Assembly: GCF_963576675.1 (NCBI RefSeq)
Contig: NC_088911.1
Coordinates: 130,761,929-130,825,928 of the forward strand
Direction of reading: 5' to 3'
Source of the DNA: Euphorbia lathyris
Lineage: Eukaryota; Streptophyta; Magnoliopsida; Malpighiales; Euphorbiaceae
DNA length: 64,000 nucleotides
Within the stretch, counting starts at the first letter, position 1. Each line of letters starts with the position of its first letter. Positions 1 to 64,000 of this stretch are shown piece after piece. The position numbers and the translations under genes were made by a program. The notes beneath the pieces were generated by a model. The model worked only from the letters and a program-made list of their open reading frames with translations, did not search any database and was not told the DNA's origin.

Positions 1-661
1 TCAAATAGGAAACAAGTTTGCTACTCTATAGACACTTACCTCTACAACACATCAGGCGTTCAAGAATGAAGGAAAATCATTACTTCCTACAAAAGCTTAT
101 GCTTCTACATTTAGATGATCAAATCAGACTTCAATTGTCGGAACTTCGATTCCACCTTAATAGCAAAAGACAACATTACTTAAGGACAAAAAAACACAAC
201 TTTGCCTTTTCTTTAGAACATTTTTTCAAACAGAAAACGAAGATAGAAACTGGAAGAAATGTGTATCTATGAATGTGATCAGAGAACAAGTCTTCCATTA
301 AGGTTAAGATATGTTTTCAACTCAGGAATTTGAACATGAAGGTTAAGAAACTGCAGCCAAAAGTTGATTGTATTGAAAGGCTTATATTATAATACAAGGC
401 AGATGCAGAATTGAAAACAGCCTCATCTAATGAGATTCCAAGCATCATAAATAGGTCTGGACAGAAAGCTGAAGGTTGTGAACTCTTCAAGTAATACACT
501 GAAACATGAATCTTTCTCCTTCTTGTGAATAGTCCACCGACTGATATTTAACTCAATGAAAGAATTGCTTAATAAATGAATTTCACTAAAGTTACATTAA
601 GAGATGCATTACCATCTAGCAGAATAAATTTTAGGAAGAGAATGCATAAATGAATTAAGAT

Positions 662-2029
662 TTAGATCCCTTCTAAGAGTTTCTCAGTAATAGTTTCTTT
701 TGCTGCCCTTATATGTCCTTCCGATGAACCTATGATCCTAAAACCTAATATGAAATTAGGAGGGATCCCTTTCAACCTTCTCCTCCCACTTAGTAAAAAT
801 TACAGCATTCTTATCATGTCAGAACCTTCTCATAGAAAACGTTTTGTAGTTTTGAAAGTGTGATATGAATCATTGCCACAATACCATCTGCCCATTGCAT
901 CCGACACATGTAATAGTAATACAATTACCAAGCTATGAACATGGTTGCTTTCTAAAACTACTATTAAATAAAATGCAGGGATAAAATGAAAAATTTAAAG
1001 AAGTCAGACCTTGATAGTACTAGCAGAAAATTATAATGTAAAACATAACAAAGAAGATTGCAGAACTTATAATACTAGTAACAAAATGGTCACATAAAAC
1101 ATAACAGTGCATTATGATGCAAACATATATATACAATTCCAAGGATCTCACCTTGACAACTTTAGCAAAGCAATATGAAAAGGTCCATATGAGTTCCAAG
1201 TGCACCTCCATCTTGTCCATAACATTGACAGCTAATGGGAGGACTAGTCCTTATCCTAACTTGTAAAGCTTCAAATTTCAAAAACATATTAAAATATAGG
1301 GATAAAGTACGAAAATAGTCATATAGTTTTTGGAGAAATATCAATTTAGACTTTACGTACAAAATAGCACTAATATAGGCTTAACGTTTAAAAAATGGTA
1401 CCCATTTAGACCTCGACAACGGAACGTGATACGTGGAGCCTAAATTGGTATCTTTTTTAAAGGTTAAGCCTATATTAGTGCTATTTTGTATGTGGAGCCT
1501 AATGTGGAACCTATTTTGGTAGCTTATCCCTAAAATATAAAACTAATGCAACATTATTAGCCAAAGAATATAAATGTGGAGTGTCTGGTGGAAATAAATA
1601 ATCAATTTTAATACTGAACAGCGAAATTTTTCATCCGATAGAGTCTCTTCAAATGGATGTTTAGTTTGTTAATGAGTTCCATTCAACAGACTAATACATG
1701 CTATGAATTTTCTACTCTAGCTTAAAACACTTCACTTAATGCAAGGTGCAAATAAGAAATTATGTTACCCATTCATTCTTTCAAATGTTCCGTAATTATT
1801 ACCCAATTTCACGTTCCTTCTAGTTTTCACTGAAACCAATTAACCTATTTTGTCTAAATTAATCAACAATGGTGAACTTCTTCATGCTTAAAAGTTCAAT
1901 ATTGAAAATATCGCACCAATTTAGGAAATAGCTAGCAATCCCATCAGAGAAAACTCCATATTGAAAAATATTCACAAAAACAGAGTGCAGAATTAGGAAG
2001 AAGTATACCTCCGGCATCGAGAACGACAT
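662..2029 (-). CDS. Possible spliced gene, unrecognised
   Basis: This is a tentative host gene on the minus strand. Position 2029 begins ATG followed by six codons (MSFSMPE) and then a donor GTATAC at 2008. A middle block at about 1152-1240 ends in the donor-like AAG|GTGAG. A block at 788-662 stays open from an acceptor-like CTAAG to a stop at 662-664 and ends GSSEGHIRAAKETITEKLL, which is reminiscent of the end of a KH domain. The exons have not been joined in a proven frame and no family is recognised. The G+C-richer leader upstream of 2029 looks like a 5' UTR. A MITE at 1297-1531 would lie in an intron. The blocks could instead be chance matches or part of a gene continuing left of the window, where a further donor-like GAG|GTAAGTG is seen near 36-45. 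Confidence 0.22.
1297..1531. mobile_element. Small inverted-repeat MITE
   Basis: The left end TAGGGATAAAGTACGAAAAT and the right end, read on the other strand (TAGGGATAAGCTACCAAAAT), form imperfect terminal inverted repeats. AAAATA occurs on both flanks and may be the target duplication. The interior also folds back on itself around blocks on the 'gcactaatataggcttaac' theme. A related fragment is at about 33670-33770. The superfamily is not certain. Confidence 0.5.
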
Positions 2030-2269
2030 CGTGAGATGTGGCCGATTGACCCTAGAGAGAGTGTTGGTGCCGCAGCGGGAATTTGAAGAATCGAGGGATG
2101 TGGTGATGGGAAGAACAATGAGAGTCCTGAAATTAATTAAGGGTGTGCGACCCTTTTTCAGAATGAAAAACTGATCGACTTCAGTTTCTTTTTCCTTTCT
2201 TATTCCTCTTTACTTTTTCTTTTTCGTTTGGTGGGAAGAGATGCCGCCCAAAAATTTGGATGAATAATG

Positions 2270-2538
2270 ATTTATTTTTTTACCGCCACATACATGAATA
2301 AAAAAATAGAAATTAATATTTTAGAAATTAGTTTTGGAATAAGTAATTTTTTTTGCCACGAAATATAATGTAGCGTACATGTATGTTTGCCACGGAAAAT
2401 AACTATCATGGCATAAATATATTAAGAAATCATGAATTTATACTTGAATCTATTTTTCCCGTGGCTAAATAAAAACATGCCACGAATTTTGAATTCTCGT
2501 GGCATGATTTGTGGCGCAAGTGATGATTTGTTGTAGTG
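2270..2538. mobile_element. CACTA (En/Spm) end with GCCACG subterminal repeats
   Basis: The right end at 2525-2538 reads, on the minus strand, CACTACAACAAATC, a CACTA-type terminus. The 250 bp inside it carry at least six copies of GCCACG/CGTGGC motifs in both orientations, as expected of transposase-binding subterminal repeats. The left terminus was not found, so the element is probably truncated near 2270. It abuts the Gypsy pol remnant, whose reading frame stops being recognisable at 2539. Confidence 0.55.
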
Positions 2539-5500
2539 ACACCAATATATAAATATAATGTTTCGTTCGGCAAGGGCCTGCTCAGAAGTGGTGGTGTTGC
2601 TAAAAATTCTTTCAACTTATCAAAAGATGCTTGACACTCACTGGTCCATTTGAAGTTCTTCATCCCCTTTAGACTTTTATAGAACGACATAAATATTCTA
2701 GCAGAACAAGAGATGAACTGTTCTAAAGCATTTATCTTCTTATTCAACTTTTAAACATCGTTGATCTTTTTAGGTGCCTCCATGTTGATGATCGCCTAAA
2801 TTTTGTCTGGATTCGCCTCGATTCCTCTCTGCGAAATCATAAACCCCAAAAATTTCCCCGATGATACCCCAAAGGTACATTTCTTGGGATTTAGTTTCAA
2901 GTTATGCTCTTGTAATGTAGCAAAAACCTTAGCCAAATCTATCGCATGTTCCTCAACCGATCTACTTTTAACGATCATATCATCAACGTATACCTCTGCC
3001 TTATCCCCAATAACATCTCCAAAAATCTTGTTTACCGGTCTCTGGTAAGTTGCACCTGCGTTTTTTAACCGGAAGGGCATCACGTTGTAACCATAGGTTC
3101 CTTTGTCAGTATGAAAGCAAACATTTGCGAGGTCTTTGGGATTCATATGAATCTGATGGTACCCAGTTGCAGCATCCAGAAGTGAATAGATTACATATCC
3201 AACAGTTGAATCAATCAAAATATCAATGCAGGGAAGAGGATACGAATCTTTCGGATATGCCTTATTTAAATCAGTAAAGTCAACACACATCCTCCATTTC
3301 CCATTCGCTTTTTTCACCAATACCACATTAGCGATCCACTCTGCATAAACCACTTCCTTGATATGCTTACAATCTAGCAGCTTTTTCACTTCGACTTTAA
3401 TCACTTGTTGTTTTTCGAGGCTATGATTTCTCAACTTTTGCTTTATTGACGTAGCTCCTTCCTGGATATTTAACGAGTGCATCATCCAATCCGGTGAGAC
3501 ACCCATAATATCCGCAGGACACTAGACAAAAGCACTCACATTTGCCTTCAGAGTATCGACAATATCTACCCTCGGTTTCTCAGAGATACCCGAAGCCATT
3601 TGGACTGATTTGTCTTCGGCCAACCACACAGTTTCCAAATCGCCAACAGGCTTCGCACGCTCACGCTCCTCAATCATAGAATCCTGATTTGGCTTCATTT
3701 TTAAAGATGCCAAATAAGTTTCCTGTGCCACAACTTGATTTCCCTAAGCAACTGTCATGCCCTCCTTATACAAGAAATCATAGTAAACGTGATGACAATT
3801 TAATTGTCACAAAAATGGTTGTAACTAAAAACCTATTATTCGTTACATTTATATTTCTGTTATCACGAAAATTAATTATGTGACAATTTTCTTTAATTAT
3901 CACAAATAGGTCAATGATTTTGTAACAATATTTTTTTTCATTGTAACTAAATTTTGTACGTGGCAATTAAAAATGTCATAAAAAATATGAAATATGTTAC
4001 AATATATTTGTAATTGTCACAAAACTTAAATATGTGACAAGTAAAATAATTTATCACAAATTATCTATTAATTTTGTGACAATAAATTTTATTTGTAATA
4101 AAAAATATTTTTGTTACAATTAATAGTTATAATTGAAACTTTAAAATATGTGACAATATATTTATAGTTGTCATAAAACTAAATTAAGTGACAAGATAAA
4201 ATAAAATTGCACAAATTATTTATTAATTTTGTGATAAAGATTTGATTTATTACTAAAATATTTTTGTTACAATTAATAGTTATAACTAAAAATTTAAAAT
4301 ATATGATAATATATTTTTAATTATCACAAAACTAATTATGTGATTAGATAAAATAAATTGTCACAAATTATTTATTAATATTGTGACAATAAATTGATTT
4401 TTGTAACTAAAAAGATATGTGATTATTTCTAAAAACAAATACGTGATTACATATTTATATTTATCACAATTTGTAAAAAATAGCAAAAATAAAAAAAGGA
4501 TGTAAAAAATTGAGAGGGAAAACATTTGAGTTTTCATTGTCCGCCTAATCCATTCCCTCCCATTATATTAAAAAAGAGAAAAAATTTATATATCTAATTA
4601 TAAGTTGGTTATCCCTCAAAAACCTTTTTATCACTAGCTTATTTGTTCTCACGTTCGTGTTCTGCTCTTCTCTTCTTTCTCTCTTCTACAACCACTTTGT
4701 TTTCGGTTTTGTGTTCAAGTTTTTTTGCCTTCTTCTTTTCTTTTCTGTTATTTCCTATTTAATTTCGGATCTATGGTTATTCAAAATTGGAAAACCCTAA
4801 CTAATTAGGAATTATTTATCTTATTGTAGCTTTTCCATTTTTTAGTTCTATTGCTCAAGTTTTATGATTGATGTTTACTTTAGTTTACTAGAAGCACTAG
4901 GAGTACCAGTCTTGTGCTTATTGGAACCAGGAGCAAGCAGTTGCAGAGTCCACATTTTCCAGAGAATGGTAAGAATTTCTCTTGTTTTGTTATAGACGGT
5001 TTTAACTTTGATTTCTATTCATCCATTTTTAATCCCTAAATTAGTAATTTTCGTGATTATATTTCATTTTGGGGGTTTATGAGTTATTTGATTTCTTCCT
5101 TGAGCTATATATCTTCATGGTACTAAACTTGCTTCAAAAAACCTCTCTTCTATTTTGAATGAAACAAAATGTAATAGAAGAGTCTTTATTTATGGTCTAA
5201 TTCAATTTTTGTGCGTGCTAGAAATTGTTGAACAACACTATATTTATTGATCAAACAGATATTAATATTCCTTTAGAAAATTACTTGAACTCATGGACTT
5301 TAGAATGACCATATATGACAGGAGTTCTGGATGTCATACCTCTGAAGGAAGTGAAGATGGCCAGTTGCAGGCAACATTTAAGAACAAGTTACACCGTATA
5401 TACCAGAAGCTATTATAGACTGAAGAATCGGAGCTTGTGGGGCTGTCCAGGTGTAGATGTCAGATTTTTCTAATTATCAAAATATAGTTTAAGCCTTTAT

Positions 5501-7140
5501 TTTAGTTTCTTATGATTCTCAATTTGTGATCTTAAGTTCAGTCATAATGCTTGAATTACCCAGAACTCGATGATCTGAATCTGAACGTATGTAAGAACTT
5601 GCATCCAGGTATACTGCTTTTAGCTATTTTTGAATTGATAACATGTTCAAGTAATAGCCTATTGGGTTTATTATACTTGTGTGAATAGAGGTTGCTCTTT
5701 GAGTGCCCCAGTTTAGAAAGTGGGCATGCTTGTAGGTGTCACAAATTATTGGTTAGTGCTATCAGAAGCTAGGTGCATCTCTAATATCTTAGAGTTTACA
5801 ATTTTTTTAAATTCTAGTGGAACTTATAATTTAGTGCCAATAGTGTTATTTTGAGCATTTTGAGCCTCTTAATCGTTAATATTATAGCATGAATTTTTTG
5901 GTTGTTGTAACCAAAATTTTGGCCATTCAATATATAGATTCTAATAAGGGCTTGTTTACATGCTTGCAGGTGAAAGATTTATGGTGCCATGGAAACCCAT
6001 TTTGCAATTAAAGTATGATGGATCCCAAATTATTCCTGTTTCACTTGAGATAGTATTTGTGCCTTGGCACAATGTATCTTTTACCTTAGCATTTCGCGTT
6101 TGTGTTTACTTTTGTATCTTTTGAATTATTGTAAACTATTCTAATTAAATCTATTTACTATTTATAATTATGTGTTTTATTTTAATGAGTTTCTTGCATT
6201 GTTTAGTTCAATTTGATTTCATATAATGATCAATAAATTTAATTTATAATAACAATAATAATCATTAATTACAATAATTAGAAAAACAAAATTAGATATC
6301 CAACAAATTACACACTATATTATTATTCCTCAGTTTATGACTGAAATGTGATTCGAAAAAATGGATTTTGTTTAGTAAAACATAGTACAAAACTTTAGCT
6401 ATTAGTGATTTAGGCACTGTTTACATGTGATAATAATAATTGTTACAAATAATATTTTTAGCGACATCTAACTAAAGTTGTCACACAATTTTAGTTTAAA
6501 TTGAAAAATAAAATGTGACAACATTACATATTTATGACAATATTATATTTTTTTAATTACAACAAATGTTGTAACAATTAAAAGTGGAGTGACAACATAT
6601 TTATTATCACAAAAAAGTAGTAACTTTTGTGACAATATTTTATTATCACATTTATGAAAAACTTTTACAACGGACTTTTATGTGACAACCCTCGTGACAA
6701 CTACTTATTGTCACATAAATTTTTATGTGACAACTTTTCATAATTCAGTGACAATATTTATTGTCATAAATAGCTTGATTTCTTGTAGTGTTAGTTGGAA
6801 TTTGCCATGCCAAATGATGAATTGACAAAGCCCATTCCGATTCAGCCAAGAGCGGTCGCCCTATGATGATGTTGTAGGGTAACGCAGAATCAATAACCAA
6901 AAACTTTGCCATTGGTCTCCATTTAACTGGTCCATCCGCAATGGAAATTTGCAAATATACACTTCCCAGCAAAGGCACCGAATGATCGGGAATTCCCACC
7001 AACGGTGAGATGGCAGGAATGAGCCGATCATGCTCGAGATTTAAAACCTCAAAAGCTTTTCTTGCAATAAAATTTACAGAGCTCCCCATATCAATGAAGA
7101 CTCTGCGTACTTTAAATTCTTCATCAAATTAAGCTAAGAT
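2539..7140 (-). pseudogene. Gypsy (Tat-like) pol remnant, split by a CACTA element
   Basis: This is a decayed pol of an LTR retrotransposon on the minus strand, in two blocks. Block 7140-6794 is the aspartic protease; its active site reads D-M-G-S-S where D-T-G-S-S is usual, and it ends in a GRPLL motif. Block 3765-2539 holds the linker after the protease, with stops, and then the reverse transcriptase at 3506-2796 (NVVLVKK, MCVDFTDLNKA, the catalytic YVDD, FLGFMIS) and the start of the connection and RNase H region (FISCSAR). The remaining RNase H, the integrase and both LTRs are missing. A CACTA element at 3769-6790 sits between the blocks, and another CACTA end replaces the 3' part at 2538. 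The RT motifs match those of Gypsy element 2 in this window, so the lineage is probably Tat. Confidence 0.85.
3769..6790. mobile_element. Non-autonomous CACTA element, 3.0 kb
   Basis: The right end is GATTTCTTGTAGTG (CACTACAAGAAATC on the minus strand). The left end reads TACAAGAAATC directly after TTA, so the first three bases CAC appear lost. TTA at 3766-3768 and 6791-6793 is the expected 3-bp target duplication. Both subterminal regions (about 3790-4480 and 6440-6780) are packed with TTGTCACAAA/TTTGTGACAA motifs in both orientations, typical of CACTA ends. The central 1.9 kb (4500-6430) has pyrimidine-rich leader-like and splice-like stretches but no transposase and no long open frame. Confidence 0.85.
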
Positions 7141-7429
7141 TCCCGAATTGCAGAGGACTTCGCCTGAATTTAGTAGAAGAACATAAAATCTCAGAATGGA
7201 ATCGAGGACTTCGCCTGTATGTTTGCATATTTTTTAAGATATATGTTACAAATAACGTTTTTTTGTGTGTTAAATAATTTTATATTATTACTTTTAGATA
7301 GTATAATACATAATTTAATTAAATTTATATAACAATTTGTTTATTAGCAAACAAAAAATACAAAAATACAAATCCGATTAATTTCCAACTAATCCCCGAT
7401 TAATCCTCAAGAGCCATGTCCATCCGACT

Positions 7430-7592
7430 AGTGCCTAATATTTTTGACAACCTTGCTTGTATCCAAAATATTGCATGTACAATTATTTAGGACAAAAATT
7501 GCTCCATGCTAGTGCCTAATATTTTTCACAACCTTGCTTGTATCCAAAATATTGCATGTACAATTATTTAGGACAAAAATTGCTCCATGCTA
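7430..7592. repeat. Two-copy tandem duplication, 81-bp unit
   Basis: The block starting GTGCCTAATATTTTTGACAA at 7431 is repeated from 7512 with one visible mismatch (GAC against CAC). Both copies end in TTGCTCCATGCTA. The near-identity implies a recent duplication. A (TA)n tract follows at 7689-7714. The rest of 7140-8290 is AT-rich with no gene seen. Confidence 0.9.
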
Positions 7593-8367
7593 TGAAGAAT
7601 TTTTTTACTTTAAGGATCTATATACACTTAGGAGCAAATGTGAACCTTATTGCTAAATAAATTTAAAGTTTTGAGATATTTTAATTTAATATATATATAT
7701 ATATATATATATATGAATAATTAAAATTCTGCATCGATTAATTTTCTAATTTTGGTTCGTCATCTTTGGCTATAAAAATCATTACCTAGGCCAACAATTT
7801 TAGTTAATTTATTTTTCAGTTTAGTTCAATTAATTTTTGTAGAATTCTACCCATCTAAACTTGATTTTCATAACCAATTTGTCTGCAAATTAATGACATA
7901 GTCCAAATTGCGAGAGGCTATTGTTTTTTTTATGGCATAGTGAATTGAAAAATATAAATCTATTATATTTATTGTAAGAAAATAAAACAAAAATTCTCAC
8001 GTGATTTAGATTAAAGTTATGCAAGCATATTCCTTTTAATATTAATGGTTTAATTTCGCCACAAAAATGTTTTAGACTAAATAAGAAGATTTAGAAATAT
8101 TAAGGAATAAAACCTTACGTACGTATAAACTATGATTAAGATACTGTTTGATAAAACTGAAAATTAAGTGTTAAAAGAATAAGTATTGGATTTTAAATAT
8201 TGAATATTATAAGCGCCCAAAGTATTGAATGATGTAAGTTTTATAAAAAATATTAATTGATAATGTTTAACTTAAAATATTAAGTTAAATATTATGACCC
8301 TGTTTGGGAATTAGTTGTTAACTGTTAGCTGATTACATTAGCTGTTAGCTGATTACATTAGCTGATT

Positions 8368-8878
8368 TGACTAGCGGAGAGTTTCCGATTAGCTTTCGTC
8401 CCTATGGGGGCGTCGTTGGGTTCGACGGGGGAAGCTCCGATGCCAAAGTCAGTATAGAGTATGGAGGAATAAACTGAATTGACAAAGTAGGGTTTCTAGG
8501 ATTGTGTGAATGTGTACCTTGATAGCTTGAGATGCAAGCTATATATAGTCATGAAGTTGTAACCCTTAGTAACTAGAAAGTCTCCATTAATGCTTCATTA
8601 ATGGCGGTTACTAGTTTCCTTTAAGTATGTCCGTTAGCTTATTAATAGCTCATTAATTGCCTTTATTGAGGAATCGGCTCAGCTGTTCAGCTGGCGGATC
8701 GAAGGGTGATGGCGGATCTAACGTAGGTTGGACTACGGATCTCGTGTGGCGGAGTCTCGGTGATCCGCCCGTCGGATGTCTTTGCTTGATACGCCATGGC
8801 CTTCTTTGACCGGTTCAATACGCTGTCGTTTGGGTAAATATCTCATTTGATCCCTTGGATAATATCCTGATGTTATCA
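8368..8878 (-). repeat. 3' LTR of Gypsy element 1 (511 bp)
   Basis: On the minus strand it begins TGATAACATCAGG and ends CTCCGCTAGTCA, giving TG..CA termini. It contains a TATA box (CTATATATAG, in the block near 8540). The GGGGGGCTTC tract just outside the TGATAAC end is the polypurine tract and shows that this is the 3' LTR. Its sequence is close to the arms of the palindrome at 14484-15505 and more distant from the LTRs of element 2. Confidence 0.9.
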
Positions 8879-9177
8879 GAAGCCCCCCTAAAGTTCCTTT
8901 AAAGTCCTTTAGGGCTTTTGAACTTCTTCGCGCGCCGTCATGATGATTCGCATTAATGGCTACTCTGTTCAATGCCATTCGTTGGGTGACAGGTGTCATA
9001 GGCGCGCTGCTCGAGGGAAGAGAAAACACCTTCTTCCCTCTCCCTTTTCTCTTTCTACTTCATTTGCGTCTTTCTCTTTCGTCTTCCTTTGAGCTTTTTA
9101 CAGAGCTTTTTCCGGAGTTCAGAATCCTCAAAGCCTTTAACTCTCATGTAAGTGAATCCTTTCGCTCTGTTTTCTGA

Positions 9178-11394
9178 ATATTTAGGAGTTCTTCTTCTTC
9201 TGAGTCTACCTTCGAACTCTTTAATTTGACCACTTCCTCTGAAACTGTAATTAGCTGGACTACTTCTTCAGAAAATTCCGATTCTTCCGAAGGTACTCCC
9301 AGTTGCGACCTAGCCGAGTTGTGTAACTCGGTGTGTAATAACTATAGAACTCGTTTAAGTAGGACTCAGAACCTCCCCGTCGCCGTTTCTCGCATTGCTC
9401 CAGCAATAGATTCTAGGTAGTTTTCTGGGATGGAGGCTTCTTCTTCAGCCCCGTCTAGGAAAAAGGCGCCACGTGCGGAGTCCACTCCGTCTCGTATGAG
9501 CGCCGCGGATCTAGCAAATCTGGCGAATCGCTATCCATGGATTAAGAATTATGAGACTGAATTGGCGGCTGCCCATCAGCGACCCGCCTGTCCTCCAAGG
9601 GGATATCTGTCTGTGTACAGTTGTCATGTAGAAAGAGGGTTCCGACTTCCTCTTCCTAAGATGATGGCGGACATCTTGGCATACTTTGGAATCACTGTCT
9701 GCCAGCTGCATCCGAATGGTTGGTTAGATCTAGCTCTGGATTGTTATTTAGCTTCAAACTTAGGGGTAGTTTGTAACCCTCATGTTTTTCGGTCTCTGGA
9801 TCAAAGGCCGAATCTTTCCTCACTTTCGCTAAATTCAAAACTTATTCACCCTTCTGCGGTAAGATGTCGAATGTCCATCTTTGGGACGAAAGATTTTTCT
9901 TTGTAAAGATAAGAGAGGGCGAATCTCTAGGATTCCCGTCGGTTTGGAATGCCAAACCTTTACATATGGCTGGAGACATGCGTATATTGACGGACAATGA
10001 TGAGGAAGTGGCGGATCTCATGAAAAGTATCAAGGCGGATGCCTGGACATACACTGACGCCTTGGAATTCATGATGAATGACATTCCTTTGATCCGCCGG
10101 GAAGGGGACAAGATCACTTACGCGAAGTTTACACAACTTGATGAAGGTAACTTTGTTTTTCCCTGAACTTTGATTATTTTATTGTTCCCTTGCCAGGGGT
10201 TTATCTGAGGTCAGTCGCGCCCTTGTAGAGATACGCAAGAAACAGAAGGAGGAGGAGGCTCGAAACAAGGGGCAGGTAGCGGATCCCCGTAAGAGTGCTG
10301 AGAAGCGTCCTGCTGGTGATATGGTTGATCCTCCTCTCCCAAAGAAGAAGAAATCTGTGTCTAGCAGTGGAGGGAAGCTACTGGCGGATGCCATGAGAGC
10401 CGAGAAACCAATGGCGAGGCTTGAAGAGGTGCGTCTATCTTATCATTTTCTCTTCTCTTACTTGGATCTTATTTTCTGCTTTTTAATGCTTGTATAGGTG
10501 GTGAAGCCGGACTTAGGAGGTTACTGGTTCGCCAAATATGGTGACAAAGGATCACTGAAGAATGAATCCATCATCAATGATTTGGACGAAGCTCTTGGTC
10601 AACTCGGCGAGGTACGGGAGAGCCAGAATAAGATCTCGGGATCAGCCCATGTCCAGATGGGAAAAACAGAGCTTCTTACGGTAAGTTTCTTCTATCCCTT
10701 TTTGCATTTTTGGATGAAAGAGTGATCTCCCTTAAGGAGAGTTTGTCTTTTATTCCTTTGTTTGAATCGGCTTTTGCCTTGATAGGTATACACTTGCATG
10801 CGTGCTATGGAAGCGGATCTCCTTCAAGGAGTGGCGGATAAGGCAACCATAGAGAGGTTAGAGAAAGAGCTTGCTGTTGCCAATGCAAACGCTGCTTCCG
10901 CCGTGGCTCTTAATGAGAGTAAGGATGCTGAGATCCTTAGATTGAAGGAGAAGATAGATGCGGATGCTAAAAAGCATAAGGCTGCCTTACTGGACACGGA
11001 GATCCTGGCTGGGGAACGAGCTTACTATTATGGCGAGTGGATCATGGCGTATGTTCAACTTGCTCACCCCGAGATTGACTTTACCGATCCGGAGTACGTG
11101 GTTCCTGACGTAGAGGTTTGCCTTAAGTATTGCAAAATTCCAAATGTCAAGGATTACATCCGTGATCACATTCGCAAAGTGATGAATGGATCCGTCGAAG
11201 AGAGTAAACCCCTTGTCGATCTTGAACCAGATGACCTTGATGAAGCGCCCCAAAAGGCGGGTGATAAGAGTGAGGAGCTCATAACTGATTGTACCATTCC
11301 TCAAGAGGGTACTGTTTCTGTAGAGAAGGAAGCCCCACTGGAGGGCACATCTGGTGTAAAAGATGCTAAGAAGGATGCTCCTTTAGATGTTTAG
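9178..11394 (+). pseudogene. Spliced antisense gene of Gypsy element 1 (LHPNGW-domain protein)
   Basis: This gene lies on the strand opposite to pol, between pol and the 3' LTR. Comparison with the copy in element 2 gives four exons: 9178-10146, 10229-10438, 10498-10680 and 10786-11394, with GT-AG introns of 82, 59 and 105 bp in conserved phases. Exon 1 encodes a domain with RGFRLPLPKM and QLHPNGW, resembling the Pfam 'putative gypsy type transposon' domain (PF04195). Exon 2 is basic and rich in K/E. Exon 4 has a probable coiled coil (VADKATIERLEKELAVAN) and a conserved HPEIDFTDPE motif. Breaks: the start codon is ATA at 9178 where element 2 has ATG, there is an in-frame TAG at 9418-9420, and a frameshift near 9800. 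The function is unknown; family members are known only as extra proteins of plant retrotransposons. Confidence 0.85.
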
Positions 11395-12059
11395 TTCTTT
11401 GTAAAACTAAGTACAATTTTTAATCCTTGTTATAACCATTTATCTTTACTTTACGCTTTATGTTTTTCAGCAAGTAAATCTATAGGTTTTAGGATTGAAT
11501 TGAAGTAGGTGGCCAGCCATACCTCAGAGTGTGAGCCTTTGTGAAGGCTTGGAGCTTTTATTCCTTTAGAGGAAGTTAAGCTGCCTCAGGCGATCGATTG
11601 GCTTCCTGTCTTTGAGGTGAATCGATCTGCCACTAGGACTTTGGACTCTTTTTTGGAAAGAGTGTACGAGAGTGTAAAGATCTCACGTCTGAGAAATGTT
11701 TTAACTCTATCTCTGACGGGGATCAATGTGTTTCCTATCTTTGAGGTAGATAGATCCGCCGTTGAGATGGCTCTCCTATCTTTGAGGAGAAAGTAGTTTA
11801 TGCCATGATAGCATTATCCCATGTGTGGGAATGCGTTTGTTGGCCCCCCTTCTTTTTTAATCTGGAATATTTATATTGCTACAAGAAAATACTTAAAAAA
11901 GAATTGATAGGACAAAAGTTGCTTTTTATTGAATGGCAATGTGCCTTATTACAGCAAGTGGGTCTTACATGTGAGCCTCATTAAAACCTTTAATAAGAAA
12001 AACCTCATGGGATAAAAACTTACTAAAGGAAAAAGAGTACTCAAGACCTTGATTACATT
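11395..12059. other. Convergent spacer between antisense gene and pol
   Basis: No coding region is seen. This 0.66-kb stretch lies between the ends of the antisense gene and of pol, which are transcribed towards each other. It holds repeated short blocks such as TATCTTTGAGG with GATCCGCC. The corresponding spacer in element 2 (56749-57410) has about the same length, so the arrangement is conserved. Confidence 0.6.
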
Positions 12060-13705
12060 CTATTCTCTGGTAAAATATTTACGGAGGTTCTGGATGTTCC
12101 ACGTACGTGGCAGTGTGTTCCCCTCCATGTCTTGAATTTTAAACGTGGCGGATCCAATCTTGGTGATTATTCTGTATGGACCTGTCCAGGTGATCCCCAG
12201 TTTTCCTCTTCCTTACATAGATTGGATTTTATCCGCCTTTCGGAGCACGAGATCTCCAACATTCAGATTCACAAGCTTTGCATTTTTATCATGATAAGTT
12301 GCGATCCGTTGCTTGTAGGCTGCCATGCGTACATACGTCTTCTCTCTTTTCTCTTCCACTTGATCGAGACTTTCTTTCAACCTTCGGCTATTTTCATCCT
12401 CGTAATAGAATGCAACTCTGTCACTAGGGACCTGTATTTCAACAGGGATTACAGCTTCCACGCCGTGAGAAAGGGCGAATGGTGTCTCGCCCGTGGCCGT
12501 TCGTGGAGTGGTTCGGTACGCCCATAGGACGCTCATTAACTAATCCGCCCATTTTTTTTATCGTGCTCCCCCAACCTTTTCTTTATTCCTTTAACGATCG
12601 TCCGATTTGTAACCTCGGTCATCCCATTAGATTGGGGATAGTAAACAGAGGCGAACCTGTTTTGAATGCCCAGCTTTTCACAGAAAGTTTTGAACTCTCC
12701 ACAATTGAATTGCGTCCCATTGTCAGTGATAATCGTGTGGGGAACCCCGTACCTTCCAACGATATTATCCTTGACGAACTCTACCATTCGTTCGACGTTG
12801 ATAGAGGAGACAGCTTCGGCCTCTACCCATTTAGTAAAATGATCCACAACCACCACTACATACTTTCTTTGTCTTTTGGTAGGAGGAAAAGGACCAACGA
12901 TATCTATTCCCCAAACTGCAAAGGGTCGACCTTCGATGATGGGCCTTTGAAGGTGTTTAGCTGTGTGAGATTCATTTGCATGCACCTGGCAATTATGACA
13001 AGACTCCACTAACTTTTGGGCATCAAGTTCCGCTGTGGGCCAATAAAATCCTGCTAACCTGGACTTCTTCAAAATGGAGGCAGACGCCTCATGGGCTCCA
13101 CATGTGCCTTCATGCAACTCTTTGAGGATCTGTTGTCCCTCTTCTGTCACGATGCATTTCAACCAGGGGTGGCCAAAAGACTTTCTGTATAAGCAATCAT
13201 TTATCACGGAGAAATAGGCTGCCTTCCTTACCGTCCGTCGAGCTTCTTCTTTGTCCTGTGGCAGGGTGCCATCTATCAAGTACTGGCGAATAGGCGACCT
13301 CCAATCACTTTCGACGGATGCAAGTAAGGGTACCTCTTCTGAGGCGAATGCCGGTGCTGTCTTGACCTCGAATGGGCACTGTAGATCCGCCCAATGCTCC
13401 TTGCTTGAAGCCATTTTAGCTAGGTGATCAGCCTCGGTGTTAGATCCTCGGGGAACATGGATCAGTTCCCACTTGGTTTCTTTGGCTTCAAGGTGGTTCA
13501 GCAATTTCTTAACCTTTTCAACATATTTGGCCAGAATGTCATCTTTCACCTCAAAATTTTTTATTACCTGGTTGACCATTAATTTGGAATCATTGTAGAT
13601 TACGATCCGCTCGGGAGTGATTTCCTTCAACAGGCGTAGTCCCAATATTAAGGCCTCATACTCCGCTGCATTGTTGGTTGTGAGGAAGTCCAATTTTGCT
13701 GCGTA
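12060..13705 (-). pseudogene. Gypsy element 1 RNase H-integrase remnant
   Basis: Reading on the minus strand, it starts inside an archaeal-type RNase H (NNAAEYEALILGL, YNDSKLMVNQV, the C-terminal NTEADHLAK), then a zinc-binding H-H-C-C region (ELHEGTCGAHEA ... SCHNCQ) and the integrase core with WGIDIVGPFP, ITDNGTQF and SNGMTEVTNR carrying the D, D and E. A frameshift at about 12536 separates the core from the C-terminal part (RTTPRTATGETPFAL onward). A stop at about 12213 interrupts it again, before the PRTWNIQNLRKYF end at about 12060. Unlike element 2, the zinc-finger cysteines and catalytic residues are all present. The 5' half of pol is deleted. Confidence 0.9.
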
Positions 13706-13710
13706 ATGCA

Positions 13711-14182
13711 GTTTTAGCTGATTGATAATAGCAGTTTGTGCAAAAAGACGAATAAGGGCATTAATTTTGGCGCAGAAGAAGAGGGAGTCTATCTTTAGGG
13801 TTAAAGAAGTTCATTAATTTTAATATTGCAAAACGCTAATTGAAAAAGCTCCTAAAAGGAGTTTTTTCTAAATTAGCGTTTTCATCCCAAAACTCTCTCC
13901 CAAACCTCTCTCCACCAAACACTCCAACGGTTTCAGTGGTCAAACCTCTAAAGTTGGTCAAACCCGCTCTTTTTATCTCAAAACGCTCTTTACCAAACAG
14001 GGCCTATGACTCATTAAAATAAGCGATTTTTAACTTAATTAACTAATTTAAGTGGTGGAGAAACAACTGTTATCAGTATTTAAATTAAATAAGTGTTTAA
14101 CATTTTAATTTAAGTGACAAAACTTAATACAAGATCCATTAAGTTAAGAAAAACTTTAAAAAAAGCAAAAAGTATCATTTCC
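13711..14182. other. Flank between Gypsy element 1 and LINE
   Basis: No gene is recognised. The stretch contains an inverted repeat (AACGCTAATTGAAAAAGCTC against a downstream copy near 13860-13890) and ends in CCAAACAGGG, the suspected right end of an older hAT-type element. Confidence 0.4.
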
Positions 14183-14483
14183 GCAATTAAGAGTGCTTTG
14201 GATTGGTGTGAGTATAAGCACATTAGTAATGTGATCTTTGAGAGTGATGCGAAGGTTGTTACGGACAAATTACTTGGTACTGCTTCAGATCGCTCAGAGG
14301 TGGGAGTGATTATTGATGATATCAGACAGATTCTACTTAGACGTCTAGATTATTCTATGACCTTCATCTCAAGATTAGCAAACGGAACGGCTCATGCTAT
14401 GGCTATCCATGCTCGGTTCAATGCTAGTTTCTTTAATGATTTTTCTATCCCTGATTTCTTTGTTTATATAGTTTGTAATGAAT

Positions 14484-15505
14484 TGATAACATTGTGATAT
14501 TATCCCAAGGATCAAAAGAGATATTCGCCTAAAAGCGCCACGTGTTGATCACCTGATACGGGAATACCGCGGCGTATTGTAACAAAGAGATCCGACAGGC
14601 GGATCACCAGGGACTCACCAAAAGAGATCCGCGGGCGAACCTGTGAGGCGAATCTCCATAAGCACTCAATCCGCCATTAGAACGGCAAGGCCGATCCGGC
14701 AATAAAGACCATTAATGAGCTATCAATTAGCTAACCCCCAACTTAAAGGTAACCAGTAACCGCCATTAATGGGACATTAATGGAGACTTTCTAGTTACTG
14801 AAAGTTACAACTTCATGACTATATATAGCCTATGTCTCAGGCTATCAAGGTACACATGCACTCACCCTTTGTCAATTCAGTTTGCTCTCTTGTTCTTCCT
14901 TACTGACTTTGGCATCGGAGCTTCCCCCCGTCGAACCCAACGACGCCCCCACAGAGACGGAAGTTCATCGGAAATTCTCCACGCTCACCGCACCAATTGA
15001 TGACTCGTGGAGAATTTCCGATGAACTTCCGTCTGTAGGGGCGTCGTTGGGTTCGACGGGGGGAAGCTCTGATGCCAAAGTCAGTAAGGAAGAACAAGAG
15101 AGTAAACTGAATTGACAAAGGGTGAGTGAATGTGTACCTTGATAGCCTGAGACATAGGCTATATATATAGTCATGAAGTTGTAACTTTCAGTAACTAGAA
15201 AGTCTCCATTAATGTCTCATTAATGGCGGTTATTGGTTACCTTTAAGTTGGCGGTTAGCTAATTGATAGCTCATTAATGGTCTTTATTGCCGGATCGGCC
15301 CTACCGTTCTAATGGCGGATTGAGTGCTTATGGAGATTCGCCTCACAGGTTCGCCCGCGGATCTCTTTTGGTGAGTCCCTGGTGATCCGCCTGTCGGATC
15401 TCTTTGTTACAATACGCCGCGGTATTCCCGTATCAGGTGATCAACACGTGGCGCTTTTAGGCGAATATCTCTTTTGATCCTTGTGATAATATCACAATGT
15501 TATCA
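14484..15505. mobile_element. LTR palindrome (two inverted LTRs around one PBS)
   Basis: The left arm 14484-14983 runs TGATAAC...TTCTCCACG and the right arm 15006-15505 is its inverted copy, CGTGGAGAA...GTTATCA. Each arm is 500 bp, with about nine substitutions and two compensating 2-bp indels between them. The 22-bp centre holds part of the primer-binding site. TGAAT occurs directly on both sides (14479-14483, 15506-15510), the 5-bp duplication left by Gypsy integrase. Each arm corresponds to U3-R-U5 of the family of Gypsy element 1. The right (minus-strand) arm continues through the full PBS and then turns back at TCCACG. Each arm has a TATA box (CTATATATAG), and the two promoters face each other. 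Confidence 0.93.
14978..14995 (-). promoter_or_regulatory. tRNA-Phe primer-binding site at the palindrome centre
   Basis: On the minus strand the 18 bases TGGTGCGGTGAGCGTGGA are complementary to the 3' end of plant tRNA-Phe (…TCCACGCTCACCGCACCA, as known). The palindrome's second arm resumes at the base directly after the 18th base. Confidence 0.85.
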
Positions 15506-15555
15506 TGAATCTTCTTTGATTTCTTAATACCATTTTGTTTGGTTAAAAAAAAAAA

Positions 15556-15945
15556 TACCATTTCCATTTCGTAATTAGAATTTTTCATTAATTAAAACGA
15601 TAATGATCAATTTTGTTATCATCTAATAATATTGTAATACAACTCAATTTTGACTATAAACTACAGATTTTTTAGCTAAATATTATTGTTTTGCAAAAAA
15701 ATTATTTTCATGAATGTTAGGTCACATTTACCTAGAAAAATATGAAATTAAACTAAATTTGTTTATCATAAAAAAAAAAATTGAGTTCATTTTTTTAACA
15801 TAAGAACAAAATTCATCTTCAGGAATAATTTTAAAGGCAAATTTAACCAAAAATTCTATAGTTAACCGGATAGAATATATAATAATAAAAGAACATACCA
15901 CTTTATTTAAATAATTGGTGTAACGCGAAAAATATATTCAATATT
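15556..15945. other. AT-rich intergenic stretch downstream of TSPO
   Basis: No gene or repeat is recognised. This is the 3' flank of the TSPO gene, so its 3' UTR should lie in the last 200 bp (about 15750-15945). Confidence 0.5.
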
Positions 15946-16524
15946 CTAAAATCCAGCAGACCATAATAAAATTTCATTTAAATCATCTTCAACAAAAAAT
16001 AAATCTCTAGGAGCAAGAAGGAAAGTTAGAAACAAGAGAAACCCCGCCCAAACCAAACAAGGCATAACAAAAACTTTCGACGAAGAACACGCCTCCCCAA
16101 ACACAAAATAGCAACTCAAAACGGCCATAAAATTAGCAGCACAGAAAATCAGGGCAATATCAGCATCACCAACACGCAGCATAAACGGATTCCAAAAGAA
16201 GCTAAAAATGATTTGAAGTAAATAGAGAGGCAATGCATCGGAATCGGAATTGAAGAACGCACCGTTTACGCAGACCAGTCCGGCTGCTACGCTCATGAGC
16301 ACGGTTGAAGTCGCATCGGCGAAGTGGATTGTGGCTAGAGAAGGGAAAGGGAACCACGATGGTTTTGGATGGGATTCGTATGCTGCGTTTGAACTGAATT
16401 TTGAAATTGTGGTTATGGTTAGAGTGATTGGAAGTGTTGCGATTAGAAATAGTGAGAATGCGGTGAGGAGAGTCTTGAGTTTCAGATTCATTGCGGCGGC
16501 GATCAAAGGGGGTTTCGGAGGCAT
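15946..16524 (-). CDS. TSPO: TspO/MBR family translocator protein homolog
   Basis: This 192-residue membrane protein occupies one uninterrupted exon. After an N-terminal hydrophobic segment (about 15-40) comes KPSWFPF (about 54-60), the WFPP-like signature before TM2. Next are VLMSVAAGLVCVNGAF, LPLYLLQIIFSFFWNPFMLRVG (the family W-x-P-x-x-x-R pattern), DIALIFCAANFMAVLSCYFVF and MPCLVWAGFLLFLTFLLA. This gives the five-helix layout of TspO. Known plant TSPOs are of similar length, sit in the ER/Golgi, bind heme and porphyrins and are induced by stress and abscisic acid; that role is inferred here. The first ATG is used because it gives the family's usual N-terminal extension; a second Met at residue 12 is possible. 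About 240 bp of its 5' flank is duplicated at 24503-24703. Confidence 0.85.
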   Translation of the reverse strand: MPPKPPLIAAAMNLKLKTLLTAFSLFLIATLPITLTITTISKFSSNAAYESHPKPSWFPFPSLATIHFADATSTVLMSVAAGLVCVNGAFFNSDSDALPLYLLQIIFSFFWNPFMLRVGDADIALIFCAANFMAVLSCYFVFGEACSSSKVFVMPCLVWAGFLLFLTFLLAPRDLFFVEDDLNEILLWSAGF

Positions 16525-16942
16525 TGTAGGAATTTGAGGGTAATGAGGAGAGGAGAAGGAGAAGACGCGTACTAGAGGGGGATTTACAGTAAACCACCGG
16601 GGGGATTTAATGGGAAATTAATTAATTTTCTCCGTTTTGTTTTTTTTTTTGGGAAGTTATTAAGGAATTTTTTTTTTTTTTTGAAAGTGTTAAGGAATTT
16701 ATGAGATTGAAAGATGGAAGGGAAAAGGAATTTATGGGAGGAGTATGGAAATATTTATTGTTTTCATTGTACTATTTATATTACAAATTTTAGTATATAT
16801 TGTATGTATATATACACGATGTATAACATAATCATTACTTTAAATTGATGTATAACGTGATCATTACTTTAAATTAAATTAATAATAGGGTGTTTGTTTC
16901 CTTCGGTTTCGCTGTTTCATTTAAATTAGGAGATACATAGTT
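16525..16942 (-). promoter_or_regulatory. 5' flank of TSPO
   Basis: This is the upstream region of TSPO, with a pyrimidine-rich leader next to the ATG (on the minus strand CTTCTCCTTCTCCTCTCC) and poly-T/poly-A tracts at 16640-16682. The inner 240 bp recur at 24503-24703. A LINE inserted about 420 bp upstream of the start codon. Confidence 0.5.
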
Positions 16943-17026
16943 TTGTTTTGTTTTTTTAAAGAATAATAAATTTCGTTAAATAGAATAAAAAAAATCATGT
17001 AAAATAAAATATTGAAGGACAATACT

Positions 17027-17430
17027 TCATTTCACAAGTTTTGACAAGGAGTGAGAAGACATAGCTAAAATATGAGTCATCTCATTCGCAGAACGATCTA
17101 TAAATCTGACAGAAATATCATTGATACTAGAAATAAGACTTTTATAATCGTCTATAATTAAACCATAAGAAGAACGAAAGTATGCTTGATAAGTATGTTC
17201 CACCAGTGACAGCGTATCTGACCCACCTCCACACCACCCAAACTCTTGAGTTTGATCCACCTAAAGAGCCTCTTGAATACCAATAAGTTTCACCTTCCCT
17301 AACCAAAAAGTTTCCAGTAATATAAGAACGAAAAATAATAAATGGTTTGTAATTTTGGACAAAATCCATTAAAACGCCAACTGCTCGTGAGTTGCTCAAT
17401 ACATAACAGTTCTAGGCTAATAGACTTATG
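17027..17430 (-). pseudogene. LINE ORF2 remnant: endonuclease start fused to RNase H end
   Basis: The block at 17399-17270 reads NSRAVGVLMDFVQNYKPFIIF and LVREGETYWYSRGSLGG, which resembles the first 60 residues of a plant LINE APE-type endonuclease (…RGLGNPRAV…L…KP…FL.ETL). It is followed, with a frame change, by FRSSYGLIIDDYKSL and VRFIDRSANEMTHILA, the C-terminal RNase H end of ORF2. Roughly 1,000 residues, including the RT, have been deleted between the two. Confidence 0.65.
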
Positions 17431-17639
17431 ATAATGAGTGGACTTATCCAGGAGAGCCTACCTGAAACCTGTTTTTTTGGATCCACAATTAGATTATTAT
17501 TTGAAACTGGCTCCTCCCCCTCCTTTAAGATATCTTCTTTCCTTTTACGTTTTATTTTCATAACCACAATATCTTCTCCAGGCTTATGTTCTGACTCATG
17601 ATTTATGTCTCCTTCATAATCAATTGTCATATTAATTAT

Positions 17640-18771
17640 TCAATTATTATCGTCATTAGTCCCACGATTAATACCACTAAATATGGGAGTTTGTTCAACC
17701 GTTTTGGTCTTTTTCCTAGTATCTGACCCTTGAATTATGCTTCCTTCATAATTAACTGCCCTATTAATTGTTCCATTAATATTGTCATCAGTCTCGTGAT
17801 TAATACCACTAAATATGGGAGTTTGTCCAACATTTTCCATAGTAACTGATCCATTATTTACTCCTCCTTTATAATCAACTGCCATATTAATTATTCTACT
17901 AATATCATCATTAGTCTCATCATTAATGCAACAAAATATGAGAGTTTTCTTTTAGATCTTACCACCACACTCCACCACCACTGTTGATGTCTGACCGGAC
18001 CTCAATAACCAGCCATTTTGCACATTTATTGGATTGCTTTCTTTCAGTCTGAACAAGCATATGAGAGCCATAGAGCTTTTCAACTTCTCCATCAATCGAA
18101 TCATAAACTTTTGGATATGAGAAATCTGTATGGTCTAAAAAAGCACACACAAAACAAAATTTTTTGATTCTCTCGTAGCGAAATTCTGCCTAGAACCCAT
18201 CTCTAGTTGGTTGTCTTATTGTCCTCATAAGCGGTTTTCGGATATCTATAGAGATACGAACTCTCATATACTCTCTCCAAATACCTTGAAAGTTATTAGG
18301 ATCAGAGACGATAATTTTTCCTACATGATTTCCAATAATCACAACCACCCTTTCAGACATGAAACCATAGGGAAGATTGTAAATATGAACTCAGCATCTA
18401 TGTGAAAAAGTAAAATTTTAGCTAGTAGTTCATGTTGATTCATTCGATGTACAATCAGGATCTTGTTGTCAAACATCTATGAACCACTATTATACACTCA
18501 CATCAATCTCATGGAAAATTTGAAAGAGGAATAAATTAGGGCTGATGGATCATATGTATACTCCTTTTCCTGGTTTCCACAAGGAAGCCAAAGTATCTCG
18601 CATTGGTTGAAAATCCACGGGTTTACCAGAGATGAATCTACCAACCAGACACCTTCTTAGATCCACCTGCTCATAATTGAGATCTCTATCATCAATCATA
18701 ATACCTCTATTTTCCTCTTCCTCCAGACTCAAATTGGTATACATAGTCTCGATACTACTTGACGACGCCAT
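17640..18771 (-). pseudogene. LINE ORF1 (DUF4283-type) remnant
   Basis: From ATG at 18771 the frame encodes MASSSSIETMYTNLSLEEEE, then VDLRRCLVGRFISGKPVDF and MRDTLASLWKPGKGVYI, matching the N-terminal DUF4283 domain of plant LINE ORF1 proteins (nucleic-acid chaperone role, inferred). The frame stops at about 18550. The rest is broken into short frames, among them a duplicated segment at 17640-17890 in which 'QTPIFSGIN' occurs twice. Confidence 0.7.
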
Positions 18772-18977
18772 AAAACAAAACAATACAAACCAAAAACAAA
18801 ACTTGTTATCGGAAACAAGAGAAAACAAAACTTGTTATCAGAAACAAGACAAAAACAAAACTTGTTATTAGAAACAAGACAAAACCATATATGATCTAAA
18901 ATTAAAATATAGATGAGAGGATGAGAAGAAAGACAAGCTTCCTTTTTTGTAGGGTTTAGGTTAGGAGATACATAGTT

Positions 18978-20085
18978 AAAAAATAAAAATAGTTGCTCTT
19001 TTTCTTTTACAAAGAAAAAGTTATCGCTTCAAGGCTTAGATGCATCATTGGTCACCGAATTTATATGGTTGTTTTAAAATGAATGGTCATTCAGTTCCAA
19101 TTTGTCTCAATAGAATCATTCAATTTTAAGTTTTGTCTCAATTATGTTATTCTGACGATTTCAGTGATTAAAAAAGACCAGCATGATGATATGAGTGACA
19201 CATCAACGTAAATCAATTCAGATCTCTTACCGAAACGAGGAATCCACATATGTACATCTGTCAACCACACATTGATTAATTTAATGAAAAACAATCAAAA
19301 CTTAATTTTTTTCATAAAAACAACCAACATGTGGCCCCATGTCATTTCGGTCAGTAATTTGAGTTGACTCATACTGTCGTGTCACCTATGATATGAGTTG
19401 ACTCACCACAAAAACTAGATGAAAATGAGATTGTTGGATATCCTAACTAGGTTGGCAACCCTAACAAAGCCCCCAAAATATCTAGGTTCGAATTTTATTA
19501 AAACATAAAGAAAAAGAATAGAAAGTTAAAGAATCCAAAATGGACTAACAAAATCTAAATGGCTCTAAACCACTATATTATTACATACATTACTAAATTT
19601 TAAACGCACAATCCTTACAAAATATGAGATCTAATAGAGTTATTGGATTTCCAGCTACTGCTCTCCTGCCATTTTCCTCCTACGTTAGGATCGGTCTCTA
19701 AGAGCATTCCGACGATCAAGTCAATACATATAATTAACGAGTGCAGGAGAGAGAAAATTAGGATCCTTTAGCATTAATGAAGTCCTCATATTTATAGGAT
19801 TTGGACAATGAGTTTAATGATTAAAGTACCATCGGACATTAGACCAAATGGATCTGATCTGATCTGTGTTGGGCTTACCTTTTGAATGGGCTCGGATATA
19901 AAATTGGCAAAATTACACAGAAATTCATATTTTAACAATTATTTACAACTATATCAAGTCATAATTTTAGATTATGTCAAACTAGTAAAATCAGTACTTT
20001 TAATATATTTTAAGAATTAGAATTTATAAATTAGGAATCTAAAATATATTTTCTAGGGTTTATTACTTATGCATTAGAGTTTAGA
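18978..20085. other. Intergenic stretch, no gene seen
   Basis: AT-rich DNA with short degenerate repeats. Nothing with convincing coding or transposon ends was found. Confidence 0.5.
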
Positions 20086-20826
20086 ATTTTTTTTGATTGA
20101 AAGATGGTCATCAGGGAGCACAGATTACGGACATCCCAGCTATGCTGGCACCCCCGCTCTCTGCACCCAATCCCTAAACCAATTTATTAAAAGAGAACCA
20201 AAAAATACACGAGAACCAAAAAAGAAGCAGTCAGTTTAAGCAAATCTATAGATTTGCCCGCCTCGCAGGTTACAAAGAATAGCAGATGTACAAAAAGGAG
20301 GGATATCCGTCCACCAGACCAGATCCGAGTCTGTTCTGCCGTGGTTGGCAAGAAGATCTGCGACCTGGTTACCTTCACGAAAGATGTGGGAGATCACGAC
20401 TGTCATGTTGTTTAGCTGCTCCAGACACTGTAACCATTCTTGCCTGAGGAACCAAGGCACCACCCCTGTCCGATTTCGTAGCATGTGGACAACAAACATC
20501 GAATCACTCTCAAGCCATAGTCGCATCCACCCTCTATCATATGCCATGTTGACGGCCGTTATTGCAGCTGATAATTCCGCCGCATAGGAGAAAGTCGGTC
20601 CTAGAGGGTAGGAGAACGCCCTTGAGAAAGCACCATTTGCTGTTCTGAAAACCTCCCCGCATCCTGCTGCACCTGGACAACCAGTTACCGAAGCATCGGT
20701 ATTGACTTTCATCCAAGAATTAGGGGGTGTCTGCCATCGGACTGGAATTATTTTTGGTGCGCGACGTCTTAAGGCGGGGAGCTGAAGTTCCTTGATAACG
20801 TGCAGCTCAGTTGCGGAATTCCACAT
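20086..20826 (-). pseudogene. 5'-truncated LINE tail (RNase H)
   Basis: A 196-residue open frame starting at 20826 carries the RVT_3 RNase H domain: WMKVNTDASVTGCPGAAGCG (first D), YAAELSAAITAVNMAYDRGW (E), LWLESDSMFVVHMLR (D) and ISHIFREGNQVADLLANHG (C-terminal D). The order and end match plant LINE ORF2. A T-run at 20085-20093 is the A-tail on the minus strand. The RT and upstream parts are missing. It is unlikely to be a free host RNase H because the frame starts in the middle of a LINE-type linker and has the LINE tail. Confidence 0.8.
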
Positions 20827-20979
20827 ATTAAGAATTAAGTTTGGTTATATGTAATTTTATACTTAATTAATTATGATATTCATGTATTTGACCCGATGAA
20901 ATTCCGAGACTCAATTAGTCTACCGGTCCATATCCCTCATCAACATCCCATTTCTTTTATCTCCCTCTTAATTATTATT

Positions 20980-21742
20980 GGCAAAAAGCATCATGAGACC
21001 CCTGATCTTTCATTGTTTGGTGCATTAAGCCCTTCATCTTTTATTTAGACACATTAAACCCCTGATCTTTCATCATTTGGTGCATTAAGCCCTCGATCTT
21101 TCATTTAGACACATTGAGCCATTGATCTTTCATATATGGGTGTATTAGGCCTTTCTGTAAATCAATTAATATATAGGTTTATTAAGGGCATGTTTGGTTA
21201 GGTTTATATAACTGCAGCGTTTCGCATTTTCTCTAGACACTGCAACATTTTGGAGCTTTTCACGAAAAGCTCTTTTCACGAAAAGCTCTTTTCATGAACA
21301 ATTGTTTGTGGTTACTTGTTATTGATAAAATTACCCTTCTTATTTCCACAAAATGTGCTTCAATTTTAACATTATTTTTATTTTTAGAACATAATTATCG
21401 AAAAATAAGGTTTTATTGTGTTCAATAAATTTTTTATTTTTTATTTAAATTATTTTTTATTAATTTATATAATCTATTTTTTATTTTAAAATTTTTTATT
21501 TTTAGAACATCATTTGTTGTCACACCAAACATGCCCTTAATAAACCTATATATTAATTGGTTTATGGAAGGACCTAATACACTCATATATGAAAGATCAA
21601 GAGCTCAATATGTCTAAATGAAAGATCGAGGGCTTAATGCATTAAATGGTGAAAAATCAAGAGTTCAATGTGTTTAAATAAAAAATCGAATGCTTAATAC
21701 ACCAAATAATAAAAGATCAAGAGCCTCAGGATGCTTTTTGCC
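20980..21742. mobile_element. MULE-type foldback MITE with about 200-bp inverted arms
   Basis: The ends GGCAAAAAGCATC and GATGCTTTTTGCC are flanked by a perfect 9-bp duplication, ATTATTATT (20971-20979, 21743-21751), the Mutator hallmark. Each arm carries diverged copies of a phrase around 'GATCTTTCAT..TGGTGCATTAAGCC'. The loop 21190-21540 matches the hAT-like sequence at 26440-26730, so the centre of the palindrome carries or acquired a second element. Confidence 0.85.
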
Positions 21743-21909
21743 ATTATTATTTGTTAGTTTTAATTTTTAGACACCATCTATACTATAAAGCTAAATTATA
21801 AATTGAAATAGAAAAAACAATATTTTCCTTTATTTAATTTAGGATACAAAAACGAACAAGTTTGGGGAATTTATTCATGAGAAAGCATAACCCACAAATG
21901 GAAAATCAA

Positions 21910-22425
21910 TCAAACAGAGAAATCCGATTGAATTTTTGCAATCATGGACTCCATCAAATAATTACGCTGGCTTTTCAAATCATCAATCGTCATCCCTTCA
22001 ATCGGATCACAAGCAAACGACCACTCAATCACACAACCTTCTCCTCCTCCTCCTCCTTCCAGATCCAGAACTTTGAAAGCAGCTTCATACTTCTGAACTC
22101 CAATGTTATTATCAATCAGATCATACTTCAGAAACCGCTCTTTCTCATCAATCTCCAACAATCTCTCTGTCGCCCACACCACGCCTTTCTCTTTCTCCAT
22201 AATTTCGGCGGAGAGTACCTGTGGTTCGTCGGAGCTAACGCAGTGGTTGAATCGGCGGATCAGACCTGGCTTCCCATCCTCACCTTCTGCTTTGACGCAG
22301 TGACTAATGTTGGGCATTAACTTTTGTACGTTGCAGAAGTCTGCTAGAAGATTCCATACATGCTCCGCCGGGACTCCTTTCACCTCTCCGGTTAGCTTTC
22401 CTTCCCATTTTTTATTATCTGCCAT
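21910..22425 (-). CDS. Lachrymatory-factor-synthase-like SRPBCC protein
   Basis: The protein has 171 residues in one exon. It opens MADNKKWEGKLTGEVKGVPA and then shows the family landmarks VWNLLADFCNVQKLMPNI, GEDGKPGLIRRF, WATERLLEIDEKERFLKYDL and CVIEWSFACDPIEG. This is the START/Bet v1-like fold of the polyketide-cyclase-2 group (PF10604), as in onion lachrymatory factor synthase and its many eudicot homologs of about 150-180 residues. It is cytosolic with no signal peptide; the substrate is unknown in eudicots, so catalysis should not be assumed. A run of glycines (GGGGGG, about residues 125-130) is a local expansion. The start codon is preceded on the minus strand by a purine-rich leader and a TATTTAA box about 60 bp upstream (near 22484). 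Confidence 0.88.
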   Translation of the reverse strand: MADNKKWEGKLTGEVKGVPAEHVWNLLADFCNVQKLMPNISHCVKAEGEDGKPGLIRRFNHCVSSDEPQVLSAEIMEKEKGVVWATERLLEIDEKERFLKYDLIDNNIGVQKYEAAFKVLDLEGGGGGEGCVIEWSFACDPIEGMTIDDLKSQRNYLMESMIAKIQSDFSV

Positions 22426-22469
22426 TGATATTGCGTTTGTTTGGATGATGGACTACTGTCTGTCTGATA

Positions 22470-22495
22470 GGTTCAAATTAAATAGGCATATAATC
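22470..22495 (-). promoter_or_regulatory. Probable TATA box of the LFS-like gene
   Basis: On the minus strand CCTATTTAATTTGAACC lies about 60 bp upstream of the ATG, the only TATA-like box at a plausible distance. Confidence 0.45.
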
Positions 22496-22519
22496 ATATC
22501 CTTTCTAGCATACTTTCTT

Positions 22520-23273
22520 TGACTTTTCCACGTTTCATATCATATTAACCACGTCATACAAACACTCGGCAGCACAACAGGATTTCAACAAATGCTAAAA
22601 ATGATTTGAAATAAAAATGATTCCCATAGATAGTCTTCATCCTATAGAGCCAAACATCATAATTTAGCGCCTGATATGTCCATCAAAATAAAGCATTTCT
22701 TTAGTCATATTGGGTGCTCATTTTCGTGCTTCTTTTTGTCTTTTCAGTTCGAAATGAAGAGTTTTAGGTGTTTGGTTAGTGAAATTCCTGCTTGCCTTTT
22801 ACATTTGAAAGACAGTATTAAGTGTTTGGTTAGTGACCACCTGAAAAGCAGAGAATCTCTATTTTTTTGAAAAAGCAGTTTTTTCCAACAAAACAACAAA
22901 CATTTTTAACATACGGACCTAAACCAAAGTCATCGTTTAATACTTAATTTTGCTATTATTTAGCTGCACTAAGTCTAAATATGAAAGCTCAACAATAACA
23001 AGTAAATAACAAGGTAAAGAAATCAAACTTCTCAAATTTACTTAAACTTACTATATTCAATCATTTATAATGGTTGTTGGTTTCTCAACAACATTTACAA
23101 TACAATGATTAAAAAAGCTCTAAGAGGAGCAACGAAGAAATTGGAATTGGAGTAAATCTGATCTAAATACAAACTAGTTAAACTAATTAACGATCAACAA
23201 TCAATACACATTAATCAATTAACAATTAGTCACAATACAAACTAATCAATTAAAGAGCTTTATTTAAGGATCA
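22520..23273. other. Intergenic stretch, no gene seen
   Basis: AT-rich, with two imperfect copies of a phrase around 'GTGTTTGGTTAGTGA' near 22770-22840 that may be a MITE remnant. No coding sequence is recognised. Confidence 0.45.
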
Positions 23274-23278
23274 ATCAC

Positions 23279-23517
23279 TGTAACGACCCGATCCAAAGTG
23301 GATGGCGTCAGGGTAGAAGGTCTAAACAATGAGCGGCCAAAAGGGATAGCGATGAGGATATGAATGAACTGAATCCGAAATGGAGAGAGAGTAATTGGTG
23401 TTTATTAGTAAAATGAGAATCCAATATATGCAGACGTGTTTTAAAACCGTGAGGTCGAAGGTATTGGATTTGGACCAAAGTGGACAATATATACATGGTA
23501 TTTGGTAGGACATTACA
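23279..23517 (+). mobile_element. Solo LTR (TRIM-like), 239 bp
   Basis: It begins TGTAACGACCCGATCC and ends GGACATTACA. ATCAC directly flanks both ends (23274-23278, 23518-23522) as a 5-bp target duplication. The sequence belongs to the same family as the degenerate element at 45266-45770, where a primer-binding-site remnant is seen. Only one LTR is present, the usual product of recombination between two LTRs. Confidence 0.85.
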
Positions 23518-23552
23518 ATCACAATATAAACTAAAATAATCCACAATCCTTA

Positions 23553-23919
23553 GCCTTTGTTTGGGAGTTTGGAGTTTAATGGAGGTGAGAGTTAAAGGAG
23601 GTAATGGAAAGGGAAAGGAAGTGATGGAATGGAAAGTTAAAAGTTAACCTTGTTTGGGAGTTTATAGGATGTAAATGGGGTTAAATGTTTAACCTTGTTT
23701 GGGAGTTTAAATATGGAGGGAAGGAAGGTTAAATTTACACTGCAGAGACAAGAAATTTTAAAAAAGTTTACGTTACTCCCATTAACCTAGTTTGGAGGTT
23801 AGAGGAAGTAAAGATTTAACCCCATTAACCTCCATTTACTCTCAAAAATAACTCCCAAACAAGGTTAACTTAATACTTAACCTTCCATTACTCCCGTTAA
23901 CCTCCTCCCAAACAAGGGC
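23553..23919. mobile_element. Tourist-like (PIF/Harbinger) MITE
   Basis: The terminal inverted repeats are GCCTTTGTTTGGGAG and CTCCCAAACAAGGGC, with TTA on both sides (23550-23552, 23920-23922). It is 367 bp with no coding capacity; the arms are rich in further AACCTTGTTTGGGAG copies. Confidence 0.85.
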
Positions 23920-24502
23920 TTAATTAACAAAATCCCTGATTAACAGTCAACAATCAATCATAATATAAATACAATTAATTAACAATCAACAGAGAAAAGC
24001 AAGCAAGATCACACGACAAGATCAGGAGACGAGAGGAGAAAAATAATCGATAAAAATCAAACTTCGTTCAATTCAACCTTTCGAAGATGGACACCGAACA
24101 CCGGACACGCAATGATTCAACAGGAGACGACCGGAGGAGGTGAGACATGCGTCAAGGAAAGTTGGAAAGTTAAGAGTGAATTTCAGAATTTTGGGGAATG
24201 AATTTAGGGATATTGTTATGTGAGGAAGATGAAGTTAAATGAATGGTTGAGTAAGTGGATTTCAAAATTTTAGCTGATGTGGGTTTAATAGGTGTCTAAT
24301 GTCGTTAAGTGGAACGACGTCGTTTTACGTTGAAGGGAACCAATTAACCTTCAAAGAGAGAAAGCTCTCAATGGAGGCAACATGAACGACAATGGAGGGA
24401 GGAAAAATGGCAATTTTTGAAATTGTTTGTATGTGCAGTTATAAAAATTGCTAAACTCAGTAGGGGCAAGGGTTCCCACTATAGACCCGTTCCTGTGTGA
24501 AA
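23920..24502. other. Intergenic stretch, no gene seen
   Basis: No recognised coding sequence. A short G+C-richer block at 24060-24140 could be leader sequence of a lost gene. Confidence 0.4.
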
Positions 24503-24703
24503 GGCATTGTAGGAATTTTAGGGTAACGAGGAGAGGAAGAGAAGAGGCCTTTAGTATAGGGAAATTTAATGAGAAATTAATTAACTCTCGGTTTTTGTTT
24601 TTGTTTTTGTGAAGTTATTAAGGAACTTAATTTTTGAAAGTAATAAGTAATTTATGAGAATTGAAAGATGGAAGGAAAAATGAACTTAGGGAAATATTTA
24701 GGT
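24503..24703 (-). repeat. Copy of the TSPO 5' flank
   Basis: The 200 bp starting GGCATTGTAGGAATTT match 16520-16757 with small indels (for example GAAATTAATTAA, AAGTTATTAAGGAA and GAAAGATGGAAGG in order). The similarity starts at the TSPO start codon and covers only upstream DNA. No TSPO coding sequence follows at lower coordinates. Confidence 0.85.
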
Positions 24704-24719
24704 TGAATTCGATTATTGT

Positions 24720-25440
24720 TTTTTTTTTAAATCGAACAACTATATATATTTAAAAGAATCTAAATACAAAAATAGGAGGTTCTGATTTATATGTTGTTCA
24801 GGTTAAGAGATGTGCAATCTTATTCGCAGAGCGGCTGACAAAACTGGTTCTACCTTTATTAAAAGAGGAACAAAAACTTTTGCAATCATCTAACACAAGT
24901 CCATAGACTAATCGGAAAGAATTTTGTTGAAGATGATCATCATAGTGCATTTAATTCAACCATAACATTATCAAGTCCCTTACTCTTTAACAAACTAAGC
25001 ACATCACGTATCTCTATTGTCTCGCCCTTCTCTGGGTAAAAAAGCCTCGTACAACAAACGATAGAAATCACCACAAAAAGTCCCAACGTTGTTACGAAGA
25101 ACAGCTCCAACACCAAAATTATTCGACTCCGGTATCAAGGATGCGTCAACATTAAGCTTCAAATCAAAACCAGTGAACTAGAAGATCATTAGTGCGATAG
25201 GCCTAAAAAAATCAAAACCAACCTGGTTACCATTTTAAGGCTCCCGACACTCCTTAAGCAAAGGACATGCCATACAGATAGAAACAGAAGCGTGAATTCT
25301 GACATTATTCCACACCAAACTATTCCTAGCTTGCCAAATACTCCAGATAATAGTAGTCCAAAAATCACACTGATTAAAGTTGAAATTAGTGAATACTATG
25401 CACATCCAATCAAAGGAACAAGAAGAGGTCAAACCTGTTG
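24720..25440 (-). pseudogene. Decayed LINE tail
   Basis: On the minus strand the order is FWTTIIWSIWQARNSLVWNN (the linker after the zf-RVT region), a degraded RNase H start (LNVDASLIPES) and FVSRSANKIAHLL, all LINE ORF2 features, interrupted by several stops. A T-run at 24717-24730 marks the A-tail. It lies directly upstream of the copied TSPO flank. Confidence 0.7.
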
Positions 25441-26350
25441 AAATACGATTTCCACACTAAATTTTGATTATGAAAAAAATATTATATAGGAAATTAAAGT
25501 CCCATAAATAGATTAAGTAAAAAAATTAAATGTTGATTTAATTTAACTAATGGTTTATTTGGTGTGTTTGATTAAATAACAAAAAGAAAAGAAATTAAAG
25601 AAAGGTCTTAAGATTGGCTAAAAGCCCAAAGCTTCAATCCGGTCCAAAAGCTGGAAGAATTCAGAAGCTTTGTCTTAAGCCCAGAAGACTGATTTTACCG
25701 GAATACAAGAAAATCAAAGAGAAACAAAGAAGATCAACATTGACTTCACTGACATTGCGCTACTAAATGTGGAAAGAAGTACAAGCAAAATATTGCCTAC
25801 TATATGTGACTCCATTTGTATTGAAAATGGTATCTAAATGGATCTCTTATTGGTCAATTTTGTAGATTTTCACTTTGAATATGGAGGAGGTCAAACCAAG
25901 CAATGGATAATTATAGGGTAATCTAACAACCATTAATTCTATTAACAAAAATTAGTGAGAAAATATGAAAACAAATCTACACGTTAACACCATGATTTTC
26001 AATTTAAATGCTTCTTCATGCTGCTTGTACTGTATCAGTGACGCACGAGCATGTGAGCTTGCTCCTCCTACAATCTGCATTTATTAAGAATTATTATTAA
26101 TTAAAGACTTAATGCATTATTTGCAACTTGTTCCAAAAAGATTGATTGTTGTCCTGAATTTTCAAAGTGTTTTGATACCCTCTTGAACTTGCATAAAATA
26201 TCCTCTGAACTTACATAATATGTAATCAATTAATCATTTGGTTGTAAAAAAATAAGTTAAATACGGAAGATATGTTGCACGCATCTAAAAAAAAGTAAAA
26301 CGACTAAGGTAAGGGTATGTCATTCTAATATTAGAGAAGAAAAAGTTTTA
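25441..26350. other. Intergenic stretch, no gene seen
   Basis: No recognised gene or transposon ends. Confidence 0.45.
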
Positions 26351-26738
26351 GGCCATCTCCAAAAGCTCTCTATTTTTAGAGGGTGTTTGTTTCAGCTTTT
26401 CAGATGAGCATTTAGCGTTTCACTCCAAACCGTAGGAAATATAGCGTTTGGTTAGATTTATATAACCGCAGCGTTTAGCATTTTCTCTGAAAACTACAGT
26501 GTTTTGGAGCGTTTCACGAAAAGCTCATATTTGGAGCTTTTCATAAACAGTTGTTTGTAGTTAGTTGTTATTGACAGAATTATCCTTTTTATTTCCACAA
26601 AATATGTTTATTCTTTAACATTATTTATATTTCTACAACATAATTACCAGAAAAACAAGGTTTTGTTGCGTTCAATAAATTTTTTATTTTTTATATAGAT
26701 TATTTTTATTAATTTATGTAACACGTTTATTTTATAAT

Positions 26739-27836
26739 AGGATAAGGTGCAAAAATATCCCCCAACATTTATAGCTAGAAGCAATTTTACCCTTAACGTC
26801 TAAAATTGTGCAATTATATCCATAATTTTGGCAGCTAAAAGCAATTTTATCCATAACATTGATAAGTTGTGTCAATTTGAGAAATAATTTATCAAATTGT
26901 CTTCTTGGTCATGTGTCATCTACACTTTACATGTACACCATTTTATCATCATTAGTAACAGATCACAAACATATTATTAGACGTGAAACTTTTTTTTAAG
27001 AAAATAAAAAATATATATTATCTTTTGTACGAGTTGGACAAAAAAATTTCCAATATTTCATCGAATTTATAAATATTAATTTTCAATTTTATTATTAAAT
27101 AAAAAAAATATGAAATCTCTTTTTTGGAACTGTTGGTATGTGCAATTGGTGTATGATAAGAAATAAAATAGGCCTAAACCATACCTAGCCCCTTGAACTT
27201 GTCAATTTTGGTCATTTTGCCCCCTGAATTTATGGGACGACTTATTTGCCCATTCAACTATTTAAAAGTGGTATTAGCAACCCCTTATTTTCATTATAAC
27301 GGAAACAAAATGAAATTCCAACATTAGTACAAGTGTTCATGGAAGTATTGAAACCAGTTTGCATATATATAACCTCATTTGCGGCTTGTTTTAGTAGTGC
27401 ATAACCATATATGTAATTTTTACCAGAGAACTTGTGTACTGTCTAGACTAACCTTATTTGCAGTTTATTTTAGTAGTGCACAACCATTTTTATTATGACT
27501 TTGGTGCTTGCAATGATAAATGTCATAATTGTTTCCATTATAATGAAAACAGGGGGTTGCGAATACCACTTTTAAATAGTTAAAGGGACAAATGGATCGT
27601 CTCGTAAGTTCAGGGGGCAAAATGACTAAAAATGACAAGTTCAGGGGGCTGCGTATGGTTTAGGCCAATAAAATATCTTCGTTTTCTAATAATATCTAAA
27701 ATCGACCCAACTTGCCAATGTTAGGGGTAAAATTGCTCTTAGTTGCCAGCGTTATGGGTAAAATTGTACCATTTTAGATAGGAAGAGTAAAATTATTCCT
27801 AGTTGTAAACGTTGTGGACATTTTTTCACATTTTTC
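26739..27836. mobile_element. MULE-type MITE, second layer
   Basis: It is flanked by a perfect 9-bp duplication TTTTATAAT (26730-26738, 27837-27845). The left arm (AGGATAAGGTGCAAAAAT...) and the right arm are inverted copies of one another on the theme 'GGGTAAAATTGCTTCTAGCT'. It contains the third layer. Confidence 0.8.
27171..27666. mobile_element. MULE-type MITE, inner layer
   Basis: Ends GGCCTAAACCATAC and GTATGGTTTAGGCC, flanked by a perfect 9-bp duplication AATAAAATA (27162-27170, 27667-27675). The arms of about 140 bp share blocks such as CCCCTGAA, GACAAAT and AGTGGTATT in inverted order. Related fragments occur at 33770-33960. Confidence 0.9.
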
Positions 27837-28079
27837 TTTTATAATTTCATCGTTGATTAATTTAAAACATGTCCATTTTAGACATTTTAAATCCGAACAG
27901 CAACAGTTCAATATAATTTTACCAAACACTAATAATTAAACAGCTAATAACAAACAACTAACAACTTACTGCAACTGCAATCAGCTAACAGCAACCGCAA
28001 CAGCTATTAGCTAACAGCTGAACCAAACAGACCCTTAAAGAGCCCTTGAAAAAATCCAGCTCTAATGGAGCTGGATAAA

Positions 28080-28158
28080 CTTGCGGCAAAGATGCCACAA
28101 ACTTTGTGGTACTGCATATATGTAGTATCACATTGCCTTGCGGCATCTTTGCCGCAAG
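28080..28158. repeat. Nested hairpin
   Basis: CTTGCGGCAAAGATGCC (28080-28096) and its exact reverse complement (28142-28158) enclose a second imperfect palindrome around GTGGTACTGCATATATG. The 79-bp unit would fold into a long hairpin as DNA or RNA. Confidence 0.75.
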
Positions 28159-30234
28159 GCAAGATCAAATATTTTTTTTTTTTTTTAAATCTAATTTATT
28201 TAGATTAACTTTTATTTTATTTGTTGTTTTGTAGTGTATGTAGTTTATGTTATTTATTTCCTTACCAACAAAATTTTATGTTATTTATTTTAAATATTTG
28301 TTTTTGTTTTAAATATTAATTTCATGTAATATTCCGTATAAACCCGTCAGAAACTGGGCAGGCTTGGGCTATATAAATTTTCCATCGGCCCGGGCCGATA
28401 TATATATATTTTATTGTTATGTTGTAATTTATTTTGGATTTTGTGTTTCGATAGACAATTAGTTTATTAGGATTTTTCCAAACTTATTAAGTATTGTGTT
28501 GTGTGTAATATTTTTTTTTTTAAGAAAAGTTGGTGTGATATTTTAATTGTAATTTTTTTTAATATACAGATGAGCTTGGACGGGAGGGCTTGAGATTCAT
28601 ATTTTAGGCCCGAGCTCAAGTCCGACTCAATTTATTGCGGGCTGGGCTAGACTTGGACTCGTCAGGTTTTATTAAGGGTCAAATACATGAATATCATAAT
28701 TAAGTAAAAAATTACAACTAAGTCATATCACTAAACTTAATTCTTAATATATCATTATTCTCTATATATTATGATTTTACACCATAATTTAACAAATCTA
28801 GACTTCAATTCATAAATCATAAACCCTAAAAAATATATTCTAAACTTCTAATTTATAAATTCTAATCCTTAAAATATATTAAAAGTACCGATTTTATTAG
28901 TTTGACATAATTCAAAATTATGATTTGACATAATTGTAAATAGTTTTTAAAATATGAATTTCTGTGTAATTTTCCCTTTTATTAAAAGTCCGATAGACCC
29001 GGTCCATGTCCAGGTCTACTCATTCTTACTAATTTGAACATCTACTATATCCTTATAAATTTTTTTTTATTTTTTATTTTATTTTTTGGTCCATATCTTT
29101 ATTTATTTTTACTTTTCTATTTTTAGATTAATTTCATTTTTGATCCATTTACTTATATATTTTTTTTATTTTTTTCTCAAAAAATATTTTTGACTAAATT
29201 TTACTTTTTTTATTTTTTTTATCCTTATATTTTTTTATTTATATTTTTTATCCCTAGACCAATTTCATTTTTTATCCTTATACTTATTTGTTTTTACTTT
29301 TTTATCCTGAAAAATATTTTTGAGAAATATTTTTCTTTTATAATATTATTCCGTTTTAGTATTTATTTTTAATTATTTTAAAATGATTATTTTCTTTTTA
29401 AAATAGAATGTCTATGCATTTTTCTTTATTTATTTTATTTCAATTTTCTCTGTTTTATCATCTTTTGATTTTAATAGTTGAATAAATTGATTTTCATTCT
29501 TACATTTATATGTGATTAATTTATTGATACAGACATATGTATGTATAGAAATTATTGTTAAAAATACAAACTATGGTTTATTACTTCATTTGAACCAAAC
29601 AGCCACAAATGGAATCAGGGTATATCATTTCATTTGTGGAACTGAAACAAACATACAAACAAGAGAATTCAGAATCATTCCATTCCTTTCTACTTGTTTC
29701 CCTTTTTTTATTCTATTATGTTATCTCTGTGCGAATCAAACTCCTCTTATGGTAACTTGGGTTCTCTTTTATTAATTATTCTTTTCTTTTACATATCGGT
29801 ACAAAATTTGGTAAAAATTCCAAAAAAAAAAAAAAAAAATATCATATAAAAACACATTACAAGTTATTATTTATTAAACTTATAATAATTTCGACTTCAA
29901 TTTTGTATATTTAGTACAATAAAATATCCACCAATAATGTTAGCTTTTTTATATATATATATAGATACACTACATGTTAATTTTGTTTATGCGGTTTAGG
30001 TGGCACTTAGGTGGTGTTGAGGGTGGCTAAAAATCGTATAAGAACTAAAATTGAAGTTAAAATTATTATAAGTTAGCAAATTAGGACGGATTCTCAATTT
30101 TGAACATTTAGACAATGCCTGGACGGTCCAGACGACCTTGATTTTGAACAATGTGAATTAATGATCAAAATAACATTTAAAGTTAGCAGCAGTTTAGGTC
30201 CCAATTAAAGTTTAGATATCAACTCAATTCTTGA
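28159..30234. other. AT-rich intergenic stretch, no gene seen
   Basis: Very T-rich on the plus strand at 29040-29470. A GC-richer patch at 28340-28400 and 28570-28680 (GGCCCGGGCC-like text) resembles the hAT MITE family of 39597-40263, degraded. A poly-A tract lies at 29822-29839. No coding region is supported. Confidence 0.5.
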
Positions 30235-33200
30235 TTTTTTTTTTTTTTGGTAAACAAAAGAAAGAAAAAACAAAGCACAACTTAACCTGGGATCAGCCTA
30301 GGAAAGCTGACCCCGACCCTGTCTTCAAGAAGAAGGGAAGAAAGAAAAGAAGGAGGATTAGAAAGAATGGTAACTCCCAGCATCCCCTCATGACCAGCAG
30401 CAGCTAGGCGATCAGCAATTCGGTTTTGCTCTCTGTAGATATGTCTGAAATCAAGAGACTCAAAGACGGAGACAAGCCTCCTAATGGCTTTAATGAGGTT
30501 TTGGCTATTAAAACAAATAGCATGATTATCGGAGATCATATCAATGGCCTCCTTATTATCAGACTCCACAGAGAGCCTCTTGACACCCAGACTCCTGACA
30601 AGCTTGATACCAGAGAGGATACCCCACAGCTCTGCCGAAAAGGACGAGCCCATACCCAGGTTATGAGAGAAACCAGACAGCCAGGCTCCCCCTCCATCCC
30701 TCAAAACCCTTCCAGCCGCGATTCTCCCACTAATAAGACAGGAACCATCCGTATTAAGCTTTACCACCCCTTCCTTAGGCCTAACCCAACCGACTAGATG
30801 AACCTCTTTTTTCTGAGTAGCACTGGCCAGGGAATCCCCTTTAAAACTATCAATAACCGAAGAGAGCTTTCTCGAGAAAAACTCAGATAAGTTATGAACA
30901 TACACCTCCCTCTCACCAAATATTTCCTCATTCCTCCACTTCCAGATTTGGTGGCAAATAATAGCAAAGATAATATACCCATGCTCCAAATTGGCCAGAA
31001 GCTTCCCACTCACCCCAAAATGGAACCAATCAGTCTCAGGATGGGCAAGGAAGGAAGGAAGAATGTGAGGAGGGAGAACTTTCTTCCAAACCTCAATACT
31101 CTTAGAACAATCCCTAAGAGCATGGCAAAGGGATTCAATATGGCCAGTACACCTACTACAGGCACCTGAGACCGCCAGATGCCTTCTGTGTCTATCAGCA
31201 TTGGTCAGCAATCTGTCCTTCACTCCCAGCCAAAGGAAGCTCCTAATTCTGTAAGGGATCTTCATGGCCCAAATGGATTTCCAAGAAAAGGAGGGATGAA
31301 CAGACCCATTACAGGAGAAGGCTTCAAAAGCAGACTTACATGAATAAATACCATTATTGGATAGAGCCCAACAATGTTTATCCATGTCTTCCTCTTGAGT
31401 GCTTATCTTGACTCCCCTGATTTTAAGGAGAATCTCCAGGCTAAAGAAGGACTCAAACATAGGCCACATCCAGTCCCCATCAGAGTCAACCACGTCAGCA
31501 ATCCTCCAATTATGGATACTGGAAGGCGGGGGGGAGCAACAGACTTCCATAAGAGGTCTATCCCCAATCCAGGTGTCAAACCAAAAGCTAATGGATTTAC
31601 CATTCCCCACATCCAGACCAACGCCTGAGCAGAACTCGGCAAAGACAGCGCTAAGACCTTTCCAAGTAAACGAGCAATTAGCTACTCTATCTTTCGGACC
31701 TCCAAAAATCTTATCCTTTCTGTATTTACCATAGAGCAAACGCACCCAAAGAGAAGAGGGGCACTGCCACATACGCCAGAGGAGCTTCATCAATAAGACT
31801 TTATTATTATCCTTAGCCTGTCTAATACCGAGACCACCCATGGTCTTAGGTTGGCACACCTCCTTCCAGGAAACCAGGTGGATCTTCCTACCTTCTCCAG
31901 ACTCTCCCCAAAGGAAGCGACGATTAATCTTGTCCAGATCATTTAGAACCGGCTCAGGCAATTTACAGGCTTGCATGATATGGTTGGGAGCCGCACAATT
32001 GACAGATTGAACTAAGGTAAGGCGGCCAGCCAAGGAGAGAGAATTGGTTTTCCAACTAGCACATAACCCATTAGTTCTATCCAGAATCTCTTTAAAGGAA
32101 GCTTTGGACACTCTATCACTGTGCAGCGGAACCCCCAAATACTTTCCCAAGGAATGAGTAAGGGGAATGCCCGACAAATCACTAAGCCTTTTGCAAACAC
32201 TCCTGTCCATATTCTTAGAACAGAGCATTCGAGACTTATGGATGTTAATCTTCTGGCCCGAGGCAGCACAGAAACTATCAAGAATATTCATGATAACACT
32301 AATTTGCTCCTCATTCCCTTCCACAAAAAGCATCACATCGTCTGCAAAAAACAAATGGGAAATAGGAGGGCAAAACTTATTAATAGACACAGGATGGAGG
32401 GTTCCATTATCCACTGCTTCTTGAATAAGGAGGGCCAGCCTCTCCATAGCTATCACAAAGAGAAATGGGCTCATAGGATCACCTTGTCGAATACCCCTAG
32501 AAGGAGAGAACTCCTCAGTCCTGTCTCCATTAATCAGGACTTGGAAGACAGGAGAAGAGATACAATCTTCAATCACCCTTCTCCAGTTCTCAGGAATGCC
32601 AACTCTATTTAAGCTATCCATAAGAAAGCTCCAATTCAAGCGATCATACGCTTTCTCCAGGTCAAGCTTAAGAGCCACAATCGCTTTCTTACCTTTCCTC
32701 ACCTTCATAGAATGAACCATCTCCTGGGCGATAACCAAATTATCCATCATTTGCCTGCCAGGGACAAAGCTACCCTGGTTCTGGCTAATAATCCCAGGAA
32801 GGATAATCCGGAGTCTATTGGCTATAATCTTAGTAACAGCTTTATAAATAACATTACAAAGACTGATTGGCCGCATTTGCAAAAAAGAAGAAGGTTTCTC
32901 AACTTTAGGGATCAGAACGAGGAGGGTTTTATTAACCAGGCTGATGTCAATGGAACCCCCAAACACCCCTAGGATAAAGTTGTAAACGCCATCCTTGACC
33001 GTATCCCAGTGTTTATGGTAAAAACTCGCAGGAATACCATCGATCCCAGGAGCTTTAGTAGCTCCAATACTAGAAAAGGCGATATCAATCTCTTTAATGC
33101 TAATAGGTCGAAAAGCTTCTTCCCTAACATCCTCCTCTAATCTTGGAAAGGAACTCCCAGAATGAGCTCTACTCAGATCCACCTCATCAGCTTCAAAGAG

Positions 33201-33461
33201 GTTTTTATAGAACTCGAGAGCAAGGCGGCGAATGATTTCCTCCTCATAAATCCAATCACCGTTGGAGTCTTTAATAGCGTCGATTCGATTCCTCTTCCTC
33301 CTGATAATAGTAGAAAGGTGGAAAAATCTAGTATTCCGGTCGCCATCCTTAATCCAAGCTTTTCTAGATTTCTGGAACCAGAGGAGCTCCTCTTGTCTGA
33401 GCACCGCTTCCAATTCATTCTGGAGAGCTCTAAGCTGACAGCTCAGACTGTCCAAAAACAA
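30235..33461 (-). mobile_element. 5'-truncated LINE with intact RT-RNase H frame
   Basis: A single 1059-codon open frame (33461-30282) is followed by an A-tail (T-run at 30235-30248). It starts in the linker before RT (KDGDRNTRFFH, about 38-48). It then has RT motifs KAPGIDGIPASFY, RPISLCNVIYK, LDLEKAYDRLNW, SRGIRQGDPMSPFLF and the catalytic FADD near residue 370, a zinc-binding zf-RVT region (WAMKIPYRIRSFLW ... LRDCS), and a C-terminal RNase H from about residue 900 (LNTDGSC, SFSAELWG, VESDNKEAI, REQNRIADRLA). The endonuclease and ORF1 are missing. No stop or frameshift interrupts the frame, so the insertion is probably young. No clear target duplication was found. Confidence 0.93.
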
Positions 33462-33462
33462 T

Positions 33463-34014
33463 TAGTTTTTTTAAGTAAGACAATTAGTTTTAATACCTAC
33501 AAAAATTATTAAATTTAAACTAATTTATCAATTATTGTCAATTTTAAAACTGGACTAATACATAAACTTCGATTTAAATTAAACTGATTTACTGACAAGT
33601 TCAAGGGCCATTTTGACCCTCACGTCATACAATTTATCTCCTATAATTTCACTTTTTCATGCTCAATTTGTGTTTTTGGGAAAGTATCAATTTAGGTCCC
33701 ACGTACAAAGTAGCACCAATATAGGTTTAACACTTAAAAAATGTATCAATTTAGGCCTCAATAACGGATTGTAAGGGGTGAGAAATACCACTTTTGTGGA
33801 GTTAAGGGGGTAAATAGGACATTCTATGAGTTGGGGGGTAAATGGACAAGTTGGGGGTGAGAAATACCACTTTTATGGAGTTAAGGAGGTAAATAAGACA
33901 TTCGATGAGTTAGAAGGATAAAATGATCAATTTGAACAAGTTAAGGGGTTGGGGGAGCATTATGCCTTAATAAATCTTAAAAGTTACTATATAACATGTT
34001 TCTTCAAAGGACTG
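33463..34014. other. Fragments of MITE-like repeats
   Basis: 33670-33770 resembles the MITE at 1297-1531. 33770-33960 contains two copies of GTGAGAAATACCACTTTT-like text related to the MULE MITE at 27171-27666. No gene is seen. Confidence 0.5.
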
Positions 34015-34931
34015 GCAAGATGCAAGAAACCGCGCCTTAAATTTGTGTAAACCACCTTCTTTTTCTGTGCACTCTGATGATCCTCGGGCTGGGAGAGCAG
34101 GTTCTGTGGTGCTTTCTCTTGTAGAATTGCAGAAGCTTTCCAAGCGAGAGAAGAGGAAGTTGTTGGAATTAGAGAAGCGTTGAGTTGGATTAAAAGGAGA
34201 GGCATTGGCAAGAGTAGAGGTTGAGTCTGATGCTGCAAATGTTGTTGATCATATGTCCGAGTCAAGTTTTCATTCGGCTTACGGTATTATCTTAGAGGAT
34301 TGTAAAAGGTTGTTTTAGTCTTTCTCTGATCTGAAAATCAGATTCATTAATCGTTCTGCGAATTGTGTTGCTCACGATTTACCTAAAGTTAGTCATTCTA
34401 TGCTACGATTTAGGGAGTGGCTTTCTTCCTTCTTGTTTGTATTCTTCATAATTTGTCTTTTTTTATTATTATTACAACTGAAGTAAAGTTACAGCAAAAC
34501 AAGAGAAAAAGAAACAGAAAAAATTCAAACAGCAGGAACATCAACTTTCCTGGGAAAAACAACACCTAACCTATCGTCCAGTAGCAGCTGAATTATCGAG
34601 TCTGGAGGTTCGTTGAGACGAGTGATGCCTATTGGGAGATCATGGGCCAACGAAGCTGATTTGTCGGCAATTCGATTTTGTTCCCTAAAGATGTGGGATA
34701 TCGTTACCTTGGAGAAGGAGGACATAATTTTCCGGAGACTGTGCAACATATTCCTGGATGCAGCAGGGAGCAGCAGAGACGATTTTGAAAGGAAATTAAC
34801 AATTTCGATGTTGTCGGATTCAATTATCAATTGAGAGATATTCAGTTCTTTGGCTAAGCATACCCTGTGTAAACACCCCCAACTTCATAATTTGTCTTTT
34901 AAGTAATGAATTTCTTTTTTGCCTAAAAAAT
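34015..34931 (+). pseudogene. Older LINE tail on the plus strand, interrupted by a younger LINE
   Basis: The plus strand encodes a degraded RNase H end (GIREALSWIKRRGIG, EVESDAANVVDHM, IRFINRSANCVAHDL) with several stops. Its 3' end resumes after the younger insertion at 34901 (AAGTAATGAATTTC) and finishes in an A-run near 34925-34930. Confidence 0.75.
34462..34882 (-). mobile_element. Short 5'-truncated LINE inside a LINE
   Basis: A perfect 18-bp duplication CTTCATAATTTGTCTTTT (34444-34461, 34883-34900) bounds a 421-bp insert. Its minus strand encodes the last about 100 residues of a LINE RNase H (IIESDNIEIVNFL, ISHIFREQNRIADKSA, LLDDRLGVVFPRK), the same family as the element at 30235-33461. 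The tail is the (AAT)n-like tract next to 34462. Confidence 0.92.
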
Positions 34932-35365
34932 TTACTATATAACATTAAAAAATAGATATTTTTGTTTTTAGATTTGAGTGTGACACAATACTATAAATAC
35001 TAATTATCCGCTTTTGGTGGATTTTCTATATTAAATCTGACGACTCTTCTTTTGACAAGTTAAATCTCATGACTTTATATTGCACTTTTATGTTGAAAAC
35101 ACGTGTTACAGTATATCAAAAAAAATACTAACAAATACTTACGTGAAAAAAAAATGAAGAAGTTGGAATCTTCCTACAAAACCCTTTTTATATAATTTTA
35201 ATTATTACGATAAAATATTTTTGCCTCAATAAACATAGAATTGTGTATTTATTTTAAAAATAATAGAATAAAGAAAGTATCAAGTTTGGGTGATTGGCTG
35301 GATCCGGAAGTTGCCATTTGCCAGCTCGCATATACACAACTAATTTGTTAAATCCTCTAGGGTTA
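34932..35365. other. AT-rich intergenic stretch, no gene seen
   Basis: Nothing recognised. Confidence 0.45.
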
Positions 35366-35372
35366 GTTTTAC

Positions 35373-36008
35373 ACGTTAGGTAATGGTGGGGAAGTAATGG
35401 AACCGAGCCGAACTTTAGTCTGTTCAAGTTCGGTTCACTATAAAATTAACGAGTTCGAGTCCGAGCTGAGCTTTGAATTGCTCAAACTCGGCTCAGCTCA
35501 TTAGAAAATAAACAAGCTCGAGCCGAGTTTCGAGCTAGTTTCGAACCCAAAACCCTCTTTGAACTTGGTTCATTAAAAAAATTATCTAACCATAAATTGT
35601 TTGTGAGTAAATCGTTAATTATATTTATGAAGTTTGTTCACAAATAACTCTTTAATTGTGTACATAAACTAGCTCACAAGCAAAGTTCGTGAATAAACAA
35701 ACAAGATGCTTACAAATAGTTCGTCTACTACTCATTTATTATGTTTGTGAACGAATTCATCTAATAGCAAATGAAATAACACTAAGTTTAGATATTTGTG
35801 AACTGACACAAAACTATATAATTTGTTCATAAATGTTCTAATCGAGTCTGCTCGCGAGTTTTCGAGCCGAGCTCGGCTCATTTATAAACCGAGTCAGTAA
35901 ATCGTGCTCACGAACGGTTTATTTACAAATCAAGTCGAGTCGAACCGAGCTTTTATCGAACCGATCACTGAGCCGCTCATGAGCGACTCGGCTCATTTAC
36001 AGCCCTAG
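35373..36008. mobile_element. hAT MITE with GAGCCGAGC-rich arms
   Basis: The right end CATTTACAGCCCTAG and a degraded left end bound a fold-back element rich in GAGCTCGGCTC-type text. GTTTTAC flanks both sides (35366-35372, 36009-36015), seven bases of the expected eight. Elements ending TAGGGCTGTAAA are common hAT MITEs in plants. Confidence 0.65.
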
Positions 36009-36385
36009 GTTTTACCAAGTTTGAATCACTTTAAGGTTTTTGACTAGTCAACCTTTTAATAGTGGTCTTTGAAGAAAATTATTTCCAATATGATTATAAT
36101 GGTTGGAAAATAATTCTATTGGATAATGTGTTTTTAATGTCCCAATATGACAATGGCCCATCATAATGATACAAAAGATAAGCAACTTGTTCTTTTATAC
36201 AATTAGAGCGTGTCCATCATTGTAATGGAAATGTTTTGTGATTTACTAAACCCAGCCCTAATTTTACACTTCTAGCCCCGTGAATAGATCGAAATACCCT
36301 TTGCACTAAATTTAAAAAACCCCAAAACCTCTCAAGAAGCCGAAACGATTTTTGCTCAAATCCGGACAAATTAGTGAGCCGAATC

Positions 36386-38073
36386 ATGGATGGTGATAGA
36401 AACCGTAAAGGAAAAGCTAAAATGGTACGATTTACCGCTTTATTTCATTGATTTATGGATCGTTTTGGATCTGTTGTGATGTTTAAAAATTTCGGCCGGA
36501 ATCGCAGTCGGGCGTATGAGTATCACGCCCGATCTGCGGTTCGGGCGTATGAGTATCACGCCCGACCAGTGGTTCGGGCGTGATAGCCACATGCCCGAAC
36601 CAATAGTAGGGCGTGATGCTCATACGCCCTAACCACTGATAGGGCGTGATGTGCATACGCCCGACCAATGGTTCAGACGTGATTCCCTTACGCCCATTTT
36701 TAATAAAAATTAATATTTTTTAAAATTTTAGTAAATTTAGTGTAATTTTAGTTTAATTATAATAAACATTTTAGTAATTTAGTGTAATTTTAGTATAAAT
36801 TGAGAATAATTATATTATAATTTTATTAGTTTAGTAGTATTTTAGCATAATTTTATAAATTTAGTATAATTTACATTATTTACAATTTTATTAATTTAGT
36901 GTAATTTTTTTTTGTAGACGGAGCGGCCTACTAGGGGTGGGAAATCCATCCCGTCATCTGCTCGTCGTCTAGATATGGACGACGAGGATGATACACCACG
37001 GCATACGAGATTGCGTGGTATAGATATTTCTGGTCGTAGGCGGAGAGGGGCTGCGACGGAGCAGTTGAGGAGGGGGCCGATTGCGGATCAGGCCGATATT
37101 CATGGCTCAGAGGGGGCGACTGATTTTGATGACAGAGAGCCCGATGGCGATTCTTTTCAGGACTACCTGGATGTGGTAGCCCGGACAGTGCGACAGTCCG
37201 CTGTTGCACATGATCGCGAGGTTGAGGAGAGCGATGAGCAGCCGACCCCGGGGAGACAGCCGACCCAGCGCGTAGGAGGTCGTTTTGCGAGTACATGTAT
37301 TTTTTAGTATAATTTAGTATAATTTTAGTATAATTTAATATAATTTAGTATTTTTTAGTATAACGGCGGCAGAGGTATTTTATAAAATTTTAGAATTTAT
37401 TTAATTATTATTTATAGTATATTATTTTTTTATTGAGTATTACTTTTTTCCAGGTGACGTGGTTGCCTTATGGTCCTGTCGCTGATGATGATCGACTTCG
37501 AGTGTCCTACGCCGGTTGGATACGGTGTATAGACATCGTCGAGCCGTATATGCCCGACCGAGCGCTGCGACAGGTCGGATATACTCAGCCTATCCCAGCT
37601 GAGCGTATTAGACCTGATAAAGCAGTACGACCATGGAAGTCGTTATTGTACAGGCTCACGCATTCCTTAGTCACAGTTGAGGACACCTGGCGGAGATTTC
37701 CATCGGCTCGGGGCATTGATCGGAGGAGATGCCGACCAGTTGGATACGATCCCACTGCCTGTGATCCTGCTTATATGGATTGGTATATGCAATATTCGCA
37801 TCCCCATCTCCTTCATGCACCACAGGCTAGACCGGTACAGCATGCTCGCGCCAACAGCGAATTTGTAAGTTTATTATTATTTAATATTATTATTTAGTAT
37901 TAGTTTATATGTGTTTAATTTTTAATATTTATTTATTACTTTTTTTTTTTGCAGTGGGTTAGCTGGTTGTGGCGTGTCACCCAACTATCGGCTACCCACC
38001 GATCTGACGAGGATGTTCCACGCATTAAGAGGGAGATGGATGAGTTTATGGATGCGTGGCGTCGGGCGAGCTG
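36386..38073 (+). CDS. Plant mobile domain (PMD) protein, spliced, partial
   Basis: Suggested exons: 36386-36424 (MDGDRNRKGKAKM, donor GTACG), about 36919 to about 37280 (acidic/basic low-complexity region, MDDEDDTPRHTRLRGIDISG), 37452-37865 and 37955-38073 (acceptor TTTTTTGCAG, stop TGA). Exon 3 has WLPYGPVADDDRLRVSYAGW, then RCIDIVEPYMPDRALRQVGY and QPIP, the C-terminal signature of the plant mobile domain (PF10536), found in MAIN/MAIL1-type proteins and in Gypsy and Mutator-like transposons. Phases agree for exons 1-2 and 3-4; the join of exon 2 to 3 is uncertain (a phase-matching donor would be CGC|GTAGGA at about 37270) and the N-terminal half of the domain is missing. It may therefore be a defective transposon gene. 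Confidence 0.6.
36490..36702. repeat. GC-rich palindromic tandem array, left
   Basis: Roughly 30-bp units on the theme GGGCGTATGAGTATCACGCCC alternate in orientation, about seven units. Each unit has complementary ends (GGGCGT...ACGCCC), so each can fold as a short hairpin. They lie in intron 1 of the PMD gene. Confidence 0.85.
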
Positions 38074-38476
38074 ATTTTTTATTGTACACATTCATACATT
38101 TAAACACTTTTTGTTGTAGATATTAAATTTACTCTATTACGTTTATAAATGTTTATGTTTATTAATGTTTATTTTAATTTTTATGTTTTTAAAATTTTTT
38201 TGTTAAGTACATTTATGTAGTCACGGGCTTAACGGACTATTTACGGGTTTAACGGCCTATTTACGGGATACATAAGCTATTTTTTTGTGATTTACTAAAC
38301 CCAGCCCTAATTTTACACTTCTAGCCCTGTGAATAGACCGAAATACCCTTTGCACTAAATTTCAAAAAACTCAAAACCTCTCAAGAATCCGAAACGATAG
38401 TTACGGGCTTAATGGACTATTTACGGGTTTAACGGCCTATTTACAGGATACAGAAGCTATTTTTTTTGCTCTCTCG

Positions 38477-38686
38477 ATACACGGACGTGTGAAGATCACG
38501 CCTTCCTGTGTGGTTGGGCGTGATAGCCCTACGCCTCACCGTGTGGTCGGACGTGATAGTTCCACGTCCGACCAAACGGTGAGGCGTAGGCCTATCACGC
38601 CCGACCACACGGGAAGGCGTGATCTTCATACGCCCCACCATGAGGTGAGGCGTGATGTCCATACGCCCGTGCATCGAGAGAGAAAA
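38477..38686. repeat. GC-rich palindromic tandem array, right
   Basis: About seven units on the theme GGGCGTGATAGCCCTACGCC, themselves arranged as a larger palindrome: a CTCTCGATACACGGACGTGTG-like left half is mirrored by the GCCCGTGCATCGAGAG right half. The units are related to the array at 36490-36702, which makes them likely subterminal binding sites of the same element. Confidence 0.85.
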
Positions 38687-38789
38687 AAATAGCTTTTTCC
38701 ACCCCCAAAACCTATGAAAGGGTAATTTCGTCCTTCCACGGGGCTATGGGTGGGAAATTGGGGCTGGGTTTAACAACACCCAATGTTTT

Positions 38790-39588
38790 TAATGGATTAA
38801 CTAAAAAGTGATCATTTTAAGAGAATTATTCTCAACCTAGTAATGGTTGAGAAATAATTCTCTTGGAGTGGCTGTTTTTAATTCTATAATTAAAAACAAT
38901 CATATTACAGCGGATCCACCACTATAAATATCAAAATTATGGTGAGTCTGCTGTAATAGTACAAAAGATAAACAACTCTGTTTTTGTCTTTGTATCATTA
39001 TGGCGCCTAAGGTAAATGAATTATATTTCAACCATTACTATATTGAAAATGATTCCCTTAAAATGTTATTTTTAGGGGTTTAACCCGTTTTTAATTACAT
39101 AGTTAAAAACATTATTTACAACCATTACCAGGTTAAGCATGATTCCCTTAAAAAGTCTCCATTACGGCGGACCGTCCATTTTGATGGTAGCATTATGGCG
39201 GTGGATCCATTGTAATAGTGTCGTAATAGTATAAAAGAGAAATAGTTTGTTACTTTGTACTATGGGGTTGTAACCAACTATTAATTTACTTGTTACTCTT
39301 CTTAGTTTGTTACTAATAAAAATCGACAAACTTTATCTCTCGCGTCTAAAATGTTGAAAGCAACATAAAAATAAGAAGGTGAGCTCCACGGAAGGTGTCA
39401 AACTTGTAAGACACATGTCTGATGCGGTACATTTGGCGCCAACAAAAGCAGAGGGAATCCGCTTTTTACCGTGGGCACAACGCCCTCTTACTTGCCATTT
39501 TAACTCAAAATAATAGTAAACGTATTTTTTTCAATCCACATTTTTAATTAGCAAACAAAGCCTTCTAGTATGATGGTATTTGTGCCTA
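38790..39588. other. Diverged repeat copies, no gene
   Basis: Several copies of phrases such as GAGAATTATTCTC and AGTACAAAAGATAAACAAC recur here and at 36060-36190 and 40300-40460. They look like old fragments of one MITE family. Confidence 0.4.
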
Positions 39589-39596
39589 ATTAGTAC

Positions 39597-40263
39597 TAGA
39601 CCTGTTCAAAAGCCCATTGGCCCGCCCAGCCCGTCCAAGCCCACTCTTCAAAGACTGGGCTTGGACGTATATGTTTCGTAATAGGCCTGGCCTGGCCCAA
39701 GCCCGCTTAGGCCCGAATACATAGTAGGTTGGGCTTGGGATTTGTCTCAAAACCCAGGCCCAACCCAGCCCGGCCCGAAATTTTAATAATAACTTTAATT
39801 TAATAAATTTTATAGTTTAATAAACTTTATATTCCAAAAATAAAAATTTAAATTTCATCAACATAAAAATTTCCAAACCATATATCTTTTAGAATTGATG
39901 AACATGTACATATTTTTTTATTACTGTTTTATTTATTACTATCAAATGAGTATTTTTTTTTTATTTAGGATGGCGTTAATTGATTTTTATTGGAGTAATC
40001 CTCTAAAGTTTAGTTCATTGTATTGTATTATTTATATTTATAGTATAATTTTTTTAGTTTAATTTTAATTTAAAAAAAATATAAAGATTAGTTGGGTCGG
40101 GCCGGGTTGGGCTTGGAAATTAGTTCTTTTAGCTTGGCCCAGCCCGGCCCGAGCCCGATGTAAATATAGTACGGGCTAAGTTGGGCTTGGACAAAGCAAT
40201 TATGTAACAAGTCCGCTTAGGCCCGGCCCAAGCCCAGTCCGGCCCAGCCCATGAACAGGTCTA
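39597..40263. mobile_element. hAT MITE with GGCCCAAGCCC arms, 667 bp
   Basis: The ends TAGACCTGTTC and GAACAGGTCTA are perfect inverted repeats flanked by a perfect 8-bp duplication ATTAGTAC (39589-39596, 40264-40271). The GC-rich arms consist of GGCCCGGCCCAAGCCC-like text, the core is AT-rich, and there is no open frame. Confidence 0.93.
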
Positions 40264-40549
40264 ATTAGTACTACAAAAAATACAAATTGTTACTATCATT
40301 AAACATGTTCTAAGGGAATCATTATCCGATTGAGAATAATTCTCTTAAAATGGGATTTAACCATTTTTAATTATGTAGTTAAAATCAGTCTTTCCATGAA
40401 AATTATTTCCCAACAATTACCAAAATCGGTTAAAAATAATTCCCTAAAAAAAGTCTTTTTTTTTTAGTTTTTATCCCTAGAAGTTCAATAAATCCCCTAA
40501 ATCCATCATAAAACCTTTCATAAAAAAATACATAATTAATTCACAGATA

Positions 40550-40850
40550 TCCAATGGTGAATACACACAAAGTAAGATTTACTTTGTCAAAAACAAAGTA
40601 AGCATAAAATTAATCCAATGGTGAATACACACAAAGTAAGATTTACTTTGTCAAAAACAAAGTAAGCATAGCCTTTACCTTCGTTTTGGGTGCCTTCTAT
40701 GGTTACTTTGTTTTTGACAAAGTAACCGTTACTTGGTGTTTTTCACCATTGGATGATGGAATGTAAAATTAATCCAATGGTGAAAACACACAAAGTAAGA
40801 TTTACTTTGTCAAAAACAAAGTAAGCATAGCCTTTACCTTCGTTTTGTTA
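40550..40850. repeat. Direct and inverted copies of a palindromic unit
   Basis: Three direct copies (about 40550-40610, 40614-40689, 40772-40848) and one inverted copy (about 40699-40752) each start CCAATGGTGAA and contain TTACTTTGTCAAAAACAAAG, itself a hairpin sequence. Copies two and four also share GCATAGCCTTTACCTTCG. Confidence 0.85.
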
Positions 40851-41577
40851 TGATAAAAAGTATTCTGTTATGTTAATTATATTAATACAATAACTCAACC
40901 ACTTTAATCTCTTCCAAGCGGATAATAGTACCGAGATCCTAACACATTCGGTTTAGAAATAAATTTATGTTGTTAGTTTATCACACTGTTATGTATTTAT
41001 TAAGTTATATTTTTCCTATTTTTTCTTAAAAAAAACAAATTTAGCTAATGTTTTAGTATCTTGTTTGATTTTTGTTTTCTTATTTCACTTTTATTTTTTA
41101 CTTTATATATGAAAATATAAAATATGATCAAGATTGAAAAACAAGTATTGATAGTTATTTGAGAAGATTTTCTACTAATAATAAACAATTAACAATATTC
41201 AACAAACAATGTATCAACAGTTGAAAATGTCCTTAATTATTTAATTACTTTAAATAAAGAGAAATAAAATGGCAATAAAAATGATAAATTCTGTTGAAAA
41301 TGACAAATGGCTAAATATGCAAAATATGGTATAAAATATGAAATGGATTCATAATATTTACTAGTATGGCTAAATATGCATAAAATATTTTCTCAATATA
41401 TTTCACAATTTTATATGTTTCCTAAAATTAGTATAAAATATTAAAACGACAAATTAAATATTATTTTTAGACCTGCTTAATTGTGTTATTTACCAAATTT
41501 AAGAACCAATTTCATATTTAGTCCTAAAAAATCAAACACCTCAATGTGTAAAAAGTTCAAAGTTGAAGGATCAAATA
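40851..41577. other. AT-rich intergenic stretch, no gene seen
   Basis: Nothing recognised. Confidence 0.5.
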
Positions 41578-41586
41578 AATTATATT

Positions 41587-42103
41587 AGGGTAAATTACAC
41601 CCACGGCCACTAAATTTTACCCATTTTATTATTATGATCATTGAACTTCAATCCTTAACGGTATGGCCACTGAACTGTACACTTTTTAACATCGGTGATC
41701 ACTCAATTTTAACTAACTCCTCAAAATGACCGTTAACGACTTCAAAATGAAAATATTCAAGAATTAAAGTTGTTCAGAACGACATTTACCATAAAACCAC
41801 ATTTTTTATTTTCTAAAATCACATTTTTAGATCTTTCTCTCTCTAAAAATTTATTTTCTCTCTCCTAACCAAACAATACATAAATGACTTCAAAAACGAA
41901 AACTTTCAAAAATCAAAGTTCTTTAGAATATCATTAAATCTTCAATTTGTTTATTTTGAGGCTGTCAACGGTTGTTTTGAGGTGTTGAGTGGCCACCGGT
42001 GTTAAAAAAGTATAAAGTTCGGTGGTCATACTGTTAAGAATTGAAGTTCAGTGGTCACAATGCTAAAATGATAAAGTTCAGTGGCCATGGGTGTAATTTA
42101 CCC
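41587..42103. mobile_element. MULE-type foldback MITE in the XXT upstream region
   Basis: The ends GGGTAAATTACACCC and GGGTGTAATTTACCC are flanked by a perfect 9-bp duplication AATTATATT (41578-41586, 42104-42112). Long arms repeat the phrase GTGGCCACTGAACT in inverted order. It ends 364 bp upstream of the XXT start codon. Confidence 0.92.
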
Positions 42104-42214
42104 AATTATATTATTACTAATGAGACTATAATTAAGAAAAAATACATTTCAGAGATGAATAATTGCATTTTTTTTTTCAATTTTTTTTTTCCAACATCAA
42201 CGTGCTTACGTGAA

Positions 42215-42245
42215 TCTGAATAATATTTATATTTATATTTTATTT
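42215..42245 (+). promoter_or_regulatory. Probable TATA region of XXT
   Basis: The AT block AATATTTATATTTATATTTT (about 42221-42240) is followed by pyrimidine-rich TTTCCTATTTCGTCTTC, a likely initiator and 5' UTR start. This gives a leader of about 200 nt. Confidence 0.5.
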
Positions 42246-42467
42246 TTCCTATTTCGTCTTCTATGCTGTCTGGATCTTCCATCCATTTTCAAGCTCTCAC
42301 TTTTCCTACTACCACCGACTTTCCCAATCTTCAATCCAACCTTATTTCTCCATTTAATTACAACCATACCCTTTTCAGACAGCCATCGGGTTTTCATATC
42401 GGGGTTATTTTCTTACTGTTTCTCGCCGGCCAATCAAAGCTCTTTGCTGAGCCGACTCCGAGTCAAG

Positions 42468-43859
42468 ATGCTGGAGCGGTGTCTCGGGCCTCAACGAGCC
42501 CAACGCATTCAGAGAGCCATTCGGCACGGCAAAGTTACCATTTTTTGTCTTTTCATGACCGTCGTTGTCTTACGTGGCACAATCGGCGCCGGTAAGTTTG
42601 GTACGCCGGAGCAGGACTTCAATGACCTTCGTGAGCTTTACATCTCCCGTAAACGCGCTGAGCCTCACCGTGTTCTCGTCGAAGCCGAAATCACCACCGA
42701 GTCAGCTCAAAACAACAACAACAACGATGGTAATGTCAATAATGATCCTAACAATTATGCAAAATTCGACATTAATGACATCTTGAAAGATGAAGGAGTC
42801 GACGAGAAGCCGGATCCGAACATACCTTATTCTCTCGGCCCTAAGATTTCTGATTGGGATGAGCAGAGAGCTGAATGGTTGAAAGAAAACCCTAATTTCC
42901 CCAATTTCATTGGGCCGAATAAGCCGAGAGTGCTGTTGGTGACGGGATCGTCGCCGAAACCGTGTGAGAATCCAGTTGGAGATCATTACTTGTTGAAAGC
43001 GGTTAAGAACAAGATCGATTACTGTAGACTTCATGGGATTGAGATTTTCTACAACATGGCATTGCTTGATGCAGAAATGGCTGGTTTTTGGGCGAAACTT
43101 CCATTGATAAGGAAGCTATTACTTTCACATCCAGAGATCGAGTTCTTATGGTGGATGGATAGTGATGCCATGTTTACAGATATGGCATTCGAGGTACCAT
43201 GGGAGAGGTATAAGGATTCTAATTTTGTTATGCACGGATGGAATGAAATGGTTTACGATCAGAAAAACTGGATTGGATTGAACACAGGAAGTTTTCTGTT
43301 GAGAAATTCTCAGTGGGCATTAGATTTATTGGATACTTGGGCTCCAATGGGACCTAAAGGAAAGATTAGGGAAGAAGCAGGGAAATTGCTGACTAGAGAG
43401 CTTAAAGATAGACCAGTTTTTGAAGCTGATGATCAATCTGCAATGGTGTACATCTTGGCTACACAGAGGGAAAAATGGGGTGAGAAGGTTTATCTCGAAA
43501 ACGGATACTATTTGCACGGTTACTGGGGCATTCTAGTTGATAGATATGAGGAAATGATTGAGAATTACCATCCTGGTCTTGGTGATCATCGTTGGCCCCT
43601 TGTTACTCACTTTGTGGGTTGCAAACCTTGCGGGAAATTCGGTGATTATTCAGTAAAAAGGTGTTTGAAACAGATGGATCGCGCTTTCAATTTCGGGGAT
43701 AATCAAATTCTGCAGATGTATGGGTTTACTCATAAAGCTCTTGATAGTAGAAGAGTTAAAAGAATGAGGAATGAGACTGGGAATCCATTAGAAGTGAAAG
43801 ATGATCTTGGATTGCTTCATCCTGCTTTTAAAGCTGCCAAGTTATCAAGTTCATCTTAA
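42468..43859 (+). CDS. XXT: Xyloglucan 6-xylosyltransferase (GT34)
   Basis: The protein has 463 residues in one exon. It is a Golgi type II membrane enzyme that transfers xylose from UDP-xylose to the glucan backbone of xyloglucan. The order is a short cytosolic tail (MLERCLGPQRAQRIQRAIRH), one membrane helix (about 24-43, VTIFCLFMTVVVLRGTIG), a stem with an Asn-rich stretch, and a GT34 catalytic domain beginning near YSLGPKISDWDEQR. The metal-binding D-S-D is in FLWWMDSDAMF (about residue 230). Further family blocks are NWIGLNTGSFLLRN, EADDQSAMVY, HGYWGILVDRYEEM and THFVGCKPCG (about 380). The length matches Arabidopsis XXT1/XXT2 (about 460) and the sequence is very close to them. The frame is open upstream to 42210, but MLERC aligns with the family start, and the upstream part is 5' UTR. 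No intron was needed, although family members in other plants vary. Confidence 0.97.
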   Translation: MLERCLGPQRAQRIQRAIRHGKVTIFCLFMTVVVLRGTIGAGKFGTPEQDFNDLRELYISRKRAEPHRVLVEAEITTESAQNNNNNDGNVNNDPNNYAKFDINDILKDEGVDEKPDPNIPYSLGPKISDWDEQRAEWLKENPNFPNFIGPNKPRVLLVTGSSPKPCENPVGDHYLLKAVKNKIDYCRLHGIEIFYNMALLDAEMAGFWAKLPLIRKLLLSHPEIEFLWWMDSDAMFTDMAFEVPWERYKDSNFVMHGWNEMVYDQKNWIGLNTGSFLLRNSQWALDLLDTWAPMGPKGKIREEAGKLLTRELKDRPVFEADDQSAMVYILATQREKWGEKVYLENGYYLHGYWGILVDRYEEMIENYHPGLGDHRWPLVTHFVGCKPCGKFGDYSVKRCLKQMDRAFNFGDNQILQMYGFTHKALDSRRVKRMRNETGNPLEVKDDLGLLHPAFKAAKLSSSS

Positions 43860-45260
43860 GCTAAGGTACCTATGAACAACACCATCTCAGCAGCTTTTGA
43901 TACTGTAATGCATTGCTCACAGTTGTTACTTGTTTAAAAGTTACAGTATATGTGTTAAATTGCAGATGATTGCTATTTATTCCTTGTTGTAGTGATGGAT
44001 ATTGTATTTCCCTTTTCTTTTTTCCTAATTTTTGTATTGTTAGTGTTTAAATTATATTGATTCATGAAAGATAAGAAAGACCCCCAAATTGTTACCATTT
44101 GTAGCCTTAGTTTTGTACTGACTGAAATGTTTATGATTTGTCATTATGTTGCTGTAAAAGGTTTGGCTCAGCTGTTATTGCTTATAGCTGATAGATATTA
44201 GATGATTTTCGTTCCAACTGTCATTTCTTAATCCTAACCGAACACCTTAGTTTGGAGTAAAATAACAAAAAAGAGCTACAAAAAGAGAACCAAACGAACA
44301 CTTTATTTTGCGGTCGTGGGCCTGGTGACTGCATGTTGATCATGTTAGGTATAGTTTTGCAATGTTAGATTGGCCAAGAATTACTATGTTGATCGAGCCA
44401 TACTAGGGGTTTGAATAACAATGGATTTATGGAGATGAAACGTAATACATGATCTGCCAAGTTCCACTGCACTCTCTAAGCGTCTCCCCTTATTTCTTAC
44501 CATGACAAGTCTTTTTGAAATGACACGATGAGATAAAAAAGAAGGCGTCCAGAGATGTTTTTAGTCCCACCTTAGACACTCTTAAGATTCTTTTTGAAAC
44601 CTAAATAGACACATCCTATTGAACTAAATTCAGGGGCGTCCCTAGTGATTAGGGGGTTGAAGACCAAAAAGTGAGTTAGGAAAATCCTGTTCATTTCAGC
44701 TTTCTCCGAACCTTTGGGAAAAGTGTGAAAAATAATGTCTCAAATGGTATGATCCCTCTATTGCCTTAGAATTAAAGGTTCGATCTTGTAGTTTTTGGTC
44801 TGTGAAAACATGTTGTTAGGCGCTCCCTAACGCTCGAGAGGTAGCTAGCTGTCCATATATTGATAAGGGATGTATGAATTCTTGAGAAGAGAGGAGCCAT
44901 GGTTGTGTCCCCCGGACTATGCATCATTAGCTCCAAATGTTTATAGGGAGACGTAAGAGATCCACTTTTGGTGAGCCATATGAGATCCATAAGTCTATAA
45001 GAGCAGAAACTTTTTGTTTGTTCAAGTGGTTTTATTTATAGTCTATTCTTATGCTGTTGAACACCAAATTGAACTCGTAAGTAGGTAACATTTTCTGATC
45101 TGAATTTGAACTTTTGGCATTGAGAGATTGAGTTTTGATGAGTGTCTGATCCTATGTTTCATTGCTAAATCCTCTAATCTTATGCTTTCCTGTATTTGTT
45201 AGATGGAGTTTGGTAGTTGGCATATGCCTTTCAAATTACATTTATGAGTTGGAATTGGGT
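43860..45260. other. XXT 3' flank and intergenic DNA
   Basis: The 3' UTR probably ends near 44050 (AATTTTTGTATTGTT followed by A/T-rich DNA). Beyond it no gene is seen; 44620-45000 looks like a decayed repeat. Confidence 0.5.
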
Positions 45261-45265
45261 TTAGA

Positions 45266-45770
45266 TGTAACAACCTGACTAGATACTGCCATTTAGATAT
45301 TATCCGCTTTGATTCAGGTCTCATCCTTTGGACCCGACACTTTACTAATTTAGTCTCGTCACTTTCATTTCCAATGTGAGATTTAAGTTCATTTCTTCCT
45401 CTATCATCATCCTTTAAGGTTGTTCCTTGCTTTATCCTTCCACCATATCACTACCTCCACAGGACTGAGTTACAGGCTCACTAGCTTCCTTCTGGTTTTT
45501 CCCCGAACCAATACATCGTACGTGAAGAGTCAGTTCTAATACCAACGGTAATAGCTTGGTCCAGTGCCATGTATATATTGTCTACTTTGACTCAAGTCTC
45601 ATTCTTTGAATCTCACGAAATACTTTTACATGTATTTGAAACATTCTTTACTAATATACCCTTGCTTACTTTCTCTCTCTCCATTTCTGGTGCGGAGTTC
45701 AGCTACACTATCACCCTCGCTATCTCGTGCTATCTTTTAGGGTCTATTCTCATCCAGGTCTTCCTTTTAC
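45266..45770 (-). mobile_element. Degenerate TRIM of the 23279-23517 LTR family
   Basis: The left LTR copy 45266-45474 starts TGTAACAACCTGAC and ends GAGTTACA. A 70-bp interior ends in TTCTAATACCAA, a decayed minus-strand image of the initiator-Met primer site TGGTATCAGAGC. A second LTR copy starts near 45548 (GGTAATAGCTTGG, then TATATTGTCTACTTTGACTC, paralleling TAGATATTATCCGCTTTGATTC in the first copy). The interior is far too short to code. Confidence 0.6.
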
Positions 45771-45775
45771 CCTAA

Positions 45776-47371
45776 AGTTCCTCAGCATCTGCATATGAGC
45801 ACAAGTCATGTTGAGTTGAGTTCTTGAAAGTTGCATTGGAAATTTTGTTATCTTTTTTCACCTTTGTTTGGGAACTTTTGTTTTGATGTGGATTCTGAAG
45901 GAATTAAATAGAATTGAATTGTATTAACTTGGATTGGATGTGCACCTGCAATTTTCCTTTTATTTTGCTCATTTATGCACAAATATAAAGAGAGAAGGTA
46001 AAAAAAATTCCTTAGCAGAAGAGCAATTTTATTGCTAATTTCCTAATGTTATAGTAAAATAATTTAACATATTAAAGCTCCTATTAGATAGATTAGATAT
46101 GTGAATAATTTAAACTCCGTTTAGCATGCGTAAAACTTTCAGAATATAACCATTACTTTAAAGTAAAATAATCTAGAAATTATCTGACATGACATATGTC
46201 AATTGACATGTTAAAAAACATCCTATGTTGGCAATTTTGTTTGACCTAAATGAAGTTTGAATTACACACATAATTAGATTGTTCAACAGGAGTTTAATGT
46301 TTTAAAAAAAGGGAAATTGTCATTAGTGTCTCTATTTAAAAGATTAGGGGTTTGTTGTTTAAAAAAAATAATTGATTAATGGCTTAATGTATCCATTTAA
46401 AAGATTACGAACTTAATCATTAATCATTAGTAATATATTAAAGATACGCATGTATACACATGTGTGACATCGAGTGAGTCCCCTTTTATTTATGAATACA
46501 AAGACACTTCATACTCAGTAGTGGATCAAATGGTCAGTCATCAATAGATTTAGATTTATTAGAATTTTAAGGTGGATATTAAAATCATATTCGAATCTAA
46601 TAAGTCTAAATACAGAAATTGATCAAATTTGGCAATCACGGACCAGGTGTAAACCACCAATTAATCCAAATATAAACGAGTGGAGGAGGTCCCGGAAGCA
46701 AACATGGCATAAATTGGATTTAGGCTAATACATTTGAAGCTTTTTGAATTTAGTCCAAAAAGATGATTACTCTTGAACTTATACGAGTCTCGTTAGCCCT
46801 CTAAACTTATTTAAAGCACTGTTCAAAATCAAAAATCCGTCTCGATTTTATCCGATTAGTCTTTTTGGCCCATGGACGATTTTTAGAGGGTCAACTAGAT
46901 CTTCTAGGCGTTTAAAATCGAAAATCCGTCCCGATTTTATCCGATTAGTCCTTTTATACTTTTTTTGGCCCATGGATGATTTTTAGTTGTCTAGGTCGTT
47001 TGGGTGCCGCCTAGCTACAATGCACAAAAACATTTATTTTTACTAATTATCATTATTATTTTTATTATTATTATTATTTGCTTATTATACTTTACTTTGG
47101 ACATTGTCGCATGTCATGTTTATTATTTTCAGATATTTTTGTTTAATTGCGTTTTCTACTTATTTTCATAATATGAATTAAGTCTTTAAGGACGATGTTT
47201 AATAGTTTTTGGTGAATCACATTATTTGTGAACATTGTATTCTTTTTTTTAGTTGTTTCAATAATATTGTTGTTGAAATATTAATATTTACATATTTTTA
47301 AAAATATATGTTATAAATATACATATTTCTCCATGCTAAATAATTTTATATTATTATTTTAAATAATATAA
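45776..47371. other. AT-rich intergenic stretch with a partial tandem repeat
   Basis: 46825-46886 and 46917-46987 are two diverged copies of a block containing GATTTTATCCGATTAGTC and GGCCCATGGA. No gene is recognised. Confidence 0.5.
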
Positions 47372-47373
47372 TA

Positions 47374-47661
47374 CTCCATCTGTCCTATTATATAAGTCGT
47401 TTGAGAAAGTGATTTTTTTTCCAAAATATAAGTCATTTTTGTTTTTCAAGAATTTTCAGTTTAGTTTTTTAGTCCAAACATTAAATTTTTTGTCTTGATC
47501 TATGTGTTTTTTAACATTCAATATTTATTGTCCAATCATTACATGAGAGAATTTATTTTAAGTTAACCAATATAAAATTCATTAATTAGGTACTACATTA
47601 ATTTTATTTCTTAATTTATGTGAAAATCTCTAAAATGACTTATATTATGAGACGGAGATAG
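47374..47661. mobile_element. Stowaway-like (Tc1/mariner) MITE
   Basis: The ends CTCCATCTGTCC and GACGGAGATAG (inverted) carry TA on both sides (47372-47373, 47662-47663). The start resembles the Stowaway consensus CTCCCTCCGTCCC; an internal ATAAGTC/GACTTAT pair supports a fold-back. 288 bp. Confidence 0.8.
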
Positions 47662-48185
47662 TACATATTGAATTTATATAACTATTTATTTATTAACAAA
47701 TAAAAAATACAAATCCAATTAATGTTTTACTAATGTCGGATTAATTCTCAAAAAATCATATCCGTCCAATTAGCGATCAAAATTTTTTACAATCTTAAAT
47801 TAAGCCACTAATTTCATACAATTCGTTCCACATTTTGTGGTTTGGATGATTGAATGCAGACACAGAAGAAACTGTTGTATTATAAGTTGTTGAGTTTTGT
47901 TTCTTTGCGATGAAAACGACATGACGTTTGTAAAACAGTTGGTGCTTGGCTGTTTGTTTTTCCATAACTTGCGCTGTCTTCTAATGGATTTTCAAGATTT
48001 TGTACCTATAATTTTCTCTTGTTGCCAGTAAACTAAACTAATATCCTAGGTTTGGCCATAGGCAAATCACAGCACACAAAAACTTCATTAAGATTTTTCT
48101 GTCAAAAAATGGAAAAACTCTCTTTTTTTCAAAATAAACTAAATATCAATTTCAAATTACGTGTCTCTTTTTTTAACTGTTAAGA

Positions 48186-49440
48186 AGTGTTTGGTTAGAT
48201 AAATTTATAGTAGGAAATGGGAATGAGAATGACTCGTTACTTTTTCTAATATTTGATTTTATCAATTTAATTTATGGAATCACATTCCCGTCTATAGAAT
48301 TATTGATTCCCTCCTCCCTTCATATTAATAAAATTGTATTCTCATTTCCTTTGAAATTTAAAAAACTCACGTTCCTAAAACCATTTCAAATTGCTTTCAC
48401 TAACTACCACACATGTCCGCTCTCTCCAAAAAAAAAAAAAATTCAAACTGCTTCTTCTTCTTGTCTTCAGTTTTCATCAATTCTTCACCAATTTCATCAA
48501 ACGAGCTTCCTGTTGATTGGATTTTTTTTCCCGGGTTGCAGTCTTCTATTTGAGGAGGAAGAAGAAAGACTGTCTTCCTTTTTTCTCCTTACACCATTTT
48601 GTTATTTTATTTTTCTTCTCTTTGTTCAATAAATTGTAGTTGGATTGCATATATTTCACTGAATCTCTTATTCCGCTTGAATTGGATCTGTTGTTTATTA
48701 TCTTTTCATTTGTAACATTTTCTGATTTAGCAAAAGCAGGAATGGTAGATCTTATTCATAGATCACTACATCTATGTGGTTGCAAAAGAAGTGATCTAGA
48801 TCTGAAGATTCAGAATGATTTAAATGTTGAAGATTGGATTACAAATGCTTCTCTGCAAATTTGCAGTTTCAAGAAATATATGTTTTATCTGTTGTTTGTT
48901 TTATTTGTACCTTTAATGGTTTATTTTATTATTTGTAGTCATTTTCTTACCTTTGTGATTCTGTACTGGGCATAACCTGTACTTATATAAGATTTTATTC
49001 TTTACTTTTCTTATTATACTTGTTTTTTTCTTATTTATGAAATGATGTACACATTTTTATAAAAAAAAATACCACATATGCTTTTATAAATAAAATAATA
49101 ATAAAAAAGAACTACATATATACACATATTAATTCATATTAATTCTATGTGATTTTTTTTTTCAAACAGGTGTTATAAAAATATGATATATTAAATTTAT
49201 TAATTCATATACTAATGCAATATTTCATTATATTATTTAATTAAAAAAATTATTAGTTTGAAATAAAATACATTTTAATTTTATTCCACTTTGATTTTGA
49301 TTCTAATTCCGAAATTTGAACCAAACAACTTTAAATGTAATAAGATTCCAATTTCAGATTAAATCAAACAAAACAAATAAATAATCATTCTGATTTTGAT
49401 TCCGATTTCAATTTCAATTCTGAAATTTGAACCAAACGTC
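48186..49440. mobile_element. Possible TIR element with unrecognised internal sequence
   Basis: AAGTGTTTGGTTAGAT at 48186 and the inverted GAACCAAACGTCTC near 49430 may be the two ends; a further GAACCAAACAACTT occurs near 49318. The interior has a gene-leader-like pyrimidine-rich stretch (48440-48600) and a 111-codon open frame (48640-48975) with a hydrophobic segment at each end and DLAKAGMVDLIHRSLHLCGC between them. I recognise no family, and the frame may be chance or a captured exon. Confidence 0.3.
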
Positions 49441-49524
49441 TCTTTAATCAATTATTGTTGTTGGTAAATATTAAATGTTGATCCATTTTTCTAATTAAAC
49501 ACTTATATCTAACGATTTAGATAA

Positions 49525-49535
<11 letters not shown>

Positions 49536-49582
<47 letters not shown>
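49536..49582. repeat. (TA)n microsatellite
   Basis: An uninterrupted run of about 23 TA units. Confidence 0.98.
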
Positions 49583-49583
<1 letters not shown>

Positions 49584-50457
49584 TAAAGGAGAAGCAAAAA
49601 GTCATTAAGGAGATGTTTGTTTACTGTTTTTTCTCCTCTTGTTTGTCTTTTCACTTTAAAAAAATAGAGTTTTAGGTGTTTGGTTAGACACCTCATGTTT
49701 TCCTTTTATACATGAGAAGTAGTTTTTTTTATAAAAGTAGAGAATATCTGCTTTTTAGAAAAGCTGTTTTTTCAAACAGCAAACTGTAATAACAAATAAC
49801 AAATAGCAACAACAAACATTAGGTAAACCAAACGGGCCCTAAGTGCCCATCATCCTTTTGCATTTTCTTTTATTTACTCTAAACAATAAATAGAATGATT
49901 AAAATTGAAAAGTATAGCTATTTTAGTAAGAAAAATCGATAATTACCTACCATTGATAGAAAATGTTTTTAAAAAAAAACATTAAGAGCATCTCTAGTGG
50001 ATGTTACAAGGTTGTTACTTGTAATATACAACCATTAGAGGTGTTGTTACATTGGTGTTACATATTTTTGTAAGTTACCAATTGATAGGGGTGTGCATCG
50101 GTACAAAACCGAACAGAACCGAACCGAAAAAACCGAATACCGAAATGATCAAAATAATTCAAACCGATACCGAACCGAATAATATGTAAAACCGAATTAA
50201 AACCGAACCGAAATATACGGTTCGGTTCGGTTTAAACCGAAAAAACCGAATTAAGTTAAAAATAATAAACAACAAAAAAAATCACTACATTTTTTCATTA
50301 AATTTACGTGAGCAACAACAAAAATTTAAATATTTCCAAAATATATCTATATTGGGTTATTATTTCAACAATAATAAAAAAAAAAATTAAACTTGTATAA
50401 TCAAATATATATGTGTATATATATATATAAAAATATAAAATATATGTAATTCGGCGC

Positions 50458-50936
50458 TGATAACATTGGGATATTATCATGAGGACCAAAAGAGATAATT
50501 GCCTTAAGTATACCACGTAGCAAAGGAAGCCGGCTGGCGGATCTCCCTGGATTAGCTCAAAGAGATCCGCTGACGGATCTCTAAGGCGAATCTCTCCATT
50601 CACCTTGATAACGGTTGGCCGCCGTCTCGGCCATAAATGATCATTAAATGAATCATTAATAGTCTTAAACCGCCAGGTTAAGAGTAACTTGTAACCGCCA
50701 TTAAATGAGCATTAATGGAGACTTTCTAGTTACCTAGAGGTTACGAATTTCTCAACTATATATAGCCTACCTTTCTAGGCTATCAAGGTACACTTACTTT
50801 CTTACATTCTCTAAGCTTTGTCAATACAGTTTATTCTCCCTATTCTCTACTGACTTTAGCATCGGAGTGTCCCCGACCGATCCCAGCGGCACCTCACAGG
50901 GACGAGCTTCGATCAGGAATTTCTCCTTTGTTATCA
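50458..50936 (+). repeat. 5' LTR of Gypsy element 2 (479 bp)
   Basis: It begins TGATAACATTGGG and ends CTTTGTTATCA; the termini themselves are inverted repeats (TGATAAC/GTTATCA). A TATA box CTATATATAG lies at 50756-50765, so transcription should start about 30 bp downstream. Confidence 0.97.
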
Positions 50937-50938
50937 AT

Positions 50939-50956
50939 TGGTGCGGTGAGCGTGGA
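50939..50956 (+). promoter_or_regulatory. Primer-binding site, tRNA-Phe
   Basis: TGGTGCGGTGAGCGTGGA, two bases after the LTR, is complementary over all 18 bases to the 3' end of plant tRNA-Phe(GAA) as known from plant sequences. It is the same site as at the centre of the LTR palindrome. Confidence 0.88.
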
Positions 50957-51000
50957 GCCCTAGATCAAATAAAGGGTTTTTTTGTTCACACTGAAACATC

Positions 51001-54000
51001 ATGACTGATGGGGGACAAAATCCCTCCTCTGGGATTGAATCACCAATAATTACACCCTCTAGCGCTGGTCGCACTGATACAACTGCTCCTACAACAAATA
51101 TTGATGGAAATATGCCCACAACATCTTTCATCGATATGTGTGCTCAGGATATTGAGGCACGATACGGGCTTGAGATTGGGAACCGCCTTCGGGCATTCAT
51201 GACTGTTCCTCCGTGTTGGAGTACGGTGTCTACGTCAACTGTCTCGTCTTTACCTCCGTTAAGCTTTGGTCTAGGACCAGGTGCCCATAACTCTTCATTT
51301 CTCCAAGCTCACAACATTGATTCCATGATAACTACCACGGCATTGGGTGGCGGACGACCAGTTATCAGGGAGTTATTTCCAGGTGAGGGAAGTCAAAGGA
51401 ATGACGCGGTCCCTCCTGGCGGATCAGGGGTTCCAAGGTTTAATCTTGATGGGCTCAATGTACCTCGACGCCCGCGGACAAATTCGTCTCTTGGCGGATT
51501 TAAGGAGCCCATTCGTAAAAGACATAAAAAGAATAAAGATAAGCAAACAAGGTCCCCTTCGCCTAGACCAGCTAGATCCCCACGTCGTGGCAGATCTCCT
51601 CCATCTACTGGTCGTAGAAGAAGTAAAAGACCAGAAAAAACATCTCATGTAGGTGGACCACCGCCACATCCATCTTCAGGAGCTATTGGACACATCCCGT
51701 CTGGAGGCCAGCAAGGGGGAAATGGTCCAATTCCTCCAGGCAGAGGAGGTGGGGAGGAGATGGTAGAGGGAGAGGAAGAGGTGGACGACGTTCGCCATCA
51801 GATCCATCGTCTGAGTCAAGTTCTTCTTCTTCTCCAAGCAGATCGCCACAGAGAGGTCGTCCCAGGGCGGATCCGGAGAATTTTGATGATAGAGTGAGGG
51901 CCCTAGTGCTCCAAATGAACGAAGAAAATGCCATGCATAATCCATTCGCCAATAGGGATTCGCCTTTTGCGGCCTGGATCGAGGCAGAGGAAACTGAAAG
52001 AGCGTTCAAAATCCCTAATCTTGCAATATAGACAGGCAAAGATAATCCAGAGGCTCATGTTCGAAAATACCGAATCTTGGCCAGACTCAATCGAGCCACC
52101 GAGCCCGTACTTTGCAAGATGTTTGTCACCACCTTGGGAGGTCCAGCTTATTTGTGGTTTCAATCTCTACCTCCAGGCTCAATAAATAGCTTCGATCAAT
52201 TAAGCAGGGAATTTTGTTCTAAATTTGCTGGTTGCATTCCTGCAGTGGTGAAATCTGAAAAGCTTTTTGAATTAAAACAGAAGGCGAATGAACCCCTCCG
52301 AGATTATGTGGACACTTTCAACCAGTTGTGTATACAAATTGTTGATGTAGATATCTCCGTAGCTGTGGAGTGTTTTGTAAGAAACACTACCTGTAAAAGT
52401 TTGCAAGAAGACCTCATTCGCAAAAAGCCCACCAGCATGGCAGAGTTAATGGAGCGCTGTAAAGACTTTATAGAGGTGGATAATATTCACCGAGGTTCGC
52501 CATCATCGCCAAAAAAGGACAGAGGCGAATCCTGCCCTCGGGACCGGGACAAGGACAAACGTCAAGATTCTTCTTCTCGAAACAAACGAAGGGATTCTAG
52601 GAACAAATCAACGTTTGTCACCTCCTTCACACCTCTCAATGCTTCTAAGAGCGAAGTTCTTATGTGGATCGAGAACAGCCAGCACAAGTGGAGCATTTCA
52701 TACCCCGAGCCAAAAGGGGGGGAGTACACCAATAAAGGAAAGAATCCTAAAAATTATTGCAAGTATCACAGGAAAAATGGCCATGATACGGATGCTTGCT
52801 GGGAGTTAGCTCGAGAAATTGAACGACTCATCGAGAGAGGAAAATTGGATCGGTTCATCCAAACAGAAGGAAAGGAAGATGACAGATCCAAGGAGGACCC
52901 AAAGAACAAAGGAAAGGGTACCATCAATGTCATAGCAGGCGGACCCGGTTATCAGCCAGCATTGAAGAAGGCGAGGACGACCACCCTTGATAGGACATCG
53001 TTAAATCGCCCTTTCTTAGACGCATGTCCTGAGATTCCACCCCATGCGGACGCACTAGTTGTCACTATGATGGTGGAAGGTTGGGAGATGAAGAGGGTAA
53101 TGATTGATACGGGAAGTTCATGCAATATCATTACCCGAGGAGCATTCGCCAAACTCAGGATTGATCCGGCCCTGGTAGAACCGACTGTGGTGGACATTTT
53201 GGGAGTGACAGGTCATACCATTCAGACGAAAGGCCAAGTTACTTTGGATTGTGAGCTTACTGATGATGATCAAGTTTGGAGAGGAGATTTGGAGTTTTCG
53301 GTCTTGGATGGACAATTAGCTTACAATATTATCCTCGGACGACCTTTTATCTCCGAAGCTGCAGCTCTTATCTCTATTCGCCATTTAACGCTTTACATTC
53401 CCACGGTCAAGGGAGGCGTGATTGTTAGAGGTTGTCAAAAAGTAGCCCAAGAAACATATTCTGCTTCCTTAATGATTCGCCCTCAATCTAAGGAGGAAGA
53501 TGAAGAGGAGCGTGTCACAATGGCCTTAGGCGAGACCAAAATGTACCTAATGGCAGAGGAGAAGCAAGTACGGATAGCTAAGGGACTACAAGGCAATATC
53601 AGAGATGCAATCACCAAGGTACTCTGTGAGGCCGAGGATGTCTTCGCATGGAAGGATGAAATTCTACCTGGAATCAGTCCGGACGTGATCACCCATAAAC
53701 TCAACATCGATAAAGATGCAATTCCTGTGGCTCAGAAGCGGAGAAATCATGGTCCAGAAAGGCAAAAAGTGATAGAGGAAGAAATCGCCAAGCTCCAAAA
53801 GGCGGATGCCATTGAGGAAGTACATTACACTCAGTGGTTGGCGAACGTCGTGCTAGTCAAGAAAGCTGGCGGATCTTACCGCATGTGCATTGACTTTACA
53901 GATCTCAATAAAGCTTGCCCCAAGGATAACTATCCTTTGCCATGTATAGACATGCTTGTAGATGGAACTGCCGGTCATGCAATGTATTCCTTTACTGACG

Positions 54001-56748
54001 TGAAGTCAAGTTATCATCAAATCCCTATGGAGCCCTCAGATAGAATCAAGACCTCGTTCGTGACACATCAAGCTACTTATTGTTTTAAAGTTATGCCCTT
54101 CGGGCTCAAGAACGCAGGTGCTACCTATCAGAGGATGATGAACAAGATATTCACGGACAGTAAGAATGATAATTATTCTGTCTATGTAGATGATATGATC
54201 ATTAAAAGCACAACTGTAGAAAAGCATGCAGAGGATATAAAGGAGGTACTGGACGTACTTTGCCATCACAACATCAAGTTGAATCTAGAGAAATGCACTT
54301 TCGGGGCAACGTATGGAAAATTTTTAGGATTCATGATCAGCGAAAAAGGAATTAGCCCAAATCCTGACAAGATTAAAGCAGTCCTAGAAATGCAACCGCC
54401 TCGGAATATCAGAGAAGTGCAACGCCTTAATGGGCGTATCATAGCCTTGGGCAGGTTTATCTCTTGCTCAGCTCGTAGATGTCAGCCTTTTTTCGAAGTC
54501 ATCAAGGGGCAAAAGGCGTTTGAGTGGAATGAAGATTGTCAAAATGCCTTCGAAGGAATCAAACGATTCCTCACTGAGCCACCCATGATGAGTCGACCTT
54601 TGAAAGGGGAGGATCTATACATGTATGTGTCAGTCACGGACAAAGCCGTATGCACTGTCATGATACGAGAAGAAGATGGCCAACAATTCCCCATTTATTA
54701 CGTGAGCAAAGTTTTGAAAGATGCTGAAACCAGATATTCAAAGCTGGACAAAATGGCACTGGCTGTCGTAACCACGGCAATTCGCCTTAGGCCATATTTT
54801 CAGGCGCATACTGTAATAGTTCGAACCAATATACCAATGAGAAAGGTATTACAGAAGCCGGACACTTCGGGAAGGTTGATGGAATGGGCGATTCGCCTGG
54901 GCGAATTTGATGTAAGATATGAAAGCAGGTCATCTTTGAAAAGTCAGGTCCTGGCGGACTTCGTGAATGAATTCACTGACGAGGGGATATCTCATCCCAA
55001 GCCTCCATTAGAAGAATGGTCGATGTATACCGATGGAGCTTCCTCTGCAGATGGAGCTGGTGTGGGAGTTGTGATCAAAGGTCCCCACTACATAAGATTG
55101 CGATACGCAGCCAAGTTAAATTTCCATGCCACTAATAACGCTGCTGAGTACGAAGCTCTGATATTGGGCTTACGTCTACTTCAAGAGATCACCCCGGAGC
55201 AGATCGTGATCTACAGCGATTCTAAACTAATGGTCAACCAAGTAATCAAGAATTACGAGGTGAAGGACGAGGTTCTGGCCAAGTATGTAGCAGAAGTCAA
55301 AAAGATTCTGGATAACCTTGAAGCTAAAGAAACTAAGTGGGAATTGGTTCACATACCAAGGGAATCCAATACAGAGGCGGATCAATTGGCCAAAATGGCT
55401 TCTTGTGAAGAAAACTGGGCGGATCCAGATTGTCCCTTCGAAGTAAAAATGGCTCCAGCATTTGCTGCTGAAGAAGTGTCCGTACTCACAACGGTGGAAG
55501 ATGATTGGAGGTCAGTCATCCGCCAATATCTACTAAATGGAACATTACCTGAAGACAAGTAAGAGGCGAGGAGGATTGTCAGGAGATCAGCTTACTTCTT
55601 CTTGATCAATGATGGTCTTTACAGAAGATCTTTTAGTCATCCTTGGCTGAAATGCATTCTACCAGAAGAAGGACAGCAGATCCTCAAAGAGCTGCATGAG
55701 GGATCTTGCGGGTCGCATGAAGCATCCGCCGCGATCTTGAAGAAATCCAGGATAGCAGGTTTCTACTGGCCCACAGCTGAGTTAGATGCCCAGAGTTTGG
55801 TAGAATCTTATCACAATTGTCAGATTCACGCAAATGAGTCACACGCTATCAAACACATCCAAAGGCCAATCATTGAAGGCCGTCCGTTCGCCCTTTGGGG
55901 AATAGACATCGTTGGCCCGTTTCCCCCAACTCGCCGGCAAAAGAGGTATGTAATAGTAGCGGTGGACCATTTCACCAAATGGGTAGAAGCCGAGGCTGTT
56001 TCCTCCATTACAGCAGAACAGATAGTGGAGTTCGTCAAGGACAACACCGTGGGAAGATATGGCATTCCGCATACCATCATCACTGACAACGGGACACAGT
56101 TTAACTGTGGCAAATTCAAGGCTTTTTGTGAGGGATTGGGCATCCTGAACAGATTCGCCTCCGTTTATTATCCTCAGTCCAAATGGAATGACCGAAGTGA
56201 CCAATCGAACGATTGTAAAGGGGATAAAAAAGAGGCTGGGAGAACACGACGAAAGATGGGCGGATCAGCTTACAAGTGTTTTGTGGGCCTCTCGTACCAC
56301 CCCAAGAACCGCTACGGGAGAAACGCCATTCGCCCTTTCTCATGGAGTGGAGGCCGTAATCCCCGTTGAAATATAAGTCCCCAGTGATCGAGTGGCCTTT
56401 TATTGTGAAGAGGACAACGATAAACGATTAAGGGAGCGCCTGGATCAGGTTGAGGATCGCAGGAACCAATCCTATGTACGCATGGCAGCATATAAACAGC
56501 GGATTGCATCCTATCATGATAAAAATGCCAAGCTTGTGGATCTAAAGATAGGAGATCTTGTGCTTCGCAAAGCTGATAAAGTCCAATCTCGAGAAGGCAA
56601 GGGCAGGTTGGGGATCAACTAGATAGGTCCATACCAGATAGTGGAGAAGGTTGGACCAGCCACATTCAAAATACAAGATATGGAGGGCAATACGCTACCA
56701 CGCACGTGGAATCTCCAAAATCTCCGCAAATACTTTGTTAGAAAATGA
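51001..56748 (+). pseudogene. gag-pol of Gypsy element 2, multiply interrupted
   Basis: The gag starts at ATG 51001 with a basic, RS- and GRG-rich N-terminal region, then the gag core (LGGPAYLWFQSLP, FDQLSREFCSKFAGC). The long frame 52077-55562 continues with C-x2-H-x4-H-x4-C (CKYHRKNGHDTDAC), the protease IDTGSS, RT (MCIDFTDLNKACP, YVDDMI), a first RNase H (EEDGQQFPIYYVSK) and a second one (YTDGASSADGAG, NNAAEYEAL, YSDSKLMVNQ). Integrase follows (WGIDIVGPFP, ITDNGTQF). Lesions: frameshift near 51750, TAG at 52029-52031, TAA at 55560-55562, a zinc-finger Cys replaced by Tyr near 55810 (SYHNCQ), one extra A near 56180 that shifts the frame before the catalytic Glu, TAA at 56374-56376 and TAG at 56620-56622. 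The terminal stop is at 56746-56748. Confidence 0.95.
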
Positions 56749-57410
56749 AGTATGTCCATGGTCTTGAGTACTCTTTTTCCTTTAACAAGCTTTTTCCCAT
56801 GTGGTTTTTCTTGTTAAAGGTTTTAACGAGGCTCATTTATAAAGACCTATTCACTGTAATAAGGTGTTTCTCCCATTAATAAACATTGTTGGTTTTATTA
56901 TCCATGTTCTTTTTATAGTTTACTGCTGCAATATCAATATTCCAGTCTTAAAAAGAAGGGGAGGCATCCAACGCTCTCCACATTCGCAATGTATCGCTAT
57001 CGTAAAACACATAAGAGGATCAATCTTATGGGCGGATCCGTCTCTGGGCGGATCCCAATCTCCAATAAGAGTTAAAACGATCCTTGGACGCAAGGTCTTT
57101 ACACTCTCTTATCCTTCTCAGAAAGGAATTCACAAGTCCTACGGGCGGATCATTTCACCTCAAAGATAGGTAGCAAATTGAACCCCTAGGCAGCTTTACT
57201 TCCTCTAAGAAGGAATAGAACAGCTTCAAACCTTCACAAAGGTTCATACAATGGAGTATGGTTGGCCACTTACTCCAAACGAAAATCCTAAACATGCTTA
57301 TATTTAAAAATACTTCTTTACGCAAATGTAAGGGTAAAATAAATATATAGCAACATGAGGAATTAACCAAATTGTACTTAAAAGGTTTTTACAAAAATCT
57401 TTACCAAAAA
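56749..57410. other. Convergent spacer of Gypsy element 2
   Basis: Non-coding. It holds GGCGGATCC-rich blocks and lies between the ends of pol and of the antisense gene, as in element 1. Confidence 0.6.
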
Positions 57411-59636
57411 CTAAATAATAATAAGGGCATCCCCTTTTGTGCTTCCTTCGCCCACGATGCTCGCTTGAGGATCCTTCTTCTCCACAGTCACAGATCCGCC
57501 ATCAGGAGATACCTCCTTATCCCCTTTTGGTTCTGAATCAGCCTTAGACGGCATCTCTTGGGGATCATCCGCCACAACTATGGTAGAAGGTTTGGTTTCC
57601 TGCAGGGTTCCCTTCATCCATCTCCGTACATAGTTGCGGAGGTATTCCTTGGCATCTGACATCTTCTTGAACTTCGCCACGTCTTCTGGTTCGGGGACGG
57701 TGAACTCAGGATCTGTGAAATCAATTCCAGGATGAGCCAAGGAGAAGTACGCCATAAGAATCTCTCCATAAAAAAAATGCCTGTTCACCCGCCGTGTATT
57801 CAGCTTCCCCGAGAGCATCTTCGTGGCTTTTAGCATCAGAAGCTATCTTTGCCTTTAAACTTTGTATCTCCTCGTCTCGGAGAACCAAAGCAGCTGTGGC
57901 GGAAGCTAGGTTCGCGTTGGCGGTGGCAATAGTGGAATTGGCATTCGCTATATCTTTCTCTAACTTTTCAATAGTTGCCATATCCGCCACGTTCTGAAGG
58001 AGTCCATTTTCCAAAGTACGCAAGCGGGCATACAGCTGTAAAAGACAAAAGGATTTAGTCCAAGGGCGAAACGGAAGTAAAGAAATCATCACTACCCATA
58101 TTCTTTTGATACTCACCGAAAGAAGCTCTGATTTTCCCTTATGGACATGAATTGATCCAGGGATTTGGTCGTAGTTCCTTTGTACCTCTCCCACCTGTCC
58201 CAGGGCCTCATCCAGATCATTCAGAAGGGATTCATTCTCAAAAGAACCCTGGGCCCCCAATTTGGCGGACCAGTATCCTCCAATATCGGGCTTAGCCATC
58301 TGCACAAATAGGAAAAAGCCATACGCCGCTTTAGAATCGGATGAGTAAAGAAGAAATAAAACAATGGATTACCTGAATTATCTTCTCAGCAGGTTTGGCG
58401 AATCGCATCACGTCTGCCATAATCTTGGTACCACCAGCAGTATTGGGCCGCCTCTTCTTCAGGGGCGGATCAACAGCTGTCTCAGCAGGACGCTTGCCTG
58501 TATCAGTTTGAGGATTGGCCGCTTGGCTTTTCTTGCGTGCTTCATCTTCTAAAAACTTCATGCGCGTCTCTGCAAGAGCGTGATTTGCCTTAGATACACC
58601 CCTGCCAAAAAAGACATCAAAGTAATCAAGACTCCTGAAGTAGCAGAAAGGTACCTTGATCAAACTGAGTAATTTTTGAATAAACGAATTGATCTTACAC
58701 TCGGCGGATCAGAGGAATGTCACTCATCATGAAGGCTAAGGCATCCGCATACGTCCATGCATCCGCCTTGATCTGCTTCATGAGATCCGCCACCTCTTCA
58801 TCACTGTTTGTTAAGACTCGCATGTCACCCGCCATATGTAGCGGACGGGAGTTCCAAACTGAAGGAAAACCTAACGGTTCATCCTCCTTTATTTTCACAT
58901 AGAAGAAACTCTCATCCCAGCTATGCACGTTGGACATTTTATGGTAAAAGGGCGAATAGACACCAAATTTGGCGAATGTAAGATAGGATTCCAAATTCCT
59001 CTTAGAAGGTTTATGAAAGGCTCTAAATATACGGCCCGTATAAACAACACCCAAATTTGAAGCGAGATAGCAGTCCAGGGCCATGTCAAGCCAGCCATTA
59101 GGATGTAGCTGACTGGCAGCAATGTCAAAATATGAGAGGATATCCGCCAACATCTTTGGGAGAGGAAGGCGAAACCCTCTCTCAACATGACTACAGAATA
59201 CGGTAAAGAAGCCATTCGGCGGATTAGAGGGACGTTGATGAGAAGCTGCGAGTTGGGTTTCATAATTTTTGATCCACGGAAAGCGATCCGACAGATTCGC
59301 CAAATCCGCGGCACTCATACGAGATGGAGTGGACTCCGCTCGAGGATTCTTTTTCCTAACAGGAAAAGAAGAAGATGCCATTAAACCCAGAAACCGGTTA
59401 CGAGCACCGGCCGGAGCAGCACCGGAAAAGAAAGAGGGATTTCCGGTGGAACGAGTCTGGTAACGGTTACGCGCCGAGTTATTGAACTCAGCTAAACCAG
59501 AATTAATCACACCAACAGAAGATTGAGAATTTTCCGATGAAGATGCGGTCCAACTAAAATCTACTTCAATCTTAGGAGGAGGTGCTGAATTAAAAAGTTC
59601 AGAAGTTGACCCAGAGGAAGATGAACTTCTAAACAT
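57411..59636 (-). pseudogene. Spliced antisense gene of Gypsy element 2 (LHPNGW-domain protein)
   Basis: The ATG is at 59636, about 290 bp inside the 3' LTR. Exons by comparison with element 1: 59636-58655, 58569-58373, 58299-58117 and 58035-57411. Introns are 85, 73 and 81 bp with GT-AG ends and phases 1, 0, 0, the same as in element 1. Exon 1 carries an acidic Ser-rich start (FRSSSSSGSTSELFNSA), then ERGFRLPLPKMLADIL and QLHPNGW, resembling PF04195. Exon 2 has a basic PPLKKRRPN stretch that could be a nuclear signal. Exon 4 has a predicted coiled coil (VADMATIEKLEKDIANAN) and HPGIDFTDPE. Breaks: a TAA near the end of exon 1 (about 58695) and a shift in a T8 run near 57770 in exon 4. The start codon is intact. 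No known enzymatic motif. Confidence 0.87.
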
Positions 59637-59904
59637 TCAGGATAAAATGAAAAGGCACTTACATGGAAATGTAGAAGCCTGAGTAGGATCTCTGAAATTT
59701 CTGGAGGAAAAGCTTCGAAAACGGAAGGAGATGAAAAATGAGGAAGAAAGAGAACTCCGAAGATGAAGATGGTTTTTGAACGTTCCTAGGGCAGTGTGCT
59801 ATTACACGTGTCGGCCATCAAAGGGCATTGAACAGAGTGCACATTAATGAAGAAGCATAAGACAGCGCGCAGAAGTCCAAAAGCCCTAAAGGACTTTAAA
59901 GGCA

Positions 59905-59925
59905 TTTTGGGGGGGGGGGGGCTTC
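59905..59925 (+). promoter_or_regulatory. Polypurine tract of Gypsy element 2
   Basis: Thirteen G residues followed by CTTC directly precede the 3' LTR. The same GGGGGGCTTC order is found at the 3' LTR of element 1, so the CTTC is conserved. Confidence 0.8.
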
Positions 59926-60404
59926 TGATAACATTGGCATATTATCATGAGGACCAAAAGAGATAATTGCCTTAAGTATGCCACGTAGCAAAGGAAGCCG
60001 GCTGGCGGATCTCCCTGGATTAGCTCTAAGAGATCCGCTGGCGGATCTCTAAGGCGAATCTCTCCATTCACCTTGATAACGGCTGGCCGCCGTCTCGGCC
60101 ATAAATGATCATTAAATGAATCATTAATAGTCTTAAACCGCCAGGTTAAGAGTAACTTATAACCGCCATTAAATGAGCATTAATGGAGACTTTCTAGTTA
60201 CCTAGAGGTTACGAATTTCTCAACTATATATAGCCTACCTTTCTAGGCTATCAAGGTACACTTACTTTCTTACATTCTCTAAGCTTTGTCAATACAGTTT
60301 ATTCTCCCTATTCTCTACTGACTTTAGCATCGGAGTGTCCCCGACCGATCCCAGCGGCACCTCACAGGGACGAGCTTCGATCAGGAATTTCTCCTTTGTT
60401 ATCA
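59926..60404 (+). repeat. 3' LTR of Gypsy element 2 (479 bp)
   Basis: The same length as the 5' LTR with six single-base differences and no indel, i.e. 98.7% identical. Confidence 0.97.
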
Positions 60405-60835
60405 GGCGCGGTTTGGTTTTTTCACATTTTCTGTCAAACCGAACCGAACCGAACCGAATACCGAAATACACTTAAAATTAAAACCGATGCCGAACCGAAT
60501 TGTTAAAAAAACCGAACCGAAAAAACCGAATTCACTCGGTTCGGTTCGGTATGCGGTTTAAACCGAACCGATGCACACCCTACCAATTGAAGTAACAAGG
60601 AAATAATTGATGATATGAGGCTTATTATTATTTTTTATTATATAATTGTACTAAGTTAACAATATGACGTATTTTAATAATATAATTTTTTTAAGAATAA
60701 TATAATACAAATGGACCATACCAACTCTTGAAGTAACATAGGATTATAGTGGAATGTCTTTTTGGGGGTGTTTTCTATGCTTGGGTGGAACCTGTTTGCA
60801 ACTTTAGTGTATTATAACCATTAATGTTGCTCTAA

Positions 60836-61189
60836 GAGCATCTCGAATAGTTAAACCAGTATGTTACTCAATAAACATGTCACATCATCTTTGTGAGCCT
60901 CATTAAATAAATTTTTTTCTATCATACTTTTTTTTTCTCCAATGGTTACAACTACTCAATCACATGAATCTACTATTAAATCATATTTTTTTTATTTTCT
61001 CACAAAATTATATATATTTTCTAACAAAACAATTTTTTTATATAAATTAACAATAATTTTAATTTCTAGGAAAATAAACGATACAACAATAGAATGATAA
61101 TTTAATAATTAATAAGAATAATTCAACTCTTATACATTAAATATTAAATAATTAAAATTAATATAAATTAAAAATATTTTTATACTAAT
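60836..61189. mobile_element. Left end of a second Harbinger-type element
   Basis: TAA then GAGCATCTCGAATAG at 60836 resembles the left end at 49986. The AT-rich DNA that follows leads into a Harbinger transposase remnant, so this is probably the 3' part of a decayed autonomous element. Its other end was not found. Confidence 0.45.
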
Positions 61190-61885
61190 TTTATCTTTCA
61201 AAATCTCCAAATTGTTGCCAAATATGCTCGACCAAGTCATTTTGAAGGTCATTATGTATTTCTCGGTCACGTATGCCACATTTCTTTGAAGATATTGTTG
61301 AAATTTTTGAATAGAACCTTGATTTACTACAATAGGATGTTCTCCTTCATTATCATCCCAATTATTTAAACCTTCTCCTTCATCTTCAACGATCATATTA
61401 TGCAATATGATGCATGCATACATTATATCACCCAACTTGTCCCGATGCTAAAAAATGTGCAGGCCCCCCGAACAATTTCCTATCGAGATTGTAACACACA
61501 AAATGCTCATTCGAAGTCCTTTCTTGCAACCTCTTGTGTTTGTTTGAAATTGATCCTTTTTGCATCTTTCAAAAATAAAAAACTTTTAACAAATATTGTC
61601 CACTCCGAATATATCTTATCAACCAAATAATACCTTTTCGTATAATTATTGTCATTCGTCATGAATTGACGTCAGGACTAACTCCATTCAAAACATCATT
61701 AAAAAAATGGAGATTGATTAAGCACGTTGATATCATTGTGTGATCCTACAATTCCAAAAAAAGCATGCCAAATCTATAAATCTATTGAAGCAAGTGTTTC
61801 TAGCATTATTGTTGGAGCCACTTGATCTCCTCTAGTAAATTGACATTTCCAGTGATTAAGCACGTTGATATCATTGCTGGATGAA
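61190..61885 (-). pseudogene. PIF/Harbinger transposase pseudogene
   Basis: The minus strand encodes, in order and in shifting frames, QFTRGDQVAPTIMLETLAS, IWHAFFGIVGSHNDINVLNQ, YYLVDKIYSEWTIFVKSF, QTQEVARKDFE and IMYACIILHNMIVEDEGEG. These are the DDE nuclease blocks of the plant transposon family PF04827 (HARBI1/ALP1-like). The reading is broken by stops and frameshifts, and the N-terminal third is missing. A 23-bp block GATTAAGCACGTTGATATCA(TTG) occurs twice (about 61717 and 61856), suggesting local duplication or template switching. Confidence 0.85.
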
Positions 61886-62108
61886 CTTGAATTTGAGAAT
61901 AGAATGGTGACTATAAATCAATGAAAGTAATTACTAGAGGTCTTACAGTACTGAATTATAAGGTAACTTTATTGAATTAATGGTGGATAAGTTGATAAAC
62001 GTTCATTTAAGAAAATTGGGATAATTTTCTTAAAAATTAGAATCATACTTTTATACTCGCAGGCATTCGTTACTTTGTCTCACTATCTTGTCTGATACTC
62101 ATTAGATA

Positions 62109-62407
62109 TGTCAAGGAACCGATTGAACTAAAAGCTCGAACTGATAGTTAAGGCCCAATCATATATCTTATATTAATCTCCGACACACCCCCACACGCAA
62201 ATGCCCATTGCACAACACATGCCCATCCCGCCATGTGTTCATCCCGCCATGTGTTTTATTAATTCCACAAATTAATGAGGTTGCCGGGACTCGAACCCTC
62301 GACCGTTTGGTCCTAGAGGCTCTGATACCAAGTCAAGGAACCGATTGAACTAAAAGCTCGAACTGATAGTTAAGGCCCAATCATATATCTTATATTAATC
62401 TCCGACA
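62109..62407 (-). mobile_element. TRIM (miniature LTR retrotransposon), 299 bp
   Basis: Two near-identical LTRs of about 76 bp (62109-62185, 62332-62407) start TGTCGGAGATTAATATAAG on the minus strand. AGATA flanks both ends (62104-62108, 62408-62412). After the upstream LTR the primer site TTGGTATCAGAGCC matches initiator tRNA-Met, and a GGGGGTG purine tract precedes the downstream LTR. The 146-bp interior contains GGGTTCGAGTCCC, which resembles a tRNA T-arm/B-box. No coding capacity. Confidence 0.93.
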
Positions 62408-62412
62408 AGATA

Positions 62413-64000
62413 TAGATTATAAAAAATTTATTTTAGAGCTTAGAGCTAAACATGAATCTTGGATAATTTTGAACTAAATCGAATACTCAAATAAAAAGAT
62501 TCATAATTAGATTGAACAATTGACTTTTTTTTAAGTTCGACTCGAATTATACTGACTTTCATTAGTTATAATTTTGGAAGATTTTTAAATGTTCAAATTG
62601 AATTGAATGAATTCCATCCCTATTCGTAAAATGGGTAAAGACTTAATACACCATGAGCCCACTTAAATTGGATAGAAAAATTCGATTGACCCCAAAACAT
62701 ATTAAGCATCTTAGTTTCTTGAACTTGTTTAACGTGACATGATTTGAAGGAAAATAGACAAAAGTTTGGCAGCAAAAATATAAAAATTTAAACCTATTTC
62801 CTTTAACCAAGATCTGTTAATCGTTATTTCATATAAAGAGGGATAGAAGGAAATACCTTTTGATGAACTATCTACTGTTGCAAGCGAAGTGCCCTCAACT
62901 CTTATTCTGAGTTTACGAGCACAAAACAAAACACAAATCAAACGAAGTTATAACTCAACTGTATAATAGCAATCAAGATAGATTGCCTCTAATTAATCAA
63001 CACAAGATCAAGGAGTAAAAGGAAAGAGATGAAATCAATTGATTCGGAAGCAAGCGCTAAAATTCGATCCACTACGGTAGGGGGTCGAAAATTCTCTCTC
63101 TCTGGGATTGCAAGGGTGGCCGAAATTTACAAATAAGGGGGGTTAATATAGCCTCTTCCATCTAAACCCTAGTCAGATAGAATTAGGTTACTGAATAAGA
63201 ATTTAATTCGGAATAAAGCTCTTATTGTTATTATCTATAATTATATCTAAATATAAAGATAATAATAACTTATTAATAGGATAATAATTAGAAGCAATTT
63301 AATCTCAATAAACTTCCTAACTTATTTATCCTATAATTAATTTAATCCATAATCATAATCTAATTATAATTGTTAAAATTAAATTAATTTCTTATGTGTC
63401 ACAACAAATAGAAATCGCCCCCCTTATTACTGGGCCTTAGTGGACTCAGTTGGGCTTCCGTCAATTAATTAACATCCGTTTCTCTTTTGGGTTCCAAGTC
63501 TTATGTGTGGCCCATTAGGTTTTTATTGATTCTAGCCGTATACAACTATTAAATTAATTTCTTAAAATTATATTCAATTTTTGTATAACAGAATGAGTAT
63601 GGAACTGTAATTGGCAGATCCAAAACATTCCCCCAAAGCTATAAGAAGACAAGTTGATTCTGTCATTGACCTTTCCGTATTAGTTACAGTATAATTCGAT
63701 CCTTCATCAACTACATCCTTGAACAGAATCTTATGACTATGGATAATGTCAAGTCACATATAGCGAGACGTTCATTTTACTTGTACAGACCGAGTTAACT
63801 CCAAATAGATAGGTTAAGTGAAATTTACATTTCAAGTCTTAAGCTATCACCTTGCAAGGATTTAGAGTCAAGTCTTCCACAAGCGATCCTTGGACGTATC
63901 TCCCATTTATCAGGAGTGACAAATGCTCAATCCAATGTTAACTATCTTGCAATTACTTCTTATGATACCCAACGTCTGCCGTACACACCCTAGAGTCATC
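62413..64000. other. Intergenic DNA, possibly LTR-derived at the right edge
   Basis: No gene is recognised. 63030-63170 has a leader-like stretch (ATTCTCTCTCTCTGGGATTG) and 63700-64000 has non-AT-rich unique-looking text that may belong to a retrotransposon running off the window. I cannot type it. Confidence 0.35.

Follow-up and report, generated by a model that had tools for sequence, protein, structure and literature searches.

A head-to-head LTR palindrome in Euphorbia lathyris as a probable product of fold-back-primed plus-strand strong-stop DNA

A solo LTR is an LTR sequence that stands without internal genes and has a target duplication, and elements of the DIRS type are not known to have a target duplication. 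The 1022-bp unit at positions 14484-15505 of the window, the 64,000-nucleotide stretch of Euphorbia lathyris DNA analysed here, resembles a solo LTR in both respects but differs in having two inverted LTRs and a primer-site loop, for which LTR-LTR recombination offers no explanation. It shares inverted LTRs with DIRS-type elements; these carry genes including a tyrosine recombinase, as described in part of PMC5633606, whereas the unit has no room for genes and does have a 5-bp duplication. An assignment to DIRS was rejected on account of that duplication and of a content limited to LTR arms and a primer-site loop. The template-switching complexes of plant LTR retrotransposons (Sabot and Schulman 2007; PMC1950507) are likewise reverse-transcription errors inserted as one piece with a 5-bp duplication, but passages of that paper give them a third, internal LTR and two internal regions. 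The unit lacks both and was for this reason not accepted as such a complex; the terms 'inverted' and 'palindrom' have 0 occurrences in the main text of the paper.

A passage of PMC3185662 has plus-strand synthesis proceed up to the methylated A58 of the tRNA, and the plus-strand strong-stop DNA of retroviruses and Ty elements is, like the first half of the unit, U3-R-U5 plus an 18-nt tRNA copy ended by A58. The unit departs from this scheme in that its 3' end appears to have been extended on U5 rather than on the minus-strand primer site, and in that the product was integrated. Minus-strand strong-stop DNA of HIV-1 also primes on itself, at TAR, but it is the opposite strand with a different fold and is placed, in the relevant part of PMC4668388, among aberrant or abortive cDNAs, whereas the unit would be an integrated plus-strand product. 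An HIV tRNA-deletion paper (PMC12220202) concerns, in the part that bears on this question, a different mechanism. Strong-stop DNA, the A58 stop, minus-strand strong-stop self-priming and integrated template-switch errors are already known. Among the titles and abstract openings listed by searches of the open-licence literature, there was neither an integrated plus-strand strong-stop palindrome nor base 18 as a recurrent mis-priming point, which is weak evidence of absence given that subscription papers lie mostly outside that scope.

The unit contains only two LTR arms and a primer-site loop (Table 1). The arms stand head to head around 22 nt of loop and measure exactly 500 nt each when TCCACG/CGTGGA is counted in both. 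The ends are TGATAAC on the left and GTTATCA on the right, giving the TG...CA termini common to LTRs of the family, with a short target duplication beside them. On the minus strand, a 508-nt LTR leads through AT into the 18-nt primer site TGGTGCGGTGAGCGTGGA, and the inverted arm follows directly. A preliminary description, made from the sequence of the window, had reported two inverted 500-nt arms with these ends between TGAAT repeats, a U3-R-U5 arm running into a full 18-nt primer-site copy that ends in CGTGGA with the inverted arm next to it, and a complement to CGTGGA, TCCACG, near the end of U5; every one of these features was found. A chance origin is excluded for an inverted repeat of about 500 bp matching at 95.7-98%.

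Table 1. Positions of the parts of the unit, of the related element in the window, and of the other loci discussed
Feature	Position	Strand	Remarks
Target: 3' part of a LINE	14184..15544	+	split by the unit; comprises an RNase H-like frame and the 3' end; assigned to LINEs by eye from that frame
Left target-site duplication, TGAAT	14479..14483	.	5 bp
Right target-site duplication, TGAAT	15506..15510	.	5 bp; also supported by the empty site
Arm 1	14998..15505	-	complete 508-nt LTR, U3-R-U5, TGATAAC...GTCATCA; putative plus-strand strong-stop arm
TCCACG in U5	15006..15011	-	proposed fold-back template site for the 3' end
AT spacer	14996..14997	-	between LTR end and primer site
tRNA-Phe primer-site copy TGGTGCGGTGAGCGTGGA	14978..14995	-	18 nt; stops where the next tRNA base is A58
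CGTGGA	14978..14983	-	putative 3'-terminal six bases of plus-strand strong-stop DNA; complementary to 15006-15011
Loop AGTCATCAATTGGTGCGGTGAG	14984..15005	-	22 nt, single copy; LTR end, AT and primer site
Inverted arm (arm 2 minus CGTGGA)	14484..14977	-	U5-R-U3 copy that starts one base past TCCACG and reaches the U3 terminus
Related full-length Ty3/gypsy element	50458..60404	+	flanks GGCGC; same 18-nt primer site
L146	C9:23152338		second head-to-head site; other subfamily, LTR 87% to the unit's LTR
L041	C4:64445548		base 18, then GAATTTC (7 nt, matches own-U5 fold-back), then pol (RNase H coding sequence)
L046	C1:3021918		mini element: LTR, primer site, 46 nt, LTR; flanks GATAG/GATGG
L054, L055	C1:127994429, 128012873		18 kb apart; one insertion by flanks, counted once
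L064	C2:101855524 (L064 988-1545)	strand reading LTR to primer site	strong-stop monomer

The full-length relative in the window has gag, reverse transcriptase, RNase H and integrase matches, together with a weak protease match below the Pfam cut-off, and its LTR pieces are 70-72% identical to the unit. The polarity of the arms was fixed by LTR copies elsewhere in the genome, the window's own LTR relatives being too distant, and arm 1 aligns end to end with 17 family LTRs. The TG...CA ends, the full-length relatives and a clean empty site identify the unit as an integrated product of a Ty3/gypsy LTR retrotransposon. Between the integrase and 3' LTR of the full-length element lies an antisense frame with a Transposase_28 match (58695-59636, minus strand), and a degraded element of a related subfamily occupies 8368-13716 (minus strand), with a 3' LTR and, at 8878, a polypurine tract; no 5' part of it was found. 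The window also contains a GT34 glycosyltransferase, a TspO-like gene and LINE-type reverse transcriptases, which together with the Ty3/gypsy element and the tRNA-Phe primer site suggest the DNA of a flowering plant.

The target of the insertion was sought in the genome (1.02 Gb in 33 contigs, with the window in contig C2) using the two flanks joined through one TGAAT, a 334-nt query with its junction at 300. Among 124 candidates, 40 were scored and 39 of these rows were not the locus itself. All but one of the 39, LINE copies matching the joined flanks at 88-94% identity, are continuous across the insertion point; 16 span exactly 334 bases, and the sole exception ends at 296. The locus itself matches just to the junction (query 1-300). 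This continuity of the LINE paralogs through the joined flanks argues that the 1022 bp were inserted as one piece, and the palindrome entered the continuous LINE end in a single insertion with a 5-bp duplication, which is what integrase does with a two-ended substrate. That integrase inserted the unit whole had originally been proposed from the ends and the 5-bp repeat, and the clean empty LINE site now backs the proposal.

Ten substitutions, over 498 positions, and two 2-bp indels separate the two arms. When the arms are set against the 17 family LTRs, the deviating base lies in arm 1 at seven sites and in arm 2 at three; the arm-1 states at positions 203 and 273 each occur in two of the 17 relatives, one of the indels occurs in one, and the remaining differences are private. 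At positions 114 and 382 both arms share bases that are absent from all 17. These patterns fit a single source for both arms followed by separate decay, and are compatible both with a hairpin and with a dimer of like templates. In three ordinary elements, whose LTRs were paired by position on the same contig, we counted 3, 7 and 10 LTR differences in 508 (L033 differs from L032 and from L023 at 16 and 11 positions, but in neither case do the two LTRs belong to one element, and both comparisons were left out), and the divergence of the palindrome's arms thus lies at the upper end of this range. The first 200 nt of U3 hold only one of the ten arm substitutions, for which chance or conversion between the arms could account.

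The turn of the palindrome falls right after base 18 of the tRNA-Phe primer site, and the next base of the tRNA is A58, as placed on what we take to be the plant tRNA-Phe sequence, which ARAGORN accepted; the same program found no tRNA gene in the window. A58 is presumably where the plus-strand strong-stop DNA stopped. Base 19 of the palindrome is G, as copying of U5 predicts, whereas read-through of the tRNA would give T; in 90 copies with the usual leader this base is A in 66, T in 11, G in 8 and C in 5. When the end of the strand is folded as DNA, TCCACG:CGTGGA and inner pairs form and the 3' end is closed, at -8.8 kcal/mol, a value reached by 3 of 200 shuffles. The end of U5, TCCACGAGTCATCA (window 15011-14998, minus strand), resembles the tRNA-Phe 3' end TCCACGCTCACC, and can for this reason pair with the primer site. 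Across 100 primer-site loci that were read, the last bases of U5 include TCCAC in 55 and TCCACG in 6. A complement to five or more of the terminal bases is present in the final part of U5 at 55 of the 100 sites as against 3% after shuffling, an excess for which kinship of the copies accounts at least in part. Variants of the primer site with GAACG, GAAGG or GATCG in place of GAGCG recur across copies (L012, L014, L024, L027, L031, L146).

The same turn occurs elsewhere in the genome. A genome-wide pattern for head-to-head U5 ends of the unit's family, with exact 10-base U5 motifs on both sides and 31 gap lengths (44-74), matched two sites, both with a gap of 58, the gap given by base 18 paired to TCCAC(G); a reversed-pattern control matched 0. 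In the second site, L146, an LTR and AT lead into a variant of the 18-nt primer site, followed by a 25-nt back-copy of the locus's own U5 and then by host DNA. Its fold-back matches the U5 of its own subfamily at 30 of 30 nt, the five paired bases included, and it is a 25-nt partial fold-back rather than a second full palindrome; a 5-bp duplication was looked for there and none was seen. The expectation that other inverted pairs of the family would turn at base 18 on TCCACG was borne out as to the position of the turn, at both sites within the gaps and motifs searched, but not in full, as L146 pairs through five bases and is partial. Only one complete palindrome was found by this search. A pattern for base-18 fold-backs that admitted primer-site variants and one mismatch matched three places genome-wide, the unit, L146 and the ambiguous L041, with 0 in the control. 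L041 is the weakest of the three, in that its 7 nt could instead copy a 10-nt match in pol; read as a direct join to pol, it has no terminal match. Complementarity of the terminus to the fold-back site amounts to 6 bp in the unit and 5 bp in both L146 and L041.

A junction pattern with up to three mismatches matched six places, namely the unit, L041 and L042-L045, and missed L146 because more positions differ there. L042-L045 resemble ordinary starts of other families and were rejected as fold-backs. In the viral_contigs collection the junction pattern had 0 matches. The bare primer-site pattern occurred there in 10 contigs, which we read as chance coding matches; in eight of the 10 the upstream context is one and the same and unrelated, in two it is different, and TCCACG is absent from the 80 nt before the primer site in all 10.

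Departures from ordinary element structure are concentrated at the same base. The genome contains 145 places with an exact LTR end and primer site, and 100 of them were read, about half (L096-L144) for only some 150 nt past the primer site. An automatic leader motif flagged ten of the 100, with L071, L085, L126 and L129 judged to be ordinary leader variants and six (the unit, L041, L046, L054, L055 and L064) abnormal from base 18 on. L046 joins base 18 to sequence just before the polypurine tract, where the acceptor shares GGA with the end of the primer site, and L054/L055 join it to a leader position that lies about 390-400 nt further in relatives, with TGGA common to the acceptor and the primer end, or GGA when other relatives are taken. 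These joins to distant element DNA thus have 3 and 3-4 terminal matching bases, respectively. L064 consists of an LTR, AT, a 35-nt tRNA-Phe copy (18 nt plus 17 past base 18) and host DNA; it has a 37-nt imperfect duplication in its flanks, and no 5-bp duplication was seen when one was looked for. It is an inserted strong-stop monomer that read past A58, and the stop there is accordingly not absolute. Three further loci, L050, L072 and L068, leave the family about 40, 76 and 95 nt past the primer site, L050 (C1:43572052) entering GC-rich unrelated sequence.

For a count of breakpoints we took the 50 loci with at least 1226 nt read past the primer site, positions being set by our own reading. 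Four independent breakpoints fall at base 18 (the unit, L046, L054/L055 and L064) and 12 are spread over the stretch that follows, so that breakpoints pile up at base 18: an even rate would put 0.01 at any one base, and the probability of at least four is 4e-10 and of at least three 1.6e-7. With the unit and the read-through L064 left out, two base-18 breakpoints remain (P 5e-5), and if the other breakpoints numbered 18 instead of 12, the probabilities would be 2e-9 for at least four at base 18 and 1e-4 for at least two. Each of the 12 marks the end of alignment to relatives or the start of a long gap, and some of them will reflect other elements that inserted there; L063 and L085, which belong to a distant subfamily, are not among them, nor are the small length variants L048, L059, L076 and L086 near 720-780. 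L091 also contains the leader of a second element and is the chief source of a one-count entry in most rows of the breakpoint table. The sample required an intact base 18 and covers base 18 onward; we estimate that last bases restored by chance would contribute no more than about one third of the rate at a single position.

We consider it very probable that the unit is an integrated by-product of reverse transcription, formed from plus-strand strong-stop DNA that was primed by folding back. According to this view, strong-stop DNA comprising U3-R-U5, AT and an 18-nt tRNA copy would have been made normally and ended at A58 of the tRNA. The normal second transfer to the minus-strand primer site would then have been skipped, and the 3' CGTGGA would have paired with TCCACG near the end of U5, either within its own strand, as a hairpin, or on another strong-stop strand inside the particle, as a dimer. 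Extension of the paired 3' end to the end of U3 would give a duplex with U3 termini at both ends, which integrase could put whole into the LINE, duplicating 5 bp. Further support for the strong-stop origin comes from the L064 monomer with its 35-nt tRNA copy and from two deletion derivatives whose deletions begin at base 18.

The preliminary description had strong-stop DNA prime itself into a palindrome with two U3 ends. The turn at base 18, its recurrence and L064 speak for this, but the description skipped a step. A simple hairpin has only one U3 end, and a two-ended palindrome therefore needs either a dimer or a later opening and copying of the hairpin. By the hairpin route, the loop would have to be opened and copied before integrase could act. 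By the dimer route, two strong-stop strands would pair at both TCCACG/CGTGGA sites, each priming the other, so that two U3 ends would arise at once and the 22-nt bubble would later be fixed to one strand. We favour the dimer solely because the two ends arise directly. Two points count against fold-back priming: six (or five) base pairs with a 22-nt loop would prime poorly without assistance, and at the time when strong-stop DNA forms, U5 should lie in a duplex with minus-strand DNA.

The polymerase that extended the paired end may have been reverse transcriptase or host polymerase theta, and matches of 3-6 nt fit both alike. Terminal matches of 3-6 nt are typical of the polymerase theta pathway, and a copy of 494 nt to the end of U3 is a long one for it to make, except where two full LTR pieces had been joined. 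The closest rival has host microhomology-mediated end joining by polymerase theta unite two LTR-ended cDNA pieces, one ending at base 18 and the other cut back to TCCACG in U5, before integration. The 3-6 nt terminal matches at the ectopic joins speak for it, as do the short copies in L041 (7 nt) and L146 (25 nt), which resemble templated insertions, and alternative end-joining factors including polymerase theta have been reported, in part of PMC12786077, to mediate second-strand transfer via primer-site microhomologies. The second piece, however, would have to be resected to an exact point, and the length of the 494-nt copy weighs against the enzyme; we hold this account to be unlikely. The base-18 end and a paired intermediate are common to both accounts, and end joining can for this reason be seen as a variant of the fold-back explanation.

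Accounts that dispense with such an intermediate fare worse. LTR sequences of this kind are common (4313 first-look candidates, of which 40 were scored), so that two elements in opposite orientation might have inserted close together and a later deletion might have left head-to-head LTRs, but the perfect 5-bp duplication at two U3 ends and the clean empty LINE site contradict this, the arms share two bases absent from 17 other LTRs, and the junction sits exactly at base 18. We consider such a history highly improbable. Palindromes are a known class of artefact, and the unit, being one, might be suspected of having arisen as a fold-back chimera during assembly or amplification; yet 10 substitutions and two indels, most of them private, distinguish its arms, and it has both a target duplication and an empty site, which leaves an artefact scarcely credible. 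Long inverted repeats with a target duplication also give the unit the overall shape of a foldback or MITE-like DNA transposon. Against this, both arms align over their whole length with LTRs, and several of these LTRs have a primer site behind them; reverse transcriptase and integrase are present in the window's related element, the loop is an LTR end, AT and a primer site, and no second full copy was seen among the 40 scored of the 4313 candidates; a DNA transposon is the least credible origin of all.

Returning to fold-back priming of strong-stop DNA, a broader possibility, to which we give even chances, is that in this element family the base-18 3' end is a promiscuous primer that can start at any 3-6-base match, so that one class of error yields a series of products. 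These would include strong-stop monomers, partial fold-backs, full palindromes and internal-deletion or mini (TRIM-like) elements. Full palindromes would be good integrase substrates in such a series because both of their ends are U3. This is a possible reason why an LTR palindrome integrates cleanly and one-ended strong-stop pieces do not, the contrast being a perfect 5-bp duplication in one palindrome and none seen in L146 or L064. The inward-facing LTR promoters at the ends of a palindrome could also give rise to hairpin RNA against its own family.

Second-strand transfer is a late and rarely observed step in the replication of LTR elements, and part of PMC12786077 reports that host microhomology repair performs it. 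If base-18 junctions are fossil errors of this step, any assembled genome shows how the 3' end picks its templates, and the bases needed, the frequency of fold-back and the products formed would be readable from genomes. Errors of second-strand transfer would then be one route by which non-autonomous LTR elements are born, giving a concrete origin for deletion-derivative and mini elements.
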